Part shown: positions 1 to 64,000 of the stretch, one piece after another
Position numbering within the stretch: position 1 is the first letter of the stretch
Layout: every line of letters begins with the position of its first letter
NCBI GenBank assembly: GCA_016875535.1
Contig: VGPF01000005.1
Coordinates: 1-64,000, forward strand
Reading direction: 5' to 3'
Length of the DNA: 64,000 bases
DNA from: Chloroflexota bacterium
Lineage (GTDB): Bacteria > Chloroflexota > Dehalococcoidia > SHYB01
Notes under the pieces: model-generated
Told to the model about the DNA's origin: nothing
What the model saw: only the letters and a program-made list of their open reading frames with translations
The model's database searches: none
Made by a program: the position numbers and the translations under genes

Positions 1-49
1 GCACCGCCCGCTCTCGCACCTCCGCTGGATACCGTCCCGGTCGTGTCAT
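1..49 (-). CDS. Transposase OrfA of an IS3-family element, N-terminal fragment cut by the window edge
   Basis: On the minus strand GGGGAGGAAG is followed by an ATG (49-47). The 16 visible residues are MTRPGRYPAEVRERAV. The pattern PxEVRERAV is the start of the HTH_Tnp_1 (InsN/IS911-type) DNA-binding domain, which binds the element ends. In the family, OrfA is normally about 100 residues and a programmed -1 frameshift joins it to the DDE-type OrfB; neither can be seen here. The gene sits inside the element terminus that ends at 99, as expected for an intact 5' end. Only the N-terminus is visible, so it is unknown whether the transposase is functional. Confidence 0.72.
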   Translation of the reverse strand, partial: MTRPGRYPAEVRERAV

Positions 50-99
50 GGCTTCCTCCCCTCAAGGATAATAGCCTCCACTTTTCCCGGGGCGGTTCA
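1..99 (-). mobile_element. IS3-family insertion sequence, one terminus (remainder off the left edge)
   Basis: Read on the minus strand, the element begins at position 99 with TGAACCGCCCCGGGAAAAG, the terminal sequence style (TGA...CCGCCCCGG) common at IS3-family ends. About 50 bases inward come a strong ribosome binding site and the start of a transposase OrfA. The body of the element, the other terminal repeat and the target-site duplication lie outside the window, so the family call rests on the terminus and the OrfA start only. Confidence 0.75.
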
Positions 100-284
100 T
101 TATTTCTAGGGCTTGGTAGTTCCTTGTTTCTATGGGGGCGTTGCACTTTTCCTTGTAGGTCTTGTTGATCTTCTGTTTGCGTTAGCAGATTTAGACGGAG
201 ATTAGCTCAGACTGGGGACTTACCTTCCTTCGTCATGATTTTTTGCTATACTTTTTGCCTGTTTTCGACACATTCCCCACACCT

Positions 285-1313
285 ATGCGTTATCGAAAAG
301 TTACAGTTCGCGTGCCTGCGACCACGGCGAATCTCGGCCCTGGCTACGATTGCATGGGGATGGCGCTCGGCCTCGCCTCGACCTTCAGCATGGAGCGCGC
401 AGGCGCTTTCTCGATAGAGATCACGGGCGCTGGGGCCAAGCGGCTGAGCCGCGGGCAGGACAACCTGGTCTGGACTTCCGCCCTGCGGCTCTACAAGGCC
501 ATCGGGGTGAAGGCCCCGGCGGTGCGCCTTCGCTGTGCCAACGCCATCCCCCTGAACCGGGGACTCGGCTCATCGTCTTCGGCCATCGTCGGCGGGCTCG
601 TCGCCGCCAACGCGCTGGAAGGAGCGCCCCTGGACAGCGAGGCGCTCCTTCAACTGGCGACGGAGATCGAAGGGCATCCGGACAATGTGGCGCCTGCGCT
701 CTTAGGCGGCCTGCAGATCGTGGTGACTGCAGAGTCACCCTCTCCTCTCGGGCTGCGCTCGAGTTCCTCTCCCATCGAGGGCGAGGAGACGCGGAAAAGC
801 CGCTCACCCGAGCCTCGTTTCTCCCTCGGCGGGAGAGAAGCAAAGAGAGGCGGATCCGTTGTTTCAATCTCTTCACCTGTACGGAAGGGGCTGAAGGCCG
901 TTCTCTTTATCCCTGACTTGGAAGTGCCGACGAAGAAGGCGCGGGCCATCCTGCCGCCGACGGTGAGCCGGGCCGACGCCGTCTTCAACGCAGGCAGAAC
1001 GGCGCTCTTGGCCAGCGCCTTTGCCCAGGGCCGCTGGGAGCTTCTGCGCATCGCGACGCAGGACCGCCTGCACCAGCCCCAGCGCGCGGCGATCATCCCG
1101 GGGATGACGCCGCTCATCCAGGCCTCGCTTGAGGCTGGGGCGCACGGCGCATTCCTCTCCGGCGCGGGGCCCACCATCCTGGCCCTCGCCTCCGGCGAGA
1201 CGAAGGGGATCGAAGCGGCGATGGCGAAGGCGGCGCGCGGGGAAGGCCTCGGCGGAAGCACGCGAACGGCCGCGATCGCGGTCCCAGGGGCCCGCGTGAC
1301 CCAGAAGGAGTAA
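285..1313 (+). CDS. thrB: Homoserine kinase (GHMP family) with an internal repeat-derived insertion
   Basis: ThrB phosphorylates L-homoserine with ATP in threonine synthesis. The predicted 342-residue cytosolic protein has the N-terminal VRVPATTANLGPGYD block (about 9-22), the GHMP ATP-binding loop LNRGLGSSSSA (90-100) and the C-terminal GHMP block GAFLSGAGPTILAL (288-301). The ATG at 285 is preferred over the upstream in-frame ATG at 243 because homology starts at MRYRKVTV. A TATACT -10 box lies at 247-252. Residues about 151-195 are a Ser/Arg/Glu-rich stretch absent from typical ThrB (about 300 residues) and coded by palindromic repeat DNA; the conserved sequence resumes cleanly at GLKAVLFIPDLEVPTKKAR. 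The stop lies 4 bases before lysC, whose ribosome site overlaps the thrB end, so the two probably form an aspartate-family operon. Confidence 0.93.
   Translation: MRYRKVTVRVPATTANLGPGYDCMGMALGLASTFSMERAGAFSIEITGAGAKRLSRGQDNLVWTSALRLYKAIGVKAPAVRLRCANAIPLNRGLGSSSSAIVGGLVAANALEGAPLDSEALLQLATEIEGHPDNVAPALLGGLQIVVTAESPSPLGLRSSSSPIEGEETRKSRSPEPRFSLGGREAKRGGSVVSISSPVRKGLKAVLFIPDLEVPTKKARAILPPTVSRADAVFNAGRTALLASAFAQGRWELLRIATQDRLHQPQRAAIIPGMTPLIQASLEAGAHGAFLSGAGPTILALASGETKGIEAAMAKAARGEGLGGSTRTAAIAVPGARVTQKE
735..870 (+). repeat. Palindromic repeat inserted in frame inside thrB
   Basis: This stretch holds two imperfect inverted repeats: CTCTCCC-ATCGA-GGGCGAGG and TTCTCCC-TCGG-CGGGAGAGAA. It encodes about 45 low-complexity residues between two conserved blocks of the kinase. 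The second unit resembles the intergenic repeat at 2560-2645, which also contains GGGAGAGAAG. Length is a multiple of three, so the kinase frame is kept. Confidence 0.6.
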
Positions 1314-1317
1314 GGCT

Positions 1318-2550
1318 GTGGCAAGAATCGTGCAGAAGTACGGCGGCACCTCCGTCGGCGATGCCGACCGCATCAGGAGCGTCGCCCAGCGCATCCTCTC
1401 CACGCGGGCCAAGGGGAATGACGTGGTGGTGGTGGTCTCCGCCATGGGCGATACCACGGACCACCTGATAGACCTGGCGCACCAGATCACCAAAAATCCC
1501 GATGAGCGGGAGATGGACCTCCTGCTCTCCACCGGCGAGCTCGTCTCCAGCGCGCTCCTGGCGATGGCCTTGCGCAACGTGGGACAGGAGGCGGTGAGCC
1601 TCAGCGGCCTCCAGGCGGGCATCCGCACGGAGGCGCGGTTCGGCCGGGCGCGCATCACGGACATTGACCCCAAGCGCATCGTGAAGGAGCTGGACAAGGG
1701 GCGCGTCGTCATCGTCGCCGGCTTCCAGGGCTTCACCGATGAGCTGGATGTAACGACGCTCGGCAGAGGGGGCTCCGACACGACGGCCGTGGCCCTGGCG
1801 GCGAGCCTGAAGGCGGCGCGCTGCGAGCGCTTCACGGATGTGGAGGGCGTCTACACGGCGGACCCGCGCCTGGTGCCGGAGGCGCGGAAGCTGAAGGACA
1901 TCAGCTACGACGAGATGCTGGAGCTGGCGAGCTACGGCGCGAAGGTCATGCACCCCAGGGCCGTGGAATTGGGCGGCGTCTACAATGTCCCCATCTTCGT
2001 CGCCTCCAGCTTCACCAGCGCCCCCGGCACGCTGATCCACGGCGACGCGCTGATGGAGCCGGGGAACAAGCTGCGGGGCATCGCGCACGATACCGATATG
2101 GCGAAGGTGACTATCCTGGGCGTGCCCGATAGGCCGGGAGTAGCCGCCGCCCTCTTCGAGCCGATCTGCACAACCCATATCCGCATTGACTCCATCGTGC
2201 AGAATACCAGCGCAGGCGGCGTGACGGACATGACCTTCACCGTGGCCCTGGGCGACCTGAACAAGGCGGTGCAGAAGATCGAGCCGGCCATCAAGAGCCT
2301 GGGAGCGAAGGGCTGGAGCGCCGATGAGAAGCTGGCGAAGATCAGCATCGTGGGCTCGGCGATGAAGAAGACGCCGGGCTATGCGGCGCGGGCCTTCCAG
2401 GCGCTCTACGAGGCGGGAATCAACATTGATATGCTGACAACCTCGGAGATCCGCATCACGGCGATCATCGAGAAGTCGCACTTGGCCGCTGCGGCGAGGG
2501 CGCTGCATAAGGCCTTCGGCCTGGACTCGCTCGACAAGGACCAGGGATAA
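1318..2550 (+). CDS. lysC: Aspartate kinase, monofunctional, with C-terminal ACT domains
   Basis: Catalyses ATP-dependent phosphorylation of L-aspartate, the first step toward lysine, threonine and methionine. The 410-residue product starts at GTG behind AAGGAG. It has the diagnostic KYGGTSVGD motif at about 7-15, a kinase domain to about 250 that includes LGRGGSDTTAVALAA, and two ACT-type regulatory repeats in the C-terminal third (from about VTILGVPDRPGVAA). Length fits the class of stand-alone aspartokinases; no homoserine dehydrogenase domain is fused. ACT domains in this family bind lysine or threonine and give feedback inhibition; which ligand is used here cannot be read from sequence. 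It is 4 bases downstream of thrB and presumably co-transcribed. Confidence 0.95.
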   Translation: MARIVQKYGGTSVGDADRIRSVAQRILSTRAKGNDVVVVVSAMGDTTDHLIDLAHQITKNPDEREMDLLLSTGELVSSALLAMALRNVGQEAVSLSGLQAGIRTEARFGRARITDIDPKRIVKELDKGRVVIVAGFQGFTDELDVTTLGRGGSDTTAVALAASLKAARCERFTDVEGVYTADPRLVPEARKLKDISYDEMLELASYGAKVMHPRAVELGGVYNVPIFVASSFTSAPGTLIHGDALMEPGNKLRGIAHDTDMAKVTILGVPDRPGVAAALFEPICTTHIRIDSIVQNTSAGGVTDMTFTVALGDLNKAVQKIEPAIKSLGAKGWSADEKLAKISIVGSAMKKTPGYAARAFQALYEAGINIDMLTTSEIRITAIIEKSHLAAAARALHKAFGLDSLDKDQG

Positions 2551-2559
2551 GCTCTAGGA

Positions 2560-2645
2560 TAGTCCCCCTCTCTTTTGTTCTCCCCCACCAGGGGAGAGAA
2601 GGGATAGGAGAGTCCTTGAGCCCTCCCTGCGAGGGAAGGGGCGCT
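2560..2645. repeat. Intergenic palindromic repeat cluster
   Basis: Between lysC and the next gene lie two imperfect hairpins: TTCTCCCCC-ACCA-GGGGAGAGAA and CCCTCCCT-GCG-AGGGAAGGG. The first resembles the palindrome inserted in thrB. They could act as an mRNA-stabilising or weak terminator structure, but no U-run follows. Confidence 0.45.
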
Positions 2646-2736
2646 TGGTTCTTTCCAAGTGAGACGTTTGCCCTTACCCTAGATGCCTTCCCGCTACCCA
2701 ACAGGGAAGAGATGAACGGGAAAGACCAGAACGGCT

Positions 2737-3468
2737 TTGCAAGAGACTTTCCTCAGCATCGTGATACCGGCCTATAACGAGGAGCACCGCCTGCCCGGGA
2801 GCCTGAAGGCCATCCTGGACTACCTGGGACGGCAGAGCTACACCGCCGAGGTGATCGTGGCCGACGACGGCAGCGCCGACGGCACGGCGAAGGCGGCGGA
2901 GGCCTTTGCCGGAGGCGCGACGCCGGTACGGGTGCTGCGCCTGGCGCACCGGGGCAAGGGCCACGCGGTGAAGAAAGGGATGCTTGCCGCAAAGGGGCAG
3001 TGGCGCTTCCAGTGCGACGCCGACCTGGCGATTCCCATCGAGCAGGCGGCGCGCTTCCTGCCCCCGGCGCTGACGGATGCGGAGATCGGCGTCGGCTCGC
3101 GGGAGGCGCCTGGGGCGAAGCGCTACAACGAGCCGTGGCACCGGCACGCGATGGGGCGCATCTTCAACGGCGTCATCCGGCTGACGGCGGTGCCGAAGGT
3201 GCAGGATACGCAGTGCGGCTTCAAGATCTACAAAGGAGAGGCCGCCGAGCGGCTCTTCACACTCCAGCGGCTGGACGGCTTCGCCTTTGACGTGGAGATC
3301 CTTTACCTGGCGCGGAAGATGAAACTGCGCATGAAGGATGTGGCGATAGACTGGCGGCACAACCGGGATAGCCGCATCCGCGCGGTGCACGATACGCTGG
3401 GGATGCTGAGCGATATCGCGCGCATCAGGTGGAGCAGCCTGCGGGGGAGATACCGCATCAAAGGATAA
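2737..3468 (+). CDS. Family 2 glycosyltransferase, dolichyl/undecaprenyl-phosphate hexosyltransferase type
   Basis: The 243-residue protein has a GT2/GT-A fold: the N-terminal FLSIVIPAYNEEHRLPGSL strand-loop (about 5-23), the nucleotide-sugar region VIVADDGSADGTA (about 40-52), a DxD-like CDADLAIP (about 92-99), and QCGFKIY plus DGFAFDVEILYLARK in the second half. This order matches dolichyl-phosphate beta-glucosyltransferase-like enzymes, which load a sugar onto a polyprenyl phosphate at the cytoplasmic membrane face. No transmembrane segment is evident. The start is a TTG at 2737; there is no in-frame ATG between the upstream stop and the conserved motif. Sugar donor and acceptor are not determinable. 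A second GT2 gene follows at 4069, separated by a CoA-binding protein. Confidence 0.82.
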   Translation: MQETFLSIVIPAYNEEHRLPGSLKAILDYLGRQSYTAEVIVADDGSADGTAKAAEAFAGGATPVRVLRLAHRGKGHAVKKGMLAAKGQWRFQCDADLAIPIEQAARFLPPALTDAEIGVGSREAPGAKRYNEPWHRHAMGRIFNGVIRLTAVPKVQDTQCGFKIYKGEAAERLFTLQRLDGFAFDVEILYLARKMKLRMKDVAIDWRHNRDSRIRAVHDTLGMLSDIARIRWSSLRGRYRIKG

Positions 3469-3554
3469 GACGGCGAAGCGCCGGAGCAACCGAGGAGGAG
3501 CAGACCCTTCAGCCTCGGATAAAGACTCCGGGGCTTCAGGGTGACAATGCAGCT

Positions 3555-3962
3555 ATGAAAAGTCCAGACCTGAAGAAGCTATTCAAAGAGAACAAGGTCA
3601 TCGTAGTGGTGGGGCTTTCGCCGAACCCGGCGCGCGATAGCCACCGTGTAGCGCTCTATATGCAGCGGCAAGGCTACCGCATCATCCCGGTGAACCCAAC
3701 GGTGGATGAAGTGCTGGGCGAAAGATCGTACCCCAATCTGACCGCCATCCCCGAGAAGGTGGATGTGGTGGACGTCTTCCGGCGGCCGGAGGAGGTTGTG
3801 CCCATCGCGAAGGAGGCCGTGGCAATCAAGGCGAAGGTGCTGTGGCTCCAGGACGGCGTGGTGAACCACGAGGCGGCGGCCATCGCGGAGCAGGGCGGCC
3901 TGGACGTGGTGATGGACGATTGCATGCTGCGGCAGCACGGGCGGCTGATGCGGGAAGAGTAG
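3555..3962 (+). CDS. CoA-binding domain protein (YccU type)
   Basis: A 135-residue single-domain Rossmann protein with the CoA_binding_2 signature VIVVVGLSPNPARDSHRVALYMQ (from about 14) followed by GYRIIPVNP and VDVVDVFRRPEEV. Family members resemble the nucleotide-binding part of succinyl-CoA synthetase alpha and bind CoA, but a catalytic role is not established. The start at ATG 3555 is chosen because the KSPDLKKLFKE N-terminus is typical; the upstream in-frame extension is not conserved-looking. It lies 86 bases behind the GT2 gene and may be co-transcribed. Function here is unknown. Confidence 0.85.
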   Translation: MKSPDLKKLFKENKVIVVVGLSPNPARDSHRVALYMQRQGYRIIPVNPTVDEVLGERSYPNLTAIPEKVDVVDVFRRPEEVVPIAKEAVAIKAKVLWLQDGVVNHEAAAIAEQGGLDVVMDDCMLRQHGRLMREE

Positions 3963-4032
3963 GAGCAAGGGTCAAGGAGCAAGGAGCATGGGTGGGCACA
4001 GCAATGAATCCCCCTCACTCCCTCGGATAACC

Positions 4033-4062
4033 TTGCTCCCCGAACCGTGCTCCTAGTACCGT
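4033..4062 (+). promoter_or_regulatory. Candidate promoter for a leaderless mRNA of the polyprenol mannosyltransferase
   Basis: TTGCTC (4033-4038), an 18-base spacer and TACCGT (4057-4062) lie so that transcription would begin at or next to the ATG at 4069. No purine-rich ribosome site precedes that ATG. Weak -10 match, so tentative. Confidence 0.35.
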
Positions 4063-4068
4063 ACTCTC

Positions 4069-4782
4069 ATGCAGACCACAGTCGTCATCCCCACGTATAA
4101 CGAAGCGGCGAACCTGCCGGAGCTGGTGCATCGCATCATGGCGCAAGGCATCCCGGACCTGCGCATCCTTTTTGTGGACGATAGCTCGCCGGACGGCACG
4201 GCTGAGCTGGCGGAGCGGCTTTCCCAGAAGCATGGCGGGCGCATCGGCGTGCTAAAGCGACCAGGGAAACAGGGGCTGGGGACGGCCTACATCGCGGGTT
4301 TTCGCGAGGCGCTGAAGCAAGGGGCGGACTACATCATCGAGATGGACGCCGACCTTTCGCACGCGCCAGAGGAGCTGCCGCGGATGCTGGAGGCGATCAA
4401 GGCGTGCGATGTGGTGGTGGGCTCGCGGTGGACCAGGGGCGGCGGCGCGGACAAGAGCTGGGGCGTTGGACGGAGGTTCGTGAGCAAGGGCGGCTCGCTC
4501 TTTGCCCGGGTGGTGCTGGGCCTGCGGGTAAAGGACACCACCACCGGGTTCAAGTGCTTCCGCCGGGCGGCGCTGGAGGCGATCTCCTGGGAGAAGGTGA
4601 AGAGCCAAGGGTTCGCCTTCCAGGTAGAGGTGGCATATGCCTGTGAGCGGCGCGGCTTCAAGGTGGTGGAGCTGCCCATCACCTTCGCGAACCGGGCCAG
4701 AGGGAAGTCCAAGATGTCCATGGGGATCGTGGTGGAGGCGCTGCGGCGGGTGGTCGCGATACGGTTGAAGAGCCACGCATAG
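4069..4782 (+). CDS. Polyprenol-phosphate mannosyltransferase (DPM1-like GT2)
   Basis: Transfers mannose from GDP-mannose to a polyprenyl phosphate at the inner membrane face, supplying lipid-linked mannose. The 237-residue protein shows TVVIPTYNEAANLPELV (about 3-19), FVDDSSPDGTAELA (about 32-45), the metal-binding EMDADLSHAPEELP (about 90-103), VVGSRWTRGGG, and KDTTTGFKCFRR with QGFAFQVEV in the C-terminal half. This is the short soluble form, lacking the C-terminal membrane domain of long DPM proteins. The specific pairing with mannose is family inference; a PimA-like mannosyltransferase cluster at 48.9-51.6 kb makes lipid mannosylation plausible in this organism. A tentative promoter is positioned for a leaderless start. 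Confidence 0.85.
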   Translation: MQTTVVIPTYNEAANLPELVHRIMAQGIPDLRILFVDDSSPDGTAELAERLSQKHGGRIGVLKRPGKQGLGTAYIAGFREALKQGADYIIEMDADLSHAPEELPRMLEAIKACDVVVGSRWTRGGGADKSWGVGRRFVSKGGSLFARVVLGLRVKDTTTGFKCFRRAALEAISWEKVKSQGFAFQVEVAYACERRGFKVVELPITFANRARGKSKMSMGIVVEALRRVVAIRLKSHA

Positions 4783-5128
4783 AGTCGGGAAGGTCTGATT
4801 TTCCTTCTGTTGCCCCTTTTGAACTCCCTTCAGACGGCTGCGCATCGCTCCATATTTTAAACTTAGTTCAAAATTCAACCAAAAACCTATTGCATTTTGG
4901 TTATTGACAATGCACAATTACGACAAGTAGATTCCAACAGGAGTGCGAAAGAGAGGGAAAGCCGCCCACCATACCGGATTGCGAAGGAATCCTAGCAACG
5001 GAATAGGCATCCTATCGTTATCTAGGCAGCAGGGGTACGTAACGAATACGTTAGGTCGGCGGACGATGGGGCTTGACGAATTCCGTCGCTGGCTTTACAC
5101 TTCCGCACTCGGAGGATAGGTATCAGAC
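4783..5128 (+). other. Intergenic region of about 350 bases with two promoter-like sites and small inverted repeats
   Basis: No convincing gene. The left part is unusually AT-rich for this chromosome and holds TTGACA (4904-4909)-18 bases-TAGATT (4928-4933). Short palindromes occur: CCAAAA...TTTTGG near 4880-4900, ATAGG-CAT-CCTAT near 5003-5015 and TAACG-AATA-CGTTA near 5040. The right end holds the promoter listed separately. The palindromes could be regulator sites; none matches a known operator that I recognise. Confidence 0.4.
5073..5101 (+). promoter_or_regulatory. Sigma-70-type promoter of the TPR protein gene
   Basis: TTGACG (5073-5078), a 17-base spacer and TACACT (5096-5101) give a near-consensus vegetative promoter. 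It would produce a leader of only about 20 bases containing GGAGGATAGG directly before the ATG at 5129. Confidence 0.65.
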
Positions 5129-5953
5129 ATGGTTGCAGAAAGAACAGAAGAGAAGATTCGAGTCAAGCGAGAGCGGGCGAAGCAAGCCATTGACCTGGCG
5201 ATGGCCAGCAAGTGGGATGAGGCCATCGCCGTGAATCGGGCGATCCTTTCCGACTTTCACGATGACATCGAGGCGCTGAACCGCCTGGGGAAGGCCCTGA
5301 GCGAGACGGGCAAGCTGGGCGAGGCGCGCGAGTGCTTCAACAAGGTGCTGGCGCACTCTCCCGGGAACAGCATCGCCAAGAAGAACCTTGAGCGGCTGGG
5401 CCTGGTGAAACAAAGCAAGGCCGTGGCGAAGACGCAGCAGACGCGGGTGCCCCCGAGCTTCTTCATCGAAGAGACGGGGAAGACGGGCGTGACGACGCTG
5501 ATGGACAAGGCCGCCGCCGGCATCCTGGCGCAGATCTCCGCCGGGGAGCAGGTGACGCTGGAGCGCGACGGGAACCGCCTGACGGTGACGAACGCGAACG
5601 GCGAGTACCTGGGAACGGTGAACCCGAAGATCGGCCTGCGCCTGGTGAACATGATGAAGGGCGGGAACCGCTACGCCGCCGCCATCGCGGGGATCACGGG
5701 GCAGGAGATCAAGGTCTTCATCAAGGAGAGCTACCAGCACCCGAACCTGCGGGGGAAGCCTTCGTTCTCTCGCAAGGGGATGGAGGAGATCCGCCCGTTC
5801 ATGCTGGAGAACGACAGCCGGAGCGACGAGGACGACGCGGCCGAGTTCGGCACGGCTGAGAACTGGAAGAGCGATCTGCGGGAAGAGATCGAAGAGGTGG
5901 CGGCCATCGCAAGGACGGCCCGCCGGATGCACGCGGACGACGAGACGGAATAA
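5129..5953 (+). CDS. TPR-repeat protein with a conserved beta-rich domain of unknown function
   Basis: The 274-residue protein has no signal peptide or membrane segment. Residues about 13-90 form two to three TPR-like helical hairpins (AIDLAMASKWDEAIAVNRAIL, ALNRLGKALSETGKLGEARECF, KVLAHSPGNSIAKKNLERLG). After a linker, about 125-215 is a compact domain with alternating beta motifs (EQVTLERDGNRLTVTNANGE, YLGTVNPKIGLRLVNMM, YAAAIAGITGQEIKVFIKES). This resembles a HIRAN-like or small beta-barrel fold by eye, which is only a guess. The C-terminus is acidic. It is a single-gene unit with a strong promoter, a GGAGGA ribosome site and its own terminator. TPRs usually mediate protein contacts; partner and role are unknown. 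Confidence 0.8.
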   Translation: MVAERTEEKIRVKRERAKQAIDLAMASKWDEAIAVNRAILSDFHDDIEALNRLGKALSETGKLGEARECFNKVLAHSPGNSIAKKNLERLGLVKQSKAVAKTQQTRVPPSFFIEETGKTGVTTLMDKAAAGILAQISAGEQVTLERDGNRLTVTNANGEYLGTVNPKIGLRLVNMMKGGNRYAAAIAGITGQEIKVFIKESYQHPNLRGKPSFSRKGMEEIRPFMLENDSRSDEDDAAEFGTAENWKSDLREEIEEVAAIARTARRMHADDETE

Positions 5954-5980
5954 CCCCGGCTCCCGGACCAACGCACGCTC

Positions 5981-6015
5981 GAGGCCCCGGCAGTCTTGCC
6001 GGGGCCTCTTTCATT
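5981..6015 (+). terminator. Rho-independent terminator after the TPR protein gene
   Basis: A perfect 12-bp stem, GAGGCCCCGGCA/TGCCGGGGCCTC with a GTCT loop (5981-6008), is followed by TTTCATTT. It separates the TPR gene from the adenosyltransferase promoter. Confidence 0.85.
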
Positions 6016-6034
6016 TCCAGAGGTACGGATGCGC

Positions 6035-6040
6035 TATAAT
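6035..6040 (+). promoter_or_regulatory. Consensus -10 box (TATAAT) ten bases before a start codon
   Basis: TATAAT at 6035-6040 sits directly after the preceding terminator and 9 bases before the ATG at 6050. Transcription would begin at about 6047, giving a leaderless or nearly leaderless mRNA. No good -35 hexamer is visible, and no ribosome binding site lies between the box and the ATG. Confidence 0.6.
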
Positions 6041-6049
6041 GCGCGGGCC

Positions 6050-6607
6050 ATGGGCATCGTGACCAAGACGGGCGACACGGGCGAGACGGGGCTGCTCTAC
6101 GGCGGCCGGGTGCCGAAGAGCGACCCGCGGCTGGAGGCGTACGGGACGATTGACGAGGCGGTTTCGGCGCTGGGGCTGGCGCGGGCCCTTTCGCGGTACG
6201 CAAAGGTAAAGGGGTGGATCCTGCGGCTCCAGAAGGAGCTCTTTGCCGTGGCGGCGGAGCTGGCGATTGACGTGAAGGAGTACGGGACGTTCGATAAGCA
6301 CTTCAAGCGGGTGTCCAAGGAGATGGTGGAGGGCTTGGAGCGGCTCATCGAGGAGGTGGAGCAGGAGGTGGCGATGCCGCCGACCTTCATCGTGCCCGGG
6401 GCGACGGCGGCATCGGGCGCGTTAGACCTGGCGAGGACGATCGTGCGGCGGGCGGAGCGGCGGATCATCGAGCTGAAGGGACAGGGGCTCGTACAGAACC
6501 CGGAAATCATCCGGTACATCAACCGGCTTTCGGACACCATCTATGCGCTGGCACGCTATGAGAACAAAGAGACAGACCCGGAGATCCTTGTTGGACGCCG
6601 CTCGTAG
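6050..6607 (+). CDS. Cob(I)alamin/cobyrinic acid adenosyltransferase, PduO type
   Basis: Transfers the adenosyl group of ATP to cob(I)alamin to make coenzyme B12. The 185-residue protein has the PduO-type signature: the N-terminal TKTGDTGETGLLYGGRVPKSDPRLEAYGTIDEA (about 4-36; ATP loop), FIVPGATAASGALDLARTIVRRAERRI (about 108-135), and the C-terminal IRYINRLSDTIYALARYEN helix. The enzyme class is a trimer of four-helix bundles. The ATG at 6050 is used because the conserved N-terminus begins there; a TATAAT box just upstream suggests a leaderless transcript. The end overlaps the start of the lipoprotein hydrolase gene by about 50 bases, so the two are likely translationally linked. Confidence 0.92.
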   Translation: MGIVTKTGDTGETGLLYGGRVPKSDPRLEAYGTIDEAVSALGLARALSRYAKVKGWILRLQKELFAVAAELAIDVKEYGTFDKHFKRVSKEMVEGLERLIEEVEQEVAMPPTFIVPGATAASGALDLARTIVRRAERRIIELKGQGLVQNPEIIRYINRLSDTIYALARYENKETDPEILVGRRS

Positions 6608-7313
6608 GCGCCTCGTCATCCTGGCATCGCTGCTGGCGGCGCTGGCGCTGGCCGTGAGCGCGTGCTCTTCCGGCGGCGGGGGCGGGAGCTCGGGGCAGTC
6701 CATCTTCATCACCGCCGACGACGGGCTTGTGCTTCGGGGGAAGTATTACGCCAGCGGGCTGACGACGCACTCGATCATCCTGGCGCACGCGTATGACTCG
6801 AGCCAGAAATCATGGGGAGCGTTCAAGGACAGCCTAGTCGCGCGGGGGTACGCCGTCTTCGCGATAGATTTCCGTGGGCACGGCGATTCGCCTGGGAAGA
6901 AGGAGCCGGGGATCGCGGACGCGGACCTGACGGCGGCCTATCGCTATGTGCGCAGAATCACCAATAACCAAGGGAAGGTCTTCCTGATCGGCGCGAGTCT
7001 GGGCGGAACGGCGGCGCTGAAGGTGGCGGCGAGGGAGGAGACGCAGGGCGTCATCGCGCTTTCGGCGCCGACGACGATCCGCGGCCTGGAGGCAGGGGCG
7101 GACGTGCCGCGGATCGCGGAGGCGAAGCTCTTCATCGCGGCGCAGAGCGACGGCAGGTACGCCACGGACGCCCAGGCGATGTTCGACGCGGCGCGGGAGC
7201 CGAAGCAGATCCAACTGGTTTCCGGCAGCGCCCACGGGACGGACCTGCTGAAAGGCTCAAACGCCGACCGGGTGCGCAGCCTGATCTTCGATTTCCTCGA
7301 CAAGAACAAGTAG
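6558..7313 (+). CDS. Lipoprotein alpha/beta-hydrolase
   Basis: The 251-residue product begins with a Lys/Arg-rich n-region and a hydrophobic core ending in the lipobox LAVSAC, then a Ser/Gly-rich tether (about 30-50). This predicts lipid anchoring on the outer face of the cytoplasmic membrane. The catalytic domain has FAIDFRGHGDSPG, the nucleophile elbow GASLGG, a QSDG acid loop and SAHG near the C-terminus, giving a Ser-Asp-His triad as in dienelactone-hydrolase and serine-aminopeptidase families. Start choice is uncertain: ATG 6543, ATG 6558 and TTG 6591 are all in frame, and all leave the signal peptide intact. It overlaps the adenosyltransferase gene and is 6 bases before hisH. Substrate is unknown. 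Confidence 0.8.
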   Translation: MRTKRQTRRSLLDAARRRLVILASLLAALALAVSACSSGGGGGSSGQSIFITADDGLVLRGKYYASGLTTHSIILAHAYDSSQKSWGAFKDSLVARGYAVFAIDFRGHGDSPGKKEPGIADADLTAAYRYVRRITNNQGKVFLIGASLGGTAALKVAAREETQGVIALSAPTTIRGLEAGADVPRIAEAKLFIAAQSDGRYATDAQAMFDAAREPKQIQLVSGSAHGTDLLKGSNADRVRSLIFDFLDKNK

Positions 7314-7319
7314 CCCGCC

Positions 7320-7958
7320 ATGGCAGCGCCAAGGATCGCCATTATTGATTATGGGGCGGGCAACCTTCGCAGCGTCGCCAAGGCGTTTGAGGCGGTAGGC
7401 TTCCCCGGCAAAGTGACCACGGACCCGGCAGAGGCGCTGAAGGCGGACGCTGTTGTGCTGCCCGGAGTGGGCGCCGCCGGGGATACGATGACGAGCCTTG
7501 GCGCGCGGGGGATGATTCCCGCCATTAAGGAGACCATCGCCAAGGGGAAGCCGTTCTTCGGCGTGTGCCTGGGCCTGCAGCTGCTCTTCGATAGCTCGGA
7601 AGAGGGGAGCACAGAGTGCCTGGGCGTCCTGCACGGCAGGGTGCGGCACTTCCCCAAGTCAGTGAAGGCGCCGCATATGGGGTGGAACCAGGTGCGGGTG
7701 AAGGGGTCGCAGGCGCTCTTTGAGGGCGTGCCGAACGATTCGAACTTCTATTTCGTCCACAGCTATTACGCGGAGCTGGCGGAGAAGAAGCATGTCATCG
7801 GAGAGACGGATTACGGGGTGACGTTCTGCAGCGTCTACGCCAAGGGCAACCTGGTGGCGACGCAGTTTCACCCGGAGAAGAGCGGCGGCCCTGGGGTGCG
7901 GCTCTACCGGAACTTCGTCACGAACATCGTGGGGGCGAAGGGAAGAGGCAGGGCCTAG
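7320..7958 (+). CDS. hisH: Imidazole glycerol phosphate synthase, glutaminase subunit
   Basis: HisH hydrolyses glutamine and channels ammonia to HisF, which closes the imidazole ring in histidine synthesis. The 212-residue class I glutamine amidotransferase shows IAIIDYGAGNLRSVAKAF at the start, the nucleophile elbow GVCLGLQLLF (catalytic Cys about 81), PHMGWNQV (about 119-126), the FVHSYY block, and QFHPEKSG near the end (His-Glu of the triad). ATG at 7320 follows the hydrolase stop closely. hisA and hisF are downstream on the same strand, but hisB, hisD and hisG are not in the window. Confidence 0.96.
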   Translation: MAAPRIAIIDYGAGNLRSVAKAFEAVGFPGKVTTDPAEALKADAVVLPGVGAAGDTMTSLGARGMIPAIKETIAKGKPFFGVCLGLQLLFDSSEEGSTECLGVLHGRVRHFPKSVKAPHMGWNQVRVKGSQALFEGVPNDSNFYFVHSYYAELAEKKHVIGETDYGVTFCSVYAKGNLVATQFHPEKSGGPGVRLYRNFVTNIVGAKGRGRA

Positions 7959-8059
7959 GAGCAAGCAACAAGGGCCACGATGAGCTGCATCCAACCGCCC
8001 TTCGCCAAGGCCGGAAGTCCGCAACCAAGAGATGCCATCTGTGCCAGAGCGCCGAAAGC

Positions 8060-9376
8060 ATGTTTGACGTTATCCCCGCAATAGATATCCGCGATGGGAA
8101 GGCTGTCCGCCTCTTCCAAGGAGACTTTGCCAAGGAGACGGTCTTTTCCGAGGACCCGGTGAGCGTCGCGCGTGGGTGGGAGGAGGCAGGGGCGCCGCGC
8201 ATCCACGTGGTGGACCTAGACGGCGCAAAGAGCGGCCAGCCGGCGCATACGCGCCTCATCCGGGAGATCGTGCGCGGCGTGGGGCGGCCCGTCCAGGTGG
8301 GCGGGGGACTGCGCACCATCGAAGCGATGCGGGAACTCCTCGAGATCGGCGTGGCGCGCACCATCCTGGGGACGGCAGCGGCGGAGGACCCATCGCTGGT
8401 GAAGGAGGCGGTGGCGGCCTTCGGCGACGCGGTGGTGGTGGGCGTGGATGCGAAGGACGGCATCGTGGCGACCCACGGGTGGCGGCAGGCGCAACGGCTG
8501 ACGGCAGTAAATCTTATCAAGTCCATGGACTGGCTTGGGGTGAAGCGCTTTGTCTATACGGATATCGCCAGGGACGGCGCGCTGACGGGGCCGAACTTCA
8601 AGGCGTTGGAAGAGATCCTCAGCATCACCAAGGCAAAGATCGTCGCGTCCGGGGGCGTTTCGTCCATCCACCAGCTGAAGCAGCTCGCTGAGATCGGGGC
8701 TGAGGGGGCCATCGTGGGGCGGGCGGTCTACACGGGCGAGGTGGACCTGCGCGCGGCGGTGCAGGCGATGGGAGAAGGGCACCATGGACATGGGAAGCGC
8801 CATTCGCACAAGTTCAAGCCGGAACGGATGGCAATCCTGACGGCTCCCGAGCGAAAGAGCTCGCTGGACCCGGAGCGCGTCCTTTCCCTGCTACCGCTGC
8901 ACGAGCGGCAGACGATGGCGGACGTGGGCTGCGGGCCAGGGTATTTCACCATCCCCCTAGCCAGACGGCTAGTGAAGGGGAAGGTCTACGCCTTCGACGT
9001 GCAGGAGGCGATGCTGGAGGCGGCGCGGAAGAGCGTAGCGGCCGCAGGGGTGAAAAACGTCGAGGTGGCGCGGACGGAGGAGACGGAGCTTCCCGTGCCT
9101 TCGGAAAGCCTGGACGGGGCCTTCTTGGCCTTCATCCTGCACGAGGTGGAGGGCTCGCTGACGGACTATATGGCGATGCTGAAGCGAAAGGTGACGCCCG
9201 GCGGCTGGGTGGCCATCCTGGACTGGAAGAAGGAATCGATGGAGGATGGGCCGCCGCTTCATGAGCGGCTGACGGAGGCCGAGGTGCGCGCCCTGGGCGA
9301 GGCGGGCGGCCTGGGGTTCGCGCGAGAGGTCGCGGTGAACGCGAAGCAGTACCTCGTGCTCTTCACGAGGGCGTGA
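8060..9376 (+). CDS. hisA: HisA isomerase fused to a class I SAM-dependent methyltransferase
   Basis: Residues about 1-240 are HisA (ProFAR isomerase): FDVIPAIDIRDGKAVRLFQGD with the catalytic Asp (about 9), VGGGLRTIEAM, and VYTDIARDGALTGPN carrying the second catalytic Asp. The (beta-alpha)8 barrel ends near GRAVYTGEVDLRAAVQA. Without a stop codon the frame continues through a His/Lys-rich linker (GEGHHGHGKRHSHKFKPERM) into a methyltransferase (about 265-438) with motif I MADVGCGPGYFTIPLA and the acidic loop VYAFDVQEAML. HisA alone is about 240 residues, so the 438-residue product is a clear two-domain fusion. An in-frame ATG at the linker (about 8768) could allow separate translation of the second domain. 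The methyl acceptor is unknown. The stop overlaps the next gene in TGATG. Confidence 0.88.
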   Translation: MFDVIPAIDIRDGKAVRLFQGDFAKETVFSEDPVSVARGWEEAGAPRIHVVDLDGAKSGQPAHTRLIREIVRGVGRPVQVGGGLRTIEAMRELLEIGVARTILGTAAAEDPSLVKEAVAAFGDAVVVGVDAKDGIVATHGWRQAQRLTAVNLIKSMDWLGVKRFVYTDIARDGALTGPNFKALEEILSITKAKIVASGGVSSIHQLKQLAEIGAEGAIVGRAVYTGEVDLRAAVQAMGEGHHGHGKRHSHKFKPERMAILTAPERKSSLDPERVLSLLPLHERQTMADVGCGPGYFTIPLARRLVKGKVYAFDVQEAMLEAARKSVAAAGVKNVEVARTEETELPVPSESLDGAFLAFILHEVEGSLTDYMAMLKRKVTPGGWVAILDWKKESMEDGPPLHERLTEAEVRALGEAGGLGFAREVAVNAKQYLVLFTRA

Positions 9377-10641
9377 TGGAGACGGAGACGCGACTGGCGC
9401 GGAAGCTGGGATTGCGGGAGGCGGTCTTCATCGGGCTTGGCTCGATGATCGGCGCGGGGATCTTCACGGCGCTCAACCCGGCAGCGGAGGCGGCAGGGGA
9501 GGGCCTGCTCATGGGACTTGGACTGGCGGGGATCGTGGCATTCTGCAATGCCAGCTCATCGGCGCAACTGGCGCGGCTGTATCCGAAATCGGGCGGCACG
9601 TATGTCTACGCCACCAGGCAGATCAACAGCTTCTCCGGGTGGATCGCCGGGTGGGCGTTCATCGTGGGGAAGCTGGCGAGCTGCGCCGCGGCAGCGCTGA
9701 CGTTCGGGTATTACGTCCGGCAGGACCAGGCGCACCTCCTGGCGATGCTGACGGTGATCGCGCTGACGGCCATCACGTACCACAGCATCACGAAGACGGC
9801 GCTGGCAACGACAGTGATGGTGCTCATCGTGCTCGGGGCGCTGGGGGCCGTAGTCGTCACGGCGCTGGCGGGAGAGCGCCGGGCGGAGCTTGGGCCGCTG
9901 ACGACGGAGCACGGCTGGTACGGCGTCTTGCAATCGGGAGGCATCCTCTTCTTCGCCTTCGCGGGCTATGCGCGCATAGGGACGCTGGGCGAAGAGGTGC
10001 GCGAGCCGAAGCGCTCCATCCCCCTGGCGATCATGATCGCATTCGGCATCACGTTCGCGGTCTACTTTGCCATCGCGATCAGCGGGCTGCTGGTGATCGG
10101 CGCGGAGGGGCTGGCGGCAACGAACGCTCCCCTGGTGGAGGTGGTGAAGGAGGCCGGGGGCTCAGGGGTCGCGCCGCTGGTCCGCATCGGCGCGGCGGTG
10201 GCGGCGCTGGGCGTACTGCTTTCGCTCATCGCGGGCATCAGCCGGACGACGTTCTCGATGGCCTCCGATGGGCGATTGCCGGGCAGGCTGGCGGCGGTCC
10301 ATCCCCGGCACAAGGTGCCGCATGTCGCGGCCCTGGCGATCGGGGCGATCTTGCTGGTAGTGGTCAGCTTCGCCGACCTGCGCGGGGCGATCGGCTTCAG
10401 CGCGTTCACGGTGCTGTTGTACTACGCCATCACGAACGCCTCCGCCTTTACCCTGGAGCGGGAGCGGCGATTCTATCCAAGAGCCTTCCCGATCCTCGGC
10501 TTCATCGGGTGCGTTGTGCTGGCCTTCACCTTGCCGACGCAATCGCTCATCGTGGGAGGCGGCGTCATGATCGCCGGGGCGCTCGTCTACGCCCTCCAAC
10601 GGCGCACACCGGCGAATCAGGCCGGGAACGTGCATAATTAG
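9376..10641 (+). CDS. APC-superfamily amino acid permease
   Basis: The 421-residue integral membrane protein has about 12 hydrophobic segments. The first carries the APC signature LREAVFIGLGSMIGAGIFTALNPAAEAAG, with the unwound-helix GxG(I/A)G motif typical of substrate binding. Further blocks are FCNASSSAQLARLYPKSGGTYVY and GILFFAFAGYARIGTLGEEVREPKRSIPLAI, both usual for LAT/CAT-like permeases. It begins in a TGATG overlap with the HisA fusion and ends 9 bases before hisF, so it lies inside the histidine run. A role in histidine or other amino acid transport is only suggested by this position. Confidence 0.88.
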   Translation: METETRLARKLGLREAVFIGLGSMIGAGIFTALNPAAEAAGEGLLMGLGLAGIVAFCNASSSAQLARLYPKSGGTYVYATRQINSFSGWIAGWAFIVGKLASCAAAALTFGYYVRQDQAHLLAMLTVIALTAITYHSITKTALATTVMVLIVLGALGAVVVTALAGERRAELGPLTTEHGWYGVLQSGGILFFAFAGYARIGTLGEEVREPKRSIPLAIMIAFGITFAVYFAIAISGLLVIGAEGLAATNAPLVEVVKEAGGSGVAPLVRIGAAVAALGVLLSLIAGISRTTFSMASDGRLPGRLAAVHPRHKVPHVAALAIGAILLVVVSFADLRGAIGFSAFTVLLYYAITNASAFTLERERRFYPRAFPILGFIGCVVLAFTLPTQSLIVGGGVMIAGALVYALQRRTPANQAGNVHN

Positions 10642-10650
10642 GGCCGGACT

Positions 10651-11517
10651 ATGCTTACGAAACGCATCATCCCCTGTTTAGACGTTGACCGCGGGCGCGT
10701 GGTGAAGGGCGTCAGCTTTGTGAACCTGCGCGACGCGGGAGACCCTGCGGACCTGGCGGAGTTCTACAACCGCGAAGGGGCGGACGAGCTGGTCTTCCTG
10801 GATATCACGGCCAGCTCCGATAACCGGGAGACGATGGTGGATGTGGTGAAGCGCGTCTCCGAGAAGGTCTTTATCCCGCTGACCGTGGGCGGCGGGATAC
10901 GGAGCGTGGAGGATATGCGGCGGATGCTGGAGTCCGGGGCGGACAAGGTCTCCGTCAACTCGGCGGCGGTGCAGCGGCCGGGGCTCATCAGCGAAGGGGC
11001 GAAGCGCTTCGGGAACCAGTGCATCGTGCTGGCGATAGATGCGAAGCGCATTGACCGAAAGCATCCCTCGGGCGTGAAGGGCGCGCCCGCGATCGGGCCG
11101 CAGTCCAAGTGGGAGGTCTACACACACGGGGGGCGGAAGCCGACGGGAATAGACGCGGTGCGATGGGCGAAGCTGGGAACGGAGCTTGGGGCAGGAGAAA
11201 TCCTGTTGACGAGCATGGACGCCGACGGGCAGAAGACGGGCTACGACCTGGAGCTGACGCGGGCCGTTTCAGAGGCGGTGAATGTGCCGGTCATCGCGAG
11301 CGGCGGCGGGGGCGAGCTGGCGCACTTCTACGACGGGCTAACGACCGGCAAGGCCGACGCGGCCCTGGCGGCGAGCGTCTTCCACTACGGGACGTTCCGC
11401 ATCAGCGAGGTGAAGCGGTACCTGGCGAAGCGGGGCGTGCCGGTGCGGATGACGGCAACGGAGCCGCCGAGGGGCAAGAGCGCCACAGCGGCCACGGCAC
11501 GGAAGGCGCAGGCTTAA
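10651..11517 (+). CDS. hisF: Imidazole glycerol phosphate synthase, cyclase subunit
   Basis: HisF uses PRFAR and ammonia from HisH to form imidazole glycerol phosphate and AICAR. The 288-residue barrel contains the catalytic Asp in [19 protein letters not shown] (about 5-23) and the second catalytic Asp in [10 protein letters not shown] (about 126-135), plus phosphate-binding [11 protein letters not shown] and [15 protein letters not shown]. It is longer than the usual 250-255 residues because of an Ala/Lys/Arg-rich C-terminal tail (from about 268). Its stop shares TTAA with the convergent DUF35 gene. Confidence 0.96.
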
Positions 11518-11936
11518 CGCTTCCCGGCCGGGCGGAACTTCGGCACGGTCACCTCATCAGAGAGCTTCACGTAGGTGACTTCCACGGGCAAGCCGATCTT
11601 GATCTCGCTGTTCTTGCATTCGATCAAGTTCGTCTCCACTAGCGGGCCTTCCTCCAGCTTCACAACGGTGAGGTTATAGGGGACCTCCTTCGCGAAGGCA
11701 GGGTGGTAGACGTAGTGCATGAGTGCGAAGTTGTAGACCTCGCCTCTGCCGCTGGCCTGCTGCCAGACGAGGTTCGGCGAGAGGCAGTCGTCACAGTAGG
11801 TTCGCACGGGGTGATGCCAAGCGCCGCAGTTCTTACAGCGCTGCATCATGAGCCTGCCCTGCTTTGCGCCATCGAAGAAGGGCGCGGAGGAGGCATCGGG
11901 AACGGGGATGGGTCTCTGTTCTTGTTGGGTGGTCAT
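11514..11936 (-). CDS. DUF35 OB-fold/zinc-ribbon acyl-CoA-associated protein
   Basis: A 140-residue protein with an N-terminal rubredoxin-like zinc ribbon (Cys 34, 37, 48 and 51 in [18 protein letters not shown]) followed by an OB-fold ([25 protein letters not shown]...). DUF35 proteins pair with thiolase-like enzymes and bind acyl-CoA; the best known example is ChsH2, whose DUF35 domain partners the Ltp2 aldolase in steroid side-chain degradation. Here it lies 44 bases downstream of a thiolase-like gene on the same strand, which is the typical arrangement. Its stop overlaps the hisF stop. Confidence 0.88.
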
Positions 11937-11980
11937 TTTTTCACCTGGGCGACCATGCGGGGGCGCCCCTCCATCTTTGG

Positions 11981-13168
11981 TTAGTTGGCGTGGGGGCTGA
12001 GGACAAGGGTGGAATGGTGCTGCATCCAGCCGCCGTTGCCGGTGATGAGGACGACGTTGTGGTCCTTGACCTGGCGATCGCCGCCCTGGCCTCTGGCCTG
12101 GATGACGCCTTCCGAGAGGGGGGTGTGGCCGCGCATGTAGTAGCCGGAGAGCTCACCGCCGCCGGTGTTGGTGGGCAACCGGCCCCCCGGGCCCAGGCTT
12201 CCATCGGCAACGAAGGGGCCGCCCTCGCCTTTGCCGCAGAAGCCGTAGTCTTCCAGGGTGATGAGGACAGTGATGGTGTAGCAATCGTAGATCTGGGCGA
12301 CATCCACATCTTCCACGGTGATGCCTGCCATGCGGAAGGCGGTCTCCTTGGAGCGGGCGCCTGGGGATTCGATGAAATCGCCGGGCATGGCGCGGGTGTT
12401 ATCGCCACGGTGAGCCTGGCCCATGCCCCAGATGTAGGCCGGCGGCTGGCGCAGGGCGCGGGCGCGATCGGCGGTGGTGACGATAACGGCGACGCCGCCG
12501 TTGGAGACGAGGCAGCAATCGAGAAGGTGGAGGGGCTCGACGATGAATCGGGAGGCCTGGTGATCAGCGATGGTGATGGGCGATCGCATCTGGGCGAGGG
12601 GGTTCTTCACAGCCCACTGACGCTGGGAGACGGCGATAGCGCCGAGCTGTCGGCTGGTGGTGCCGTAGAGGTGGGCGTGGCGTTGCATGGCGAGGGCGTA
12701 CCAGGTGTTGGCGCCGAAGAAGCCGTTGTGGAGCTTGAGGCCGAGCATACCGGGAGGCATGGGACGCCTGCCGCCGCCGAAGGAGGCGCCAGCCGAGACC
12801 TTGGGGTCGCGCAGGGGGGCATCGGCGAAGACGCAGGCGACGTAGTTGGCCATGCCGTTGGCGACGGCGAGGGCGGCGTACTGAACCATGCTGGAGGCGG
12901 TGGAGCCCATGCCATCCATGTAGGAGAAGAGGCGCAGGTTACGCAGGCCCATCTGATTCTGGATGAAGACGCTAGAGTAGTCGTTGGAGCCGCCGGTGGA
13001 GTTGCCCATATAGACGAGGAGGCCATCGAGCTCGTCCTTTGGGAGACCGGCGTCCTTGAGGGCCATGTCTATGGACTCAATGGCGAACTGGGTAGCAGTC
13101 CTGCCGTAGACCTTGCCCATCTCCGTGATGCCAAGGCCGCAGATAGCGGTTTTGCCTTTGACGGTCAT
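11981..13168 (-). CDS. Thiolase-like protein (SCP-x/Ltp2 type) lacking the nucleophilic Cys
   Basis: The 395-residue protein has thiolase-superfamily architecture: AICGLGITEMGKVYGRTATQF at the N-terminus, then YMDGMGSTASSMVQ (about 83-96) where thiolases normally carry the acyl-accepting Cys in a CASG context; here Gly/Ser/Thr replace it. The C-terminal half has DVAQIYDCYTITVLITLEDYGFC and GGELSGYYMRGHTPLSEGVIQARGQG. Loss of the Cys with a DUF35 partner downstream is the pattern of Ltp2-like retro-aldolases rather than ketoacyl-CoA thiolases. The ATG at 13168 has an AGGAGGT ribosome site 8 bases before it. Substrate (steroid-like, branched acyl-CoA or other) is unknown. Confidence 0.82.
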   Translation of the reverse strand: MTVKGKTAICGLGITEMGKVYGRTATQFAIESIDMALKDAGLPKDELDGLLVYMGNSTGGSNDYSSVFIQNQMGLRNLRLFSYMDGMGSTASSMVQYAALAVANGMANYVACVFADAPLRDPKVSAGASFGGGRRPMPPGMLGLKLHNGFFGANTWYALAMQRHAHLYGTTSRQLGAIAVSQRQWAVKNPLAQMRSPITIADHQASRFIVEPLHLLDCCLVSNGGVAVIVTTADRARALRQPPAYIWGMGQAHRGDNTRAMPGDFIESPGARSKETAFRMAGITVEDVDVAQIYDCYTITVLITLEDYGFCGKGEGGPFVADGSLGPGGRLPTNTGGGELSGYYMRGHTPLSEGVIQARGQGGDRQVKDHNVVLITGNGGWMQHHSTLVLSPHAN

Positions 13169-13274
13169 GAAAGGACCTCCTAGGGATACGCGGGCTGGAA
13201 GCCGCGTCGAAAGTAGCACGCGCCCCGGGGAGTGTCAAGAATGAGCGGGGCGCGAAGTGCGGACAGTGTCACGC

Positions 13275-13593
13275 GGCATATCTGCTGGAAGAGACAGAGC
13301 TGCTGGAGCCCCGGCTCCTCTACTACGAACTTAGCAACGCCGCACAGAAAAAGGTCCTCAGAAAGCTTGGAGGCCTAGGGGAAGTCCTTGACGGCTTACG
13401 GCTCATCCGACAACTCAATATCAGGTGGATAGCACCTGACCGCACGGAATCACTTGCTTCACTTGCTCTCAAGCTCAACATCAGCGCGTATGACGCAAGT
13501 TACATCCAGGTGGCGCTGGCAATGGATGCAGAGCTGGTCACTTTTGATGAGCGGCTTGCCGCCGTCTACCGTGCTCTGAAGCGCTCCGGCTAA
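13275..13593 (+). pseudogene. 5'-truncated VapC-type PIN-domain toxin remnant
   Basis: The plus-strand frame ending at TAA 13591-13593 encodes about 100 residues matching the C-terminal two thirds of a VapC ribonuclease: LLEPRLLYYELSNAAQKK, then NISAYDASYIQVALAMDAEL and VTFDERLAAVYRALKRSG. The conserved AYDASYIQVA and VTFDERL blocks carry the later acidic residues of the PIN site. The N-terminal strand with the first catalytic Asp is missing. No ATG, GTG or TTG start precedes the conserved part in this frame, and no VapB antitoxin gene is adjacent. It is probably a decayed toxin-antitoxin locus. Its stop shares CTAA with the convergent gene that ends at 13590. Confidence 0.72.
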
Positions 13594-14072
13594 TATTCCC
13601 CGAACTTGAGGAAGGTATCCGGGGTAAGGATACGCACTTTGAACTCAGCGCCGACCTCCGGAGCGACGAGGAGGAGGGGCTTGGACCAGGTGAGAAAGTA
13701 GTCGCGGCCCTGGATGGAGTGGACGTGGAGGAGGAGCCAATCGGCCGCGCGCAGGGGCTGGGCGGCGCCGCGATCCCTGGCAAGCTCGAGGGCCAGCGAA
13801 AAGTAGTCGAGAAAGGCGTCTTCCCCAGGAATCAGGCTGCCATTGGGAGTCAGCAGGCGCTGGAAGTCCGTCGTTTCAAGGGCGGGCCAGGCGCACAGGG
13901 CCTGGGTTAAGGGATCACGGGGAGACGCGGCATCGAATCGCTCTGAAAGAACACCTTCCACGTGCCGCTGGTTGACCGCCGCAGCGAGTCGCTCCAACGT
14001 TACCCGCTTGCGCGGCTCCTGGAGCGCCTGAGCAAGCGCAGTCGCATCCAGCGTCACCCGGACCAAGTCCAC
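13590..14072 (-). CDS. Hypothetical protein, possibly PIN-like
   Basis: A 160-residue cytosolic protein starting at GTG 14072, two bases after the stop of the LLM oxidoreductase, so the pair is almost certainly co-transcribed. I do not recognise the family. The order of an early Asp in VRVTLDATALAQALQEP, a helical middle, and RAADWLLLHVHSIQGRDYFLTWSK followed by VRILTPDTFLKFGEY resembles a diverged PIN-like nuclease (late Asp plus DYxLTW), but this is by eye and weak. The neighbouring VapC remnant on the other strand may be coincidence. Confidence 0.6.
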   Translation of the reverse strand: MDLVRVTLDATALAQALQEPRKRVTLERLAAAVNQRHVEGVLSERFDAASPRDPLTQALCAWPALETTDFQRLLTPNGSLIPGEDAFLDYFSLALELARDRGAAQPLRAADWLLLHVHSIQGRDYFLTWSKPLLLVAPEVGAEFKVRILTPDTFLKFGEY

Positions 14073-14074
14073 GA

Positions 14075-15013
14075 TCAGGCCTTCCTCAGAGCAGGGACAA
14101 GGCTCCCGGCGATGAGGTCCATGGTCTGAATATAGCCCTCCACCCCTGGGCCCAACGCCCGGGGACTAAGGCAGAGATGGCCGACGCCGAGACGCTTGAA
14201 GGTGGTGTAATCGGCGGTGACCTGGGTGAGATCGCCAGCGATAGGACGAGCGCGCTCAGCCTGGGAGAGGGGCTTGTCCGTGATCTGCACCTGGGAGCGC
14301 AGGGAGATTGCCATTTCGCTCACGGGACGCCCCGTCTCCTTGCAGATGGCTTTGAAGAGGGCGATGTCCTGCTCAAGCTCGGCGGGGGTGCGATCTATGA
14401 AGTGGATGCCATCGCCCAGGATGGCGGCCCTGCGCATGGCGAGCCTGGTATTGCCGCCGATCCATAAGGGGATACGGCGCTGAACGGGCTTGGGCTGAAC
14501 GCCCATGCCCGAGAGCCGATAGTAGTCGCCGGTGACGTTCGGATCGTCCTTGGACCAGACTTCGCGGAAGTAGCGGAGCTGTTCATCCGTCACCTTGCCG
14601 CGCGCGGCGAAGTCGGCGTCGAGGGCTTCGAACTCCTCCGGGATCCAACCGACGCCTGCGCCAAGGATGACGCGGCCGTTGGAGAGTTCGTCTATCGTGG
14701 CGAGGAGCTTGGCCGTGACCATAGGATGGCGATAGGGAAGGATGAGGACGCTGGTACCGATCTTGATGCGCTTGGTGCGAGCGGCGATAGCGGCCATGAG
14801 GGCGAGGGGATCGAGGATGGGCGTGTCTGCCTGAAGGTAGTGCGGCATGCCACGGGAATAGGGATAGGCGAGCTTCGGCTTTCTGGGCAGAGTCAGGTGG
14901 TCGCCGAACCAGAGGCTATCGAAGCCGAGGCGTTCGGCGGCATCGGCAATGGCGAACATCGCATCGCGGGTAGCCAGTGGGCCGATGTTGGGAAGGGCGA
15001 TGCCGATTTCCAA
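14075..15013 (-). CDS. LLM-class flavin/F420-dependent oxidoreductase
   Basis: The 312-residue protein has the luciferase-like monooxygenase barrel: MEIGIALPNIGPLATRDAMFAIADAAERLGFDSLWFGDHL at the N-terminus, KRIKIGTSVLILPYRHPMVTAKLLATIDELSNGRVILGAGVGW (about 80-122), and PLWIGGNTRLAMRRAAILGDG (about 185-205). These match the F420-dependent subgroup, which performs hydride transfer on a range of substrates in actinobacteria and Chloroflexota. The start is TTG at 15013 with AGGAGG 8 bases upstream. It heads a two-gene unit with the hypothetical protein that follows. Cofactor choice (FMN or F420) and substrate are not resolvable. Confidence 0.85.
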   Translation of the reverse strand: MEIGIALPNIGPLATRDAMFAIADAAERLGFDSLWFGDHLTLPRKPKLAYPYSRGMPHYLQADTPILDPLALMAAIAARTKRIKIGTSVLILPYRHPMVTAKLLATIDELSNGRVILGAGVGWIPEEFEALDADFAARGKVTDEQLRYFREVWSKDDPNVTGDYYRLSGMGVQPKPVQRRIPLWIGGNTRLAMRRAAILGDGIHFIDRTPAELEQDIALFKAICKETGRPVSEMAISLRSQVQITDKPLSQAERARPIAGDLTQVTADYTTFKRLGVGHLCLSPRALGPGVEGYIQTMDLIAGSLVPALRKA

Positions 15014-15090
15014 TGACCACCTCCTGAGAAAATCGCACAGGCAAGTCTACCGGGGGCGCGAAGAGGAGACAAGAGAAGGCGCTGCTTGGG

Positions 15091-15786
15091 TCAAAAAGAA
15101 ATTTCCATAGGGAGGCGCATCGCGTCGCACTCTGGAGACCTCGGCAGGGCTCGGGCGGCCCCTTGGAAGATGCGACGCGCAGACCAAAGGCAGGCGAGGG
15201 CGTCGAGGATATCGTCAGGGAGGAGGCCAGGGTAATGAAGGGGCGCTTTCGCTGCAAAAGGGCCAAGATATCGGGCGAGAAGGGCGCGCCTCCGGCGCTC
15301 TCCGGAAGGGGTCCGCTTCGAGGAGACAAGGGGCACCCCGGCGTTCATCGCCACGAAGGCAAGCTCGGGGTGGCACTCGCGGATGGCGCAGGCGGGTCGG
15401 CTCAAAAGCACCGCTTCGACCTCGCGAATCTTGGGCATCAGAAAGAAGGCCTGTTTGGAGAGGCCCAGGCCGGACAACCGCCTACTCAACGCGTTGGCCT
15501 TGGCATAGTCGCCAAGGGCAACGACTTCGCGAAGAGGCGGGCTGAAGATGGAGGAGCGGCGAGGGCCGAGGAGCTTCCTGGCCTCGGCATCGCAGGCACG
15601 GCGAGGGGCGGAGACGGAGGGGAGGCCGATAGGCATATCCACCGCGATGACGGCGGGGCGATAGGAAGAGGAGACGATGGCGGCGAAGGCGGGATGGAGT
15701 TCCAGGCGAAGAGCGCCTGAGCGTGTGTTCAAGAGGGCGGCGACCCAGCCGGCCTTGCAGCCGTCCACACCAGCGAGCCAGGGCAT
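15091..15786 (-). CDS. DUF429 family protein (predicted RNase H-like fold)
   Basis: The 231-residue protein begins MPWLAGVDGCKAGWVAAL, the family signature with an acidic residue in the first strand, and continues with VIAVDMPIGLPS (about 47-58), CDAEARKLLGPRRSSIFSPPLREV (about 65-88) and IRECHPELAFVAMNAG (about 135-150). The C-terminus has DDILDALACLWSARR. Members of DUF429 are predicted nuclease-like proteins of the RNase H superfamily but lack a demonstrated reaction. It is transcribed divergently from the acyl-CoA dehydrogenase and stands alone. Confidence 0.85.
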   Translation of the reverse strand: MPWLAGVDGCKAGWVAALLNTRSGALRLELHPAFAAIVSSSYRPAVIAVDMPIGLPSVSAPRRACDAEARKLLGPRRSSIFSPPLREVVALGDYAKANALSRRLSGLGLSKQAFFLMPKIREVEAVLLSRPACAIRECHPELAFVAMNAGVPLVSSKRTPSGERRRRALLARYLGPFAAKAPLHYPGLLPDDILDALACLWSARRIFQGAARALPRSPECDAMRLPMEISF

Positions 15787-15815
15787 GTGCCGCCTCCACG
15801 ACGCACGGGATGCAC

Positions 15816-15845
15816 TTGTCAGCGGGAAAATAGCATAGCTATACT
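15816..15845 (+). promoter_or_regulatory. Promoter of the acyl-CoA dehydrogenase-rhomboid unit
   Basis: TTGTCA (15816-15821), an 18-base spacer and TATACT (15840-15845) lie about 30 bases before the GTG start at 15875, with CCAGGAG as the ribosome site in between. Confidence 0.65.
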
Positions 15846-15874
15846 CGCGGTGCATCCCTCCAGGAGCTACCGCC

Positions 15875-17056
15875 GTGGACTTTGCATGGACAGCAAAAGA
15901 GCAGGCCTTCCGCCAGGAGATCCGGGACTTCTTGAGAAAGGAGTTGCCCTCGGACTGGCTGCAGCGCGCCGGGGACGACGACGAGAGCGCGCGGGACGAG
16001 TTCGAGCGTGGGTTCGCGCAGAAGCTTGGGGAGCGCGGCTGGCTGACGTGCGCCTGGCCCAAGGAGTACGGCGGGCTAGGCTGGTCGCCGATGGAGCAGA
16101 TGATCTTCAACGAGGAGATGGCGCTCCACAAGGCTCCGCGGAAGTACATGGGGAACGCCATCTCCCTGGCGGGGCCCGTAATCATGATCCACGGGACGGA
16201 GGAGCAGAAGCGGCGGCACCTGCCGAAGATCGCGCGGGCGGAGGTGATCTGGTGCCAGCTCTTCAGCGAGCCAAACGCGGGCTCGGACCTTGCCTCTTTG
16301 CAGACGTTCGCAGAGGACAAAGGCGACTATTTCCAGCTGAACGGGCAGAAGGTGTGGACGAGCCAGGGGATGGAGTCCCACTGGGGCATCCTGCTGGCGC
16401 GGACGGACAAGGACCTGCCCAAGCACAAGGGCATCAGCTATTTTCTGCTGGACCTAGCGCTGCCGGGGATCACGCGGCGGCCCATCGTGAACATGGCGGA
16501 CGTGGTCCACTTCGGCGAGTTCTTCTTCGATAATGTGCGCGTGCCGAGGGACTGTCTAGTGGGCGAGAAGAACAAGGGCTGGTACCTGGCGACGACAACG
16601 CTGAACTTCGAGCGCTCCGGCATCAAGGTGACGGTGCCGGCGATGCAGCTCTTCGACGAGGTGCTGGGCCTGGCGAAGACGGGCATCAACGGCTATAGGC
16701 CGATCGAGCATAACCCCGCGCTGCGCATGAAGCTGGCGGATATGGCGATCCAGCTGCAAACTTCGCGGATGCTCTCCTACAAGGTGGGGTGGATGCAGAA
16801 CGCCGGGAAGATCCCGAGCTACGAATCGTCCATCGCGCGGCTCTTCGCCACCGAGCTGACCCAGCGCCTTACGCAACTGTGCATGGAAGTGCTGGGGCAC
16901 TGGGGCGAGTTGACACACGAGAGCAGGCTGACGGCGCTGCGGGGCAAGGTGCAAAAGCTCTACCGCGGCCAGCGAGCGATTACAATAGGGAGCGGCACTT
17001 CAGAGATCCAGCGCAACACCATCGCGATGCGAGGTCTAGGCCTGCCGCGAGGCTGA
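15875..17056 (+). CDS. Acyl-CoA dehydrogenase
   Basis: FAD-dependent alpha,beta-dehydrogenation of an acyl-CoA, with electrons passed to ETF. The 393-residue protein has the N-terminal helical domain (MDFAWTAKEQAFRQEIRDFLRKELP), the middle beta-domain with the flavin-binding block CQLFSEPNAGSDLASLQTFAE (about 128-148) and QKVWTSQGMESHWGILLART, and the C-terminal helical domain ending in GQRAITIGSGTSEIQRNTIAMRGLGLPRG. The catalytic Glu cannot be assigned with confidence. It starts at GTG 15875 with a promoter just upstream. The adjacent rhomboid gene begins 19 bases after the stop. Substrate chain is unknown; many paralogs of this subgroup act in degradation of diverse organic acids. Confidence 0.92.
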   Translation: MDFAWTAKEQAFRQEIRDFLRKELPSDWLQRAGDDDESARDEFERGFAQKLGERGWLTCAWPKEYGGLGWSPMEQMIFNEEMALHKAPRKYMGNAISLAGPVIMIHGTEEQKRRHLPKIARAEVIWCQLFSEPNAGSDLASLQTFAEDKGDYFQLNGQKVWTSQGMESHWGILLARTDKDLPKHKGISYFLLDLALPGITRRPIVNMADVVHFGEFFFDNVRVPRDCLVGEKNKGWYLATTTLNFERSGIKVTVPAMQLFDEVLGLAKTGINGYRPIEHNPALRMKLADMAIQLQTSRMLSYKVGWMQNAGKIPSYESSIARLFATELTQRLTQLCMEVLGHWGELTHESRLTALRGKVQKLYRGQRAITIGSGTSEIQRNTIAMRGLGLPRG

Positions 17057-17075
17057 GAAAGAGCGACGGCACCCT

Positions 17076-17840
17076 GTGATCCCGCTTGCGGACGTCAACC
17101 ACCGGAGCCGTGGAAAACCGTACGTCAACATCGGCCTCATCGCGATCAACACGGTCGTCTTTGTCTACACCCTCTTCCTGAACGACCTGGACCAGCAGCT
17201 CTTCTTTTTCAAGTTCGGGCTGATCCCGAAAGAACTGACGCAGGGCATCAACTACACTGACATCTCCACAGGCTTCGGAGATAGCCTGGACATTGACTCC
17301 CATATGCCCGCGTGGGGGACGGTGTTCACCTCCATGTTCATCCACGGCGGCGTGCTGCACTACCTGGGGAACATGGTCTTCCTGTGGGTCTTTGGCGATA
17401 ACGTGGAGGACAAGCTAGGCCACGCCAAATACCTAGCTTTCTATCTGCTGGGAGGCATCGCAGCGGCGTGGACGCAGGTGGCGATCAACATAGATTCGGA
17501 GGTGCCGAACATCGGGGCGAGCGGCGCCATCGCGGGAGTGCTGGGAGCCTACCTGCTGCTCTACCCATTCCACCAGGTGCGGACGGCGGTCATCTTCTTT
17601 TTCATCGTCGTTGTCCGCATGCCGGCCATCTACCTGCTCGGCTTTTGGATCATCCTGCAGCTTTTCAGCGGCGTCGGCTCGCTGGATCCGTCCATCGAAA
17701 GCGGCGTGGCCTACTGGGCGCACATAGGGGGCTTTGCGGCGGGCTTTCTCGGCATCGCCCTGCTGAAGCTGCTCTACTGGAAGGAGCCGTTGTGGCGCAG
17801 GCCGAAACCGCCTTCCGACTTCTGGCAGGTCAGCCGCTGA
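17076..17840 (+). CDS. Rhomboid-family intramembrane serine protease
   Basis: The 254-residue membrane protein has about six to seven hydrophobic helices. The catalytic Ser lies in NIGASGAIAGVLGAYL (Ser about 149, GxSG motif) and the catalytic His in VAYWAHIGGFAAGFLG (about 216), together forming the Ser-His dyad of rhomboids. A long first loop (about 40-85) contains the conserved SMFIHGGVLHYLGNMVFLWVFG segment that follows it. The start is GTG at 17076. It cleaves transmembrane substrates within the membrane; the target is not known. It is probably co-transcribed with the acyl-CoA dehydrogenase, though a functional link is not obvious. Confidence 0.93.
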   Translation: MIPLADVNHRSRGKPYVNIGLIAINTVVFVYTLFLNDLDQQLFFFKFGLIPKELTQGINYTDISTGFGDSLDIDSHMPAWGTVFTSMFIHGGVLHYLGNMVFLWVFGDNVEDKLGHAKYLAFYLLGGIAAAWTQVAINIDSEVPNIGASGAIAGVLGAYLLLYPFHQVRTAVIFFFIVVVRMPAIYLLGFWIILQLFSGVGSLDPSIESGVAYWAHIGGFAAGFLGIALLKLLYWKEPLWRRPKPPSDFWQVSR

Positions 17841-17879
17841 TGGACCCATCCACCCCTTGCAATGAGGGGTATACTATAG

Positions 17880-18156
17880 ATGAAGAGTAGATGAAGGGAG
17901 GTCGGGAACCGATTAACAGAGGCAACGGCTCCTGGCCCTCCGGTTCGCGAGGCGCGGTGCGGGGAGTCGGGCGGGGTTCGGTGGAGCGCCAGGAGCACAG
18001 GAGTCCGCCCCGGTAGTTCGATGAAGGCGGGCGCAGGTTCCGCAGGGCGCGAGGCCCGGGAACGCACCCCTCCGGCTGGCAATGCCGGGACAAACGAACG
18101 GCCGAGGCGGATGTGATTTCCAGGCAACCCCGGGCAATGGCCTGGGGTTTTTGTTT
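17880..18156 (+). ncRNA. Candidate independent structured RNA of about 270 nt, class unassigned
   Basis: A GC-rich stretch with no plausible gene lies between the rhomboid stop and the transketolase promoter. A TATACT box (17870-17875) precedes it and a strong terminator ends it. It has dense internal pairing: GCTCCTGGC (17928-17936) with GCCAGGAGC (17988-17996), a perfect 9-bp helix; GGGC-GCGAG-GCCC near 18045-18057; CCGGC-TGGCAAT-GCCGG near 18072-18088; and TCGG-GAA-CCGA near 17902-17912. GGGCGG (about 17969) can pair with CCGCCC (about 18005) across the 9-bp helix, a possible pseudoknot. Because the transketolase genes have their own promoter after the terminator, this looks like a stand-alone RNA and not a riboswitch of the next gene. 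Signature motifs of RNase P, tmRNA, SRP RNA, T-box and cobalamin elements are not seen. Confidence 0.55.
18126..18156 (+). terminator. Rho-independent terminator of the candidate ncRNA
   Basis: A 10-bp stem AACCCCGGGC/GCCTGGGGTT (one G-U pair) with an AATG loop is followed by TTTTTGTTT. It separates the upstream RNA region from the transketolase promoter at 18195. Confidence 0.8.
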
Positions 18157-18194
18157 GCCTTCGGCATGGTGACGGCCGTAGACAGCGATGAGAT

Positions 18195-18223
18195 TAGACA
18201 CGCCAGATTTGCCTCGCTATAAT
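18195..18223 (+). promoter_or_regulatory. Promoter of the transketolase operon
   Basis: TAGACA (18195-18200), a 17-base spacer and a perfect TATAAT (18218-18223) lie about 45 bases before the ATG at 18271, downstream of the preceding terminator. Confidence 0.75.
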
Positions 18224-18270
18224 TTTGTGCCGGGTATAAAACCCTGAACGATAGAAAAGGCAGAGGCAGC

Positions 18271-19110
18271 ATGGCCCACACCGTCGCGACGAGTTCCACC
18301 AAGCCTCTCTCGGTTGCGGAGCTGCAGGCGAAGGCCAAGGTCAACAGGCGACACATCGTGCAGATGACCCACTGGGCGGGCAGCGGCCACCCCGGCGGCT
18401 CCCTTTCCGCGATTGACATGATGACGGCGCTCTATTTCCGCATCCTGCGCCACAATAGCCAGGACCCGAAGTGGGCAGACCGCGACCGGTTCATCCTAAG
18501 CAAGGCGCACGATTGCCCGGCGCTCTATGCCTGTCTCGCAGAAGCGGGATATTTCCCCGTGGAAGAGCTGAAGACGTTCCGCAAGCTGAACAGCCGCATC
18601 CAGGGACATGCCCACATCAAGACGCCGGGCGTTGAGATGTCCGGCGGCTCCCTTGGGCAAGGGCTCTCCTTCGGCGTTGGGGTCGCGCTGGCGCTGCGGC
18701 TTGAGAAGCGCGAGAGCAAGGTCTATGTGATGGTAGGCGACGGCGAGTGCGATGAGGGCCAGGTGTGGGAGGCGGCAATGGCGGCGCGGCACTACAAGCT
18801 GAGCAATCTCATCGTGCTGCTGGACCGCAACCGCATCCAGAACGACCGCTCCACGAGCGAGGTGATGGAGCTGGAGCCGCTGCCGGACAAGTGGCGAGCC
18901 TTCGGCTTCTTGGTGCAGGAGATAGACGGCCACCATATGCAGGAAATCGTGGATGCGCTGGAGCGGGCGCGCGGCCTCACGGGGCCCATCGCCATCATCG
19001 CACATACGACCAAGGGCAAGGGCGTCAGCTTCATGGAGAACAACGCCGACTGGCACGGCAAGGCGCCGAACGCCGACCAACTGGCCCAGGCCCTGAAGGA
19101 GCTGGCATGA
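18271..19110 (+). CDS. Transketolase, N-terminal (thiamine-diphosphate-binding) subunit
   Basis: First half of a split transketolase, which moves two-carbon ketol units in the pentose phosphate pathway. The 279-residue subunit carries the ThDP pyrophosphate domain: HWAGSGHPGGSLSAIDMMTALYF (about 30-52), SKAHDCPALYACLAEAG, GQGLSFGVGVALALRLEKRESKVYVMVGDGECDEGQVWEA with the GDG metal-binding motif (about 155-158), and LIVLLDRNRIQNDRS. The C-terminal pyrimidine and C domains are encoded by the next gene, whose ATG overlaps this stop (ATGA). Split enzymes of this kind are common in archaea and several bacterial phyla. A strong TAGACA/TATAAT promoter precedes it. Confidence 0.94.
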   Translation: MAHTVATSSTKPLSVAELQAKAKVNRRHIVQMTHWAGSGHPGGSLSAIDMMTALYFRILRHNSQDPKWADRDRFILSKAHDCPALYACLAEAGYFPVEELKTFRKLNSRIQGHAHIKTPGVEMSGGSLGQGLSFGVGVALALRLEKRESKVYVMVGDGECDEGQVWEAAMAARHYKLSNLIVLLDRNRIQNDRSTSEVMELEPLPDKWRAFGFLVQEIDGHHMQEIVDALERARGLTGPIAIIAHTTKGKGVSFMENNADWHGKAPNADQLAQALKELA

Positions 19111-20060
19111 CCACCACCATCGCAAAGGCGGCGATGCGGGACCGCTACGGAGAAGTCCTTGTCAAGCTGGGCGAGGAGAACCCGAACGTCGTCTTCGTGG
19201 GCGGCGACCTGAACAAGTCGGTGATGTCGGTGGCGTTCGGGAAGAAGTTCCCCGAGCGTTTCTTCGACCTGGGCGCCGCCGAGGCGAACATGATGAACGT
19301 GGCGGCGGGGCTCGCCGCCTCCGGCAAGATACCCTTTGTGAGCACGTTCGCCGTCTTCGCCACGGGGAACGCCTTCGAGCAGATTCGCGTGGGCATCGCG
19401 CAATCGAACCTCAACGTGAAGATCGTGGTGACACACGCCGGCATCGTGACCGGGGAGGACGGCATCTCGGCGCAGTCCATCGAAGATATCGCGCTGATGT
19501 GCTCTTTCCCCACATTCAATGTCGTGGTGCCGGCGGACGTGATCGAGACGGAGCAGGCGGTGCGCGCGGCGGCGAACACCCAGGGCCCCTTTTATATCCG
19601 GCTGGTGCGCCCGGCGACCAAGATCGTCCTGCCGCAGAGCTACCAGTTCCGCCTGGGCAAAGCGGCGACGCTGCGCGAGGGGAAAGACCTTACCATCATC
19701 GCCTGCGGCGTGATGGTGGCGGCGGCGCTGGAGGCAGCAGAGGCGCTGGCGAAGGCGGGCATCCAGGCGCGGGTGCTGAACATGGCCTCCCTGAGGCCGT
19801 TCGATGAGGCGGCGGTGCTGGCAGCGGCCAAGGAGACGGGAGCCATCGTGACGGCGGAAGAGCACCTGAAGCACGGCGGCCTCGGCGCGGCGGCTGCGCG
19901 GGCGCTGGCGGAGAAGGCGCCGACGCCGGTGGAGATGGTGGCGCTGCCGGACGGCTACTGCGAATCCGGGACACCGGACGAGCTGCTGGTAAAGTATCAC
20001 CTGACGCCTGGAGACATCGAAGCGGCGGCGAAGCGGGCCATCGGGCGCAAAAGGTCCTAA
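19107..20060 (+). CDS. Transketolase, C-terminal subunit
   Basis: The 317-residue partner of the preceding gene supplies the pyrimidine-binding and C-terminal transketolase domains. Visible blocks are FVGGDLNKSVMSVAFGKKFPERFFDLGAAEANMMNVAAGLA (the Glu of AEANM activates ThDP), FVSTFAVFATGNAFEQIR, VVTHAGIVTGEDGISAQSIEDIALM, and the C-terminal DLTIIACGVMVAAALEAAEAL. It begins at ATG 19107 inside the upstream ATGA overlap, so the two subunits are translationally coupled in equal amounts. The family also includes 1-deoxyxylulose-like and fatty-acid-linked ThDP enzymes, but the paired order supports transketolase. Confidence 0.93.
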   Translation: MTTTIAKAAMRDRYGEVLVKLGEENPNVVFVGGDLNKSVMSVAFGKKFPERFFDLGAAEANMMNVAAGLAASGKIPFVSTFAVFATGNAFEQIRVGIAQSNLNVKIVVTHAGIVTGEDGISAQSIEDIALMCSFPTFNVVVPADVIETEQAVRAAANTQGPFYIRLVRPATKIVLPQSYQFRLGKAATLREGKDLTIIACGVMVAAALEAAEALAKAGIQARVLNMASLRPFDEAAVLAAAKETGAIVTAEEHLKHGGLGAAAARALAEKAPTPVEMVALPDGYCESGTPDELLVKYHLTPGDIEAAAKRAIGRKRS

Positions 20061-20101
20061 GCCGTGGCCCGCAGCCCCCGGCAAGAGCAAGGCGGCTGGG
20101 C

Positions 20102-21079
20102 GTGAAGGGCAAGCGCTTCCTCTTTTCCGTTCTTCTTGCGGTGGCCGTGTACGTCGGCCTGTTTGCCTACGGCAACTTCTCCGATGTGGCGCACCAGTTG
20201 GGGGATTTCCGCTGGATCTTCCTGCCCGCGATCCTGGGTCTCACGCTCTTCAACTACGCCATGCGCTGGATGAAGTGGGAGTACTACCTCCGGGTGGCCA
20301 ACGTCCGGGGCGTGCCGTGGAAGGAGAGCCTGAACATCTTCCTGGCTGGGCTGGCGATGACTCTGACGCCCGGGAAGGTGGGCGAGTGGATCAAGAGCTA
20401 TTTCCTGAAGGAGTTTCACGGCGTCCCGGCAAGCAAATCGGCCCCCATCGTGCTAGCGGAGCGGGTGACGGACGCCTTCAGCATGGTGCTGCTCTCCCTG
20501 GGGGGGCTCTTCCTCTTCCGCCAGGAGTTCATCTATGTGATCGCCGTCGCGGTCTTCTTCTTGCTCTGCCTGGCGATGTTCCGCTTCAAGCCCGTCGCGA
20601 CCTGGAGTGTTGCGCTGGCGCGCCGGATCCCGTTTCTGCACCGGCATGCCGAGTTCATCTACGAGTTCTATCAGAACGCGTACATCATCTTCTCACCCAA
20701 GGCGCTGCTGATCTCGATCGCGCTGGGCTTCATCTCATGGCTGGGCGAAGGGATCGCGATGTACTACGTGCTGTTGGGCCTAGGGGCGCAGAATTCGTGG
20801 GAGCTGGCGGTGCAGGGTGTCTTCATCCTCTCCATCGCCTCCCTGGCAGGGGCGGCGCTGCCGCTGCCAGGCGGCCTGGGCGCGGCGGAGGCAGTGACGT
20901 CCGGCCTCATCAAGGGGTTGGTGGGACTGCCGAAGGATGCGGCGGCGGCGGGGGTCCTGCTCATCCGCATCTGCACGCTCTGGTTCGGCGTGGCGATCGG
21001 CCTCATCTCGCTCTTCATCCTGACAAGGCGCGCGCAAAGGCGAACACCAGGAACAACGCGGGCAGCAGAGCCGGCCTGA
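20102..21079 (+). CDS. Lysylphosphatidylglycerol synthase TM-region/UPF0104 flippase-like membrane protein
   Basis: The 325-residue protein has about eight hydrophobic helices and the LPG_synthase_TM hallmarks: NYAMRWMKWEYYLRVANVR (about 52-70), FLAGLAMTLTPGKVGEWIKSYFLKE (about 80-104), APIVLAERVTDAFSMVLLSLGG, and the late ALPLPGGLGAAEAVTSGLI. Family members translocate lipids or polyprenyl-linked sugars across the membrane; this stand-alone form lacks the aminoacyl-transfer domain. It starts at GTG 20102, 41 bases behind the transketolase subunit. With the polyprenyl-phosphate mannosyltransferases elsewhere in the window a lipid-flippase role is plausible but unproven. Confidence 0.85.
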   Translation: MKGKRFLFSVLLAVAVYVGLFAYGNFSDVAHQLGDFRWIFLPAILGLTLFNYAMRWMKWEYYLRVANVRGVPWKESLNIFLAGLAMTLTPGKVGEWIKSYFLKEFHGVPASKSAPIVLAERVTDAFSMVLLSLGGLFLFRQEFIYVIAVAVFFLLCLAMFRFKPVATWSVALARRIPFLHRHAEFIYEFYQNAYIIFSPKALLISIALGFISWLGEGIAMYYVLLGLGAQNSWELAVQGVFILSIASLAGAALPLPGGLGAAEAVTSGLIKGLVGLPKDAAAAGVLLIRICTLWFGVAIGLISLFILTRRAQRRTPGTTRAAEPA

Positions 21080-21088
21080 GGCGAACGA

Positions 21089-21409
21089 CTACCAGCCGGC
21101 CTTGCCTTCCGACTCTTCCTCTTCTTCCAGGTCCTGGGCGCTGAAGGTGCCGACTTCCCGGCCCTGGTAGACGACCACGACGAAGTCTTCGCAGGCGGCA
21201 TCGGCCGACATCACCAGCTCTTCGTCGATGACCTCGATGAGGGACTTGATCTCTTCCTGGGTAATACTTTCGATAACAGTGAGCATGCCATGGACGACCG
21301 ACGGCGTGAAATGCAGATCTATCCGGGCGACGGGCTGGTCGCCATCGAAGACCGCATAGGCCTCGGAGTGCGGGGTGCGGCACTCGCGCTCGAATCGGTA
21401 GTCGGCCAT
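21089..21409 (-). CDS. Small conserved-looking hypothetical protein with acidic C-terminus
   Basis: A 106-residue soluble protein (ATG 21409, GGAGG ribosome site 6 bases upstream). It begins MADYRFERECRTPHSEAYAV, has a likely alpha/beta core (AVFDGDQPVARIDLHFTPSV, ESITQEEIKSLIEVIDEELV) and ends in a run of Glu residues. I do not recognise the family. It has its own TTGCAA/TATACT promoter whose spacer is almost entirely a perfect palindrome, which hints at tight transcriptional control. Its stop is 9 bases from the convergent flippase-like gene. Confidence 0.75.
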   Translation of the reverse strand: MADYRFERECRTPHSEAYAVFDGDQPVARIDLHFTPSVVHGMLTVIESITQEEIKSLIEVIDEELVMSADAACEDFVVVVYQGREVGTFSAQDLEEEEESEGKAGW

Positions 21410-21471
21410 GGGGGCCTCCAGTGTCAACAAGGAGTACGGGATGAAGGACTGCTGGGGGAAGGTCGCGAAGT

Positions 21472-21499
21472 AGTATAGCAACCCGGTTGCGGGTTGCAA
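21472..21499 (-). promoter_or_regulatory. Promoter with a built-in palindromic operator
   Basis: On the minus strand TTGCAA (21499-21494), a 16-base spacer and TATACT (21477-21472) precede the small gene at 21409. GCAACCCG-CAAC-CGGGTTGC (21497-21478), a perfect 8-bp inverted repeat, fills the spacer and overlaps the -35 box, the usual geometry of a repressor site. Confidence 0.6.
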
Positions 21500-21507
21500 T
21501 CGCGAGA

Positions 21508-22791
21508 CTAGGGGCGCACCTGCCCATCGCCGAAGACGGTCCACTTGTAGGTGGTGATTTCACGCAGGCCCACAGGGCCGCGGGCGATGGTCTTTTGGGT
21601 GGAGTCAATGATTTCCGCGCCCAGGCCGAACTGCGCGCCATCCGTGAACTGGGTGGAGGCGTTGACATAGACGACTGCGGTGTCCACCTCATCCGTGAAG
21701 CGCGTGGCGGCGCTGTGGTCCTCGGTGATGATGGCGTCCGAATGGCCGGTGCCGTACTGGGCGATGTGGTCAAGGGCCTCATCCAGGGAGTTGACGACGC
21801 GGACGGCGGCCACCGGGGCAAGGAACTCCTTGCCGAAATCGCCCGGGGCGGCGGCAACGGCATTGACGCCCTGCTCTTTGGCGAGGGTGGCGCGGGCGCG
21901 CTCATCGCAGCGCAACTCGACGCCCTTTTCGGCAAGGGCGCGGCCGACGCGCGGCAGATAGGAGGCCGCGATGCTCTGATGGACAAGGAGCGTATCGAGG
22001 GCGTTGCAGATGGACCAGTTGCGCGTCTTAGCGTTGACGACGACGGCGACGGCCTTCTCCAGATCGGCCGAGGCGTCCACGTAGGTGTGGCAGACGCCGA
22101 CGCCTCCGGTGAGGACGGGCATCTTGGCGTTTTCTGCGACGTTTCGGATCAGGTCAGCGCCGCCGCGCGGGACGACGATATCAATGTAGTCCTTGAGCGT
22201 GAGGAGATGGCCGATGAGAGCGCGATCCGTGTTGTCCACGAACTGCAAAGCCCCGGCAGGGACACCGGCCCTAGTCTCGGCCTCGGAGGCGACGCGGGCG
22301 AGGGCGGTATTGGAGTGTATCGCCTCCTTGCCGCCGCGAAGGATGCAGGCGTTGCCCGATTTGAGGCAGAGGGAGGCGATATCTATGGTGACGTTGGGGC
22401 GGCTTTCGAAGATGGCGGCGAGGACGCCGAGGGGAACGCGACGGCGGCTCACTTTGAGGCCGTTGGGAAGACGCCAGCCGTCTATGACCTCGCCGACGGG
22501 ATCCGGGAGCATAGCGACTTTGCGAACATCGGCGGCGATGCCATCGAGCTTTTCAGGCGTCAGGCGCAGGCGGTTGAGGGGCGCATCGGCCAGGCCTGCG
22601 GCGCGCGCGGCTTCGATGTCCTTGGCGTTCGCCTCAAGGACTTCTTTCTCGTGACTCTTCAGCGCCCTGGCGATCTCCTCGAGGGCCTTGTTCTTGACCG
22701 TGGTGGAGAGGCCGGCAAGCTTGCGGGAAGCGGCCTTTGCCGCCTTAGCCTTCTTTTCTACGTCCTGCGCTGCGGATGTCATGGTTGCCAT
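21508..22791 (-). CDS. proA: Gamma-glutamyl phosphate reductase
   Basis: NADPH-dependent reduction of gamma-glutamyl phosphate to glutamate semialdehyde, the second step of proline synthesis. The 427-residue aldehyde-dehydrogenase-like protein has VLAAIFESRPNVTIDIASLCLKSGNACILRGGKEA (about 118-152), VPRGGADLIRNV, and the nucleophile region ICNALDTLLVHQSIAASYLP (catalytic Cys in WSICNALDTLL, about 268). The C-terminal FGLGAEIIDSTQKTIARGPVGLREITTYKW is diagnostic. It follows proB by 21 bases on the same strand, giving a proBA operon. Start at ATG 22791; a second ATG lies 9 bases in. Confidence 0.96.
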   Translation of the reverse strand: MATMTSAAQDVEKKAKAAKAASRKLAGLSTTVKNKALEEIARALKSHEKEVLEANAKDIEAARAAGLADAPLNRLRLTPEKLDGIAADVRKVAMLPDPVGEVIDGWRLPNGLKVSRRRVPLGVLAAIFESRPNVTIDIASLCLKSGNACILRGGKEAIHSNTALARVASEAETRAGVPAGALQFVDNTDRALIGHLLTLKDYIDIVVPRGGADLIRNVAENAKMPVLTGGVGVCHTYVDASADLEKAVAVVVNAKTRNWSICNALDTLLVHQSIAASYLPRVGRALAEKGVELRCDERARATLAKEQGVNAVAAAPGDFGKEFLAPVAAVRVVNSLDEALDHIAQYGTGHSDAIITEDHSAATRFTDEVDTAVVYVNASTQFTDGAQFGLGAEIIDSTQKTIARGPVGLREITTYKWTVFGDGQVRP

Positions 22792-22812
22792 AGGCTCTTT
22801 CCTTGGTGGGGA

Positions 22813-23964
22813 CTAACTCGCCTTCGCGCCGTCAACGAGGGCAAGGTCGTTCCGGTGCACGACTTCATCGCCGAAGCGATAGCCGAGGAGTTTCTGGACA
22901 TCGGCGGAGCGCGCGCCTTTCACTTTATCGAGGTCGGCCGAGCTGTAGTTGGTGACGCCGCGAGCGATGCGGAGGCCACGGCCATCGCGGATGTCCACAA
23001 GGTCGCCTCGCTCGAACTTGCCTTCGACGGCGCGCACGCCAGCGGGGAGGAGGCTCTTGTTCTGGAGTGAGAGGGCCTTCGCCGCGCCATCATCCACAAC
23101 GATGGCTCCCTTCGAACCGATGCCCGCGAGCATCCAACGATGTTTGCTATCAGCCCTGGCCGCAGCGGCGGCGAAGAGGGTGCCGACGGCTTCGCCGCGA
23201 ACGAGCCTGGGGAGCACGTCCTTCTCATGACCATCGGCGATGATGACGGGAATGCCTGCGGCCGTGGCGACCTTGGCGGCTTGAATCTTGGTAATCATGC
23301 CGCCTCTGCCCCGGGCGCTCCCCGCGCCGCCGGCGAGATCTTCAATTGCGGCATCTATGCGCTCCACGCGAGGGAGGAGCTTGGCCTGGGCATCTTTGCG
23401 GGGGTCGGCGGTGTAGAGGCCAGCGATATCGGTGAGGATGACGAGCAGATCAGCGTGGACGACGGTGGCGACGACCGCCGAGAGGTTATCGTTATCGCCA
23501 AAGACGTCGTCGCGAATCTCCCGAACGTCCACCACGTCGTTCTCATTGATGATGGGAACGACGCCGAGGCTGACCAGGCCCTCTAAGGTGTTGCGAACGT
23601 TGAGGTAGCTTTCGCGGTTGTCCAAATCGCCCTTGGTGATAAGGGCCTGGGCCACGACGACTTTATGTCTATCAAACTGCTCCTGATAGCGGTGCATGAG
23701 CCTGCCCTGGCCGACGGCGGCCATCATCTGCTTTAGGGGGATGTCACGGCGGCTTTTGGGGAGGGCGAGGGCCTCCTGGCCTGCGGCGATGGCGCCGGAG
23801 GTAACTAGCAAAAGTTCGACGCCCTGCTTCCGCAGGCCCGCGATCTGGGCCACAAGGTCAGCAAGGAAGAAGGCGTCCAGCTTATCGCTGCCGCCTGTGA
23901 GGAGATTCGTGCCGACTTTGGCAACGACCCTCCGATATTTCAGAGAGACACCTGGTGCTGACAT
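22813..23964 (-). CDS. proB: Glutamate 5-kinase with C-terminal PUA domain
   Basis: Phosphorylates glutamate in the first step of proline synthesis and is usually feedback-inhibited by proline. The 383-residue protein has an amino-acid-kinase domain (RRVVAKVGTNLLTGG at the start, LLLVTSGAIAAGQEAL, INENDVVDVREIRDDVFGDNDNLSAVVATVVHADLLVILTDI, GRGGMITKIQAAKVATAAG) and a PUA domain from about 285 (KGAIVVDDGAAKAL, GDLVDIRDGRGLRIARGVTNYSS). ATG at 23964 is chosen over upstream in-frame codons because it has GGAG at the right distance. It is divergent from mfd with 148 bases between them. It is first in the proBA unit. Confidence 0.95.
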   Translation of the reverse strand: MSAPGVSLKYRRVVAKVGTNLLTGGSDKLDAFFLADLVAQIAGLRKQGVELLLVTSGAIAAGQEALALPKSRRDIPLKQMMAAVGQGRLMHRYQEQFDRHKVVVAQALITKGDLDNRESYLNVRNTLEGLVSLGVVPIINENDVVDVREIRDDVFGDNDNLSAVVATVVHADLLVILTDIAGLYTADPRKDAQAKLLPRVERIDAAIEDLAGGAGSARGRGGMITKIQAAKVATAAGIPVIIADGHEKDVLPRLVRGEAVGTLFAAAAARADSKHRWMLAGIGSKGAIVVDDGAAKALSLQNKSLLPAGVRAVEGKFERGDLVDIRDGRGLRIARGVTNYSSADLDKVKGARSADVQKLLGYRFGDEVVHRNDLALVDGAKAS

Positions 23965-24064
23965 GGCTCTCCAACCCTGGCGGCAGGCATGCGCCGCATC
24001 TGAAAAGTATAGCACTTTCAGGGGTCGGCTCCGGCAGCAACCGCCTTGGTACAATGGTCTTACA

Positions 24065-24099
24065 CGGGGTCGCTCGGCGAGCGAACCCCGGTTTCGTGT
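24065..24099 (+). terminator. Hairpin with T-rich tail in the mfd leader (possible attenuator)
   Basis: CGGGGT-CGCTC-GGC-GAGCG-A-ACCCCG (24065-24090) forms an 11-bp stem with one bulged A and is followed by GTTTCGTGTTG. It lies between a TACAAT box (24050-24055) and the mfd ATG at 24113. The tail is weaker than in a canonical terminator. Confidence 0.4.
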
Positions 24100-24112
24100 T
24101 GTCTTGAGGGAT

Positions 24113-27100
24113 ATGTCGAACCTTTTAGGGCTGCTGGATACGATCGGAGAGCTGCCCGGCTACCACGCCATGGAACAGGCGCTGGCGCGGCAGGGCGAGC
24201 CTGCTTCGGCCACAGTGATGGATGCGGCGAAGCCCTTCCTGCTGGCAGCGTTGTGGCGCAGGGGCCGCCGCCCCATGCTGGTGGTGACGGCACGGCCGGA
24301 GGCGGCGCGCGCGCTACAGGAGCAGGTGCTGAGCTATCTAGGTGAGATGGCTCCGGTCATCCTGCTCCCAGAGCCGGATGCGCTGCACTATGAGCGCCTG
24401 GCTTCAGAGCGGGTGACGATCCACCAGCGCCTGAGGGCCTTCAGCGCCCTGGCCGGGCTCACCATTGACGGCCCGCCGATGGTAATCGCTTCGGTATATG
24501 CGGCGGCAGTGCGCACGATCTCGCCAGGACTGCTCTGGGAGGCAACGCACCGCATCTCGCGCGGCTCCAAGGGAGACCCGGCGACGCTGATGCGCTCCTG
24601 GGCAGAGGCCGGGTACGTGACGGAGAGCGTGGCGGAGACGCCAGGCTCCATGAGCAAGCGCGGCGGCATCTTAGACATCTACCCGCCGACGAGCCCGCAT
24701 CCTGTGCGGCTCGATTTCTTCGGGAACATCGTGGAGAGCATCCGCTACTTCGATCCGCTGACCCAGCGCTCCGAGGGCGAAGTGGAGGAGCTTGTCATCG
24801 GTCCGGCAACGGAGGTGCTTGCACCCCAGGGATGGAGAATGCCTTCGCTGAACGTCTCCGGGCTTAGCACGGCGGCGGCGGGTCGCCTGGCCGAGAGCCT
24901 TCGAAGGCTGGCAGAGCGCGAGCCGTTCGATGAATCGGAGATGTACCGAGGCCTGGTCAACGAGGCGATGGGCCTCGACTATCTCGGCGCTGAGGCCATC
25001 ATTGTGGCGGACAATATCGCCAGGATGCACGAGGCGCTGGACGACATCGAATCCCAGGCGGCGGAGCTTCGCGAACGACTTATCAAGGACGGCGAACTGC
25101 CGCCGGATTTCCCACGCCCGTTTCCTACCTCCGCCGAGTTCACCCAGGCAGTGGAGAAGAGACGGCGGCGCTTGACGCTGGAACCCTTCGCCTCCACGGA
25201 AGCCTCGCTCCCGTTCACCACTGCGCCCGCTTACGCGGGGCGCAGCCGCGCCATGATGCAGGAGCTTGGCGTCATGGCGCGGAAGGGCGAGCGCATCGTG
25301 CTTGCGAGCCAGCAATCGCCGCGCCTGGCCGAGCTGTTGCAAGAGGCGGGCGTGCCGACAGCCACGGGACTCGATAGCGCCCCGGCGAAGGGTATCGTCT
25401 CCCTGGTACACACGAGCCTGGCGGAAGGCTGGTCGCTCGCCGAGGAGGGCATCACGCTCTTAACCGACGCGGAGATCTTCGGCATCGCGAAACAGCGGCG
25501 GTACATCCGACGCCGCCCGGTGCAGCGACAATCCATCATAACCGACCTAGCCGTGGGCGATCACGTGGTGCACATTGACTACGGCATCGGCAAGTTCATC
25601 GGCACGACGGTGCGGAAGGTGGACGACCGCGAGCGGGAATACCTCACGATCGAATATGCGGACGGCGACCGCTTGCTGACGCCGACGGACCAGCTGGACC
25701 GGCTCTCTCCCTACATCGGCGCGAGCGATAAGCCGCCGACGCTGACGCGGCTGGGCACGCAGGAGTGGACGCGCGCCAAGGAGCGGGTCAAAGAGTCGGC
25801 GGCAAAGGTGGCGAAGGAGCTGCTTGCCCTCTACGTAGCGCGGGAGATCGTGCAGGGGCATGCCTTCCCGCCGGACACGCCGTGGCAGAAGGAGATGGAG
25901 GCGGCCTTCCCCTACGTGGAGACGCCTGACCAGATGAAGGCCATCGTTGATGTGAAAAGCGATATGGAGAGGCCGAAGCCCATGGACCGCATCATCACGG
26001 GCGATGTGGGCTTTGGGAAGACAGAAGTGGCGATACGCGCCGCGTTCAAGACCGTCATGGACGGGATGCAGGCGGCGGTGCTGGTGCCGACGACGGTGCT
26101 GGCGCTCCAACACCTGGAGACCTTCCGCCAGCGCATGGCGGCCTTTCCCACGCGGATCGAGATGCTCTCGCGCTTCGTGAGCGACAAGCGGCAGACGGAG
26201 ATCACGGATGACTTGGCGGAGGGCAAGATAGACATCGTCATCGGGACGCACCGCCTGCTGCAGAGGGATGTCTCGTTCAAGAACCTCGGCCTGGTGATCA
26301 TTGACGAGGAGCAGCGCTTCGGCGTGGCCCACAAGGAGCGGCTGAAGGAGCTGCGGCGCGAGGTGGACGTTCTCTCCATGAGCGCGACGCCCATCCCGCG
26401 CACGCTCTACATGGCGCTGGCGGGGGTGCGCGACATGAGCGTGATGGAGACGCCGCCCGAAGAGCGCCAGCCCATCAAGACCTATGTGGCACAGTTCGAC
26501 GAGCGGATGATCCGGGACGCGATTCTGCACGAGCTGGAGCGCGGCGGGCAGGTCTTCTTCGTCCACAACCGGGTCTACAACATCAGCGCCGTGGCCGAGC
26601 GCATCCAGCGGCTTGTCCCGGAGGCCCGCGTCATCGTGGGTCACGGCCAGATGCCCGAAGAGCTGCTGGAGCGGGTGATGCTGGACTTCCTGCAGGGCAA
26701 GGCCGACGTGCTGGTCTGCACCACCATCATCGAGTCGGGGCTGGATATGCCGAACGTGAACACGCTGATCGTGAACGACGCCGACCGGATGGGCCTTTCG
26801 CAACTGCACCAGCTGCGCGGGCGCGTGGGACGCTCGGCGAACCGGGCCTTCGCCTATTTCCTCTACAAGCCGGACCGCCAGCTGACGGAGACGGCGGAGA
26901 AGCGGCTGCGCACCATCATGACGGCGACGGAACTCGGCGCGGGCTTCAAGATTGCGCTGAAGGACCTGGAGATCCGCGGCGCAGGGAACCTCCTGGGCGT
27001 GGAACAGCACGGCTATATCAGCTCAGTGGGCTTTGAGCTGTACGTGCGGCTCCTGGGCGAAGCGGTGGAGGAGCTGAAGGCGCTGCGGGAAGACGACACG

Positions 27101-27577
27101 ACAAAGCGGGAGCCGAAGCCGCCCGCGCCGATGATTGACCTGCCGGTGGCGGCGCACATCCCGGAGAGCTACATCGGCGATATGGGGACGCGGCTGACCA
27201 TCTACACGCGCATGGCGCACCTGAAGGAGGCGACCGAGGTGGACGAAATCGCGGAGGAGCTGAAGGACCGCTTCGGCCCGTGGCCGGAATCGGTGGAGAA
27301 TCTGCTCTTCATGCTGAAGGTGAAGCTGCTGGCGCAGAAGGCGGGCGTGCTGAACATCTCGACGGAGACGGGAGAGCTTGTCCTGACAGGCGACGAGAAG
27401 ACATGGGCGAACCTGCTGGGCGTCCAGCGCCCCTACGGCGATGGGGTGCGGATCGGGCATACGCGGGTGCGGCTGGACATCAACAAGCTGGGCAGGCGCT
27501 GGCGCACGGTGCTGACGGCGATGCTGACGCAGGCGAAGGGGAGGGAGAAACAAAAATCGGCGGGAAACAGGCGGTGA
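24113..27577 (+). CDS. mfd: Transcription-repair coupling factor
   Basis: Mfd displaces RNA polymerase stalled at DNA lesions and recruits UvrA. The 1154-residue protein has the expected full length. N-terminal UvrB-homology modules (about 1-300) include ILLPEPDALHYERLASERVTIHQRL and GGILDIYPPTSPHPVRLDFFGN. The RNA polymerase interaction domain begins near LAVGDHVVHIDYGIGKFIGT (about 480). The helicase core has Walker A GDVGFGKTEVAIRAAFKTV (about 629-647), the DEEQ box IIDEEQRFGVAHKE (about 727-740), SATPIPRTLYMALAGVRDMS, and VLVCTTIIESGLDMPNVNTLIV with QLRGRVGRS. The C-terminal TRCF domain follows (DLEIRGAGNLLGVEQHGYISSVGFELY). ATG at 24113 with GAGGG upstream fits the conserved N-terminus; the longer in-frame extension is not conserved. 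Confidence 0.97.
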   Translation: MSNLLGLLDTIGELPGYHAMEQALARQGEPASATVMDAAKPFLLAALWRRGRRPMLVVTARPEAARALQEQVLSYLGEMAPVILLPEPDALHYERLASERVTIHQRLRAFSALAGLTIDGPPMVIASVYAAAVRTISPGLLWEATHRISRGSKGDPATLMRSWAEAGYVTESVAETPGSMSKRGGILDIYPPTSPHPVRLDFFGNIVESIRYFDPLTQRSEGEVEELVIGPATEVLAPQGWRMPSLNVSGLSTAAAGRLAESLRRLAEREPFDESEMYRGLVNEAMGLDYLGAEAIIVADNIARMHEALDDIESQAAELRERLIKDGELPPDFPRPFPTSAEFTQAVEKRRRRLTLEPFASTEASLPFTTAPAYAGRSRAMMQELGVMARKGERIVLASQQSPRLAELLQEAGVPTATGLDSAPAKGIVSLVHTSLAEGWSLAEEGITLLTDAEIFGIAKQRRYIRRRPVQRQSIITDLAVGDHVVHIDYGIGKFIGTTVRKVDDREREYLTIEYADGDRLLTPTDQLDRLSPYIGASDKPPTLTRLGTQEWTRAKERVKESAAKVAKELLALYVAREIVQGHAFPPDTPWQKEMEAAFPYVETPDQMKAIVDVKSDMERPKPMDRIITGDVGFGKTEVAIRAAFKTVMDGMQAAVLVPTTVLALQHLETFRQRMAAFPTRIEMLSRFVSDKRQTEITDDLAEGKIDIVIGTHRLLQRDVSFKNLGLVIIDEEQRFGVAHKERLKELRREVDVLSMSATPIPRTLYMALAGVRDMSVMETPPEERQPIKTYVAQFDERMIRDAILHELERGGQVFFVHNRVYNISAVAERIQRLVPEARVIVGHGQMPEELLERVMLDFLQGKADVLVCTTIIESGLDMPNVNTLIVNDADRMGLSQLHQLRGRVGRSANRAFAYFLYKPDRQLTETAEKRLRTIMTATELGAGFKIALKDLEIRGAGNLLGVEQHGYISSVGFELYVRLLGEAVEELKALREDDTTKREPKPPAPMIDLPVAAHIPESYIGDMGTRLTIYTRMAHLKEATEVDEIAEELKDRFGPWPESVENLLFMLKVKLLAQKAGVLNISTETGELVLTGDEKTWANLLGVQRPYGDGVRIGHTRVRLDINKLGRRWRTVLTAMLTQAKGREKQKSAGNRR

Positions 27578-27590
27578 GAAGCAGTCACCC

Positions 27591-27620
27591 TTGACAGAAT
27601 TGTATCCTTCAGGATACAGT
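27591..27620 (+). promoter_or_regulatory. Toxin-antitoxin promoter giving a leaderless toxin mRNA
   Basis: A perfect TTGACA (27591-27596), an 18-base spacer and TACAGT (27615-27620) place the transcript start at or within a base or two of the toxin ATG at 27627. No ribosome site precedes the ATG. Confidence 0.7.
27601..27618 (+). promoter_or_regulatory. Palindromic operator of the toxin-antitoxin operon
   Basis: TGTATCCT-TC-AGGATACA is a perfect 8-bp inverted repeat covering the spacer and entering the -10 box of the promoter. HigA/RelB-type antitoxins repress their own operon through such sites, so this is the likely binding site of the helix-turn-helix antitoxin encoded at 27935. Confidence 0.65.
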
Positions 27621-27626
27621 AAGCGC

Positions 27627-27917
27627 ATGGCCGATATTCGCCAAACGGAGACCTACATCCGTTGGTTCTCACGACTCCGAGACGAGCAGGCACGGGCGAG
27701 GACCCTAGTGCGTATCCGGCGCCTTTCTCTCGGAAATCCAGGTGACGTCCGCCCAGTGGGAGAGGGCATCACTGAGATGCGGATTGATTATGGTCCCGGA
27801 TACCGCATCTACTTCGTATACCGCGGGAACGAGGGCGCTATCTTACTTGCGGGCGGCGATAAGCGGACACAGGAAATGGATATCCGGGTTGCGCGTAATC
27901 TGGCAAGGAATCTCTAG
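27627..27917 (+). CDS. RelE/HigB-superfamily toxin (addiction module killer protein)
   Basis: A 96-residue basic protein of the RelE/ParE fold. It starts MADIRQTETYIRWFSRLRDEQARARTLVRIRRLSLGNPGDVRPV and continues VGEGITEMRIDYGPGYRIYFVYRGNEGAILLAGGDKRTQEMDIRVA. This is the organisation of the short HigB-like killer proteins (TIGR02683 type), which are mRNA interferases acting at the ribosome. The ATG at 27627 is placed by the conserved N-terminus and the promoter; the frame could be extended upstream to 27591 but would then cover the promoter. Toxin precedes antitoxin, the reverse order typical of higBA. The antitoxin gene starts 17 bases after the stop. Confidence 0.88.
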   Translation: MADIRQTETYIRWFSRLRDEQARARTLVRIRRLSLGNPGDVRPVGEGITEMRIDYGPGYRIYFVYRGNEGAILLAGGDKRTQEMDIRVARNLARNL

Positions 27918-27934
27918 TTAGAGGCATAGCACCA

Positions 27935-28249
27935 ATGGCTAAGACACGAACCAAGCGCTGGGACCCTGCTACGTATCTCAAAAGTGATACCGCCGTGGCC
28001 GCCTATCTGCAAGCGGCCATCGAGGAAAGCGATCCCGCCCTGGTGACTGCGGCACTGGGCGATATCGCGCGCGCCAAAGGAATGACCGCCGTCGCCCGCC
28101 GAGCGGGACTTGGCCGCGAGAGCCTCTACAAGGCCCTCTCCCCAGGAGGGAATCCGGAATTCGCAACGGTCCTTAAGGTGGTAGAGGCGCTCGGCCTGAA
28201 GCTTCACGCAACGCCAAGGAAGCAGAAGCGGCAGCTAACCCCCGCTTAG
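27935..28249 (+). CDS. HigA-type antitoxin with helix-turn-helix (addiction module antidote)
   Basis: A 104-residue protein with the pattern of TIGR02684-type antidotes: KRWDPATYLKSDTAVAAYLQAAIEE (about 7-31), PALVTAALGDIARAKGMTAVARRAGLGRESLYKALSPGGNPEFATVLKVVEALGLKL (about 34-90), where AVARRAGLGRESLYKALS is the DNA-binding helix-turn-helix. It neutralises the adjacent toxin and should bind the palindrome at 27601. A basic C-terminal tail follows. The last 15 bases overlap the 3' end of the convergent MoaD-like gene. Confidence 0.9.
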   Translation: MAKTRTKRWDPATYLKSDTAVAAYLQAAIEESDPALVTAALGDIARAKGMTAVARRAGLGRESLYKALSPGGNPEFATVLKVVEALGLKLHATPRKQKRQLTPA

Positions 28250-28495
28250 GGCGCCGACGATCTGCACTTCGTCTTTCGGCTGAAGGGACAGGTTTAACGC
28301 GAAGGTCTGCTCGCCGTTCACGAAGATGCAAATGTGCTCGCGGATGCGGTCTTGCTCGTTGACGATGCGGAAGCGCAGGCCTGGGTAGCGCCTGTCCAGG
28401 TCGCGCAGGACGTCATCGAGCGTGGCGCCCGCCGCTTCGACGGACTTCACCTTGCCGGTGTAGGAGTGCAGCTGCGAAGGGATCAGGACTTTCAT
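28235..28495 (-). CDS. MoaD/ThiS-like beta-grasp (ubiquitin-fold) protein
   Basis: An 86-residue single-domain protein: MKVLIPSQLHSYTGKVKSVEAAG (strand), LDDVLRDLDRRYPGLRFRIVNEQDRI (helix), ICIFVNGEQTFALNLSLQPKDEVQIVGALSGG. The C-terminal Gly-Gly is the hallmark of sulfur carriers (MoaD, ThiS, CysO) and ubiquitin-like modifiers that are adenylated at that end. No E1-like adenylyltransferase, MoaE or ThiG is in the window. It follows the BNR-repeat gene by 43 bases on the same strand and is presumably co-transcribed with it. Its 3' end overlaps the antitoxin gene. Pathway is unassigned. Confidence 0.85.
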   Translation of the reverse strand: MKVLIPSQLHSYTGKVKSVEAAGATLDDVLRDLDRRYPGLRFRIVNEQDRIREHICIFVNGEQTFALNLSLQPKDEVQIVGALSGG

Positions 28496-28538
28496 GGAGT
28501 CCCCGGGATGACCCTAGTTCATCCCCTACCGGGAGGGC

Positions 28539-29777
28539 CTACACTTCGGCGGTCTCTATCGCATAGACCTGGGGCAGGTTGCGGGCGATGCACTTCCACG
28601 CCTTGCCTTCGTTCACGCCGGCCCAGACTTCGCCTGTGGTGGTGCCGAAGTAGACGCCGACGCTGCTCTTTACGTCCGTCGCCATGGCCTGGCGGAAGAC
28701 GGTCCACCAGGCTTTCTCCCTCGGCAGGCCGCTATCCTGCCGCTTCCAGGTCTTGCCTGCATTGCTCGTCATGTAGACGGCGGGCTTGCCATCGGGGCTG
28801 GTGCGCGGCCAGACGGAGGTGCCGTCCATCGGAAAGCCCCACGCCGTATCCGGGTCGCGCGGATGGACGGCGATGGGAAAGCCGATATCGCCGACGGCCT
28901 TGGGCATCTTGAGGCCGATGCGCTCCCAGCGGTCAGCGGGGCGATCAAGCTTATAGATGCCTGTGTGTGCCTGCATGTAGAGGCGGTCGGGCTTGGCCGG
29001 GTGCAGGACGACGCAGTGCGGGTCGTGGCTCGGGGCATCGTCGGCCTTGTCGTCCGGCAGGAAGGCGTGCTTCATGCCCTTGATGAGGGGCGACCATGTC
29101 TTGCCCTGGTCCTTCGTCTCGTGGACGCCGCCGCTGGACATGCCGATGTACATATGCCGCTTATCGCGCGGGTCAATGATGATGGAGTGCATCATCGGGC
29201 CATTTGGCGTCCCGTCCTGCGCGCCGCCGTTCCACCGACCCCAGCTCGGGTTGTCGTTGAAGCTGGGAAGGCCTTCCCAGGTGACGCCGCCGTCCTGAGA
29301 GCGGAAGATGCCCTGCGGCGATGTGCCTGCGTACCAGACGTCCGGCTCGCTGGAATGGCCGGGGGTAAGCCAAAAGGTGTGCTTCACAACATGCCCGGCA
29401 AAGCGGCACCACCACTGGTGGTCTATGCTGCCATCCTTCGGCTGGGCCAGGCAGGCCCCACACGGCTCCGTTGCGCGTTCGCCGCTCGCAACCTTCTTGA
29501 AGGCAGGCGGCTTGGCCGCCTCCTTCCACGTCTTGCCGCCATCCACGGAGCGGAAGACCGTGGGGCCCAGGTGGCCTGTGACGGCTGACATCAAAAGCGT
29601 CTTGCGATCACGGGGGTCCTGCACCATGTGATGGACGGTGGAGCCGAGCATGATAGGCCCGGTGAGTTTCCACGAGCGGCGAGCGTTATCGCCGCGGAGG
29701 ATGAAGCCTCCCTTTTTGGTGCCGATGAGGAGGGAAGGGGAACCGCCGGAGGAGCTGCAAGGAGCTTTCTTTGCCAT
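28539..29777 (-). CDS. BNR/sialidase-like beta-propeller protein
   Basis: A 412-residue protein built of BNR/Asp-box repeats, seen as SVDGGKTWKEA, SQDGGVTWEGLP, TKDQGKTWSPL and SNAGKTWKR, which mark turns of a six- or seven-bladed propeller. The start SLLIGTKKGGFILRGD and blocks such as MYIGMSSGGVHETKD and DRLYMQAHTGIYKLDR match the YVTN/VPS10-like exo-alpha-sialidase-annotated group. The catalytic Arg triad and Tyr/Glu of true sialidases cannot be assigned, so hydrolase activity is doubtful. No signal peptide is evident from ATG 29777, so it is likely cytosolic. The start is uncertain, as the ribosome site is weak. A MoaD-like gene is directly downstream. Confidence 0.8.
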   Translation of the reverse strand: MAKKAPCSSSGGSPSLLIGTKKGGFILRGDNARRSWKLTGPIMLGSTVHHMVQDPRDRKTLLMSAVTGHLGPTVFRSVDGGKTWKEAAKPPAFKKVASGERATEPCGACLAQPKDGSIDHQWWCRFAGHVVKHTFWLTPGHSSEPDVWYAGTSPQGIFRSQDGGVTWEGLPSFNDNPSWGRWNGGAQDGTPNGPMMHSIIIDPRDKRHMYIGMSSGGVHETKDQGKTWSPLIKGMKHAFLPDDKADDAPSHDPHCVVLHPAKPDRLYMQAHTGIYKLDRPADRWERIGLKMPKAVGDIGFPIAVHPRDPDTAWGFPMDGTSVWPRTSPDGKPAVYMTSNAGKTWKRQDSGLPREKAWWTVFRQAMATDVKSSVGVYFGTTTGEVWAGVNEGKAWKCIARNLPQVYAIETAEV

Positions 29778-29865
29778 GTGCGACTCGTTTCTAGGCAGAG
29801 GCGTTGCTGCCAATGCTGGGGAGCATTGTACGCCGCAAGGCAAGTGAACGGAGGGCTACGGGCGG

Positions 29866-30567
29866 CTACTGCTCCGTGAGGCGCGGCAGCTCCGTGAGGG
29901 AGACGATGCGGTCAACATCCGTATGCTCGAGGAGCAAATGGTCACGATCCAGGAGGACGGGGCGGATGCCGACACCTCGGGCGCCCGCGACGTCACCGGC
30001 ATACTGGTCGCCGACGTGCATCGCCTCATGGGGTTTCACACCGGCCTTGGCGAGGGCGGCAAGGAAGATTGGCGGGTGGGGCTTCTCCGCGCCAGCTGTC
30101 ATGGAGCTGACGACGAAGTCCATGTACTGGGCGATGTCGAGGTCTTCGCAAAGCTGCTGGAGGTCGCGGTAGATGTTAGAGATAACGCCCAACTTGAGGC
30201 CGCGCGCGTCTAGAATCTCCAGGGTGGGAAGCACGTCGTCGTAGAGCGCCAGCTCGGAAGGAGCTTCGCGAACCTTGCGCCAGACCTTTTCCGCAACCTC
30301 CGCCGTGACCTCGATGCCCGCGCCTTTCAGGATGAGCCGCTCATATTCGGCGAAGAAGGCGTCGCGCTCCTCCTCGGATCGTTTCTGGACGTGGCGTATG
30401 GCGTTCTGCTCGGTCATAAACTTATCGGCGGCGTTGTAGCCCTTCACGATGCCATCCGGCGAAGGACGCAGGCCGAACTGGGCCGCCGCGGCGATCTGGA
30501 TCTGCTCCCGCTGGGGGTAAAAGCGGCACAGGGTGTTATAGAGGTCGAAGAAGACGGCTTTAATCAT
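29866..30567 (-). CDS. HAD-family hydrolase
   Basis: The 233-residue protein has HAD motif I in MIKAVFFDLYNTLCRF (DxxxT; nucleophile Asp), motif II in LKLGVISNIYRDL (S/N), motif III Lys in AGAEKPHPPIF and motif IV in AMHVGDQYAGDVAGARG (GDxxxxD). The long cap between about 20 and 90 places it in the subfamily I (C1 cap) group, often phosphoglycolate-like or haloacid-type phosphatases. The ATG at 30567 has no good ribosome site; an alternative ATG at 30603 is in frame. The gene is divergent from comF with about 70 bases between. Substrate unknown. Confidence 0.85.
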   Translation of the reverse strand: MIKAVFFDLYNTLCRFYPQREQIQIAAAAQFGLRPSPDGIVKGYNAADKFMTEQNAIRHVQKRSEEERDAFFAEYERLILKGAGIEVTAEVAEKVWRKVREAPSELALYDDVLPTLEILDARGLKLGVISNIYRDLQQLCEDLDIAQYMDFVVSSMTAGAEKPHPPIFLAALAKAGVKPHEAMHVGDQYAGDVAGARGVGIRPVLLDRDHLLLEHTDVDRIVSLTELPRLTEQ

Positions 30568-30636
30568 GGGGTGCGGCGCTCGTGCTACGATGTCGCCGTT
30601 CATTCTAGCATAGGATTCCTGAGGTAGGAGGCGGCT

Positions 30637-31341
30637 GTGCCCTTCGCCCAAGCCATCACCCGGAGAGCGCGCGGCCTTCGGGAGCAGATGCTGGACTTTG
30701 TATTCACCCCCAGGTGCGTCCAGTGCGAGCGCGAGGGGTCGTACCTCTGCGCGCGCTGTCTCTCGCAGGCGCGCAGGCTTTCGGGCGCATATCAGCCCTC
30801 AGGCACGGTGACCACGGAGAGCGGCGCCTGCATCAGCGAGCGCATCGCCATCGAAGGGGTCTACGCCCCCTTCGCAATGGAGGGCGCGGTGCGCGAGGCG
30901 ATCCACCAGCTGAAGTACAAGGGCCTGCGAGCCATCGCGCGGACGCTTGCAGAGCATATGGCGGAACATATGAAAAGTGAAGGTCTCACTGCTGACGCCA
31001 TCATCCCTTTGCCATTGCATAAGCGCCGCTTCCGCGAGCGGGGCTATAACCAGGCGGAATTGCTTGCGGCTCACGTCTCACGCGCGAGCGGCATCCCATT
31101 GCGCACAGACCTTACAGCGCGCACGGCCTTCCTCGGCCCGCAGGCGCGCTCAGGCAGCCTGGCCGAGCGCTGGAGTCACGTTCACGGGGCCTTCACCGCG
31201 CGGCCGACGGCCTCCGGGCTGCGCATCCTCCTGGTGGACGATGTCTGCACCACCGGCGCGACGCTTAACGCCTGCGCCGCCGCCCTCAAGGAGGCCTGGG
31301 CGGCTTCTATCATCGGCCTCACGTGCGCGCGTGAAATCTAG
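30637..31341 (+). CDS. ComF-family phosphoribosyltransferase-like protein
   Basis: The 234-residue protein has the ComF layout: an N-terminal zinc-binding double-CxxC (CVQCEREGSYLCARC, about 26-40), then a type I phosphoribosyltransferase domain with VREAIHQLKYKGLRAIARTLAEHM, IIPLPLHKRRFRERGYNQAELLAAHVS (about 125-151), and the PRPP loop RILLVDDVCTTGATLNACAAAL (about 199-220). ComF/GntX proteins are needed for DNA uptake in naturally competent bacteria, but the molecular role is unclear. Start is GTG 30637 with GAGG and AGGAGG motifs upstream. hpf follows 65 bases later. Confidence 0.9.
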   Translation: MPFAQAITRRARGLREQMLDFVFTPRCVQCEREGSYLCARCLSQARRLSGAYQPSGTVTTESGACISERIAIEGVYAPFAMEGAVREAIHQLKYKGLRAIARTLAEHMAEHMKSEGLTADAIIPLPLHKRRFRERGYNQAELLAAHVSRASGIPLRTDLTARTAFLGPQARSGSLAERWSHVHGAFTARPTASGLRILLVDDVCTTGATLNACAAALKEAWAASIIGLTCAREI

Positions 31342-31406
31342 GTTGCACGTCCTACAATAGAGACAGAGGCCGCCCCCTTATTACCTCACCTCTTCAGGAG
31401 GGTCTC

Positions 31407-31949
31407 ATGGACATCCAGCTCGGCGCGAAGGGTTTCGAGCTTCGGGAGAACCTGGAAACGTACACCACGGAGAAGATCGAGCATCTCCAGAAATACCTGC
31501 CGGGCATCAGAACGGCCCGCGTAGAGCTGGTCAAAGAGAAGACCAGGGCCTCCGCCGACCAGAATATGGTGCAGGTGACGCTGAACGTCCAAGGGGCCAC
31601 GCTCCGCGTGGAGGAGCGGGCCGCCACCTTCCAAGCGGCTGTGGATGCCGCGACGCTTGCCCTTCGCAAGCAGCTAGAGCGGTTCAAGGGCAAGGTCTAC
31701 CGGGCTGAGCAGCGCGGGCGGCGCAAGATGAAGGAGGCGGGCCTGGTGATGGAGCGGGAGGAGAGGTCGCCCATCATGCGGAGGAAGAGCTTCTCCATGA
31801 AGCCGGTGACGCCGGAAGAGGCCATCGAAGAGATGGAGGGGCTGGATCACGCCTTCTACTTCTTCATGAACTTGGAGACGGGCACGTATAGCGTCGTCTA
31901 TCGGCGTAAGGCTGGGGGATACGGGCTCATCGAACCGGCGAACCCGTGA
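31407..31949 (+). CDS. hpf: Ribosome hibernation promoting factor, long form
   Basis: The 180-residue protein has an N-terminal S30AE domain (MDIQLGAKGFELRENLETYTTEKIEHLQKYL ... NVQGATLRVEERAATFQAAVDAATLALRKQLERFK), a charged linker, and the C-terminal dimerisation domain (KSFSMKPVTPEEAIEEMEGLDHAFYFFMNLETGTYSVVYRRKAGGYGLIEP). This long form pairs two inactive 70S ribosomes into 100S particles in stationary phase. The ATG at 31407 has AGGAGGGTC before it. The last 4 bases overlap the DUF2784 gene (GTGA). Confidence 0.94.
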   Translation: MDIQLGAKGFELRENLETYTTEKIEHLQKYLPGIRTARVELVKEKTRASADQNMVQVTLNVQGATLRVEERAATFQAAVDAATLALRKQLERFKGKVYRAEQRGRRKMKEAGLVMEREERSPIMRRKSFSMKPVTPEEAIEEMEGLDHAFYFFMNLETGTYSVVYRRKAGGYGLIEPANP

Positions 31950-32308
31950 AGGCCGTCTATAGGACCGGGGCAGATCTCGTTCTTTTTAGCCACTTTCTTT
32001 TTGCTCTGACTGCCGTTTTGGGCGGCTTCGGCGCCATCGCGGCCATCTGGTGGATGTGGATCCAGGTGCCGACGGTCATCTGGTCGTCCGCCATCAACCT
32101 CGTCGGATGGACCTGTCCGCTAACGCCTCTTGAAAAGCGGCTCCGCGTTGCGGGCGGAGGCGCCTCATACCAGGGAGGCTTCATCCACCACTACCTCGGC
32201 CCCCTGGTCTATCCTCGGGGCATGCCCCGCACGCTTTCCCTGGTGGCGGGGGTCTCCGTCCTCGTCGGAAACGCCATCGTCTACGGCATCGTCTTCCTGA
32301 TTCGCTAA
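31946..32308 (+). CDS. DUF2784 family small membrane protein
   Basis: A 120-residue protein starting at GTG in a GTGA overlap with hpf. It has about three hydrophobic helices: LVLFSHFLFALTAVLGGFGAIAAIWWMW, a reentrant VIWSSAINLVGWTCPLTPLEKRLRVAGG, and a C-terminal LSLVAGVSVLVGNAIVYGIVFLI. The CPLTPLEKRLR followed by YQGGFIHHYLGPLVYP is the DUF2784 signature. Function of this family is unknown. Translational coupling to hpf is clear from the overlap. Confidence 0.85.
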   Translation: MKAVYRTGADLVLFSHFLFALTAVLGGFGAIAAIWWMWIQVPTVIWSSAINLVGWTCPLTPLEKRLRVAGGGASYQGGFIHHYLGPLVYPRGMPRTLSLVAGVSVLVGNAIVYGIVFLIR

Positions 32309-32324
32309 GGGAATCCGGCTCCTC

Positions 32325-32353
32325 TTGCCCCCTCTTGACCTGCCTGGTATAGT
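32325..32353 (+). promoter_or_regulatory. Promoter of the attenuated peptidase transcript
   Basis: TTGCCC (32325-32330), a 17-base spacer and TATAGT (32348-32353) give a vegetative-type promoter starting an RNA at about 32360, roughly 180 bases before the peptidase ATG. Confidence 0.6.
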
Positions 32354-32359
32354 GATTCC

Positions 32360-32505
32360 GCTTAGACATCGACCCCTCGTGGCGATGAGCGAAGCAGCGG
32401 TCTAAACAGTAGTTTAGTAGTCGCTTGGATCGTGCAAACGACCGAGACGGCGGAAGCAATGGCTTGTTGCAAAGCCCTCTCGGTCTATGCGAGAGGGCTT
32501 TTTTC
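32360..32505 (+). promoter_or_regulatory. Attenuator or riboswitch-like leader upstream of the P1 peptidase gene
   Basis: The leader has mutually exclusive folds. A sensor part pairs TTAGAC (32362-32367) with GTCTAA (32400-32405). A second hairpin, GGATCGT-GCAA-ACGACC (32427-32443), uses the same bases as an antiterminator in which GACCGAGA (32440-32447) pairs perfectly with TCTCGGTC (32478-32485), the loop-side arm of the terminator at 32472. Forming the second hairpin frees the terminator; opening it allows the antiterminator. No known riboswitch class is recognised. Confidence 0.65.
32472..32505 (+). terminator. Intrinsic terminator of the peptidase leader
   Basis: AAGCCCTCTCG (32472-32482) and CGAGAGGGCTT (32490-32500) form a perfect 11-bp stem with a 7-base loop, followed by TTTTC in a run of six T's. 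It lies 33 bases upstream of the peptidase ATG, so it can only act as a regulated terminator or as a barrier to read-through. Confidence 0.85.
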
Positions 32506-32537
32506 TTGCCCCCGCGAAGGCACATTACGAGAAGGAT

Positions 32538-33506
32538 ATGTGGAACGCCATCACGGACGTCGCAGGGATCCGGGTCGGGCACTGGACGGACGCCAAGGCG
32601 CTCACCGGCTGCACCGCAGTCCTCTGTGAACGGGGCGCAGTGGCGGGCGTAGACGTTCGCGGCGCCGCCCCAGGGACACGGGAGACCGACCTGATGCGAC
32701 CGGGAACGCTCATCGAGCGCGTCCAGGGGATCCTCCTCACCGGCGGCAGCGCCTTCGGCCTGGATGCCGCAGGCGGCGTCATGGCATGGCTGGAGGAGCG
32801 CGGCGCCGGCTTTAAGATCGGCACGTGGAGCGTCCCGCTCGTCGGCGCGGCGGTCATCTTCGACCTCGCGCTGGGCGATGGCAGCGTCAGGCCGGGTGCA
32901 AAGCAAGGCTACGCAGCGGCCAAAGGGGCGAAGGACGGCCCGGTGGCCGAAGGAAACGTTGGCGCAGGGGCAGGAGCCACCGTGGCGAAGATGCTGGGGC
33001 CTGCTGCCCTGGTGAAGGGCGGCCTCGGAACGGCCAGCAAGCGGCTGGGCGACGGCACGGTAATCGGAGCGATCGTCGTGGTGAACGCAGGCGGCGAGAT
33101 CGTTGACCCGAAGAGCGGGAAGACCGTCGCAGGGCCGCGGAAGGCGAAGAGCAAAGGGTTCGAAAGCACGATGGCGCTCCTGCAGGCGAAGCGGAGCGCC
33201 CCGCCCCCGGGCGGCAATACGACTATCGGAGTCATAGCAACAGACGCACAACTGACAAAAGAACAAGCGAATAAAGTAGCGCAGATGGCCCAGAACGGCC
33301 TTGCCATGGCGGTCCGCCCAGCCCACACGATGTTCGACGGCGACACCATCTTCGTGATGGCGACCGGGGAGCGGAAGCAGCGGACGAACCGCTCGGACGT
33401 CACGGTGATCGGCGCGACGGCCGCCGAAGTGACGGCTGAGGCAATCGTCAGAGCGGTTAAGGCTGCCAAATCGGTGCCCGGCGCGCCCGCGATACGGGAC
33501 CTATAA
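32538..33506 (+). CDS. P1-family peptidase (DmpA/BapA-like, self-cleaving aminopeptidase)
   Basis: A 322-residue Ntn-hydrolase of family S58/P1. It opens MWNAITDVAGIRVGHWTDAKALTGCTAVLC, contains GVDVRGAAPGTRETDLMRPGTLIERVQGILLTGGSAFGLDAAGGVM (about 34-80), and has the autoproteolysis site GGNTTIGVIATDA (about 224-236), where cleavage before the Thr would create the N-terminal nucleophile. The DmpA group releases N-terminal D- or L-amino acids or beta-peptides. The ATG at 32538 has GAAGGAT before it. A terminator-based attenuator controls entry into the gene. A Rossmann/DUF2520 gene starts 7 bases downstream, so the pantothenate genes may share this transcript. No signal peptide. Confidence 0.9.
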   Translation: MWNAITDVAGIRVGHWTDAKALTGCTAVLCERGAVAGVDVRGAAPGTRETDLMRPGTLIERVQGILLTGGSAFGLDAAGGVMAWLEERGAGFKIGTWSVPLVGAAVIFDLALGDGSVRPGAKQGYAAAKGAKDGPVAEGNVGAGAGATVAKMLGPAALVKGGLGTASKRLGDGTVIGAIVVVNAGGEIVDPKSGKTVAGPRKAKSKGFESTMALLQAKRSAPPPGGNTTIGVIATDAQLTKEQANKVAQMAQNGLAMAVRPAHTMFDGDTIFVMATGERKQRTNRSDVTVIGATAAEVTAEAIVRAVKAAKSVPGAPAIRDL

Positions 33507-33513
33507 AGAGCAT

Positions 33514-34431
33514 ATGCAGCAGTTCAACAACATAGGGTTCATCGGAGCAGGGAGGCTCGGCGGCACGCTGGCCGAGGCTCTTGCGCGGCGCGGTTATCGC
33601 ATTGCGGCCGTCTCCTCACGCTCCCATGCCTCCGCCGCGCGCCTCGCCAACGGCACGGGTCAGGCGCCGCTCGTTTGCAACTCGCCCCAAGTCGTCGCAG
33701 ATCGGTGCGACCTGGTCTTTATCACAACCCCGGATAACGTCATCAAGGAAGTCGCCGACTCCATCACCTGGCGCAAAGGTCAGAGCGTGGTGCATTGCAG
33801 CGGCGCATTGACCGTGCTCGCCCTGGATTCGGCGGCCCGCGCAGGCGCGAACGTCGCCGGCTTCCATCCCATGCAGACCTTCACCACGGCGAACCAGACC
33901 CTGGACGACGTTACCATCGCCATCGAAGGCGCAGACGAGATCGCCGGGGCGCTGGCCCGGGTGGCGCGGGACATCGGCTGCAAGCACGTTATCCTTGCAT
34001 CGGGGGACAAGACCCTCTATCACATGAGCGGCGTCCTGGCGAGCAACTATGTGGTCACCCTCCTGAACCTCGCCGAAGAGCTCTGGGAGGCCCTTGGCAT
34101 CTCCCGCGCAGCCGGACGGGAAGCCCTGCTGACTCTTCTCAAGGGAACCATCGCCAATATCGAGCAGGCCGGGAGCGTCCAGGCCCTCACCGGGCCCATA
34201 GCCCGGGGGGATGACGCCACCATCGCGGCGCACCTTGAGCGCCTTGCCACCGACGCCCCCGCACTGCTGGCCCTCTATCGAGAATTGGGCCAACTCACCA
34301 TCCCCATCGCCCAGGCGAAGGGGACACTTGACGAACGAACCGCGCAAAGGCTGCGCGCTATCCTCAGCGGTCCGGACGACCGCTCTCTATCACCACGGAG
34401 CGCCACAGCTCCCAAGGAGGAACTGCGATGA
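33514..34431 (+). CDS. Rossmann/DUF2520 oxidoreductase in the pantothenate cluster
   Basis: The 305-residue protein has an NAD(P)-binding N-terminus (FNNIGFIGAGRLGGTLAEALARRGYRIAAVSSRSH, GxGxxG at about 11-16), a dehydrogenase-like core (FITTPDNVIKEVADS, VVHCSGALTVLALDSA, GFHPMQTF) and the C-terminal all-helical DUF2520 domain with DKTLYHMSGVLASNYVVTLLNLAEELWEALGISR. This is the 6-phosphogluconate/ketopantoate-reductase-like two-domain layout. Its position directly before panD, panB and panC, with no panE gene in view, makes ketopantoate reduction an attractive inferred role, not shown by sequence. Its stop overlaps panD. Confidence 0.82.
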   Translation: MQQFNNIGFIGAGRLGGTLAEALARRGYRIAAVSSRSHASAARLANGTGQAPLVCNSPQVVADRCDLVFITTPDNVIKEVADSITWRKGQSVVHCSGALTVLALDSAARAGANVAGFHPMQTFTTANQTLDDVTIAIEGADEIAGALARVARDIGCKHVILASGDKTLYHMSGVLASNYVVTLLNLAEELWEALGISRAAGREALLTLLKGTIANIEQAGSVQALTGPIARGDDATIAAHLERLATDAPALLALYRELGQLTIPIAQAKGTLDERTAQRLRAILSGPDDRSLSPRSATAPKEELR

Positions 34432-34817
34432 TGAGGAGAATGTTGAAGAGCAAGCTCCATCGCGGGACAGTAACCGAGGCGAACGTTGACTACGAAGGCA
34501 GTATCACGATTGATGCCGACCTTATGAAAAAGGCGGACATCCTGCCATACGAAGAGGTCCACGTCCTCAGTGTGGACAACGGCGCGCGCCTGACCACCTA
34601 CGCCATCGAAGGGCCTCCCGGCTCCGGCGTCATCTGCGTCAATGGCGCGGCGGCGCGGCTCATCCACAAGGGCCACACGGTGATCATCCTCACCTACCAG
34701 ACCTTGGGCGATCGGGACTCCCACGACATCCACCCGACGCTCTGCTACCTGGACAAGAAGAACCGCATCGAACGCATCGGCCATCAGGACCGCGCAACAG
34801 TCACGCTCGGAGTTTAG
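34428..34817 (+). CDS. panD: Aspartate 1-decarboxylase
   Basis: Makes beta-alanine for pantothenate. The 129-residue proenzyme has the self-cleavage site Gly24-Ser25 in VDYEGSITIDADL, at the same residue number as in E. coli PanD, which supports the ATG at 34428. Cleavage gives a pyruvoyl cofactor on the alpha chain. Further conserved blocks are RMLKSKLHRGTVTEA, NNGARLTTYAIEGPPGSGVICVNGAAARL (with a D for the first N) and GHTVIILTY. A ribosome site AAGGAGG lies 6 bases upstream, inside the end of the DUF2520 gene. Confidence 0.96.
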   Translation: MMRRMLKSKLHRGTVTEANVDYEGSITIDADLMKKADILPYEEVHVLSVDNGARLTTYAIEGPPGSGVICVNGAAARLIHKGHTVIILTYQTLGDRDSHDIHPTLCYLDKKNRIERIGHQDRATVTLGV

Positions 34818-34847
34818 ACAGCCGAGAATCCTCCAAGGAGGCAGACG

Positions 34848-35690
34848 ATGCGCATCACCGTTGACCAGATCAAACAGATGAAGAAGAGCGGCGAGAAGAT
34901 CGCCATGCTCACCGCCTACGACTATCCGACGGCCAAGCTCGCCGACGCTGCGGGCGTGCAGATGATCCTCGTCGGCGATAGCCTGGGCATGGTAGTCCTG
35001 GGGTACGAGTCAACGCTGCCAGTGACGATGGACGAGATGCTGCACCATGTCAAAGCAGTGGTCCGCGGCAGCAGCAAAGCGATGGTCGTCGGCGATATGC
35101 CCTTCATGTCGTACCAGGCCAGCCTGAGCGAAGCGATGCACAATGCAGGCCGCTTCCTCAAGGAGGCGAACTGCCAGGCGGTGAAGCTGGAGGGCGGCGA
35201 GCGGACGGCGGAGACGATCCGCCACATCGTGCAGGCGGGGATCCCCGTGGTGGGGCACATCGGCCTCACGCCGCAATCCGTCAACCAGCTGAGCGGCTAC
35301 AAGCTCCAGGGCAAGACGCCCAAGGCCGCCGTCCAGCTCATCAAGGACGCCCACGCCCTAGAGGAGGCAGGCGCCTTCGCCATCGTGCTCGAGTCCATCC
35401 CTGCGCCCTTGGCGAAAGTCATCACCGAGCGCATCGGCATTCCCACCATCGGCATCGGCGCGGGCGTGGAGTGCGACGGCCAGGTGCAGGTCTTCCACGA
35501 CATCATGGGCCTCTACCCCGATCTTTCGCCCAAGCACGCCAAGCGATACGCCTCCCTGGCGGGAGTGATGCAGAGCGCCATCGCCGCGTATGTGGATGAA
35601 GTGAAGCGGGGCACGTTCCCCACCGCCAAAGAGAGCTACGGCCTGGACAACACCGCGGTGCGCGAACTGACCGAGATCGCGGCGCGCTAA
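34848..35690 (+). CDS. panB: Ketopantoate hydroxymethyltransferase
   Basis: Transfers a hydroxymethyl group from methylene-tetrahydrofolate to alpha-ketoisovalerate. The 280-residue barrel shows IAMLTAYDYPTAKLADAAGVQMILVGDSLGMVVLGYESTLPVTMDEMLHH (about 18-67), KLEGGERTAETIRHIVQAGIPVVGHIGLTPQSVNQLSGYKLQGKT, and IGIPTIGIGAGVECDGQVQVFHDIMGL. The metal-binding Asp in VGDSLG and the Asp at DMPFMSYQ are present. AGGAGG lies before the ATG. It sits between panD and panC. Confidence 0.97.
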   Translation: MRITVDQIKQMKKSGEKIAMLTAYDYPTAKLADAAGVQMILVGDSLGMVVLGYESTLPVTMDEMLHHVKAVVRGSSKAMVVGDMPFMSYQASLSEAMHNAGRFLKEANCQAVKLEGGERTAETIRHIVQAGIPVVGHIGLTPQSVNQLSGYKLQGKTPKAAVQLIKDAHALEEAGAFAIVLESIPAPLAKVITERIGIPTIGIGAGVECDGQVQVFHDIMGLYPDLSPKHAKRYASLAGVMQSAIAAYVDEVKRGTFPTAKESYGLDNTAVRELTEIAAR

Positions 35691-35699
35691 CTTCGCCCG

Positions 35700-36536
35700 A
35701 TGCACGTTGTTCACACCGTCGGCGAATGCCGGCGCATCCGCGCCATGCTCAAAGGCGGCCTGGGCTTTGTGCCCACCATGGGCTACCTCCACGAAGGGCA
35801 CATGACCCTGGTGCGCCATGCCAGGGCTGCAAACGACCACGTGGCCGTCAGCATATTCGTCAACCCGGCGCAGTTCGGGCCGAACGAAGACTTCGCGGCC
35901 TACCCGCGCGACCTCAACCGCGACCTGGCAATGCTGGAGCAAGAGGGCGTGAGCTTCGTCTTCAACCCCTCGCCGGAGGTCGTCTATCCCAAGGGCTTCG
36001 AGACCTACATGGTCCCCGGCGAGGTGGCCGAGCCGCTAGAGGGGGCGCGACGGCCGGGCCACTTTCGCGGCGTGGACACCGTTGTGGCCAAGCTCTTCAA
36101 CATCGTCCAGCCGCACCGCGCTTACTTTGGGGAGAAGGATGCCCAGCAGGTGCGGGTCATCAAGCGGATGGTGAAAGACCTGGACATCCCCGTGGAAATC
36201 GTCATCGTCCCCACCGTCCGAGAGCCGGACGGACTGGCGATGAGCAGCCGCAACATCTATCTGAACGAGCGCGAGCGCAAGGCCGCCCTCTGCCTCATCA
36301 AGGGGATGCGCCTCGCGCATTCCCACTGGCAGGAGGGGAAGCGCAACGCGGAGACCCTGCGCAAGCTGGTGGAAGAGACGATAGAGGCAGAGCCCCTTGC
36401 CGCGCTGGACTACGTCTCCCTGGCCGATTCCGAATCGCTCAACGAGCTGCACGGCACCGTTTCGGGCGCGGCGCTGCTCTCCCTCGCCGTCCGCATCGGC
36501 AAGACGCGTCTTATCGACAATATGACGCTGGAATAG
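35700..36536 (+). CDS. panC: Pantothenate synthetase
   Basis: ATP-dependent joining of pantoate and beta-alanine. The 278-residue HUP-domain protein has the phosphate-binding GLGFVPTMGYLHEGHMTLVRHAR (about 20-42, HxGH), FVNPAQFGPNEDFAAYPRDLNRDLAMLEQEGV, FRGVDTVVAKLFNIVQPHRAYFGEKDAQQ, and the KMSKS-like DGLAMSSRNIYLNERERKAA. It starts at ATG 35700, 9 bases after panB. With panD, panB and the DUF2520 gene it makes a nearly complete pantothenate run. Confidence 0.97.
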   Translation: MHVVHTVGECRRIRAMLKGGLGFVPTMGYLHEGHMTLVRHARAANDHVAVSIFVNPAQFGPNEDFAAYPRDLNRDLAMLEQEGVSFVFNPSPEVVYPKGFETYMVPGEVAEPLEGARRPGHFRGVDTVVAKLFNIVQPHRAYFGEKDAQQVRVIKRMVKDLDIPVEIVIVPTVREPDGLAMSSRNIYLNERERKAALCLIKGMRLAHSHWQEGKRNAETLRKLVEETIEAEPLAALDYVSLADSESLNELHGTVSGAALLSLAVRIGKTRLIDNMTLE

Positions 36537-36538
36537 CC

Positions 36539-36571
36539 GGGGCTCACGTGCGCTACAATGTCGTGAGCCCC
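36539..36571. other. Inverted repeat enclosing a -10-like box between panC and surE
   Basis: GGGGCTCACG (36539-36548) and CGTGAGCCCC (36562-36571) are perfect 10-bp arms around a 13-base loop that contains TACAAT (36554-36559). It could end the pantothenate transcript, but TTGTCCC after it is a poor U-tract. It could also be an operator around the surE promoter, but no -35 box is clear. Confidence 0.5.
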
Positions 36572-36608
36572 TTGTCCCGGCATCGCGAGATTCCCAGGAG
36601 ATGCGCGC

Positions 36609-37391
36609 TTGAACATCATCGTGACCAATGATGACGGCCTGCACACCCCAGGCATCTGGCACTTGGCCCAGGCCCTCACCGACCTGGGCAACGTCACCGT
36701 CGTCGCGCCCGATCGGGAACAGAGCGGCGTGGGCATGGGCATCACCTTCCATAATCCTGTCCGCATCTCAGAGGCGATGTCCCGGATTCCCGGCGTCAAG
36801 GCCTACATGGTTGAAGGCACCCCTGCAGACAGCGTTATCCTGGCTGTGCAGGCCGTGCCGCCGCTGCCGGTGGACCTGGTGGTCTCCGGCATCAACGAAG
36901 GGGCGAACACGGGGCACAACGTCCTGGTCTCGGGGACGGTGGGCGCCGCCTTTCAAGCCCACTTCTGGGACATCCCGTCCATCGCCGTCTCCGTAGCGGG
37001 GATCCGCGATTGGCGGTTCGATGTGGCGGCAAAGGCAGCGCAGACCCTCGCTAGGATGTTCAAGGACAAGACCCTCGCCGGGCCCATGGTGCTCAACGTC
37101 AATGTGCCGAACATCCCGATGGGCGACATCGAGGGCGTCAGCGTCACACGGCTGGCAAAGGGCCGTTTCACGGATACGCTCCAGCGCGTGGATAGCTTCA
37201 AGCAGGACGCATTCTATTTCTGGCTGGCGCGAGGCAAGGCTGAGTGGACGGAAGAACCGGATACGGACATCTGGGCCATCAAGAATAAACGGATCTCCAT
37301 CAGCCCGCTGCACATTGATCTCTCGGCCGATGTCACCTCTCCCCTTCTGGCCGAATTCGCGCCCAGCATCTTCAGGGCGATCAAGCCGTAA
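36609..37391 (+). CDS. surE: 5'/3'-nucleotidase SurE
   Basis: Metal-dependent nucleoside monophosphatase and exopolyphosphatase. The 260-residue protein begins MNIIVTNDDGLHTPGIWHLA with the Asp-Asp metal pair (NDDG, about 7-10), then VVAPDREQSGVGMGITF, VEGTPADSVILAV, and the VSGINEGANTGHNVLVSGTVGAAFQA block (about 94-119), all SurE hallmarks. The start is TTG at 36609 with AGGAG 9 bases before; no ATG fits. It begins a run with the LON-domain gene and folB. Confidence 0.95.
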   Translation: MNIIVTNDDGLHTPGIWHLAQALTDLGNVTVVAPDREQSGVGMGITFHNPVRISEAMSRIPGVKAYMVEGTPADSVILAVQAVPPLPVDLVVSGINEGANTGHNVLVSGTVGAAFQAHFWDIPSIAVSVAGIRDWRFDVAAKAAQTLARMFKDKTLAGPMVLNVNVPNIPMGDIEGVSVTRLAKGRFTDTLQRVDSFKQDAFYFWLARGKAEWTEEPDTDIWAIKNKRISISPLHIDLSADVTSPLLAEFAPSIFRAIKP

Positions 37392-37400
37392 GCGGCGATC

Positions 37401-38087
37401 ATGGGCATCATGCAGAACATCCCGCTTTTCCCCCTGGGAACAGTCCTATTCCCCAAGCAATATCTGCCGCTCCACATCTTTGAGGAGCGCTACAACCTGA
37501 TGATCGGCGAATGCCTCCGAGACAAATCGCACTTCGGCGTCGTCCTCATCCGTGCGGGGCGGGAAGCGGGCGGCCCGGCGATCCCCTTCGAGATGGGGAC
37601 GACGGCGCGCATCGTGGACATGCAATCGCTGGAAGGCGGGCGCATGAACATCAAGACCATCGGCGAGCGCCCCTTCCGCATCACACGCATTACCCAGGAG
37701 CGTCCCTACATGCGTGCCGATGTGGAGTACATCGAATACACGGCCGGCGCCGCCAAAGACGTACAGGAGAGTGTCCGGGCGGTCCGTCAGGGCTTTGAGG
37801 TCCATCTGGACCTCCTTGCCGCACTCTCCAACCGGGAACGTGTGAACCTAGACCTGAACGTGGAGCCGGAGGGCCTTTCGCTGCTGGTCGCCAGCGTGAT
37901 GGCCATTGACAACCAGGAGAAACAAGAGCTCTTGAAAATCACAAGCGCCGGGGAGCGCCTTACGAAAGAGGCGAGCATCCTGGCGAGAGAGAATCGCACC
38001 CTGCAGACCTTCCTCTTCCTCAAGCAGCGCGCCAAGAACGACAAGCCAAGCGACGGCGACACCACCATCCGCATCTCCCCGAACTAG
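37401..38087 (+). CDS. LON peptidase substrate-binding-domain protein
   Basis: A 228-residue protein corresponding to the N-terminal LON (PUA-like) domain only, without ATPase or protease parts. Diagnostic blocks are NIPLFPLGTVLFPKQYLPLHIFEERYNLMIGECL (about 5-38), FGVVLIRAGREAGG, GTTARIVDMQSLEGGRMNIKTIGERPFRI, and a helical C-terminus. Stand-alone LON-domain proteins occur in many bacteria and may deliver or sense substrates; function is not settled. It starts 9 bases after surE. Confidence 0.88.
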   Translation: MGIMQNIPLFPLGTVLFPKQYLPLHIFEERYNLMIGECLRDKSHFGVVLIRAGREAGGPAIPFEMGTTARIVDMQSLEGGRMNIKTIGERPFRITRITQERPYMRADVEYIEYTAGAAKDVQESVRAVRQGFEVHLDLLAALSNRERVNLDLNVEPEGLSLLVASVMAIDNQEKQELLKITSAGERLTKEASILARENRTLQTFLFLKQRAKNDKPSDGDTTIRISPN

Positions 38088-38096
38088 GAGCGCACC

Positions 38097-38468
38097 GTGG
38101 CACAACGAGACATCATCCGCCTGGAAGGGCTCGTCTTCTTCGGCCGCCACGGCGCGCGCAGCGAAGAGCAGTCCCTGGGCCAGCAGTTCGAGGTGGACAT
38201 CGAGATGCAGGCCGATCTCTCCAAAGCGCGCGCCTCCGACCGCCTGGCAGAGACGATTGACTACGGCAAGGTCTATGAGACGGTGCGCCAAATCATGGAA
38301 GGCCCCAGCCGCAACCTCCTTGAACGCTTAGCTGAAGAGGTCGCAACGACCATCATCGCCGCCTACAAGCCCGATGAGGTGAAGGTTGTCGTGCGCAAAC
38401 CGCGCCTTCCCATCCTCAAAGGCGTGCTCAAGGGCGTTTCGGTAGAAGTGCGCAAGAGCCGGGCCTAA
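38097..38468 (+). CDS. folB: Dihydroneopterin aldolase
   Basis: Cleaves 7,8-dihydroneopterin to 6-hydroxymethyl-dihydropterin in folate synthesis. The 123-residue tunnelling-fold protein has IIRLEGLVFFGRHGARSEEQSLGQQFEVDIEMQADLSKARASDRLAETIDYGKVYETV, which includes the conserved FxGxHG and the active-site Glu in SEEQ, then LLERLAEEVATTIIAAY and the Lys in VKVVVRKPRLPI. It starts at GTG 38097. No folP or folK is next to it in the window. Confidence 0.93.
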   Translation: MAQRDIIRLEGLVFFGRHGARSEEQSLGQQFEVDIEMQADLSKARASDRLAETIDYGKVYETVRQIMEGPSRNLLERLAEEVATTIIAAYKPDEVKVVVRKPRLPILKGVLKGVSVEVRKSRA

Positions 38469-38488
38469 GCCCAGGCTGCGCAAGCTAC

Positions 38489-38518
38489 TTGCTATTCGCT
38501 AGCCCCGCCTAGTATAGT
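38489..38518 (+). promoter_or_regulatory. Promoter of the AAA+/VWA pair
   Basis: TTGCTA (38489-38494), an 18-base spacer and TATAGT (38513-38518) precede the AAA+ gene by about 97 bases. The -10 context (CCTAGTATAGTGG) is similar to that of the peptidase promoter at 32348. Confidence 0.55.
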
Positions 38519-38615
38519 GGCCCCATCGGGCGTTTCTTTTCCTGATACGGAGCCGATGTCGCGCCCCTCTTGCCGCCCGTCAGACCGATCGTAAACACAA
38601 GACGAGGTGTCCCCC

Positions 38616-40019
38616 ATGCCAAAGACCTCTCGAGCGCGCACTCTTGGTGAACTGAAGAAATCAGGCTGGCAATCGCTGACCGTGAAGCAAGAGCTGCGCA
38701 GGAACCTCATCGAGAAGATGCGCAAGGGGCATGAGCTCTTCCCCGGCATCGTCGGCTATGAAGAGACTGTCATCCCGCAGATAGAGAACGCCATCATCGC
38801 GGGCCACGACCTCATCTTCCTTGGCGAGCGCGGCCAGGCAAAGTCGCGCCTCATCCGCGCCATGGTCAATCTCCTGGACGAATACATCCCGATGATTGAC
38901 GGCAGCGAGGTGAACGATAACCCCCTGGCCCCCATCTCCAAGTCCGGGGCGGACATCATCAAGGAGAAAGGCGACGACACGCCGATCTCCTGGCTCAATC
39001 GGGAACTGCGCTACGCCGAGAAGCTCGCTACGCCCGATATCACCGTCGCGGACCTCATCGGAGAGATTGACCCCATCAAGGTGGCCCAAGGGCGCTACCT
39101 TTCGGACGAGCTGACCATCCACTACGGCATGATCCCCCGCAACAATCGCGGCATCTTCTGCATCAATGAACTGCCTGATCTCACGGAGCGCATCCAGGTG
39201 AGCCTCTTCAACCTCATGGAAGAGCGGGATATCCAGATCAAGGGCTATCGCGTGCGCCTCCCGCTGGACGTCTACGTGGTGGCCAGCGCCAACCCGGAGG
39301 ACTACACCAACCGCGGGCGCATCATCACGCCGCTCAAGGACCGCTACGGCTCCCTGATCCGCACTCACTACCCTAAGCACATCGCCCATGAGATCGCCAT
39401 CGTCGAGCAAGAGGCGCACACGACGGAGGACACGGGCATCAAGGTCTTTGCGCCCCGCTACATGAAGGAGGTCATCGCTGAACTGACCTCCCTGGCGCGG
39501 CGCAGCCCGGACATCAACCAGCGCTCGGGCGTCAGCGTCCGTGTCTCCATCTGCAATTACGAAAGCATGATCAGCAACGCCGTGCGCCGCGCCATCCGCG
39601 CCAAGGAAGGCATCGCCGTGCCGCGCGTCACCGATCTCCAATATCTCCTCGCCTCCACCAACGGCAAGATCGAGCTGGAGAGCGTGGAGGAGGGCCGCGA
39701 AGGCCGCCTCTTGGAAGAGCTCATCAAGAAGGCCGTCCTCAACGTCTTCAACAAGCGGTACACGATTCAAGACTTAGATAGCGTCATCGGGAAGTTCGAT
39801 GGCGGGACGCAGGTGGAGGTCTCGGAGGTTCTGCCGTCTAGCGCCTACGTGAAAAAGCTCAACGATATCCCCGAGCTGCGCGAAGCGATGCGCAAGCTCG
39901 ATATCCAGGAAGATGCTTCAAGCATCGCCTCCGCCATGGAGTTCATCCTGGAGGGCCTGCACCTCAACCGCAAGCTGAACCGGGATAAGGTCGAAGGAGC
40001 CTACCGCTACCGGGGCTAG
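38616..40019 (+). CDS. MoxR/magnesium-chelatase-type AAA+ ATPase
   Basis: A 467-residue AAA+ protein. Walker A is LIFLGERGQAKSRLIRAMVNL (about 67-87), of the GxxGxAKS variety seen in chelatase-like ATPases. Walker B and nearby motifs follow in IFCINELPDLTERIQVSLFNLMEERDIQIKGYRVRLPLDVYVVASANPEDYTNRGRIITPLKDR (about 178-240). The C-terminal half is helical. Length and domain order resemble the ChlI-like group more than the short MoxR proteins. It is followed within 3 bases by a VWA-domain gene, the standard partner. Such pairs act in metal insertion or protein maturation; the target is unknown. Start at ATG 38616 with GAGGTG 8 bases before; GTG 38607 is an in-frame alternative. Confidence 0.88.
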   Translation: MPKTSRARTLGELKKSGWQSLTVKQELRRNLIEKMRKGHELFPGIVGYEETVIPQIENAIIAGHDLIFLGERGQAKSRLIRAMVNLLDEYIPMIDGSEVNDNPLAPISKSGADIIKEKGDDTPISWLNRELRYAEKLATPDITVADLIGEIDPIKVAQGRYLSDELTIHYGMIPRNNRGIFCINELPDLTERIQVSLFNLMEERDIQIKGYRVRLPLDVYVVASANPEDYTNRGRIITPLKDRYGSLIRTHYPKHIAHEIAIVEQEAHTTEDTGIKVFAPRYMKEVIAELTSLARRSPDINQRSGVSVRVSICNYESMISNAVRRAIRAKEGIAVPRVTDLQYLLASTNGKIELESVEEGREGRLLEELIKKAVLNVFNKRYTIQDLDSVIGKFDGGTQVEVSEVLPSSAYVKKLNDIPELREAMRKLDIQEDASSIASAMEFILEGLHLNRKLNRDKVEGAYRYRG

Positions 40020-40022
40020 GGT

Positions 40023-42077
40023 ATGCCGCCCCTCTTTCGCTATAGCCGGTGGGACGGGGCGCAGCAGGCCCTCGCGCCTGATGAGAGCGCCGTCCTGGGC
40101 GAACTCTCCGACCAACTGCTGGCCCACGGCGACATCTCCAACGCCCTCCGCACGCTGACGCGCAAGGGACTCCCCACCGAGTTCTCCCACAGCCGCACCA
40201 TGGGCACGCAGGAACTGCTGGAGCGGGTCCAGCAGCGGCGCCAGCAAGTGCTCTCTCAGCATGACCCCTCGTCCATCCTGCGCGATGTCCAGCAGAAGCT
40301 CGATGCCATCACCAGCCGGGAGCGCGCAGGGATCCAGCGCGAACTGCAGCGCGCCGTAGACGGCAAGGGAAATGACGGCTCAAGCGCAAAAGAGGAACTC
40401 GGGAAAGACCTCCAGGAAAAACTTCTGAAAGATCTGAAGCGGCGTGCCGAGCAGAACAGGGCGAAGCTAGAGGCCATCCCGAAGGACGACCCGGCAAGAG
40501 CCATCCAAGCCCTGCGCGATTATGAGTTCATGGATCCCCAGGCGAAGGCCGCCTTCGATGAGCTTTTGCGCTCGCTGGAGCAACAGGTGGCGCAGGCGCT
40601 CTTCAAGGATCTCACGCAGCACCTGAGCCGCATCACACCGGAACAGGTCAGGGCGATGAAAGAGATGCTCCGCGACCTGAACCGCCTTGCAGAGCAGAAG
40701 CTGCGCGGGGAGAAGCCGGACTTTGACGCCTTCGCCAAGCGCCACAGCGAGATGTTCGGCGATCGCCCGCCCGCAAGCCTGGACGACCTGCTGGCGCAGA
40801 TGCAGCAGCAGATAGGCCAGATGCAGGCCCTGTTGAACAGCCTCCCGCCGGACCAGAGCAAACAGCTCCAAGAGCTGATGGACGGCGTCCTGGGCGACCC
40901 GGAGATGCAGCAGGAGCTTGCGCGGCTGGCCGCCAACCTGGAACAGCTACACCCATCGGCCTTTCAGTATGAAGAGCACACCTTCTACGGCGATCAAAAG
41001 CTCGATCTCCGCCACGCCCTCCAGTTCATGGACGACCTGCGGAAGATGGACACGCTGGAGCGGCAGCTCCGGCGCGCGCAGCAGGCGGGCGAGCCGAAGA
41101 TGGTGGACCAGGAGATGGCGGGCGAGATCCTAGGCCCGGAGGCACGCAAAGCCCTGGAACAGCTTGCCAAGCTGACCGACCGCCTTGAGGAGGCGGGCTA
41201 TATCCGCACTGTGAACGGGCGCATCGAGCTGACGCCGATGGGCATGCGCAAGATCGGCCAGCGCGCCATGCAGGAGATATTCGCCCTCATCAAGCGCGAC
41301 CGCTCCGGCGGCCATAGCACCGATCAGCCCGGCCCAGGCGTGGACCTGGTGGAGGCCACAAAGCCCTACGAATTCGGAGACGCCTTTTCACCCCATCTCC
41401 AGCGGACGCTGATGAAGGCCGTGAAGCGCGGCGGGACGGGCGTTCCGGTGCGGCTGGAGGCCACAGATTTCGAAGTCCATCGCGCCGAGGAGTTGAGCCA
41501 ATCGTCCACGGTCCTGATGCTCGATCTCAGCCTCTCCATGGCGATGCGCGGGAACTTCTCCGCCGCTAAGAAGGTGGCCCTGGCTCTGGACAACCTCATC
41601 CGGGCCAAGTTCCCTCGGGACAAGCTCTTTATGGTCGGCTTCTCCACCTACGCCCGCGAGGTAAAGGCGGATCGGCTGCCCTATCTCACCTGGGATGAGT
41701 TCGACCCATACACCAACATCCAGCACGGCCTGGCGCTCTCCCAGCGGCTCCTTTCCCGCATCAAGGTGGGAACGCGACAAATCATCATGATTTCCGATGG
41801 AGAACCCACGGCGCACATCGAAGGCGGTCAGCTCTTCCTGCAGTACCCACCGAGCCCGCGCACCTTGCGCTCCACCTTGGCAGAGGTGCGCCGATGCACG
41901 CAGCAAAACATCGTCATCAACACCTTCATGCTGGACCGCAACTCTCAGCTTGTGGACTTCGTCGAGCAGATGACACGGATCAACCGCGGGCGCGTCTTCT
42001 ACACGACGGCAGATCGGCTGGGCCAGTACATCCTGGTGGACTATATGAACAGCCGTAAGCAGAAGATGCTTGCCTAG
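40023..42077 (+). CDS. VWA-domain protein, partner of the AAA+ ATPase
   Basis: A 684-residue protein with a long Gln/Lys/Glu-rich helical N-terminal half (about 1-430, probable coiled coils) and a C-terminal von Willebrand A domain. The metal-ion-dependent adhesion site is STVLMLDLSLSMAMRGNF (DxSxS, about 496-513), with RQIIMISDGEPTAHI (about 590-604) providing the later acidic residue. No signal peptide, so it is cytosolic. Directly after the AAA+ gene, it should act with it as in BchI/BchD or MoxR/VWA systems. The stop shares CTAG with the convergent DUF2723 gene. Confidence 0.88.
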   Translation: MPPLFRYSRWDGAQQALAPDESAVLGELSDQLLAHGDISNALRTLTRKGLPTEFSHSRTMGTQELLERVQQRRQQVLSQHDPSSILRDVQQKLDAITSRERAGIQRELQRAVDGKGNDGSSAKEELGKDLQEKLLKDLKRRAEQNRAKLEAIPKDDPARAIQALRDYEFMDPQAKAAFDELLRSLEQQVAQALFKDLTQHLSRITPEQVRAMKEMLRDLNRLAEQKLRGEKPDFDAFAKRHSEMFGDRPPASLDDLLAQMQQQIGQMQALLNSLPPDQSKQLQELMDGVLGDPEMQQELARLAANLEQLHPSAFQYEEHTFYGDQKLDLRHALQFMDDLRKMDTLERQLRRAQQAGEPKMVDQEMAGEILGPEARKALEQLAKLTDRLEEAGYIRTVNGRIELTPMGMRKIGQRAMQEIFALIKRDRSGGHSTDQPGPGVDLVEATKPYEFGDAFSPHLQRTLMKAVKRGGTGVPVRLEATDFEVHRAEELSQSSTVLMLDLSLSMAMRGNFSAAKKVALALDNLIRAKFPRDKLFMVGFSTYAREVKADRLPYLTWDEFDPYTNIQHGLALSQRLLSRIKVGTRQIIMISDGEPTAHIEGGQLFLQYPPSPRTLRSTLAEVRRCTQQNIVINTFMLDRNSQLVDFVEQMTRINRGRVFYTTADRLGQYILVDYMNSRKQKMLA

Positions 42078-43711
42078 TTCGGAGCAGCCTTCGGCAAGAT
42101 CCGGTAGGCGGGCCCTTCCAGTTGGAGGGTGAACTCCCCGCGCAAGAGCGGATCATAAATCAGCGTATATAGAGGCCGCGCACCGGCGTTGCGCTCCACA
42201 AAGCCGCGCAACACCGTTTGGAAATCACCCTCAAGCTCCTGCAATCCCAACTCCGGGTGACGCTCCCCAAAGGTCCTGCGATACCACTCAAATTGCAGGA
42301 GGTTCCGCGCGACGATGATACGCTCCGAATCCGGCTCCTCCACATATCGCTGGTACCAGAGCGTGAAGAGCCGCTGATCGCCATCTCCTAAGATGACGGC
42401 ATCGGAGGGCGCCTGGGAAAAGACATGCTGCGGGTAATTCCGGGCAGCTACATCGCTGCGAAGGCTGTAGTCGTCAGCAAAGCGGATGAGGCTGAGCCCA
42501 GGGACAAGCAAAAAAGCGATAGAGGCCAAGACTGCGTCCGCTGCTATCCACCTACCTGTGTCTTGAACCAGCGCCTCCGCCTGTCGAAGAAGGAATTGGG
42601 CACCGAGGGCGATGCATAGCACCCCGATGACTACGCTGGGAATGAGAAAGACGTACGAATCAGCCGTTAGATAGAAGGTGGCGTAGATGGAGAGGACGAT
42701 AAACGAAAGCGCCAAGGCTCCCGTGACCGCTCGATCGGCCCTCCAAAGGCGCCATAGGCCGATGAGGGTGAGCAGGACGCCGATGCCCTGGAACTGGTCA
42801 ACCATCTGCTTGAACCAGTCAACAACCCGATCGCCGACGATGGAGGATTCAACGCCAAAGACGTAGCTCCGGTAGGGATTGCCGCTCACTTGCCACAGAA
42901 AGCCTGAAGCGGTGGAGGCGTCTCCCCAATTAATAGGCGGGTTCTGCGCCGCGGCGATGGGCAGATAGAGGTAGACGGCAAGGCCCAAGAGCAACGCTCC
43001 GGCCATGCTGCGCCAAGGGAGAGGCATAGGCCGTCGCTTTGTCCAAAGAACGACAGCGGCCACAGGCACCACAGCAATCGCCAGGGTGAAGTGGTTGCCC
43101 ATCCCGAGGCCAAAGAGAAAGGCCGCGAAAAGCGGCTTGCGTGAGGGCGCGGTGCGGTGGATGTTCGGCTCCCAGAGCCAGGAGAGGAGCAGCCACAGGA
43201 CGACTGTGACAAAGAAGGCGTTAAGTGTATAGACCTCGGGAACAAGGGCCTGGCCCCAGAAGATCGGTGAACAGCCCAGGGCGACCGCTCCGAGAATGGG
43301 GCCAAACTTTCTGCTGAGCCCTGCAAGCCGGAAGCCTCCACCGCCTTGAGTACGGGTCGTGTACCGCACCTCCCCTTTTTCAGGGAGCGAACAGAACAGG
43401 CGCCCCAAAAGGTAGGTTACGCTCACGGCGCAAGCGCCAAAGAAGGCCGACATCAAAGCCAGGCGATGGGCCGGGTCTCCTATTGGAACGAGTTCAAACA
43501 CCTTTCCGAACAAGATATAAGTCGGGTAGCCGGAAGGGTGGGCAACCCCCCAGGTTCGGACCACCGTCGCCAACTCCGCACCATCGGCGGCGGCGTTGCT
43601 CCAGGTAATGCCAGGGGCGGCAAAGAAGGCGTACAGAGAGAAAAAGGTGACAAAAAGGAGGAGCACGCCCAGCCTTGGCGCAGAGCGCACTGACTGTAGA
43701 AGGCCGTTCAT
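42074..43711 (-). CDS. DUF2723 family multi-pass membrane protein, putative glycosyltransferase
   Basis: The 545-residue protein has about 11 membrane helices and the DUF2723 signature near the start: FAAPGITWSNAAADGAELATVVRTWGVAHPSGYPTYILFGKVFELVPIGDPAHRLALMSAFFG (about 30-92), in which the DGAE acidic pair recalls the catalytic loop of GT-C enzymes. FWGQALVPEVYTLNAFFVTVVLWLLL follows. Eukaryotic and bacterial relatives (TMEM260-like) are protein O-mannosyltransferases, so lipid-linked mannose may be the donor; that is inference. It overlaps the VWA gene stop and is divergent from nusA. The C-terminal part (about 430-545) is soluble. Confidence 0.85.
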   Translation of the reverse strand: MNGLLQSVRSAPRLGVLLLFVTFFSLYAFFAAPGITWSNAAADGAELATVVRTWGVAHPSGYPTYILFGKVFELVPIGDPAHRLALMSAFFGACAVSVTYLLGRLFCSLPEKGEVRYTTRTQGGGGFRLAGLSRKFGPILGAVALGCSPIFWGQALVPEVYTLNAFFVTVVLWLLLSWLWEPNIHRTAPSRKPLFAAFLFGLGMGNHFTLAIAVVPVAAVVLWTKRRPMPLPWRSMAGALLLGLAVYLYLPIAAAQNPPINWGDASTASGFLWQVSGNPYRSYVFGVESSIVGDRVVDWFKQMVDQFQGIGVLLTLIGLWRLWRADRAVTGALALSFIVLSIYATFYLTADSYVFLIPSVVIGVLCIALGAQFLLRQAEALVQDTGRWIAADAVLASIAFLLVPGLSLIRFADDYSLRSDVAARNYPQHVFSQAPSDAVILGDGDQRLFTLWYQRYVEEPDSERIIVARNLLQFEWYRRTFGERHPELGLQELEGDFQTVLRGFVERNAGARPLYTLIYDPLLRGEFTLQLEGPAYRILPKAAPN

Positions 43712-43772
43712 CGCCCTCTATCCTACCAGGAGCCGACAACAGATTGAAACCAGGAGGGCGCTCGTGGCTTCC

Positions 43773-43802
43773 TTGCGTCTGGCCCTGACTCATTGCTATA
43801 AT
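43773..43802 (+). promoter_or_regulatory. Promoter of the nusA-infB operon
   Basis: TTGCGT (43773-43778), an 18-base spacer and a perfect TATAAT (43797-43802) begin a leader of about 85 bases before the nusA ATG at 43895. Confidence 0.7.
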
Positions 43803-43833
43803 GCCCCTGCTTAGCACGTTCCCGTGCGCACAC

Positions 43834-43865
43834 GAAAGTGGGGTTCACCCCACTTTCTTTGTTCT
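43834..43865 (+). terminator. Leader terminator/attenuator of the nusA operon
   Basis: GAAAGTGGGG-TTCA-CCCCACTTTC (43834-43857) is a perfect 10-bp hairpin followed by TTTGTTCT. A smaller hairpin, CGTG-CGCA-CACG (43823-43834), ends in the first base of the larger stem. The pair sits between promoter and nusA, where many bacteria carry a terminator-like rimP/nusA leader. NusA itself affects termination, so autoregulation is plausible. Confidence 0.75.
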
Positions 43866-43894
43866 CGGGGCATGGAAAGGTAGGTATAGCGGAG

Positions 43895-45322
43895 ATGAAA
43901 AGCGAATTCATCATCGCCATCACGCAGCTCGCCGCCGAGCGCAACCTTCCCCGTGACGTTGTCTTGAACGCCGTTGAGGCGGCGCTGATCTCCGCCTTCA
44001 AGAAGGACTACCTGGCCGATATGGACCTGGCCGTGCGCATCTCCTTCACCACAGGAGAGGTGCATGTCTTTGCCAAACGCACCGTGGTGGCCGATGGCGC
44101 AGTGGAAGATGCCAACAGCCAGGTATCGCTGAGCGACGCACAGAAACTGAAGCCGGACGTCCAGTTGGGCTATGTCTTTGAAAAAGAGGTGACGCCCGCG
44201 AATGCCGGACGCATCGCCGCGCAAACAGCCAAGCAGGTCGTTATCCAGCGCCTTCGCGAGGCTGAGCGCGATATCGTCTTCTCCGAGTACGCCACCAAGG
44301 AGGGCGATGTTGTCTCCGCCGTCGTCCAGCGCTTCGATGGCCGCTCCGTCATCCTCGACCTAGGCCGCGCCGAGGCCGTGATGCCCCCAGCGGAGCAGAC
44401 TCCTTCCGAGCGCTACCGACCCAGCCAGCGCCTCAAGGTCCTCATCCTCGAAGTCGGCAAATCCACCCGCGGGCCGCAAATCGTCGTCTCCCGCACCCAT
44501 AAGAATCTCCTCAAGCGCCTTTTTGAGCTTGAGGTGCCGGAGGTCCTCAATAAGATCGTAGAGATCAAGGCCATCGCTCGCGAGCCAGGCTTCCGCTCCA
44601 AAGTCGCTGTCTCCTCCAACCAGGAGCGCGTGGACCCCGTGGGCGCCTGCGTGGGCCTTCGCGGTGTGCGAATCCAGAACATCGTGAACGAGCTCCACGG
44701 CGAGAAGATAGACGTTGTCGAATGGTCGGCGGATCCTGCCGCCTTCATCGCTCGCGCGCTGGCGCCTGCCCAGGTGATGCACGTTGCCGCCAAGCAGGGC
44801 GAAAATACGGCCATCGTCGTGGTGCCGGACAAGATGCTCTCCCTGGCCATCGGCCGAGAGGGGCAGAACGCGCGCCTAGCCGCCAAGCTCACCGGCTGGC
44901 GCATAGACATCAAGTCCGCCTCAGAGGCGGAGGCGCAGAAGATTGACCTCGGCAAGCCGCAAGCGCCGCCTGCGGAGATCGCAGAGCGCGCCAGAGCGGC
45001 CCAGCCAAAGCCGGTCCAACCGCCGCCCTCCGTTCCAACGTCCGTTACGGCCGAGGCTCCGCCCGTTCAGGCCGCAGCCCAAGCTACGCCTGCGGAGGCT
45101 CCCGCCTCTGCAGAGGCCCCTACGCTTGCCGAAGCGCTGGCCTCCGAGGCTACCTGGAAGGTGCCGCAGGCGGCTCCCTCCGCCTCCCAGATCCGCTTCG
45201 CGGAGGACATCGCCGAATTTCGCGGCGGCAAGGGCGGCAAAGGCGGCAAAAAGCGGGAAGGCGGGGACACCAAGCGCCGCAAGGGCGGCCGCATAGAAGA
45301 CCTTGCCTACGAGGAAGAATAG
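43895..45322 (+). CDS. nusA: Transcription termination/antitermination factor NusA
   Basis: The 475-residue protein has the NusA N-terminal RNA-polymerase-binding domain (FIIAITQLAAERNLPRDVVLNAVEAALISAFKK), an S1 domain (DVVSAVVQRFDGRSVILDLGRAEAVMPPAEQ, about 142-172), and two KH domains (AREPGFRSKVAVSSNQERVDPVGACVGLRGVRIQNIVNELHGEKIDVVEW, about 228-277, and IVVVPDKMLSLAIGREGQNARLAAKLTGWRIDI). The C-terminal part is an Ala/Pro-rich linker ending in a Gly/Lys-rich tail (GGKGGKGGKKREGG, about 445-458) in place of acidic AR repeats. The ATG at 43895 is chosen because the conserved sequence starts there. A perfect leader terminator precedes it, and rimP is absent from its usual place. Confidence 0.96.
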   Translation: MKSEFIIAITQLAAERNLPRDVVLNAVEAALISAFKKDYLADMDLAVRISFTTGEVHVFAKRTVVADGAVEDANSQVSLSDAQKLKPDVQLGYVFEKEVTPANAGRIAAQTAKQVVIQRLREAERDIVFSEYATKEGDVVSAVVQRFDGRSVILDLGRAEAVMPPAEQTPSERYRPSQRLKVLILEVGKSTRGPQIVVSRTHKNLLKRLFELEVPEVLNKIVEIKAIAREPGFRSKVAVSSNQERVDPVGACVGLRGVRIQNIVNELHGEKIDVVEWSADPAAFIARALAPAQVMHVAAKQGENTAIVVVPDKMLSLAIGREGQNARLAAKLTGWRIDIKSASEAEAQKIDLGKPQAPPAEIAERARAAQPKPVQPPPSVPTSVTAEAPPVQAAAQATPAEAPASAEAPTLAEALASEATWKVPQAAPSASQIRFAEDIAEFRGGKGGKGGKKREGGDTKRRKGGRIEDLAYEEE

Positions 45323-45354
45323 CCCGTTCATCTTTGTCACAGAGGTGAGCGGCC

Positions 45355-45633
45355 ATGCAGGCACCACGGCACGTTCCCCAGCGCCACTGCATCATCTGCG
45401 GTGAGCCCGGCGAAAAGAGAGGGTTGCTCCGCATCGTGCGCGAGCCTTCGGGCGCGGTAAGCGCAGACCCCACGGGCAAGCGCGCAGGACGCGGCGCGTA
45501 TCTGTGCGAAAAGGCCTCCTGCCGGGAGGCAGTGCTGAAGAAGGGGAGACTGGAATCGGTATTGAAAGTGAAGCTTTCGCAGGAAGACATGACACGTTTA
45601 GCGGCCAGCCTGAGCCAAACGAGCGTCAGGTAG
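45355..45633 (+). CDS. ylxR: YlxR (DUF448) RNA-binding protein
   Basis: A 92-residue protein, nusA-infB spacer gene in many bacteria. It has the YlxR signature HVPQRHCIICGEPGEKRGLLRIVREPSGAVSADPTGKRAGRGAYLCEKASCREAVLKKGRLES, including GRGAYLC with the conserved Arg-Gly and Cys residues. Structures of the family show a single-strand nucleic-acid-binding fold, and YlxR affects RNase P and global expression in Bacillus. It lies 32 bases after nusA and 10 before infB. Confidence 0.94.
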   Translation: MQAPRHVPQRHCIICGEPGEKRGLLRIVREPSGAVSADPTGKRAGRGAYLCEKASCREAVLKKGRLESVLKVKLSQEDMTRLAASLSQTSVR

Positions 45634-45643
45634 GAGACGACCG

Positions 45644-47506
45644 ATGAGTCCACAACAGCGAAGGTTCGGCGGCAATGCTCCGCCACGTCCGCACGCGCCA
45701 CCGCCTTCTCGAGCCAAGGCGCCTCCGCCTCAAGCCGCGCCGCCCGCCCAAGCTCCCACGGCTCCAGCGCCTGGAAGCCTTGGTCCTGTCCAGTTGCCTC
45801 AGACGATCACCGTTCAGGAGCTTGCGACACGCCTCAAGATCTCCGGCATAGACCTCATCAAGCAGCTCATGCGCATCGGCATCATGGCGAACCTCAGCCA
45901 AGCCGTGAACTTCGATACCGCCGCCACTATCGCCGCATCGCTCGGCTACCGGCCGATGCAGGAGACGGCCAAGGAGACGGCGACGGTACAAACAGCTTCC
46001 GGGGCGCAGGCCACCGGCAATCTACAGACCCGGCCGCCCATCGTCACGATCCTGGGCCACGTGGACCACGGCAAAACATCGCTCCTGGACGCCATCCGCA
46101 AGACCAAGGTCGCGGCATCAGAGGCGGGCGGCATCACCCAGCATATCGGCGCCTACCAGGTCGCGGCGCAGGGCAAGCCCATCACTTTCCTCGATACTCC
46201 GGGCCATGAGGCCTTCACCGCCATGCGCGCCCGCGGCGCAAAGGCCACTGACATCGCCATCCTCGTCGTCGCCGCGGACGATGGCGTCATGCCCCAAACC
46301 ATTGAAGCGATGGACCACGCCAAAGCCGCCAACGTCCCTGTCATCGTCGCCATCAACAAGATCGACAAGCCGGAGGCCGACCCGAATCGCGTCAAGACGC
46401 AACTTTTGGAGAAGGGCCTGCTCCTTGAAGAGTTCGGCGGACAGGCCATCGGCGTTCCCGTCTCCGCCAAGACCGGCAAGGGCATCCAAGACCTGCTGGA
46501 TACCATCCTCCTCGTCGCCGAAGTGGCCGATCTCAAGGCCGATCCGGACCAGCTCGCCACCGGTGTCATCATCGAAGCGCATGTGGACCGCTCGCGCGGC
46601 CCAGTCGCCTCCATCCTCGTGCAAAACGGCACCTTGAGCGTCGGCGACCCCGTTGTTGCCGGTGAAGCCAGCGGCAAGATCCGAGCCTTGCTGGATGATC
46701 AAGGCAAGCGCCTCAAATCGGCAGGGCCCTCCACCCCTGTGGAGGTTCTCGGCTTCACCTCCATCCCCAAAGCCGGCGACCCAGTGATTGCCTTTGCCTC
46801 TGACGCAGAGATGAAGGCCCACTTAGAGAAGCTTCAAGCCGGACGCAAACAGCCCATGCTCGCCAAAGGTCTCCTGCAAGAAGTGGGCGCGGGCACGACC
46901 CAGCACAAGGAGCTTCCGCTCATCATTAAGACGGATGTGCAAGGCTCGGTTGACCCAGTGCGCAACTCCGTTGAGCGCACATCCACGGAGAAGGCCAAGG
47001 TGCGCGTCCTGCACGCTGCCGCAGGCTCCATCAATGAGTCCGATGTCCTTCTGGCCGTCGCCTCAAAGGCCATGATCGTGGGCTTCAACAGCAAAGTGGA
47101 GCCTGGGGCCAAGCGCCTGGCGGAATCGGAAGGCGTCCCCGTCCGCACCTATGACATCATTTACACCATGGTTGAGGACATGAAAAAGGCTCTGGAAGGC
47201 ATCCTGGAGCCGGTCTTCAAAGAGGTCATCGAAGGCCACGCCGAAGTTCGCGCCAGCTTCAAGGCACAGAAGCGTCTCATCGCCGGCTGCTACATCACAG
47301 ACGGCAAGGCCGCTCGCGGCTCATCGGCCAAAGTTCTGCGCAAAAACAAAGTCATCGGCAAGGGAGCAATCGTCTCCCTGCGGCGCTTCAAGGATGACGT
47401 GCGCGAGGTGACCTCCGGCCTGGAATGCGGCGTCGGCGTAGAAGACATCCAGGATTTCCAAGAAGGCGACCGCCTGGAATTCTTCCGGCTCGAAAAGCAG
47501 GGCTAA
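45644..47506 (+). CDS. infB: Translation initiation factor IF-2, short form
   Basis: IF-2 places initiator tRNA on the ribosome. The 620-residue protein has a short Pro/Ala-rich N-terminus, the IF-2N domain ([49 protein letters not shown], about 51-100), and the GTPase: G1 [17 protein letters not shown] (about 132-148), G2 [11 protein letters not shown]3 [17 protein letters not shown]4 [12 protein letters not shown]. Domains II-IV follow, ending in [30 protein letters not shown]. The N-terminus is shorter than in E. coli (890 residues), as is common in compact genomes. ATG 45644 is 10 bases after ylxR. Confidence 0.97.
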
Positions 47507-47515
47507 TCACTTCTC

Positions 47516-47539
47516 GCCTCCGCACGGGTGTGCGGAGGC
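47516..47539 (+). other. Perfect hairpin in the infB-rbfA intergenic space
   Basis: GCCTCCGCAC-GGGT-GTGCGGAGGC is a perfect 10-bp stem directly after the infB stop. The following TTGCATCC is not a terminator U-run. It is probably an mRNA-processing or stability element that sets infB and rbfA apart within the operon. Confidence 0.55.
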
Positions 47540-47566
47540 TTGCATCCTACGGCCAGGAGCGCGCCT

Positions 47567-47947
47567 ATGCCCAGCAGACGCCAGAGCCGCGTGAACGATT
47601 TGATCCGCGAAGAGCTGAGCGAACTCATCCGACGCGAGGTGCGGGACCCCCGCCTGGCCGAGGTCACCAGCATCACAGAAGTCGTCGTCAGCCCTGACCT
47701 TCTAAGCGCCCGCGTCTATGTCAGCGTTCTGGGCGATGAACAGCAGAAGAAACAGACCATCGAAGGCCTGCAAGCGGCGGCGGCCTTCCTCCACCACCGA
47801 TTGAAAGACCGCCTCGTCATGCGCTACATCCCCAAACTGACCTTCGAGCGCGACGACTCCATCGAAGAGGGCGCGCGCCTCCTCTCTCTCATGAAGGAAG
47901 AGGCCGCCAATCTCAACACAGCTTCCAAGGGTCGCCGCAGGAAGTAG
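47567..47947 (+). CDS. rbfA: Ribosome-binding factor A
   Basis: RbfA assists 16S rRNA 5'-end maturation of the 30S subunit. The 126-residue protein has the family's KH-like signature: SRVNDLIREELSELIRREVRDPRLAEVTSITEVVVSPDLLSARVYVSVLG (about 7-56) and LKDRLVMRYIPKLTFERDDSIEEGARL (about 80-106). It starts at ATG 47567 with CCAGGAG 10 bases before. It follows infB as in most bacteria and precedes truB. Confidence 0.95.
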   Translation: MPSRRQSRVNDLIREELSELIRREVRDPRLAEVTSITEVVVSPDLLSARVYVSVLGDEQQKKQTIEGLQAAAAFLHHRLKDRLVMRYIPKLTFERDDSIEEGARLLSLMKEEAANLNTASKGRRRK

Positions 47948-47969
47948 CCTTTCGCCCTTGGCATCGCCC

Positions 47970-48914
47970 ATGGATGGCATCCTCAGCATCCTGAAGCCCG
48001 TCGGCCCCACCTCGCACGATATGGTGCGCCTGGTGAAGCGCCTCACCAACGCAGAGCGCGCCGGCCACGGCGGCACCCTCGATCCCCAGGCCTCAGGCGT
48101 CCTCCCCATCCTCCTCGGCCACGCCACCCGCGTCAGCGAATACCTGCTGGACGTGGCCAAGGTCTACCGAGCCACGATTTCCATGGGCGCCACCTCCAGC
48201 ACCTATGACCGTGAGGGCGAAATCACGCCTGCAGGAGATGCTGGGCGCATAAGCCTGGAGGCGGTACGCGAGGCCCTGCCGCGCTTCCAGGGCTTCATCC
48301 TCCAGCGCCCGCCGATGTTCAGCGCCGTGAAACGCCACGGCCAGCCCCTCTACAAGATGGCGCGCGCCGGGAAAGAGGTTGAGCGCGCCGAGCGGACCGT
48401 TCACGTCAAGCGGATAGATCTGCTGGACTGGTCGCCGCCGCTTTTGACCCTGGACATCGAATGCGGGCGCGGGACCTACATCCGCTCCATCGCCCATGAG
48501 CTCGGCCAAGCGCTTGGCTGCGGCGCCTATCTCGCCTCCCTGGAACGCCGCCGGGTGGGACCTTTCTCGATTGAGGAAGCGCTCACCATCGAACAGCTCG
48601 AAGAGGCGGCCCGCGAAGGCTTCCTTGATCGACTCCTCTACCCCGCCGATCTCTTGCTTCTCCACCTCCCTGCCGCCATCGTCTCGGATGCCGATGTGCG
48701 CGCCATCGGGCAGGGGCAATACTTCCATAGCGTGGAGTTCGCGCCCACGTCGCACACCCAGTGCCGCGCCTATGACTTCGCAGGGGAGATGGTAGCCCTG
48801 CTCACTAAAGACAAGACGGGCGAAATGTGGAAGCCGTCAAAGGTTCTGCTCGGCTCCCGCATCGCGGAGACCCTTGGACCAGGGCCGGACCCCGAAGGCG
48901 TCATAGATGGATAA
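47970..48914 (+). CDS. truB: tRNA pseudouridine(55) synthase
   Basis: Converts U55 of tRNA to pseudouridine. The 314-residue protein begins MDGILSILKPVGPTSHDMVRLVKRLTN, has the catalytic Asp in GHGGTLDPQASGVLPILLGHATR (about 31-53), and FILQRPPMFSAVKRHGQPLYKMARAGKEVER plus DIECGRGTYIRSIAHELG. The C-terminal part (from about 230) is a PUA-like domain with a longer tail. ATG 47970 is used because the conserved sequence starts at MDGIL; a TTG lies 12 bases upstream. The last 8 bases overlap the next gene, so the lipid genes are coupled to the translation operon. Confidence 0.95.
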   Translation: MDGILSILKPVGPTSHDMVRLVKRLTNAERAGHGGTLDPQASGVLPILLGHATRVSEYLLDVAKVYRATISMGATSSTYDREGEITPAGDAGRISLEAVREALPRFQGFILQRPPMFSAVKRHGQPLYKMARAGKEVERAERTVHVKRIDLLDWSPPLLTLDIECGRGTYIRSIAHELGQALGCGAYLASLERRRVGPFSIEEALTIEQLEEAAREGFLDRLLYPADLLLLHLPAAIVSDADVRAIGQGQYFHSVEFAPTSHTQCRAYDFAGEMVALLTKDKTGEMWKPSKVLLGSRIAETLGPGPDPEGVIDG

Positions 48915-49833
48915 ACTCCTCTTCCTCAAAACCCTGGTCTTCGCCGTGGGATGGCTTCCATCAGTCATCGGCTACCCCATCGCTCTCGCCTTCGGCCAGA
49001 TCATGTACTGCTTCGGAGGGAAGAGCCGCCGCCTGGTCCGCGCCAACATGCGCCGCGCCCTTGGCCCCGCAGCGAGCGCCTCCCAGGTGGAGCGCGCCAC
49101 CCGGCAGGCCTTTTGCTCCCTCACCGCCTACTACTATGACCTCGTCCGCATGCCGCGAACAAGCCCCGCCAAGCTCAACAAGCGCATCGTTTTAGAAGGC
49201 CTTCCCCATCTGGAGCAGGCCCTGCGGGAGGGTAAAGGAGTCGTGCTTGCCTCGGCGCATCTGGGGGTGCCGGACCTTGCCGCCCAACTCTCCCTTGCCC
49301 GCGGCGTCCCCCTCACCTTGATCGTAGAGCAGCTACAGCCGCCGCGCCTGCACGATTGGTTCACCCACAAACGCTCCATCCAGGGCCTTGCCATTGAAAC
49401 GGCCACGTCCAGCGGCTTGCGCGCCGCCTTTCGCGCGCTGCAAAAAGGCGAAGCCGTCGCCGTCACCATAGATCGGGCTATCCAGGGCAACGGCATCGTC
49501 ACCCCCCTCTTTGGAGAGCCCTCCCTGCTCCCCACCGGCGCGGCAGAGATGGCGCTACGAACGGGAGCCACCCTGCTCCCTGCCTACACCCTTCGCCGTG
49601 GGAGAAAGCGCTACAAGATCATCATAGAAGCCCCCATCGCCACGATGGCTGACGGCAAGCCGAAGGAGGCCCAAGCGGTCATAGCGGAGCTTGTGCCTTC
49701 CCTGGAGCGGCATATCCGCTCCCAGCCCGGCCAGTGGATGGCCTTTCACCCAATCTGGCTCTCTGACCTCCCTGAGAGGCCAGCGGCGATGCAACAGCAA
49801 CCCGCCACGGAGAGCTTGAACGGCAAGCCTTGA
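48907..49833 (+). CDS. Lysophospholipid/lipid A-type acyltransferase, PatA-like
   Basis: The 308-residue protein belongs to the LpxL/HtrB acyltransferase family: a hydrophobic N-terminal helix (KTLVFAVGWLPSVIGYPIALAFG), the HxxxxD motif in ASAHLGVPDLAAQLSLARG (His about 118, Asp about 123), and VAVTIDRAIQGNGIVTPLFGEPSLLPTGAAEMALRTGATLLPAYTLR (about 188-235). In a monoderm-like genome, and directly followed by a PimA-like glycosyltransferase and a CDP-alcohol phosphatidyltransferase, the likeliest role is acylation of a phosphatidylinositol mannoside (PatA role). Lipid A synthesis is the alternative but has no support here. The start overlaps truB. Confidence 0.85.
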   Translation: MDKLLFLKTLVFAVGWLPSVIGYPIALAFGQIMYCFGGKSRRLVRANMRRALGPAASASQVERATRQAFCSLTAYYYDLVRMPRTSPAKLNKRIVLEGLPHLEQALREGKGVVLASAHLGVPDLAAQLSLARGVPLTLIVEQLQPPRLHDWFTHKRSIQGLAIETATSSGLRAAFRALQKGEAVAVTIDRAIQGNGIVTPLFGEPSLLPTGAAEMALRTGATLLPAYTLRRGRKRYKIIIEAPIATMADGKPKEAQAVIAELVPSLERHIRSQPGQWMAFHPIWLSDLPERPAAMQQQPATESLNGKP

Positions 49834-49858
49834 ATCTTTCCTCACGGTAGTCCATAGT
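49830..49858 (+). promoter_or_regulatory. Internal promoter before the PimA-like gene
   Basis: TTGAAT (49830-49835), which overlaps the acyltransferase stop, a 17-base spacer and CATAGT (49853-49858) lie just before ATG 49871. The leader would be about 6 bases without a ribosome site, so this may be a nearly leaderless start. The -10 match is modest. Confidence 0.35.
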
Positions 49859-49870
49859 TATCGAGTCCAT

Positions 49871-51016
49871 ATGAAAATCGCGCTCGTCTCTCCGTACGAC
49901 TGGGCTTATCCCGGCGGCGTGAAGAACCACATCCGCTCCCTCTCCGATGAACTCCAGCGGATGGGCCACCGCACGACCATCGTTTCGCCGTCCTCTAAGC
50001 CTGCGCGGGAGTTGGCCACGCCCAACCTTGTCACCATCGGCAAGCCGATTCCCCTCCCTATCGCCGGCTCCATCGCCCGCCCTACCTTCTCTCTCCATCG
50101 CGGGCCCCAGGTGAGGGCGCTTCTGGAAGAGGAAGAGTTCGATGTTGTCCATCTGCACGAGCCCCTCGTCTCCGCTCTGACGATCTCCTTCCTCCGCAAC
50201 TCTCATACCTTGAACGTCGGCACGTTCCACGCCTATGTTCCCCGCAGCAGGGGCTATCGCTCCGCCAAGCCCCTCATGAAACGCTGGTTCCGAAACCTTC
50301 ACGGGAAGATCGCTGTCTCCCAAGCCGCCGCCGACCTTATCGGCAAGTACTTCCCCGGGTACTACAACATCATCCCTAACGGCATCAACCTCGATCATTT
50401 CCGGCCGGACGTTCAGCCCATCGAAAGCTATATGGATGGAAAGCTCAACATCGTCTTTGTCGGCCGGATGGAGAAGCGCAAAGGCCTCCGGTACCTCATC
50501 TCGGCCTACGGGCGTCTCAAGTGGGAGTACCCTCAGATCCGCCTCATCATCATCGGCCCCGGCAAGCTCGATCCCGCCTCTGAGCGCGTCCTTGGCGAGC
50601 GTGTGCTAGACGACATCGAAATCGTCGGCGGCGTTGACTATGCCGAGCTGCCGCGCTACTACCGCACCGCTGATATTTTCATCTCCCCCGCCACCGGCGG
50701 TGAAAGCTTTGGCATCGTCCTCCTGGAAGCAATGGCGACCGAGCGTCCCATCATCGCCTCCAACATCCCAGGCTATGCCGGCGTTATGCAGCACGGCGTT
50801 CAAGGCCTGCTGGTGGAGCCTCAGGATGACCAAGCGCTGGCCGCCGCCATCGTGGAACTGATGCAGAATCCTGACCAGCGCCGCGCTATGGGAGCTCGGG
50901 GACGCCTCCATGCGCAAGCCTACGGCTGGCCAAAGGTCGCACGCCAGGTCTACAACTATTACGAACGCCTCCTCGATGAGCGTGGCGCGCTCGATAGGAT
51001 CGAAAAGAAGCCATGA
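49871..51016 (+). CDS. GT4 glycosyltransferase, phosphatidyl-myo-inositol mannosyltransferase (PimA)-like
   Basis: The 381-residue GT-B protein resembles mycobacterial PimA, which moves mannose from GDP-mannose to phosphatidylinositol at the membrane. Shared features are KIALVSPYDWAYPGGVKNHIRSLSDELQRMGH (about 2-33), GKPIPLPIAGSIARPTF, FDVVHLHEPLVSALTISFL and GTFHAYVPRS. The donor-binding C-terminal half has IVFVGRMEKRKGLRYLISAY (about 195-214), IIIGPGKL, and the EX7E motif GGESFGIVLLEAMATERPIIA (about 276-296). It lies between a PatA-like acyltransferase and a phosphatidylinositol synthase-like gene, which strengthens the call. Sugar specificity is inferred. Confidence 0.83.
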   Translation: MKIALVSPYDWAYPGGVKNHIRSLSDELQRMGHRTTIVSPSSKPARELATPNLVTIGKPIPLPIAGSIARPTFSLHRGPQVRALLEEEEFDVVHLHEPLVSALTISFLRNSHTLNVGTFHAYVPRSRGYRSAKPLMKRWFRNLHGKIAVSQAAADLIGKYFPGYYNIIPNGINLDHFRPDVQPIESYMDGKLNIVFVGRMEKRKGLRYLISAYGRLKWEYPQIRLIIIGPGKLDPASERVLGERVLDDIEIVGGVDYAELPRYYRTADIFISPATGGESFGIVLLEAMATERPIIASNIPGYAGVMQHGVQGLLVEPQDDQALAAAIVELMQNPDQRRAMGARGRLHAQAYGWPKVARQVYNYYERLLDERGALDRIEKKP

Positions 51017-51627
51017 CCGCCGCACAAACGACGCTCTTCGAGCGCCTTCGCGGGCGGAGCCGCGCGATGCTCTCCGGCATCATTGACCCCATAGTCGGCA
51101 TGCTGGATCGCATGGGCGTCACCCCGAATCAGATCACGATCCTGGGCTTGCTGGCCAGCATCGGCGCGGGCGCGCTTCTCTGGGCGGATCACCTGGTCTG
51201 GGGCGGCATCCTGATTCTGGCCGGCAGCGCCATTGACCTGCTGGATGGCGCCCTCGCCCGCCGCACCAACCGCGCCACAAAGCTTGGCGCATTCCTGGAC
51301 TCCAACCTGGATCGCGTCTCGGAAGCGGCCATCTTCTTCGGCCTATTGGCCCACTTCCTGGGTACAGGCGAACATGAAGAGGCGATGCTCACCGTCGCGG
51401 TGCTGATCTGGACCTCCATGGTCAGCTACGTCAAAGCCCGCGCCGAAGGGTTGGACTATCCCTGCACCAGCGGCATCGTCACCAGGCCGGAGCGCATCAT
51501 CCTCATCGGCATCGGCCTCATCTCCGGCTTCATGACGGCCTTCCTTTACATCACGGCCATCCTCAGCTTCGTGACTGCCTGCCAGCGCTTCCTGGAAGTC
51601 TGGCGTCAGGGAGAGCGCAAAGCCTAG
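51013..51627 (+). CDS. CDP-alcohol phosphatidyltransferase, probable phosphatidylinositol(-phosphate) synthase
   Basis: The 204-residue membrane protein carries the full signature D-x2-D-G-x2-A-R-x8-G-x3-D-x3-D in IDLLDGALARRTNRATKLGAFLDSNLDR (about 75-101). There are about five to six hydrophobic helices. In the family this motif binds CDP-diacylglycerol and the metal ion. Adjacent PimA- and PatA-like genes point to inositol(-phosphate) as acceptor; phosphatidylglycerophosphate synthase is the main alternative. Its ATG overlaps the PimA-like stop in ATGA. The gene ends in CTAG shared with a convergent SDR. Confidence 0.83.
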   Translation: MTAAQTTLFERLRGRSRAMLSGIIDPIVGMLDRMGVTPNQITILGLLASIGAGALLWADHLVWGGILILAGSAIDLLDGALARRTNRATKLGAFLDSNLDRVSEAAIFFGLLAHFLGTGEHEEAMLTVAVLIWTSMVSYVKARAEGLDYPCTSGIVTRPERIILIGIGLISGFMTAFLYITAILSFVTACQRFLEVWRQGERKA

Positions 51628-52463
51628 GGCCTGGGAGCCTCCACTCGCACCTCCGGCGCATACTTGTTCGTTTGCCCCATGAGGGGAAACTTCGCCGTTG
51701 CCGCCCCGTCCACGATGAGCGTCTGCCCTGAGATGGCGCTTGAAAGCGGCGAGAGGAGAAACAAGATGCCAGCCGCGATCTCGTCCGGCTGGCAGACGCG
51801 CCCAATGGGGATGTTTCCCTTCGCCCGCTCGTCCATGTCCATGGCGCTGCCTGCCATCGCCCGCGGCGTCTTCACCGATCCCGGAGCAAGGGCGTTCGCC
51901 CGGATGCCGTAGGCCGACCACTCGATCGCCATGGAGCGCGTCAGCGCCATCAGCCCGGCCTTCGCCGCGCCGTACGGCGCATGGTAGGGCGCGCTCGCGA
52001 TCCCGCTGACCGAGGCGACGCTGACCATCGTTCCCCTGATCTGCCGTTCGATCATGTGCTTGGCCACCGCCTGGCAGATGAGGAAGACATAGCGCAGGTT
52101 CAGGCTAATGACGTCGTCGAACTCCCGCTCTCCGTAGTCTTCCAGCCTGCCCCATTGCCCAGGCTGCATGCCGCCCGCCACGTTTGCGAGGCAATGCACG
52201 CCGCCGTAGCGCTGCACCGCTTGCGCGATGATGCGATCAACTTCGCTCTTCTTCCGAAGGTCGGCCTGGATGCCCAAGCACTCGCCGCCCATCGCGCGGA
52301 GCCTGCGTTCCGTGTCCTGCACGCGCTCGGCGGCGATGTCCACCGCGACCACCTTCGCCCCCGCCTCTGCAAGGGCGAGCGATGTCGCCGTGCCGATCCC
52401 TTCACCGCCCGCGCCGGAAACGATGGCCGTCTTGCCTCTAAGGCTCAATCGTTCGAGAATCAT
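51624..52463 (-). CDS. Short-chain dehydrogenase/reductase, paralog 1
   Basis: The 279-residue protein is a classical SDR: cofactor loop AIVSGAGGEGIGTATSLALAEAGAKVVAVDI (about 13-43), NVAGGMQPGQWG, the Ser of SVASVSGIASAPYHAPYGAAKAGLMALTRSMAIEW with the Tyr-x3-Lys pair (about 157-161), and a C-terminal SGQTLIVDGAATAKF. The ATG at 52463 has AGGAGG seven bases upstream. It is followed by a closely similar paralog on the same strand, upstream at 53423, which points to tandem duplication. The cofactor is probably NAD (Asp at the end of strand 2, VAVDI). Substrate unknown; the neighbouring MaoC gene may act in the same acyl-CoA pathway. Confidence 0.88.
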   Translation of the reverse strand: MILERLSLRGKTAIVSGAGGEGIGTATSLALAEAGAKVVAVDIAAERVQDTERRLRAMGGECLGIQADLRKKSEVDRIIAQAVQRYGGVHCLANVAGGMQPGQWGRLEDYGEREFDDVISLNLRYVFLICQAVAKHMIERQIRGTMVSVASVSGIASAPYHAPYGAAKAGLMALTRSMAIEWSAYGIRANALAPGSVKTPRAMAGSAMDMDERAKGNIPIGRVCQPDEIAAGILFLLSPLSSAISGQTLIVDGAATAKFPLMGQTNKYAPEVRVEAPRP

Positions 52464-52580
52464 GCCGCCTCCTTTGGAAACCATCTGGAGGGCGGCAGTC
52501 TACGACCCACGACTGCGGCGCGTCAAGGAAATGGCGAAGAGTCCCGCTCAGCCTTACGCGGACTGTTCACAGCCCGACGA

Positions 52581-53423
52581 TTACGGGCGCGGCGCTTCGC
52601 GGATGTTCGATCGTGAGGCGTGCTTGTCGTTGGGGCCGCCAAAGGCGAACTTGGAGGTCGCGCCGCCATCCACCACCAGCGTATGCCCTGATATAGCACT
52701 CGCCAGCGGCGAAAGGAGGAAGAGCAGACCTGCCGCGATCTCGTCCGGCTCGCACGCCCGTCCGATGGGAATGGTCGTCTTGGCGCGCGTATCCATGTCC
52801 ACCGTGTTGCCGGCTACCGCGCGCGGCGTCTTCACCGCTCCAGGCGCAAGGGCGTTCACCCGGATCCCGTAAACCCCCCACTCCACTGCCATGGACTTGG
52901 TGATCGCGATAAGACCGGCCTTCGCCGCGCCGTAGGGGGCGTGATAGGCCGCGCCGCCCACGCCGCTCACTGAGGCCACGCTGGCCATGGTGCCGGGGAT
53001 CGCCTTTTCGATCATGTGCTTCGCCACAGCCTGGTTCATCATGTAGATGTACTTCAGATTCATGGCCACCACATGGTCGAACTTGTCCTCGGGGAAGTTC
53101 TCCAGCTCGCCGCGCTCATCGGGCCGCATGCCGCCCGCGACGTTCGCCACACAGTGGATCGCGCCGAACTTCTTCACCCCTTGGGCCACGGCGTTCTGGA
53201 TGTCGCTCCGCTTCGTCAGGTCCGCGATCACGCCCAAGCACTCGCGCCCCAGGGCCTTCACTCGCTGTTCCGTATCCTGCAGCCGGTCCTGAAAGATGTC
53301 CACCGCCACGATGTTCGCTCCGGCCTCCGCCAGGGCGAGGCACGTTGTCGTGCCGATGCCGCCGCCTCCGGCTCCAGAGACGATCGCCGTCTTCCCCTTG
53401 AGCGTCAGTCGTTCGAGAATCAT
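52581..53423 (-). CDS. Short-chain dehydrogenase/reductase, paralog 2
   Basis: The 280-residue SDR shares most of its sequence with the gene at 51624, including MILERLxLxGKTAIVSGAGG and SVASVSGxxxAxYHAPYGAAKAGL; both have the same YGAAK active site and SGxTLxVDG near the end. The cofactor loop here is SGAGGGGIGTTTCLALAEAG with VAVDI after it. It has its own AAGGAG ribosome site and is transcribed divergently from MaoC. It is 117 bases upstream of paralog 1; both are likely in one transcript. The C-terminal tail (FGGPNDKHASRSNIREAPRP) differs. Confidence 0.88.
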   Translation of the reverse strand: MILERLTLKGKTAIVSGAGGGGIGTTTCLALAEAGANIVAVDIFQDRLQDTEQRVKALGRECLGVIADLTKRSDIQNAVAQGVKKFGAIHCVANVAGGMRPDERGELENFPEDKFDHVVAMNLKYIYMMNQAVAKHMIEKAIPGTMASVASVSGVGGAAYHAPYGAAKAGLIAITKSMAVEWGVYGIRVNALAPGAVKTPRAVAGNTVDMDTRAKTTIPIGRACEPDEIAAGLLFLLSPLASAISGHTLVVDGGATSKFAFGGPNDKHASRSNIREAPRP

Positions 53424-53515
53424 TGCGGTCTCCTTGATAATGCCTCAGGCTTGCGGTTGGATGAGTCTACGGAACACAATGGGCCGAGTCAAGAAATCTG
53501 GCCCTGGAGGCCCGC

Positions 53516-54001
53516 ATGGAACACGATGAGCGCACTCTTTTCGAGCGCTACCTTGAAGAGCTTGAGCCGGGCGACCGCTTTGTCCATTGGCCCGGGCGCA
53601 CCATGACGGAATGGCAAAATGACTTCTTCAGCCTCGCGACAATGAATCACCAGCCGCTCCACATAGATAGGGCGTATTCCGCAGCGTCACAGCACGGCCA
53701 GCGGCTGGTCAACGGCCTGCTGGTGCTCAGCACAGCCGTCGGCATGAGCATCCCCAACCTCAGCGGCGCCGTCATCGCCAATCTGGCATACGAACGCGTG
53801 GCCCATCACGCCCCCGTCTTCATCGGCGATACTATCTACGCCGAGACGGTCGTGCTGGATATCCGCCCCTCCCGTAGCAAGCCGGATAGGGGCATCGTCC
53901 ACGTTGAGACGCGCGTCACCAACCAGAACCAGGAGCTGGTGCTGACCTATGAGCGACGCTTCATGCTGCCGCGCAGGCCCTCGCGGAGTACAATCGGATA
54001 A
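53516..54001 (+). CDS. MaoC-like (R)-hydratase/dehydratase
   Basis: The 161-residue hot-dog-fold protein has the hydratase-2 motif: FFSLATMNHQPLHIDRAYSAASQHGQRLVNGLLVLSTAVGM (about 38-78), in which the N-x2-P-x-H pattern is the MaoC active-site loop. It is followed by NLAYERVAHHAPVFIGDTIYAETVVLD. This group includes enoyl-CoA hydratases and mesaconyl-CoA hydratases. ATG 53516 has a GGAGG site. It is divergent from the SDR paralogs and 20 bases upstream of the Kdp-like sensor kinase, with which it may be co-transcribed by position only. Confidence 0.88.
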   Translation: MEHDERTLFERYLEELEPGDRFVHWPGRTMTEWQNDFFSLATMNHQPLHIDRAYSAASQHGQRLVNGLLVLSTAVGMSIPNLSGAVIANLAYERVAHHAPVFIGDTIYAETVVLDIRPSRSKPDRGIVHVETRVTNQNQELVLTYERRFMLPRRPSRSTIG

Positions 54002-54021
54002 GCGCACTTCAAGGCAGCAGC

Positions 54022-55752
54022 GTGGTCAGACTCGAACAACTCGATAAAGTCGCCAGGAAGATATGGGTCGGCTACCCGGGAGCAGTGGCGACTGTCGCCG
54101 TCACCAGCCTCCTCGTCGCCTTCGCGAAAAGCCGCCTGGGCATTCCGAATATCGAGGTCATCTACCTCGTCGGCGTCATCGTCGCCGCTGTCGCCTTCGG
54201 CAGCGGCCCGGCCGTCCTCGCCGCCCTCCTCTCCATCTTCACCTTCGATTCCTTCTTCTCTGAAAACGAGCCTGTCCTCTTCGAGTTCGGCGGCGATGAC
54301 TGGACAGCCCTGATGATCTTCCTCCTCACGGCCCTCGTCACGGGCCAACTCGCCGCCCGCCAGCGCAGCAAGGCCCAGGAGGCCAAGGAGCGCGAGCGCG
54401 AAGCCTCCCTGCTCTACGACCTCGTCCGCCTCATGAGCGAATACGACCTCCGCGAGACCCTGCAGATCATGGCGGAGCGCCTGCACACCGAGCTCCAGCT
54501 CGGCGCTGTCCTCATCGAAATCTCGGCTGGGGACGAGCAGAGCGCCACGGCGCAGGTCGGCGATCCGGAATCCCTGGAGATGGCCCATTCGGCCGACCGC
54601 ACGCCCGTGGACATCCTTGCGGAGGGCCCGGCGCCCACCGGAGGGCAGCGCGGGCTCCCGGGCACATGGATACCCGTCGTCCTTCAGCCGGCCCAAGTCT
54701 TCAGCCGCAAGCTCGTGCAGGACTGGATACCCTCAGTCCCCATTCCGGCCACCACCATCCGCCGCACTGTCATCTTCTCCCGTCTCCCGGCGGTGCCCGT
54801 GCCCATCCCCATCCTCCGCCCCTTTATCCGAAAGACCGTCAACCGGCTCAGCGTTGTGCCGGTGCGCGTCCACGGACAGCCTGCGGGCGTTCTGGTTCTG
54901 GTGCTCCGTCCGGACGCGCCAGGCCTCACCGAGCCGGATGCGCGCCTTCTCTCAGCCATAGCCAAACAGCTTGGCTTGGGCATAGAGCGCCAGCGGCTCC
55001 AGAAAGAGGCCACGGAGGTGGAAATCCTCCGCCGCGCCGACGACCTCAAAACCGCCCTCATCAACGCCGTCTCCCACGATCTGCGCACCCCCCTAGCCTC
55101 CATCATGACCTCCGCAGGCAGCATGCGCCAAGCCGATGTCCGTTGGTCAGACCAGGAGCTGGCGGACTTTGCAGAGGCGATCGAAGAAGAGGCAAAGCGC
55201 CTCAACCGCATCGTCCAAAACCTCCTAGACCTCTCCCGCATCGAAGGCGGCATCCTCCGTCCGGACAAGACGCCCACCTCGGTCCGGGCGGCCGTTGATG
55301 CCGTGGTGGAACGCCTCCAGAGCGCCGCGGCCGACCATCGCATCACCACTGCGATCCCGGACAATCTCCCGCTGGTCCCTTTGGATCCGGTGGAGATTGA
55401 TCAAGTCCTCACGAATCTCATCGAGAACGCCGTCAAATACACGCCGCCCGGCACCGTGATTACCATCTCCGCGAGGGTGGCCGATGGACAGGTCGCCATC
55501 CAGGTGGCCGATAACGGCCCCGGCATAGCGCCGGCCTCCCTCCCCCGCGTCTTCGAGGCCTTCTACCGGGATCCGGAGCAGGGCAAAAAGACCGGCGGCA
55601 GCGGCCTCGGCCTAGCCGTCGTCAAAGGCCTGGTGGAGGCCCACGGCGGGACCATCAAGGCGGAGAACAGGCCGGAAGGCGGCGCACGTTTCGTCTTTAC
55701 CCTTCCATTAGGCGAGCATAAGGGCTCGCTCCGGCAGGTAAGGCCGGTGTGA
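54022..55752 (+). CDS. KdpD C-terminal half: DUF4118 membrane domain, GAF-like region and histidine kinase
   Basis: The 576-residue protein matches the C-terminal half of KdpD. It has four short membrane helices of DUF4118 (about 16-110, starting VGYPGAVATVAVTSLLVAFAK), a GAF-like region (about 130-325), the HisKA phosphoacceptor LINAVSHDLRTPLASIMTSAG (His about 353), and the HATPase with VLTNLIENAVKYTPPG, VADNGPGIAP and GGSGLGLAVVKGLVEAHGG. The N-terminal KdpD sensor/Walker and USP modules are missing here but are coded separately at 60906. It starts at GTG and ends next to a receiver gene. It should sense potassium status or turgor and control kdpFABC. Confidence 0.9.
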   Translation: MVRLEQLDKVARKIWVGYPGAVATVAVTSLLVAFAKSRLGIPNIEVIYLVGVIVAAVAFGSGPAVLAALLSIFTFDSFFSENEPVLFEFGGDDWTALMIFLLTALVTGQLAARQRSKAQEAKEREREASLLYDLVRLMSEYDLRETLQIMAERLHTELQLGAVLIEISAGDEQSATAQVGDPESLEMAHSADRTPVDILAEGPAPTGGQRGLPGTWIPVVLQPAQVFSRKLVQDWIPSVPIPATTIRRTVIFSRLPAVPVPIPILRPFIRKTVNRLSVVPVRVHGQPAGVLVLVLRPDAPGLTEPDARLLSAIAKQLGLGIERQRLQKEATEVEILRRADDLKTALINAVSHDLRTPLASIMTSAGSMRQADVRWSDQELADFAEAIEEEAKRLNRIVQNLLDLSRIEGGILRPDKTPTSVRAAVDAVVERLQSAAADHRITTAIPDNLPLVPLDPVEIDQVLTNLIENAVKYTPPGTVITISARVADGQVAIQVADNGPGIAPASLPRVFEAFYRDPEQGKKTGGSGLGLAVVKGLVEAHGGTIKAENRPEGGARFVFTLPLGEHKGSLRQVRPV

Positions 55753-55847
55753 CACATCCAGCACCAGTTGACAGACATCCGTTAGCACTCGAAGATAGTG
55801 GGCGACTTCGTGAATCAAGGCTGGTCGCAATCGCGCGGGAGCAGGTC

Positions 55848-56222
55848 ATGTACCGCCGCATCCTGATTGTGGAAGACGAGCCGATCCTACGGCGGCTCAT
55901 CGTTCGGAATCTCACCGGCAGAGGCCACGAAGTGCATGAGGCCGCAACAGCCGCCGAGGCCCGCGCTTCCCTAAACAGAGCCCTTCCTGATCTGATGCTG
56001 CTCGATGTCAGTCTCCCGGACGGCAGCGGCCTCGATGTCCTCCGGGACCTCCAGCAACAAGGGAGGTCCGTTCCTACCATCGTCGTCTCCGCTGTGCGCA
56101 TCCCGAGAACACGATTGGAGGAGTTGAAGCCGATCGCCTACCTGCCCAAGCCTTTCCCCCTTGAAGCGCTCCTCCGCCTCGTCGCCGGTGATAGCGACCC
56201 GGCGCGCAGCACACCGGCATAA
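55848..56222 (+). CDS. Receiver-only response regulator (KdpE-position)
   Basis: The 124-residue protein is a CheY-like receiver: MYRRILIVEDEPILRRLIVRNLTGRGHEV with the acidic pair, phosphoacceptor Asp in LPDLMLLDVSLPDGSGLDVL (about 54), Thr/Ser region IVVSAV and the Lys of YLPKPF (about 103). There is no winged-helix output domain, whereas KdpE normally has about 225 residues. It lies directly behind the kinase. A GGAG site precedes ATG 55848; a GTG at 55749 overlapping the kinase stop would add 33 residues. It may be a phosphate-transfer intermediate or act through protein contact; no DNA-binding regulator for kdp is visible nearby. Confidence 0.85.
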   Translation: MYRRILIVEDEPILRRLIVRNLTGRGHEVHEAATAAEARASLNRALPDLMLLDVSLPDGSGLDVLRDLQQQGRSVPTIVVSAVRIPRTRLEELKPIAYLPKPFPLEALLRLVAGDSDPARSTPA

Positions 56223-56261
56223 CAACGCTATGCGCTACCGCATCACAAGGGTGCCCGCTCC

Positions 56262-56357
56262 TTGAGCGACCTCATCGCTGTCCTCTTCTTCGCCGCGCTC
56301 TTCGCCTCGGTGCTCATCCCCCTACTCCTCTTCCTCCGCGCATCGGGAGACTCCTGA
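56262..56357 (+). CDS. Small hydrophobic peptide preceding kdpF
   Basis: A 31-residue frame starting at TTG: MSDLIAVLFFAALFASVLIPLLLFLRASGDS, given as two halves MSDLIAVLFFAALFA and SVLIPLLLFLRASGDS. It is a single predicted membrane helix with short polar ends. Its stop overlaps the kdpF ATG in TGATG, so it would be coupled to kdpF. No clear ribosome site precedes the TTG. It may be an extra KdpF-like subunit or a chance frame; the coupling and helix support a real peptide. Confidence 0.45.
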   Translation: MSDLIAVLFFAALFASVLIPLLLFLRASGDS

Positions 56358-56446
56358 TGGCCGCCGATCACATCGCCTTCCTCCTCATCGGCATCGTGCT
56401 TATCATCTATCTCATCGTGGTCCTCGTGAAACCCGAATGGTTCTAG
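56357..56446 (+). CDS. kdpF: KdpF, small subunit of the potassium-transporting ATPase
   Basis: A 29-residue single-helix peptide: MAADHIAFLLIGIVLIIYL then IVVLVKPEWF. The C-terminal K-P-E-W/K-F is the KdpF hallmark, and E. coli KdpF is also 29 residues. KdpF stabilises the KdpFABC complex in the membrane. It overlaps the preceding small frame and lies 10 bases before kdpA. It is too short to be found by most gene callers. Confidence 0.85.
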   Translation: MAADHIAFLLIGIVLIIYLIVVLVKPEWF

Positions 56447-56456
56447 CGGTGCTGCG

Positions 56457-58166
56457 ATGACTTCACCCGCCGTTGTCACCGCCTTCGTCCTCCTTGGCAC
56501 GGCGATCCTGCTGACCAAGCCCCTGGGCCTCTATATGACCAGGGTCTTTCAAGGCGAGCGCACCTTCTTGAGCCGCCTCCTCCAGCCGGTGGAGAGCCTC
56601 ATCTACGGCGCCTGCCGCATAGACCCGGATGAAGAACAGCACTGGGCAAGCTACGCCATCGGGCTCCTTGTCTTTGGTTTCGCTTGCGCCCTCTTCCTCT
56701 TCGTCCTCTTCCGGCTTCAGGGCGTTCTGCCGTTGAACCCGCAAGGTTTCGATGGCATCCCCGCGCCTCTCGCCTTCAACATGGCCCTCAGCTTCATCAG
56801 CCCCACCAATTGGCAGGCCCTCAGTCCCGAGCAGGGCGTGAGCCACTTGAGCCAGATGATCGGCGTGGCCGTCCAGAACTTCGCTGCCGCCGCGGTCGGC
56901 ACAAGCGTTGCGATCGCCCTCATCCGAGGTCTCACGCGACGCACCTCCGCCACCATCGGCAACTGCTGGGTAGACCTCACCCGCGCCACACTGTACATCT
57001 TCCTGCCGATCGCCGCCCTCATCGCCCTCTTCTTCATCTGGCAAGGCGTTCCTCAAAACCTTCGAGCCGCCGTGGACATCACCACCCTGGAGGGAGGCGC
57101 CCAGTCCATCGCTCAAGGCCCGGTCGCCTCCCAGGAGGCTATCAAGACCTTCGGGACGAACGGCGGCGGCTTCTTCAACGCTAACTCCGCCCATCCTTAC
57201 GAGAATCCGAACCACTGGACCAACCTCATCCAGATGATCGCGATGCTCGCCGTCCCATCTGCCATGACTTATGTCTTCGGGAAGTACGCCGGAGAAACAA
57301 AAAAGGGATGGGCGCTGCTCGCCGTCATGGTCATCCTCTTTGCAAGCTGCCTCGCCGTCACCCAGATATTCGAGCAGGATGGCAACCCCCGCTTCGAGGC
57401 TGTCGGCATCAGCCAGGAGGCGACTTCTGAGCAGGCGGGCGGGAACATGGAAGGGAAGGAGACCAGATTCGGCATCGTCCAGACCTCCGCCTTCACCAAC
57501 GCCAGCGTCGCCTCCTCAACGGGAGCCACGAGCAGCGCCATGAGCAGCATGATGCCCATCGCCTCCATCGTTCCCATCTTCTATATGGTGACGGGGCAGG
57601 CCGTCTTTGGCGGGACGGGCGTCGGGCTCGTGAGCATGATGATCTTTGCCCTCATGGCCGTCTTCGTCGGGGGGCTCATGGCTGGCCGCACCCCGGAATA
57701 CCTCGGCAAAAAGCTCGAGCCCTTCGAGATGAAGATGCTCATGGCCGGGATGCTTGCGCTCACTATCTCCATCCTAGTCTTCACCGGCATAGCCGCGGCG
57801 AGCCGCGCCGGGACGGAGAGCATCCTCAACCCCGGCCCTCATGGACTGACGGAGATCTTCTTCGCGTACAGCTCCGCAGGCTCCAACAACGGCGCGGCCT
57901 TCAGCGGTCTGAACTCCAACACGGATTTCTATAACTACACCATAGGCATCGCTATCTTTGCGGGCCGCTATCTCGTCCTCTTCCCCATGCTCGCCGTCGG
58001 GGGCTCCATGGCCAGGAAAGAGCGCCTTCCTGCCACCCTCGGCACCCTGCCGACCGATGGCCCCCTCTATATCGCCCTCGTGATCGGCATCATCCTCGTC
58101 GTCGGCGCGTTGAGCTTCTTCCCCGCCCTCGCTTTAGGCCCCATCGTTGAGCACTTGCTGCTCTGA
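56457..58166 (+). CDS. kdpA: Potassium-transporting ATPase subunit KdpA
   Basis: Channel-like K+-binding subunit of the KdpFABC pump, with ten membrane helices in 569 residues. It has the filter-forming loops FNMALSFISPTNWQALSPEQGVSHLSQMIGVAVQNF (about 104-139), GTNGGGFFNANSAHPYENPNHWTN (about 235-258), GTGVGLVSMMIFALMAVF, and TEIFFAYSSAGSNNGAAFSGL (about 466-486). The start at ATG 56457 gives TSPAVVTAFVLLGTAILLTKPLGLYMTRVFQGE. The KdpB gene begins 7 bases after the stop. Confidence 0.97.
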   Translation: MTSPAVVTAFVLLGTAILLTKPLGLYMTRVFQGERTFLSRLLQPVESLIYGACRIDPDEEQHWASYAIGLLVFGFACALFLFVLFRLQGVLPLNPQGFDGIPAPLAFNMALSFISPTNWQALSPEQGVSHLSQMIGVAVQNFAAAAVGTSVAIALIRGLTRRTSATIGNCWVDLTRATLYIFLPIAALIALFFIWQGVPQNLRAAVDITTLEGGAQSIAQGPVASQEAIKTFGTNGGGFFNANSAHPYENPNHWTNLIQMIAMLAVPSAMTYVFGKYAGETKKGWALLAVMVILFASCLAVTQIFEQDGNPRFEAVGISQEATSEQAGGNMEGKETRFGIVQTSAFTNASVASSTGATSSAMSSMMPIASIVPIFYMVTGQAVFGGTGVGLVSMMIFALMAVFVGGLMAGRTPEYLGKKLEPFEMKMLMAGMLALTISILVFTGIAAASRAGTESILNPGPHGLTEIFFAYSSAGSNNGAAFSGLNSNTDFYNYTIGIAIFAGRYLVLFPMLAVGGSMARKERLPATLGTLPTDGPLYIALVIGIILVVGALSFFPALALGPIVEHLLL

Positions 58167-58173
58167 AGCGCCT

Positions 58174-60297
58174 ATGAACCAGCCCCCTGCCAACCTTCGT
58201 CCGGATCCAACAGGCCCCGCCGCCGCCTTGGCGCGCACCTCGCCCACGGCTCGCGAGATGAAGTCCCTTGCCGCCGCGCGGAAGGCGGGCGTGCGATTGT
58301 GGACGTGGTCGCTGATGCGCCGCGCCGCCCTGGACGCCTTTCGCAAGCTGGACCCGCGCACCCTGCTGCGCAACCCGATGATGCTCCTGGTGGAAATCTC
58401 AGCCCTCATGGTCAGCGGCTTCCTGATCCAAAACGTCGTCAGCGGCGAAAGCTTCCGCTTCTCCCTGCAGATAGCCATCTGGCTTTGGCTGACGGCCCTC
58501 TTCGGCAACTTCTCCGAATCCCTCGCCGAAGCTCGAGGCCGCGCGCAGGCGGAAACCCTCCGCGCCACCAGGAAAGACGTTCCCGCCCGGCGGCTGCGCG
58601 GCCTCCGTGAGGAGAGCGTTCCCTCGTCCAGCCTTCGCAGCGGCGATTACATCGTCATCGGCGAAGGTGAAATTATCCCTGCTGATGGCGAAGTTATCGG
58701 CGGTGCTGCCTTCGTGAACGAGGCGGCCATCACCGGCGAATCCGCTCCCGTCCTCAAGGAGCCGGGGACCGATGTCCGCTCCACCGTCACCGGCGGAACC
58801 CTCCTCGCCTCGGGCTCCCTTCGCGTCCGCGTCTCCGCTGATCCCGGCGGCACCTTCCTCGATAAGATGATCGCCCTCGTGGAAGGCGCCCACCGCCGCA
58901 AAACGCCGAACGAAATCTCCCTCACCATCCTCATCGCCGGCCTCACCATCATCTTCACCCTCTCCGTCATCACCATCCAGCCCCTCCTCGATTACTCGGA
59001 CACGGAAGTCTCCGTCGTCGTGCTCCTCTCCGCCCTCGTCGTCCTTGTCACCACCACCATAGGCGGCCTCGCCTCCGCCATCGGCATCGCCGGGATGGAT
59101 CGCCTTACGCGCTTCAATGTCCTCGCCCTCTCCGGCCGAGCCATTGAGGCGGCGGGCGATGTGGATACCCTCCTCCTGGACAAAACCGGCACCATCACCT
59201 ATGGCAACCGCCTCGCCGCGGAGATCCATCCTGTCGGCGGCAATCAGAAACTGGTGGCCCTCATTGCCGCTCGCATGTCCAGCCTTGCCGATGAGACGCC
59301 CGAGGGCAAAAGCCTCCTGGCCCTCGCCGAACAGATGGGCGCTCCCGCCGAACGCAGCCTCAGCGCCACGGCCGAGATCATCAAGTTCGATCCCCGCACC
59401 CGTATCAGCGGCGTTATCCAGGACGGGCGCTACTACGTTAAAGGCGCGGTGGACGCCGTCATCGCCCTCTCCCCCGATCGCGCCCCGGACGATCTCCAGC
59501 AGATCGTGGCCCGCATCTCCGGCGAAGGCGGCACCCCTCTCGCCCTTGCCATAGATAAGAGGATCGTCGGCGTCGCCTATCTCAAGGACACCGTGAAGCC
59601 CGGCATGCGCGAGCGCTTTGAGGAGTTCCGCAAGATGGGCATCAAGACCATCATGATCACGGGCGATAACACCCTTACCGCCGCCACCATCGCCAAAGAG
59701 GCCGGGGTGGACAGCTATGTGGCCGAAGCGAAGCCGGAAGACAAGATCCGCATCATCCGCGATCAACAGCGCCAGGGGCGCATGGTTGCCATGACCGGCG
59801 ATGGCACGAACGATGCCCCTGCACTCGCCCAGGCCGATGTGGGCCTGGCCATGAACTCGGGGACCGCCGCGGCCAAAGAGGCCGCGAACATGATTGACCT
59901 CGATTCCAATCCCTCCAAGCTCATAGAGGTCGTCAGCATCGGCAAGCAGATCCTCATCACCCGCGGCGCCATCACCACCTACTCCGTTGGGACGGACCTG
60001 GCCAAATACTTCGCCATCATCCCTGCCGCCTTCGTCGGCGCCTACCCCGCCTTCAGCAAGCTCGATGTCATGCATCTCCATTCCCCGGAAAGCGCCGTCC
60101 TCTCCGCCGTCATCTTCAACGCCTCCATCATCCCCACCCTGGTGCCGCTGGCCATCAAGGGGGCCCCGTACCGTCCCGCCCCGGCGAGCAAGCTCCTGGC
60201 GCGCAACCTCCTCGTGTACGGCGTCGGCGGCATCGTGACCCCCTTCTTCGGCATCAAGCTCATTGATATGCTCATCACAGCCATAGGGCTCATCTAG
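58174..60297 (+). CDS. kdpB: Potassium-transporting ATPase ATP-binding subunit KdpB
   Basis: P-type ATPase subunit that couples ATP hydrolysis to K+ uptake. The 707-residue protein has the phosphorylation motif LLLDKTGTITYGNRLAAEIHPV (Asp about 333), the actuator TGES loop in AAITGESAPVLKE, the hinge TGDGTNDAPALAQADVGLAMNSG (about 544-566), and the KdpB-specific IAKEAGVDSYVAEAKPEDKI. The ATG at 58174 is used because a homologous N-terminus begins there; an upstream in-frame extension overlaps kdpA. Ribosome site is weak, so coupling to kdpA is likely. Confidence 0.97.
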   Translation: MNQPPANLRPDPTGPAAALARTSPTAREMKSLAAARKAGVRLWTWSLMRRAALDAFRKLDPRTLLRNPMMLLVEISALMVSGFLIQNVVSGESFRFSLQIAIWLWLTALFGNFSESLAEARGRAQAETLRATRKDVPARRLRGLREESVPSSSLRSGDYIVIGEGEIIPADGEVIGGAAFVNEAAITGESAPVLKEPGTDVRSTVTGGTLLASGSLRVRVSADPGGTFLDKMIALVEGAHRRKTPNEISLTILIAGLTIIFTLSVITIQPLLDYSDTEVSVVVLLSALVVLVTTTIGGLASAIGIAGMDRLTRFNVLALSGRAIEAAGDVDTLLLDKTGTITYGNRLAAEIHPVGGNQKLVALIAARMSSLADETPEGKSLLALAEQMGAPAERSLSATAEIIKFDPRTRISGVIQDGRYYVKGAVDAVIALSPDRAPDDLQQIVARISGEGGTPLALAIDKRIVGVAYLKDTVKPGMRERFEEFRKMGIKTIMITGDNTLTAATIAKEAGVDSYVAEAKPEDKIRIIRDQQRQGRMVAMTGDGTNDAPALAQADVGLAMNSGTAAAKEAANMIDLDSNPSKLIEVVSIGKQILITRGAITTYSVGTDLAKYFAIIPAAFVGAYPAFSKLDVMHLHSPESAVLSAVIFNASIIPTLVPLAIKGAPYRPAPASKLLARNLLVYGVGGIVTPFFGIKLIDMLITAIGLI

Positions 60298-60909
60298 ATG
60301 TTCACCTACCTGAAAGAACAGGCCCGCGCCGCCGTAGTCCTCCTCGCCGTTCTCGTCGTGATAACCGGCGTCGCCTACCCGTTCGTCATCATGGGCATAG
60401 GTCAAAGTGCCTTCGGCAAGCAGGCCGATGGCAGCCTCGTGCGCGATGCCGACGGCCGGATCGTCGGCTCGTCCCTCATCGGACAGAACTTCATCGGCCC
60501 CCGCTACTTTCACCCGCGTCCCTCCGCCGCAGGAGAGGATGGGTACGATGCGCGCGCCTCCTCCGCATCGAACTTCGGCCCGATTAATGAGACATTCCTC
60601 ACGGCGGTCGGAGCGCGAGCCGATGCCTACCGCAGGGCCAATGGCCTCTCGCAGGACGCCCAGGTTCCCGTGGACGCCGTCACCGCCTCCGCCTCCGGCC
60701 TCGACCCCCACATCAGCCCCGCCAACGCCTACCTGCAGGCGGCTCGAGTGGCAAAGGCGCGCGGCATGGCCGAAAATACCGTCATGGATTTAGTGCATGC
60801 GCATATTGACGATCGCTCCCTCGGCTTTCTCGGCGAAGCGCGCGTCAACGTCCTTCTCCTCAACCTCGCCTTGGATGAGCGCTCCGGCAGAGAGCCGGGG
60901 AACCCATGA
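60298..60909 (+). CDS. kdpC: Potassium-transporting ATPase subunit KdpC
   Basis: KdpC is a single-span protein that caps KdpA and aids ATP binding. The 203-residue product has an N-terminal helix (AAVVLLAVLVVITGVAYPFVIMGI, about 10-33), GSSLIGQNFIGPRYFHPRPSAAGEDGYDARASSASNFGP (about 58-96), and SASGLDPHISPANAYLQAARVAKARGM (about 128-154), all KdpC hallmarks. Its ATG directly follows the kdpB stop with no gap, and the last 4 bases overlap the next gene. Confidence 0.96.
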   Translation: MFTYLKEQARAAVVLLAVLVVITGVAYPFVIMGIGQSAFGKQADGSLVRDADGRIVGSSLIGQNFIGPRYFHPRPSAAGEDGYDARASSASNFGPINETFLTAVGARADAYRRANGLSQDAQVPVDAVTASASGLDPHISPANAYLQAARVAKARGMAENTVMDLVHAHIDDRSLGFLGEARVNVLLLNLALDERSGREPGNP

Positions 60910-62066
60910 CCCAGCGCCACGATGATAGCCGTCCCTCGCCGGAAAAGTTCCTCAGCCGCCTCCTCAGGGAGGAGCAGCAGGGAAAACGCGGCCGCCTGCG
61001 CATCTACCTCGGCATGGCGCCGGGCGTCGGCAAGACCTACGCCATGCTCATGGAGGCCCATCGCCGCAAGGCCCAAGGCGTGGACGTCGTCATCGGCCTC
61101 GTCGAGACCTACGGCCGCGCAAAGACCCAGGAGGCCATCGGCGATCTGCCTATCATCCCTAGGAAACAGGTCACCTACCAAGGCGTCACCCTGGAAGAGA
61201 TGGATACGGAAGCCGTCATCGCGCGTCGTCCTCAACTCGTCCTCGTTGACGAGCTAGCCCACACCAATGTGCCCGGGTCCAAATGGGAGAAGCGCTGGAT
61301 GGATGTGGAGGAGATCCTCAAGACGGGCCTCTCCGTCTTCACCACCGTCAACATCCAGCACCTGGAAAGCCTGGCCGATGTCGTCGAAAGCATCACCGGC
61401 GCACCCGTCCGGGAGCGGCTCCCTGACCACGTTGTGGACAAGGCCGATGAGATCCAGCTTGTGGATATGGCCCCCGGCGCATTGCGCCAGCGCATCCAGG
61501 AAGGCAGCGTCTACCCTGGCGAGCGCGCCCAGCAGGCCCTGCGCCAGTTCTTCCGCGAAGGCAACCTCACCGCGCTCCGCGAGCTCTCCCTCCGCCGCGT
61601 CGCCACCACTGCGGAAAAAGACCTCGAACAGTACATGCGCGATCACCAGGTGGAGGCCGTCTGGCCCGCCGGCGATCGCGTCCTCGTCTGTATTGACCCG
61701 CACGCCCACGGCCAGCACCTGTTGCGGCGCGGCTGGCAGATGGCCAAGGGCTTCCAGAGCGACCTCATCGCTCTCTTTGTAGAAGAGCCCTCCTGGGCCA
61801 AGGCAAGCCCGGAAGAGCGCCGCGTCCTTGCCGAAAATCTGCGCTTTGCGGAGGACCTCGGCGCTCGCGTCCTGCGCGTCCAGGGCTCGGATGTCGCCGC
61901 CACGATCACCAAGGTAGCCCGCGAAGAGAACATCGGGAACATCGTCATCGGCTTCGGCCAGAAGAGCAGTCTCCTGGACATGACCAAGACCTCCACCCTG
62001 CAGAAGCTCCTTCGCTTGGCCACAGATATAGACATCCACGCCGTGCCGCTGAAGCGCCAGGATTAG
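60906..62066 (+). CDS. KdpD N-terminal half: sensor ATPase-like domain plus USP domain
   Basis: The 386-residue protein matches the N-terminal cytosolic part of KdpD. The KdpD domain has Walker A IYLGMAPGVGKTYAMLMEAH (about 33-52) and Walker B LVLVDELAHTNVPGSKWEKRWMDVEEIL (about 111-138), with FTTVNIQHLESLADVVESITGAPVRERLPDHVVDKADEIQLVDM after it. The universal stress domain starts at about 257 with VLVCIDPHAHGQHLLRRGWQMAKGFQSDLIALFVEEP and ends near the C-terminus. It ends before the membrane domain, so it is a natural split: the membrane/kinase half is at 54022. It starts in an ATGA overlap with kdpC. It may associate with that half to give a complete sensor. Confidence 0.92.
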   Translation: MTQRHDDSRPSPEKFLSRLLREEQQGKRGRLRIYLGMAPGVGKTYAMLMEAHRRKAQGVDVVIGLVETYGRAKTQEAIGDLPIIPRKQVTYQGVTLEEMDTEAVIARRPQLVLVDELAHTNVPGSKWEKRWMDVEEILKTGLSVFTTVNIQHLESLADVVESITGAPVRERLPDHVVDKADEIQLVDMAPGALRQRIQEGSVYPGERAQQALRQFFREGNLTALRELSLRRVATTAEKDLEQYMRDHQVEAVWPAGDRVLVCIDPHAHGQHLLRRGWQMAKGFQSDLIALFVEEPSWAKASPEERRVLAENLRFAEDLGARVLRVQGSDVAATITKVAREENIGNIVIGFGQKSSLLDMTKTSTLQKLLRLATDIDIHAVPLKRQD

Positions 62067-62090
62067 CCGAGCCGCTCTGAAAGGCCCTCC

Positions 62091-62729
62091 GTGATCAAGC
62101 GCGAACTGCAGATCACCAAGCTCCCGCTCTTCCCCCGCATGACCGTCGGCGTCATGGGCTCCGCGGGCGGGCGCATCCCCGAATACGCCAAGCAGAAGGT
62201 GTTCCAGCTTGGCGCTGAAGCGGCCCGCCGCGGCTACGTCCTTGTCACCGGCGCTTGCCCCGGACTCCCGCACGAAGCCGTTCGCGGCGCAAGCTCCCAG
62301 GGCGGCATCGTTGTCGGCGTCTCACCCGCGCTGAACCTGGAAGAGCACATCGGCAAGTACCACTCGCCCACCCAAGGCTACAACGCCATCATCTATACCG
62401 GCAGCGGCCTCATGGGACGCGAGATCGAGAACATCCGCAGCTGCGATGTCGTCGTCTTCGCCGGGGGACGCTCAGGCACGCTCGGCGAGTTTGCCATCGC
62501 CTACGATGAAGGCAAGGTCATTGGCGTTATCCTGAAAACGGGCGGCATCAGCCGCCACATCAAGTCCATCGTCAAGATGGTGAAGAAAAAGACGGACGCC
62601 CTCATCATCGTAGACGCCGACCCTGTCCGGCTCTTGGATAAGCTGGAGCGAGTCTATAAGAAGCGCATCTATACCCACTACCTGCAAGTCCTGGAAGGCC
62701 ATGCAGGCAAAGGGACCGGCGCAGGCTAG
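62091..62729 (+). CDS. LOG/TIGR00725-like Rossmann protein (lysine decarboxylase-like fold)
   Basis: The 212-residue protein has a nucleotide-binding fold with TVGVMGSAGGRIPEYAKQKVFQLGAEAARRGYVLVTGACPGLPHEAVRGA (about 18-67), GGIVVGVSPALNLEEH, and the catalytic-type CDVVVFAGGRSGTLGEFAIAYDEGKVIGVIL (about 118-148), a variant of the PGGxGTxxE motif in cytokinin-activating LOG enzymes. LOG family members hydrolyse nucleoside 5'-monophosphates, but many bacterial members are unassigned. It starts at GTG 62091, 24 bases after the KdpD half. The stop shares CTAG with the convergent rlmB. Confidence 0.83.
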   Translation: MIKRELQITKLPLFPRMTVGVMGSAGGRIPEYAKQKVFQLGAEAARRGYVLVTGACPGLPHEAVRGASSQGGIVVGVSPALNLEEHIGKYHSPTQGYNAIIYTGSGLMGREIENIRSCDVVVFAGGRSGTLGEFAIAYDEGKVIGVILKTGGISRHIKSIVKMVKKKTDALIIVDADPVRLLDKLERVYKKRIYTHYLQVLEGHAGKGTGAG

Positions 62730-63472
62730 GCCGTCGCCTTCGCCCGCTGGCGCATCGCCTCGTACATCACCAGCGCCCCCGCCACAGAGGCGTTCAGCGA
62801 AGCGACCTCTCCCCGCATCGGGATGGAGACCAGCACCTCGCACTTCTCCCGCACCAGGTGCGAAAGGCCGCGCCCCTCCGCGCCGATGATCAGCGACACG
62901 CCCTGCCGGTAGTCCGCCTCCGCATAGCTCTTGGGCCCCGTGGGATCCACGCCCACCGTCCACACGCCCTCTTTGTTCAGTCGCTCCATCGCCTGAGCGA
63001 TATTCGTGACCCGCGCCACCTGCATATACTCCAGCGCCCCGGCTGACGCCCGCGAGACCGCCGCCGTCAGCCCCGCCGCGCGGCGGGTGGGGATGATGAC
63101 GCCGTGGACGCCTGCCGCGTGGGCCGTGCGAATGATCGCCCCAAGGTTCTGCGGGTCTTCGATCCCGTCCAGCAGCACATAGAACGGCCTCTCGCCTTTC
63201 TCCTTGCTGATGCGGAAAAGGTCGTCCAGCTCCACCGTCGCCTTTGCCGCCGCGACGGCGATGACTCCCTGGCTGCGCCCCGTCTGGCTCAGGCGGGAGA
63301 GCGCCCGCTGGTCCGTGTATTCCACCGGGATGCCGGCTTCCTTCGCCAGCCCCACCACCTGCCCCAGCGGCCCGCGGCGGTCAAAATCATGCGAAACGAA
63401 TATCTTGTGGATAGGCCGCTTGGCCTTGATAGCTTCCAGGACCGGGTTGCGTCCTTCGATCTGCTCTTCCAC
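62726..63472 (-). CDS. rlmB: 23S rRNA (guanosine-2'-O-)-methyltransferase, SPOUT class
   Basis: RlmB methylates G2251 in the peptidyl-transferase loop of 23S rRNA. The 248-residue protein has an N-terminal substrate-binding domain (EEQIEGRNPVLEAIKAKRPIHKIFVSHDFD, about 2-30) and the knotted SPOUT domain with LLDGIEDPQNLGAIIRTAHAAGVHGVIIPTRRAAGLTAAVSRASAGALE (about 96-144), LIIGAEGRGLSHLVREKCEVLVSIPMRGEVASLNASVAGALVMYEAMRQ. The start is GTG at 63472 with GAGGAG before it. TrmH is a less likely alternative given the N-terminal domain. It is divergent from hisIE. Confidence 0.92.
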   Translation of the reverse strand: MEEQIEGRNPVLEAIKAKRPIHKIFVSHDFDRRGPLGQVVGLAKEAGIPVEYTDQRALSRLSQTGRSQGVIAVAAAKATVELDDLFRISKEKGERPFYVLLDGIEDPQNLGAIIRTAHAAGVHGVIIPTRRAAGLTAAVSRASAGALEYMQVARVTNIAQAMERLNKEGVWTVGVDPTGPKSYAEADYRQGVSLIIGAEGRGLSHLVREKCEVLVSIPMRGEVASLNASVAGALVMYEAMRQRAKATA

Positions 63473-63573
63473 GGCCGCTCCTCAGAGAGAATCCTGACAT
63501 GCTATCATGTTCAGGCCGCCGCTGGCTCCTCTCGCCAGGGGAAAGCCGCCCGGCGGTCACCTCGGAGGCGCCT

Positions 63574-64000
63574 ATGCAGCTCAACCTCAATGAACAGGGC
63601 CTGATCCCGGCCATCGCCCAGGACGAAAAGACGGGCGAAGTGCTAATGCTGGCCTACATGAGCCCTGAATCGCTCAAACGCACCATGGAAAGCGGCCAGG
63701 CCTGGTTCTACAGCCGCAGCCGCCGGGAGCTCTGGCACAAAGGCGCAACCTCCGGCAACTACATCAAGGTGAACAAGGTTATCGCCGATTGCGAGAACAA
63801 CTCCCTGCTCCTCAAGAGCACGCCCACCGGCCCCGCCTGCCACACCGGCAAGCCCAACTGCTTCTTCCAAGAGGTCAAGAAGGGCGAAATCTCCTTCCAG
63901 CAGAAACCCGGCAACATGATGGAAGAGCTCTTCTCCGTCATCGAATCCCGGAAGAAGGAGAAGCCCGAAGGCAGCTATGTCGCCAAGCTCATGAGCCAGG
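63574..64000 (+). CDS. hisI: Bifunctional phosphoribosyl-AMP cyclohydrolase/phosphoribosyl-ATP diphosphatase, truncated by the window edge
   Basis: HisIE opens the purine ring and removes pyrophosphate from PR-ATP in histidine synthesis. The 142 visible residues comprise the HisI domain: LIPAIAQDEKTGEVLMLAYMSPESLKRTMESGQAWFYSRSRRELWHKGATSGN (about 11-63) and the zinc Cys in GPACHTGKPNCFF (about 94-106). The normal Mg2+-binding DCDxD reads DCENN here. HisE begins with MMEELFSVIESRKKEKPEGSYVAKLMSQ and runs off the edge. GGAGG precedes the ATG at 63574. It is distant from hisHAF at the left of the window. Confidence 0.93.
   Translation, partial: MQLNLNEQGLIPAIAQDEKTGEVLMLAYMSPESLKRTMESGQAWFYSRSRRELWHKGATSGNYIKVNKVIADCENNSLLLKSTPTGPACHTGKPNCFFQEVKKGEISFQQKPGNMMEELFSVIESRKKEKPEGSYVAKLMSQ

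Follow-up and report, generated by a model that had tools for sequence, protein, structure and literature searches.

Transcription attenuators of the PyrR type depend on an upstream hairpin which, when bound, blocks formation of an antiterminator, with the consequence that a terminator forms. TPP, FMN and other terminating riboswitches provide end-product feedback on genes for vitamin synthesis or uptake via a sequestered antiterminator. The pan motif (RF01749 in Rfam) was reported from several phyla, in front of operons that contain panB, panC or an aspartate decarboxylase gene, and, according to the part of that report devoted to it, is composed of two tandem hairpins, each carrying two conserved bulged A's (Weinberg et al. 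2010, PMC2864571). Beyond this description, the literature searched contained a single mention of the motif, among the 5'-UTR elements of the Bacillus amyloliquefaciens transcriptome (PMC4634765), and no ligand or effector was named. Here we analyse a leader located within a stretch of 64,000 nucleotides (the window; contig VGPF01000005.1 of assembly GCA_016875535.1, positions 1 to 64,000) of a Chloroflexota bacterium belonging to the Dehalococcoidia. In our main reading, to which we assign a probability of about 0.8, it carries the pan motif (RF01749) and acts as a transcription attenuator for the pantothenate operon, switching it off at high pantothenate/CoA supply. What this analysis contributes is the placement of the leader in RF01749, evidence that the antiterminator is conserved, and an extension of the regulon.

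Placement of the leader in the pan motif family

The leader comprises the following elements:
32325..32353, plus strand: promoter-like site (TTGCCC at 32325-32330, 17 nt, TATAGT at 32348-32353 with extended TG)
32364..32391, plus strand: pan hairpin 1, putative sensor unit 1, AGACATCGACC / GGCGATGAGCG, bulged A's 32372 and 32388
32421..32450, plus strand: pan hairpin 2, putative sensor unit 2, TCGCTTGGATC / GACCGAGACGG, bulged A's 32429 and 32447
32440..32451, plus strand: antiterminator 5' strand GACCGAGACGGC, common to the 3' arm of hairpin 2
32474..32485, plus strand: antiterminator 3' strand GCCCTCTCGGTC, common to the 5' arm and loop of the terminator
32471..32504, plus strand: intrinsic terminator AAAGCCCTCTCG-loop-CGAGAGGGCTTT followed by a T run

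Promoter-like sites of this kind were found twice in a scan of 3 kb (0.3 expected), and transcription would be expected to start near 32360, downstream of the site listed; by eye, many relatives carry a similar -10-like sequence at the corresponding position before hairpin 1. The arms of hairpin 1 extend over 32364-32374 and 32381-32391, with eight of nine counted pairs formed in the window copy, and those of hairpin 2 over 32421-32432 and 32439-32450; the GCAA-loop hairpin noticed originally (32427-32443) is the upper part of the longer hairpin 2. The terminator stem (32471-32501) has 12 pairs and is followed by T's. The fold of the leader is more stable than expected by chance (z = -3.8; none of 200 shuffles was equally stable). 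A second copy of the leader was not found in its own genome, nor a tRNA or tmRNA in the window.

The original prediction could not place the leader in a known class, and an Rfam comparison was proposed with it. At gathering thresholds, a scan of the whole window gave no match because the score of the window copy falls short of the family's gathering score, whereas a sensitive scan of 501 bases revealed a full-length match (1-92) to RF01749 at 32364-32454 with 31.9 bits and E 0.0011 (gathering score 36.2). The remaining candidates of the sensitive scan were at noise level; among those rejected was the PyrR binding site RF00515 (20.1 bits against a gathering score of 54, E 2.3). An independent covariance model, constructed from 43 class-mates only and with the window's own family left out, found the window at 52.2 bits and E 4.7e-12 (347 kb searched), and with the same model the family relatives L023, L128 and L138 scored 46-54 bits. 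In terms of its sequence, the leader is a divergent new copy of this catalogued orphan RNA family and can thus be placed in a known class, contrary to the earlier statement.

The leader precedes five genes in the order S58-DUF2520-panD-panB-panC:
32538..33506, plus strand: S58 peptidase family protein of the DmpA/BapA type, first controlled gene (PF03576, E 5e-55)
33514..34431, plus strand: Rossmann/DUF2520 protein (PF10727 and PF10728), possible ketopantoate reductase as judged from operon position
34428..34817, plus strand: panD, aspartate 1-decarboxylase (TIGR00223, above cut-off)
34848..35690, plus strand: panB, ketopantoate hydroxymethyltransferase (TIGR00222, above cut-off)
35700..36536, plus strand: panC, pantoate-beta-alanine ligase (TIGR00018, above cut-off)

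When class-mates were searched with RF01749, 43 of 60 genomes had matches at E up to 10 and 194 of 393 at E up to 1. From these, 135 hits, the window itself among them and many weak by score, were fetched, and in 133 the motif is situated directly upstream of a pantothenate operon, whose first recognisable gene encodes DUF2520 (69), S58 (40), PanD (17), PanB (6) or PanC (1). That the leader controls an operon headed by an S58 peptidase gene and continuing into the pantothenate genes, as originally proposed, agrees with this context. At 41 outside S58 homologue loci other than L138, only one weak match to the pan model was obtained (L181, E 0.13); the element is thus missing from the S58 genes sampled elsewhere, and the leader follows the pantothenate operon rather than the S58 peptidase gene.

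Alternative pairing of antiterminator and terminator

Among 43 aligned relatives, 96.8% of the alignment cells pair and 12 of 21 pairs show double-sided changes, a level of covariation reached by none of 500 shuffles; when the partner was slid by one column, pairing fell to about one third. The changes are unevenly distributed: double changes occur in all ten pairs of hairpin 1 and in two of the 11 pairs of hairpin 2, the sequence of which is near-invariant in 128 class leaders. Such invariance is expected if the 3' arm has to satisfy two partners, and direct recognition of the sequence by an effector would have the same result. Since hairpin 2 hardly varies, its pairs and the antiterminator rest on conserved complementarity and not on compensatory change. 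The segments TTAGAC (32362-32367) and GTCTAA (32400-32405) had been regarded as a possible sensor stem; this stem is broken in the genus-mate L138, which reads TGAGAC/GTCTAA, and inspection by eye showed nothing equivalent in other relatives, so that it was dropped.

In the window, GACCGAGA (32440-32447) and TCTCGGTC (32478-32485) are exact complements and, beyond one C.C mismatch, GGC (32449-32451) pairs with GCC (32474-32476), which results in a GACCGAGACGGC/GCCCTCTCGGTC duplex of 11 pairs around one mismatch with -20.3 kcal/mol. In 1.8% of shuffles, the hairpin and terminator regions shared an exact 8-mer complement; the comparative support is much stronger than this. When growing transcripts of the window were folded, the antiterminator was part of the best fold for ends at 32485, 32490 and 32495; from 32500 onwards, where the second arm of the terminator is present, the combination of hairpin 2 and terminator is favoured (-60.6 vs -53.3 kcal/mol with the antiterminator forced, at 32506).

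A terminator follows hairpin 2 within 95 nt in 112 of 128 class leaders. Pairing of the pan 3' arm with the 5' arm of its own terminator had a mean energy of -12.9 kcal/mol, compared with -5.6 kcal/mol for 87 control terminators drawn from the same fetched loci of relatives and -6.6 kcal/mol for the 3' arm of the own terminator. For 47 dissimilar representatives the value was -11.4 vs -6.9 kcal/mol for shuffled arms (Wilcoxon p 6e-9), but only 26 of these leaders individually beat 95% of their shuffles. The motif TCTCGG is kept in the 5' arm of 38 of 106 terminators and CCGAGA in the 3' arm of 17 of 106, an excess that a second pairing partner of the 5' arm would predict. Of 48 pan leaders in Bacillota, 33 possess a terminator, and the complementarity is weaker but non-random (-7.7 vs -4.5 kcal/mol, p 4e-9); swapping of terminators between Bacillota genomes made no difference (own -7.7, swapped -7.8 kcal/mol, p 0.64) and gave no signal of compensatory change, so that here, too, the antiterminator rests on conservation. 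As judged by these comparisons, the proposal of a transcription attenuator in which antiterminator and terminator exclude each other is supported: its elements are present in the window, and the alternative pairing is conserved across the class. The idea that the leader is no switch at all and merely ends in a plain terminator of the upstream DUF2784 gene with chance complementarity, for which the position of the terminator downstream of that gene might speak, is extremely improbable in view of the promoter-like site between the two and of the class-wide conservation of hairpins, place and complementarity.

Under the attenuator reading, the growing RNA would, without effector, pair GACCGAGACGGC of the hairpin 2 3' arm with GCCCTCTCGGTC of the terminator 5' arm, and the antiterminator so formed would permit read-through into S58-DUF2520-panD-panB-panC. 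At high pantothenate or CoA, an effector, either the metabolite or a protein that signals its level, would bind both bulged-A hairpins and keep hairpin 2 closed, whereupon the terminator would form and transcription would stop. We infer this direction (bound = OFF) and the pantothenate or CoA signal from the layout of related leaders. The panB-first leaders of class-mates (L069, L079, L086, L104, L119) lack a terminator, and their pan 3' end extends into the ribosome-binding site; in these leaders the switch probably acts on translation, and L119 is without a recognisable hairpin 1. Such a terminator is likewise missing from Bacillota leaders in which a gene resembling an energy-coupling factor (ECF) S component comes first, and there hairpin 2 ends next to or within the ribosome-binding site. 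With hairpin 2 closed and occupied, the gene would be switched off in both the terminator and the ribosome-site layout, which makes feedback repression the simplest reading.

Regulon and nature of the signal

In seven Bacillota loci (L260, L280-L283, L286, L287), the pan motif is located 2-8 bases before a gene for an ECF S-component-like protein (overlapping it in L280), and PF12822 confirms this assignment for two of the genes. In five of the loci the transporter gene is followed by a pantothenate kinase gene, of type III in L260 and L281-L283 and of type II in L287. No family model names a substrate for these S components, and the gene context suggests that they import pantothenate. At another Bacillota locus, L284, the pan match is strong (43 bits), and the gene after it resembles those for membrane proteins of the oligopeptide-transporter type. 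Within the class, the pan motif of L019 (contig 245 of genome G008) directly precedes coaX and a coaBC-like frame, the latter recognised by eye, and appears to sit on a putative CoA-synthesis operon; a PanB match was not found in this genome, which is 82% complete. The element is common to genes for pantothenate synthesis, likely uptake, phosphorylation and use, and its occurrence before coaX-coaBC and before ECF transporter and kinase genes suggests a signal that reflects pantothenate or CoA status, and not a peptide or beta-alanine.

Two further loci, L218:3468-5020 (G021 contig 8) and L235 (G246 contig 52), have the pan motif before a gene for a hexulose-phosphate-synthase/RraA fusion. The fusion proteins are 83% identical, their host genomes belong to different families, and among 21 genomes tested the full-length fusion is present in exactly these two. 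No PanB match was obtained in G021 (98% complete), whose pan operon has the order DUF2520-panD-panC; that of G246 is without panB beside panD, with only a weaker PanB match elsewhere in the genome. The fusion may be a non-homologous replacement of PanB, which likewise catalyses an aldol-type addition of a one-carbon unit.

As to what senses the signal, we see about an even chance that the pan hairpins of this attenuator bind a regulatory protein reporting the pantothenate or CoA level. Small bulged hairpins in tandem are in line with this, and a dimeric protein-binding motif was already suggested in the section on the motif in 2010 (Weinberg et al., PMC2864571); moreover, copies that apparently have hairpin 2 only (e.g. 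L119) fit one binding site per hairpin. Against it, a motif that precedes pan genes in Chloroflexota as well as in Bacillota would call for an equally widespread RNA-binding protein. It is possible, if on the doubtful side, that the same attenuator is a riboswitch to which pantothenate, phosphopantothenate, pantetheine or CoA binds directly: the regulon, which spans synthesis, putative uptake, phosphorylation and coaBC, and the strong conservation of the bulges and adjacent bases would suit such a sensor, but some ten pairs and two bulges per hairpin leave little room for the pocket of an aptamer with high selectivity, and the literature searched contains no report of binding.

A new, unclassified attenuator specific for S58 and sensing a peptide or beta-alanine, as originally suggested, is very unlikely. 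The S58 gene does come first here, as it does in the 40 class leaders counted above, but motif and antiterminator also precede operons that start with other genes, including transporter-kinase operons, and the out-of-sample pan model finds the window at E 5e-12. Most pan operons do not begin with S58, and neither a peptide nor beta-alanine is used by the ECF-transporter, pantothenate kinase and coaBC genes found behind pan RNAs elsewhere, which makes these two ligands improbable; pantothenate, which had been named as well, is still a plausible signal, as is CoA.

Returning to direct sensing, we offer as a tentative and rather speculative generalisation that the pan RNA senses pantothenate, a phosphorylated intermediate or CoA, acting through an antiterminator in some lineages and through occlusion of the ribosome site in others, and so coordinates pantothenate synthesis, uptake and phosphorylation. 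If this were true, the pan RNA would represent a vitamin B5/CoA riboswitch class.

Comparison with described systems

The leader in the window resembles the pan motif RF01749 in its tandem bulged-A hairpins and its pantothenate operon context and differs by its score below the Rfam gathering score. The motif has been catalogued since 2010, and its description at that time, as far as the account of the motif in that paper goes, is without an expression platform; the antiterminator/terminator platform is laid out here, as are, relative to the same account, the S58, DUF2520, coaX-coaBC and transporter-kinase contexts (PMC2864571). The comparison yields a predicted mechanism with an exact, mutable paired region and a predicted sign (closed = off), and the wider regulon, with its putative ECF transporter, two types of pantothenate kinase and coaBC, narrows the signal to pantothenate/CoA status. 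To PyrR-type attenuators (RF00515) the likeness is one of the mode of working; the genes concerned are pyrimidine genes there and pantothenate genes here. With the TPP/FMN-type riboswitches, none of whose Rfam families matches the leader, it would share a similar feedback logic.
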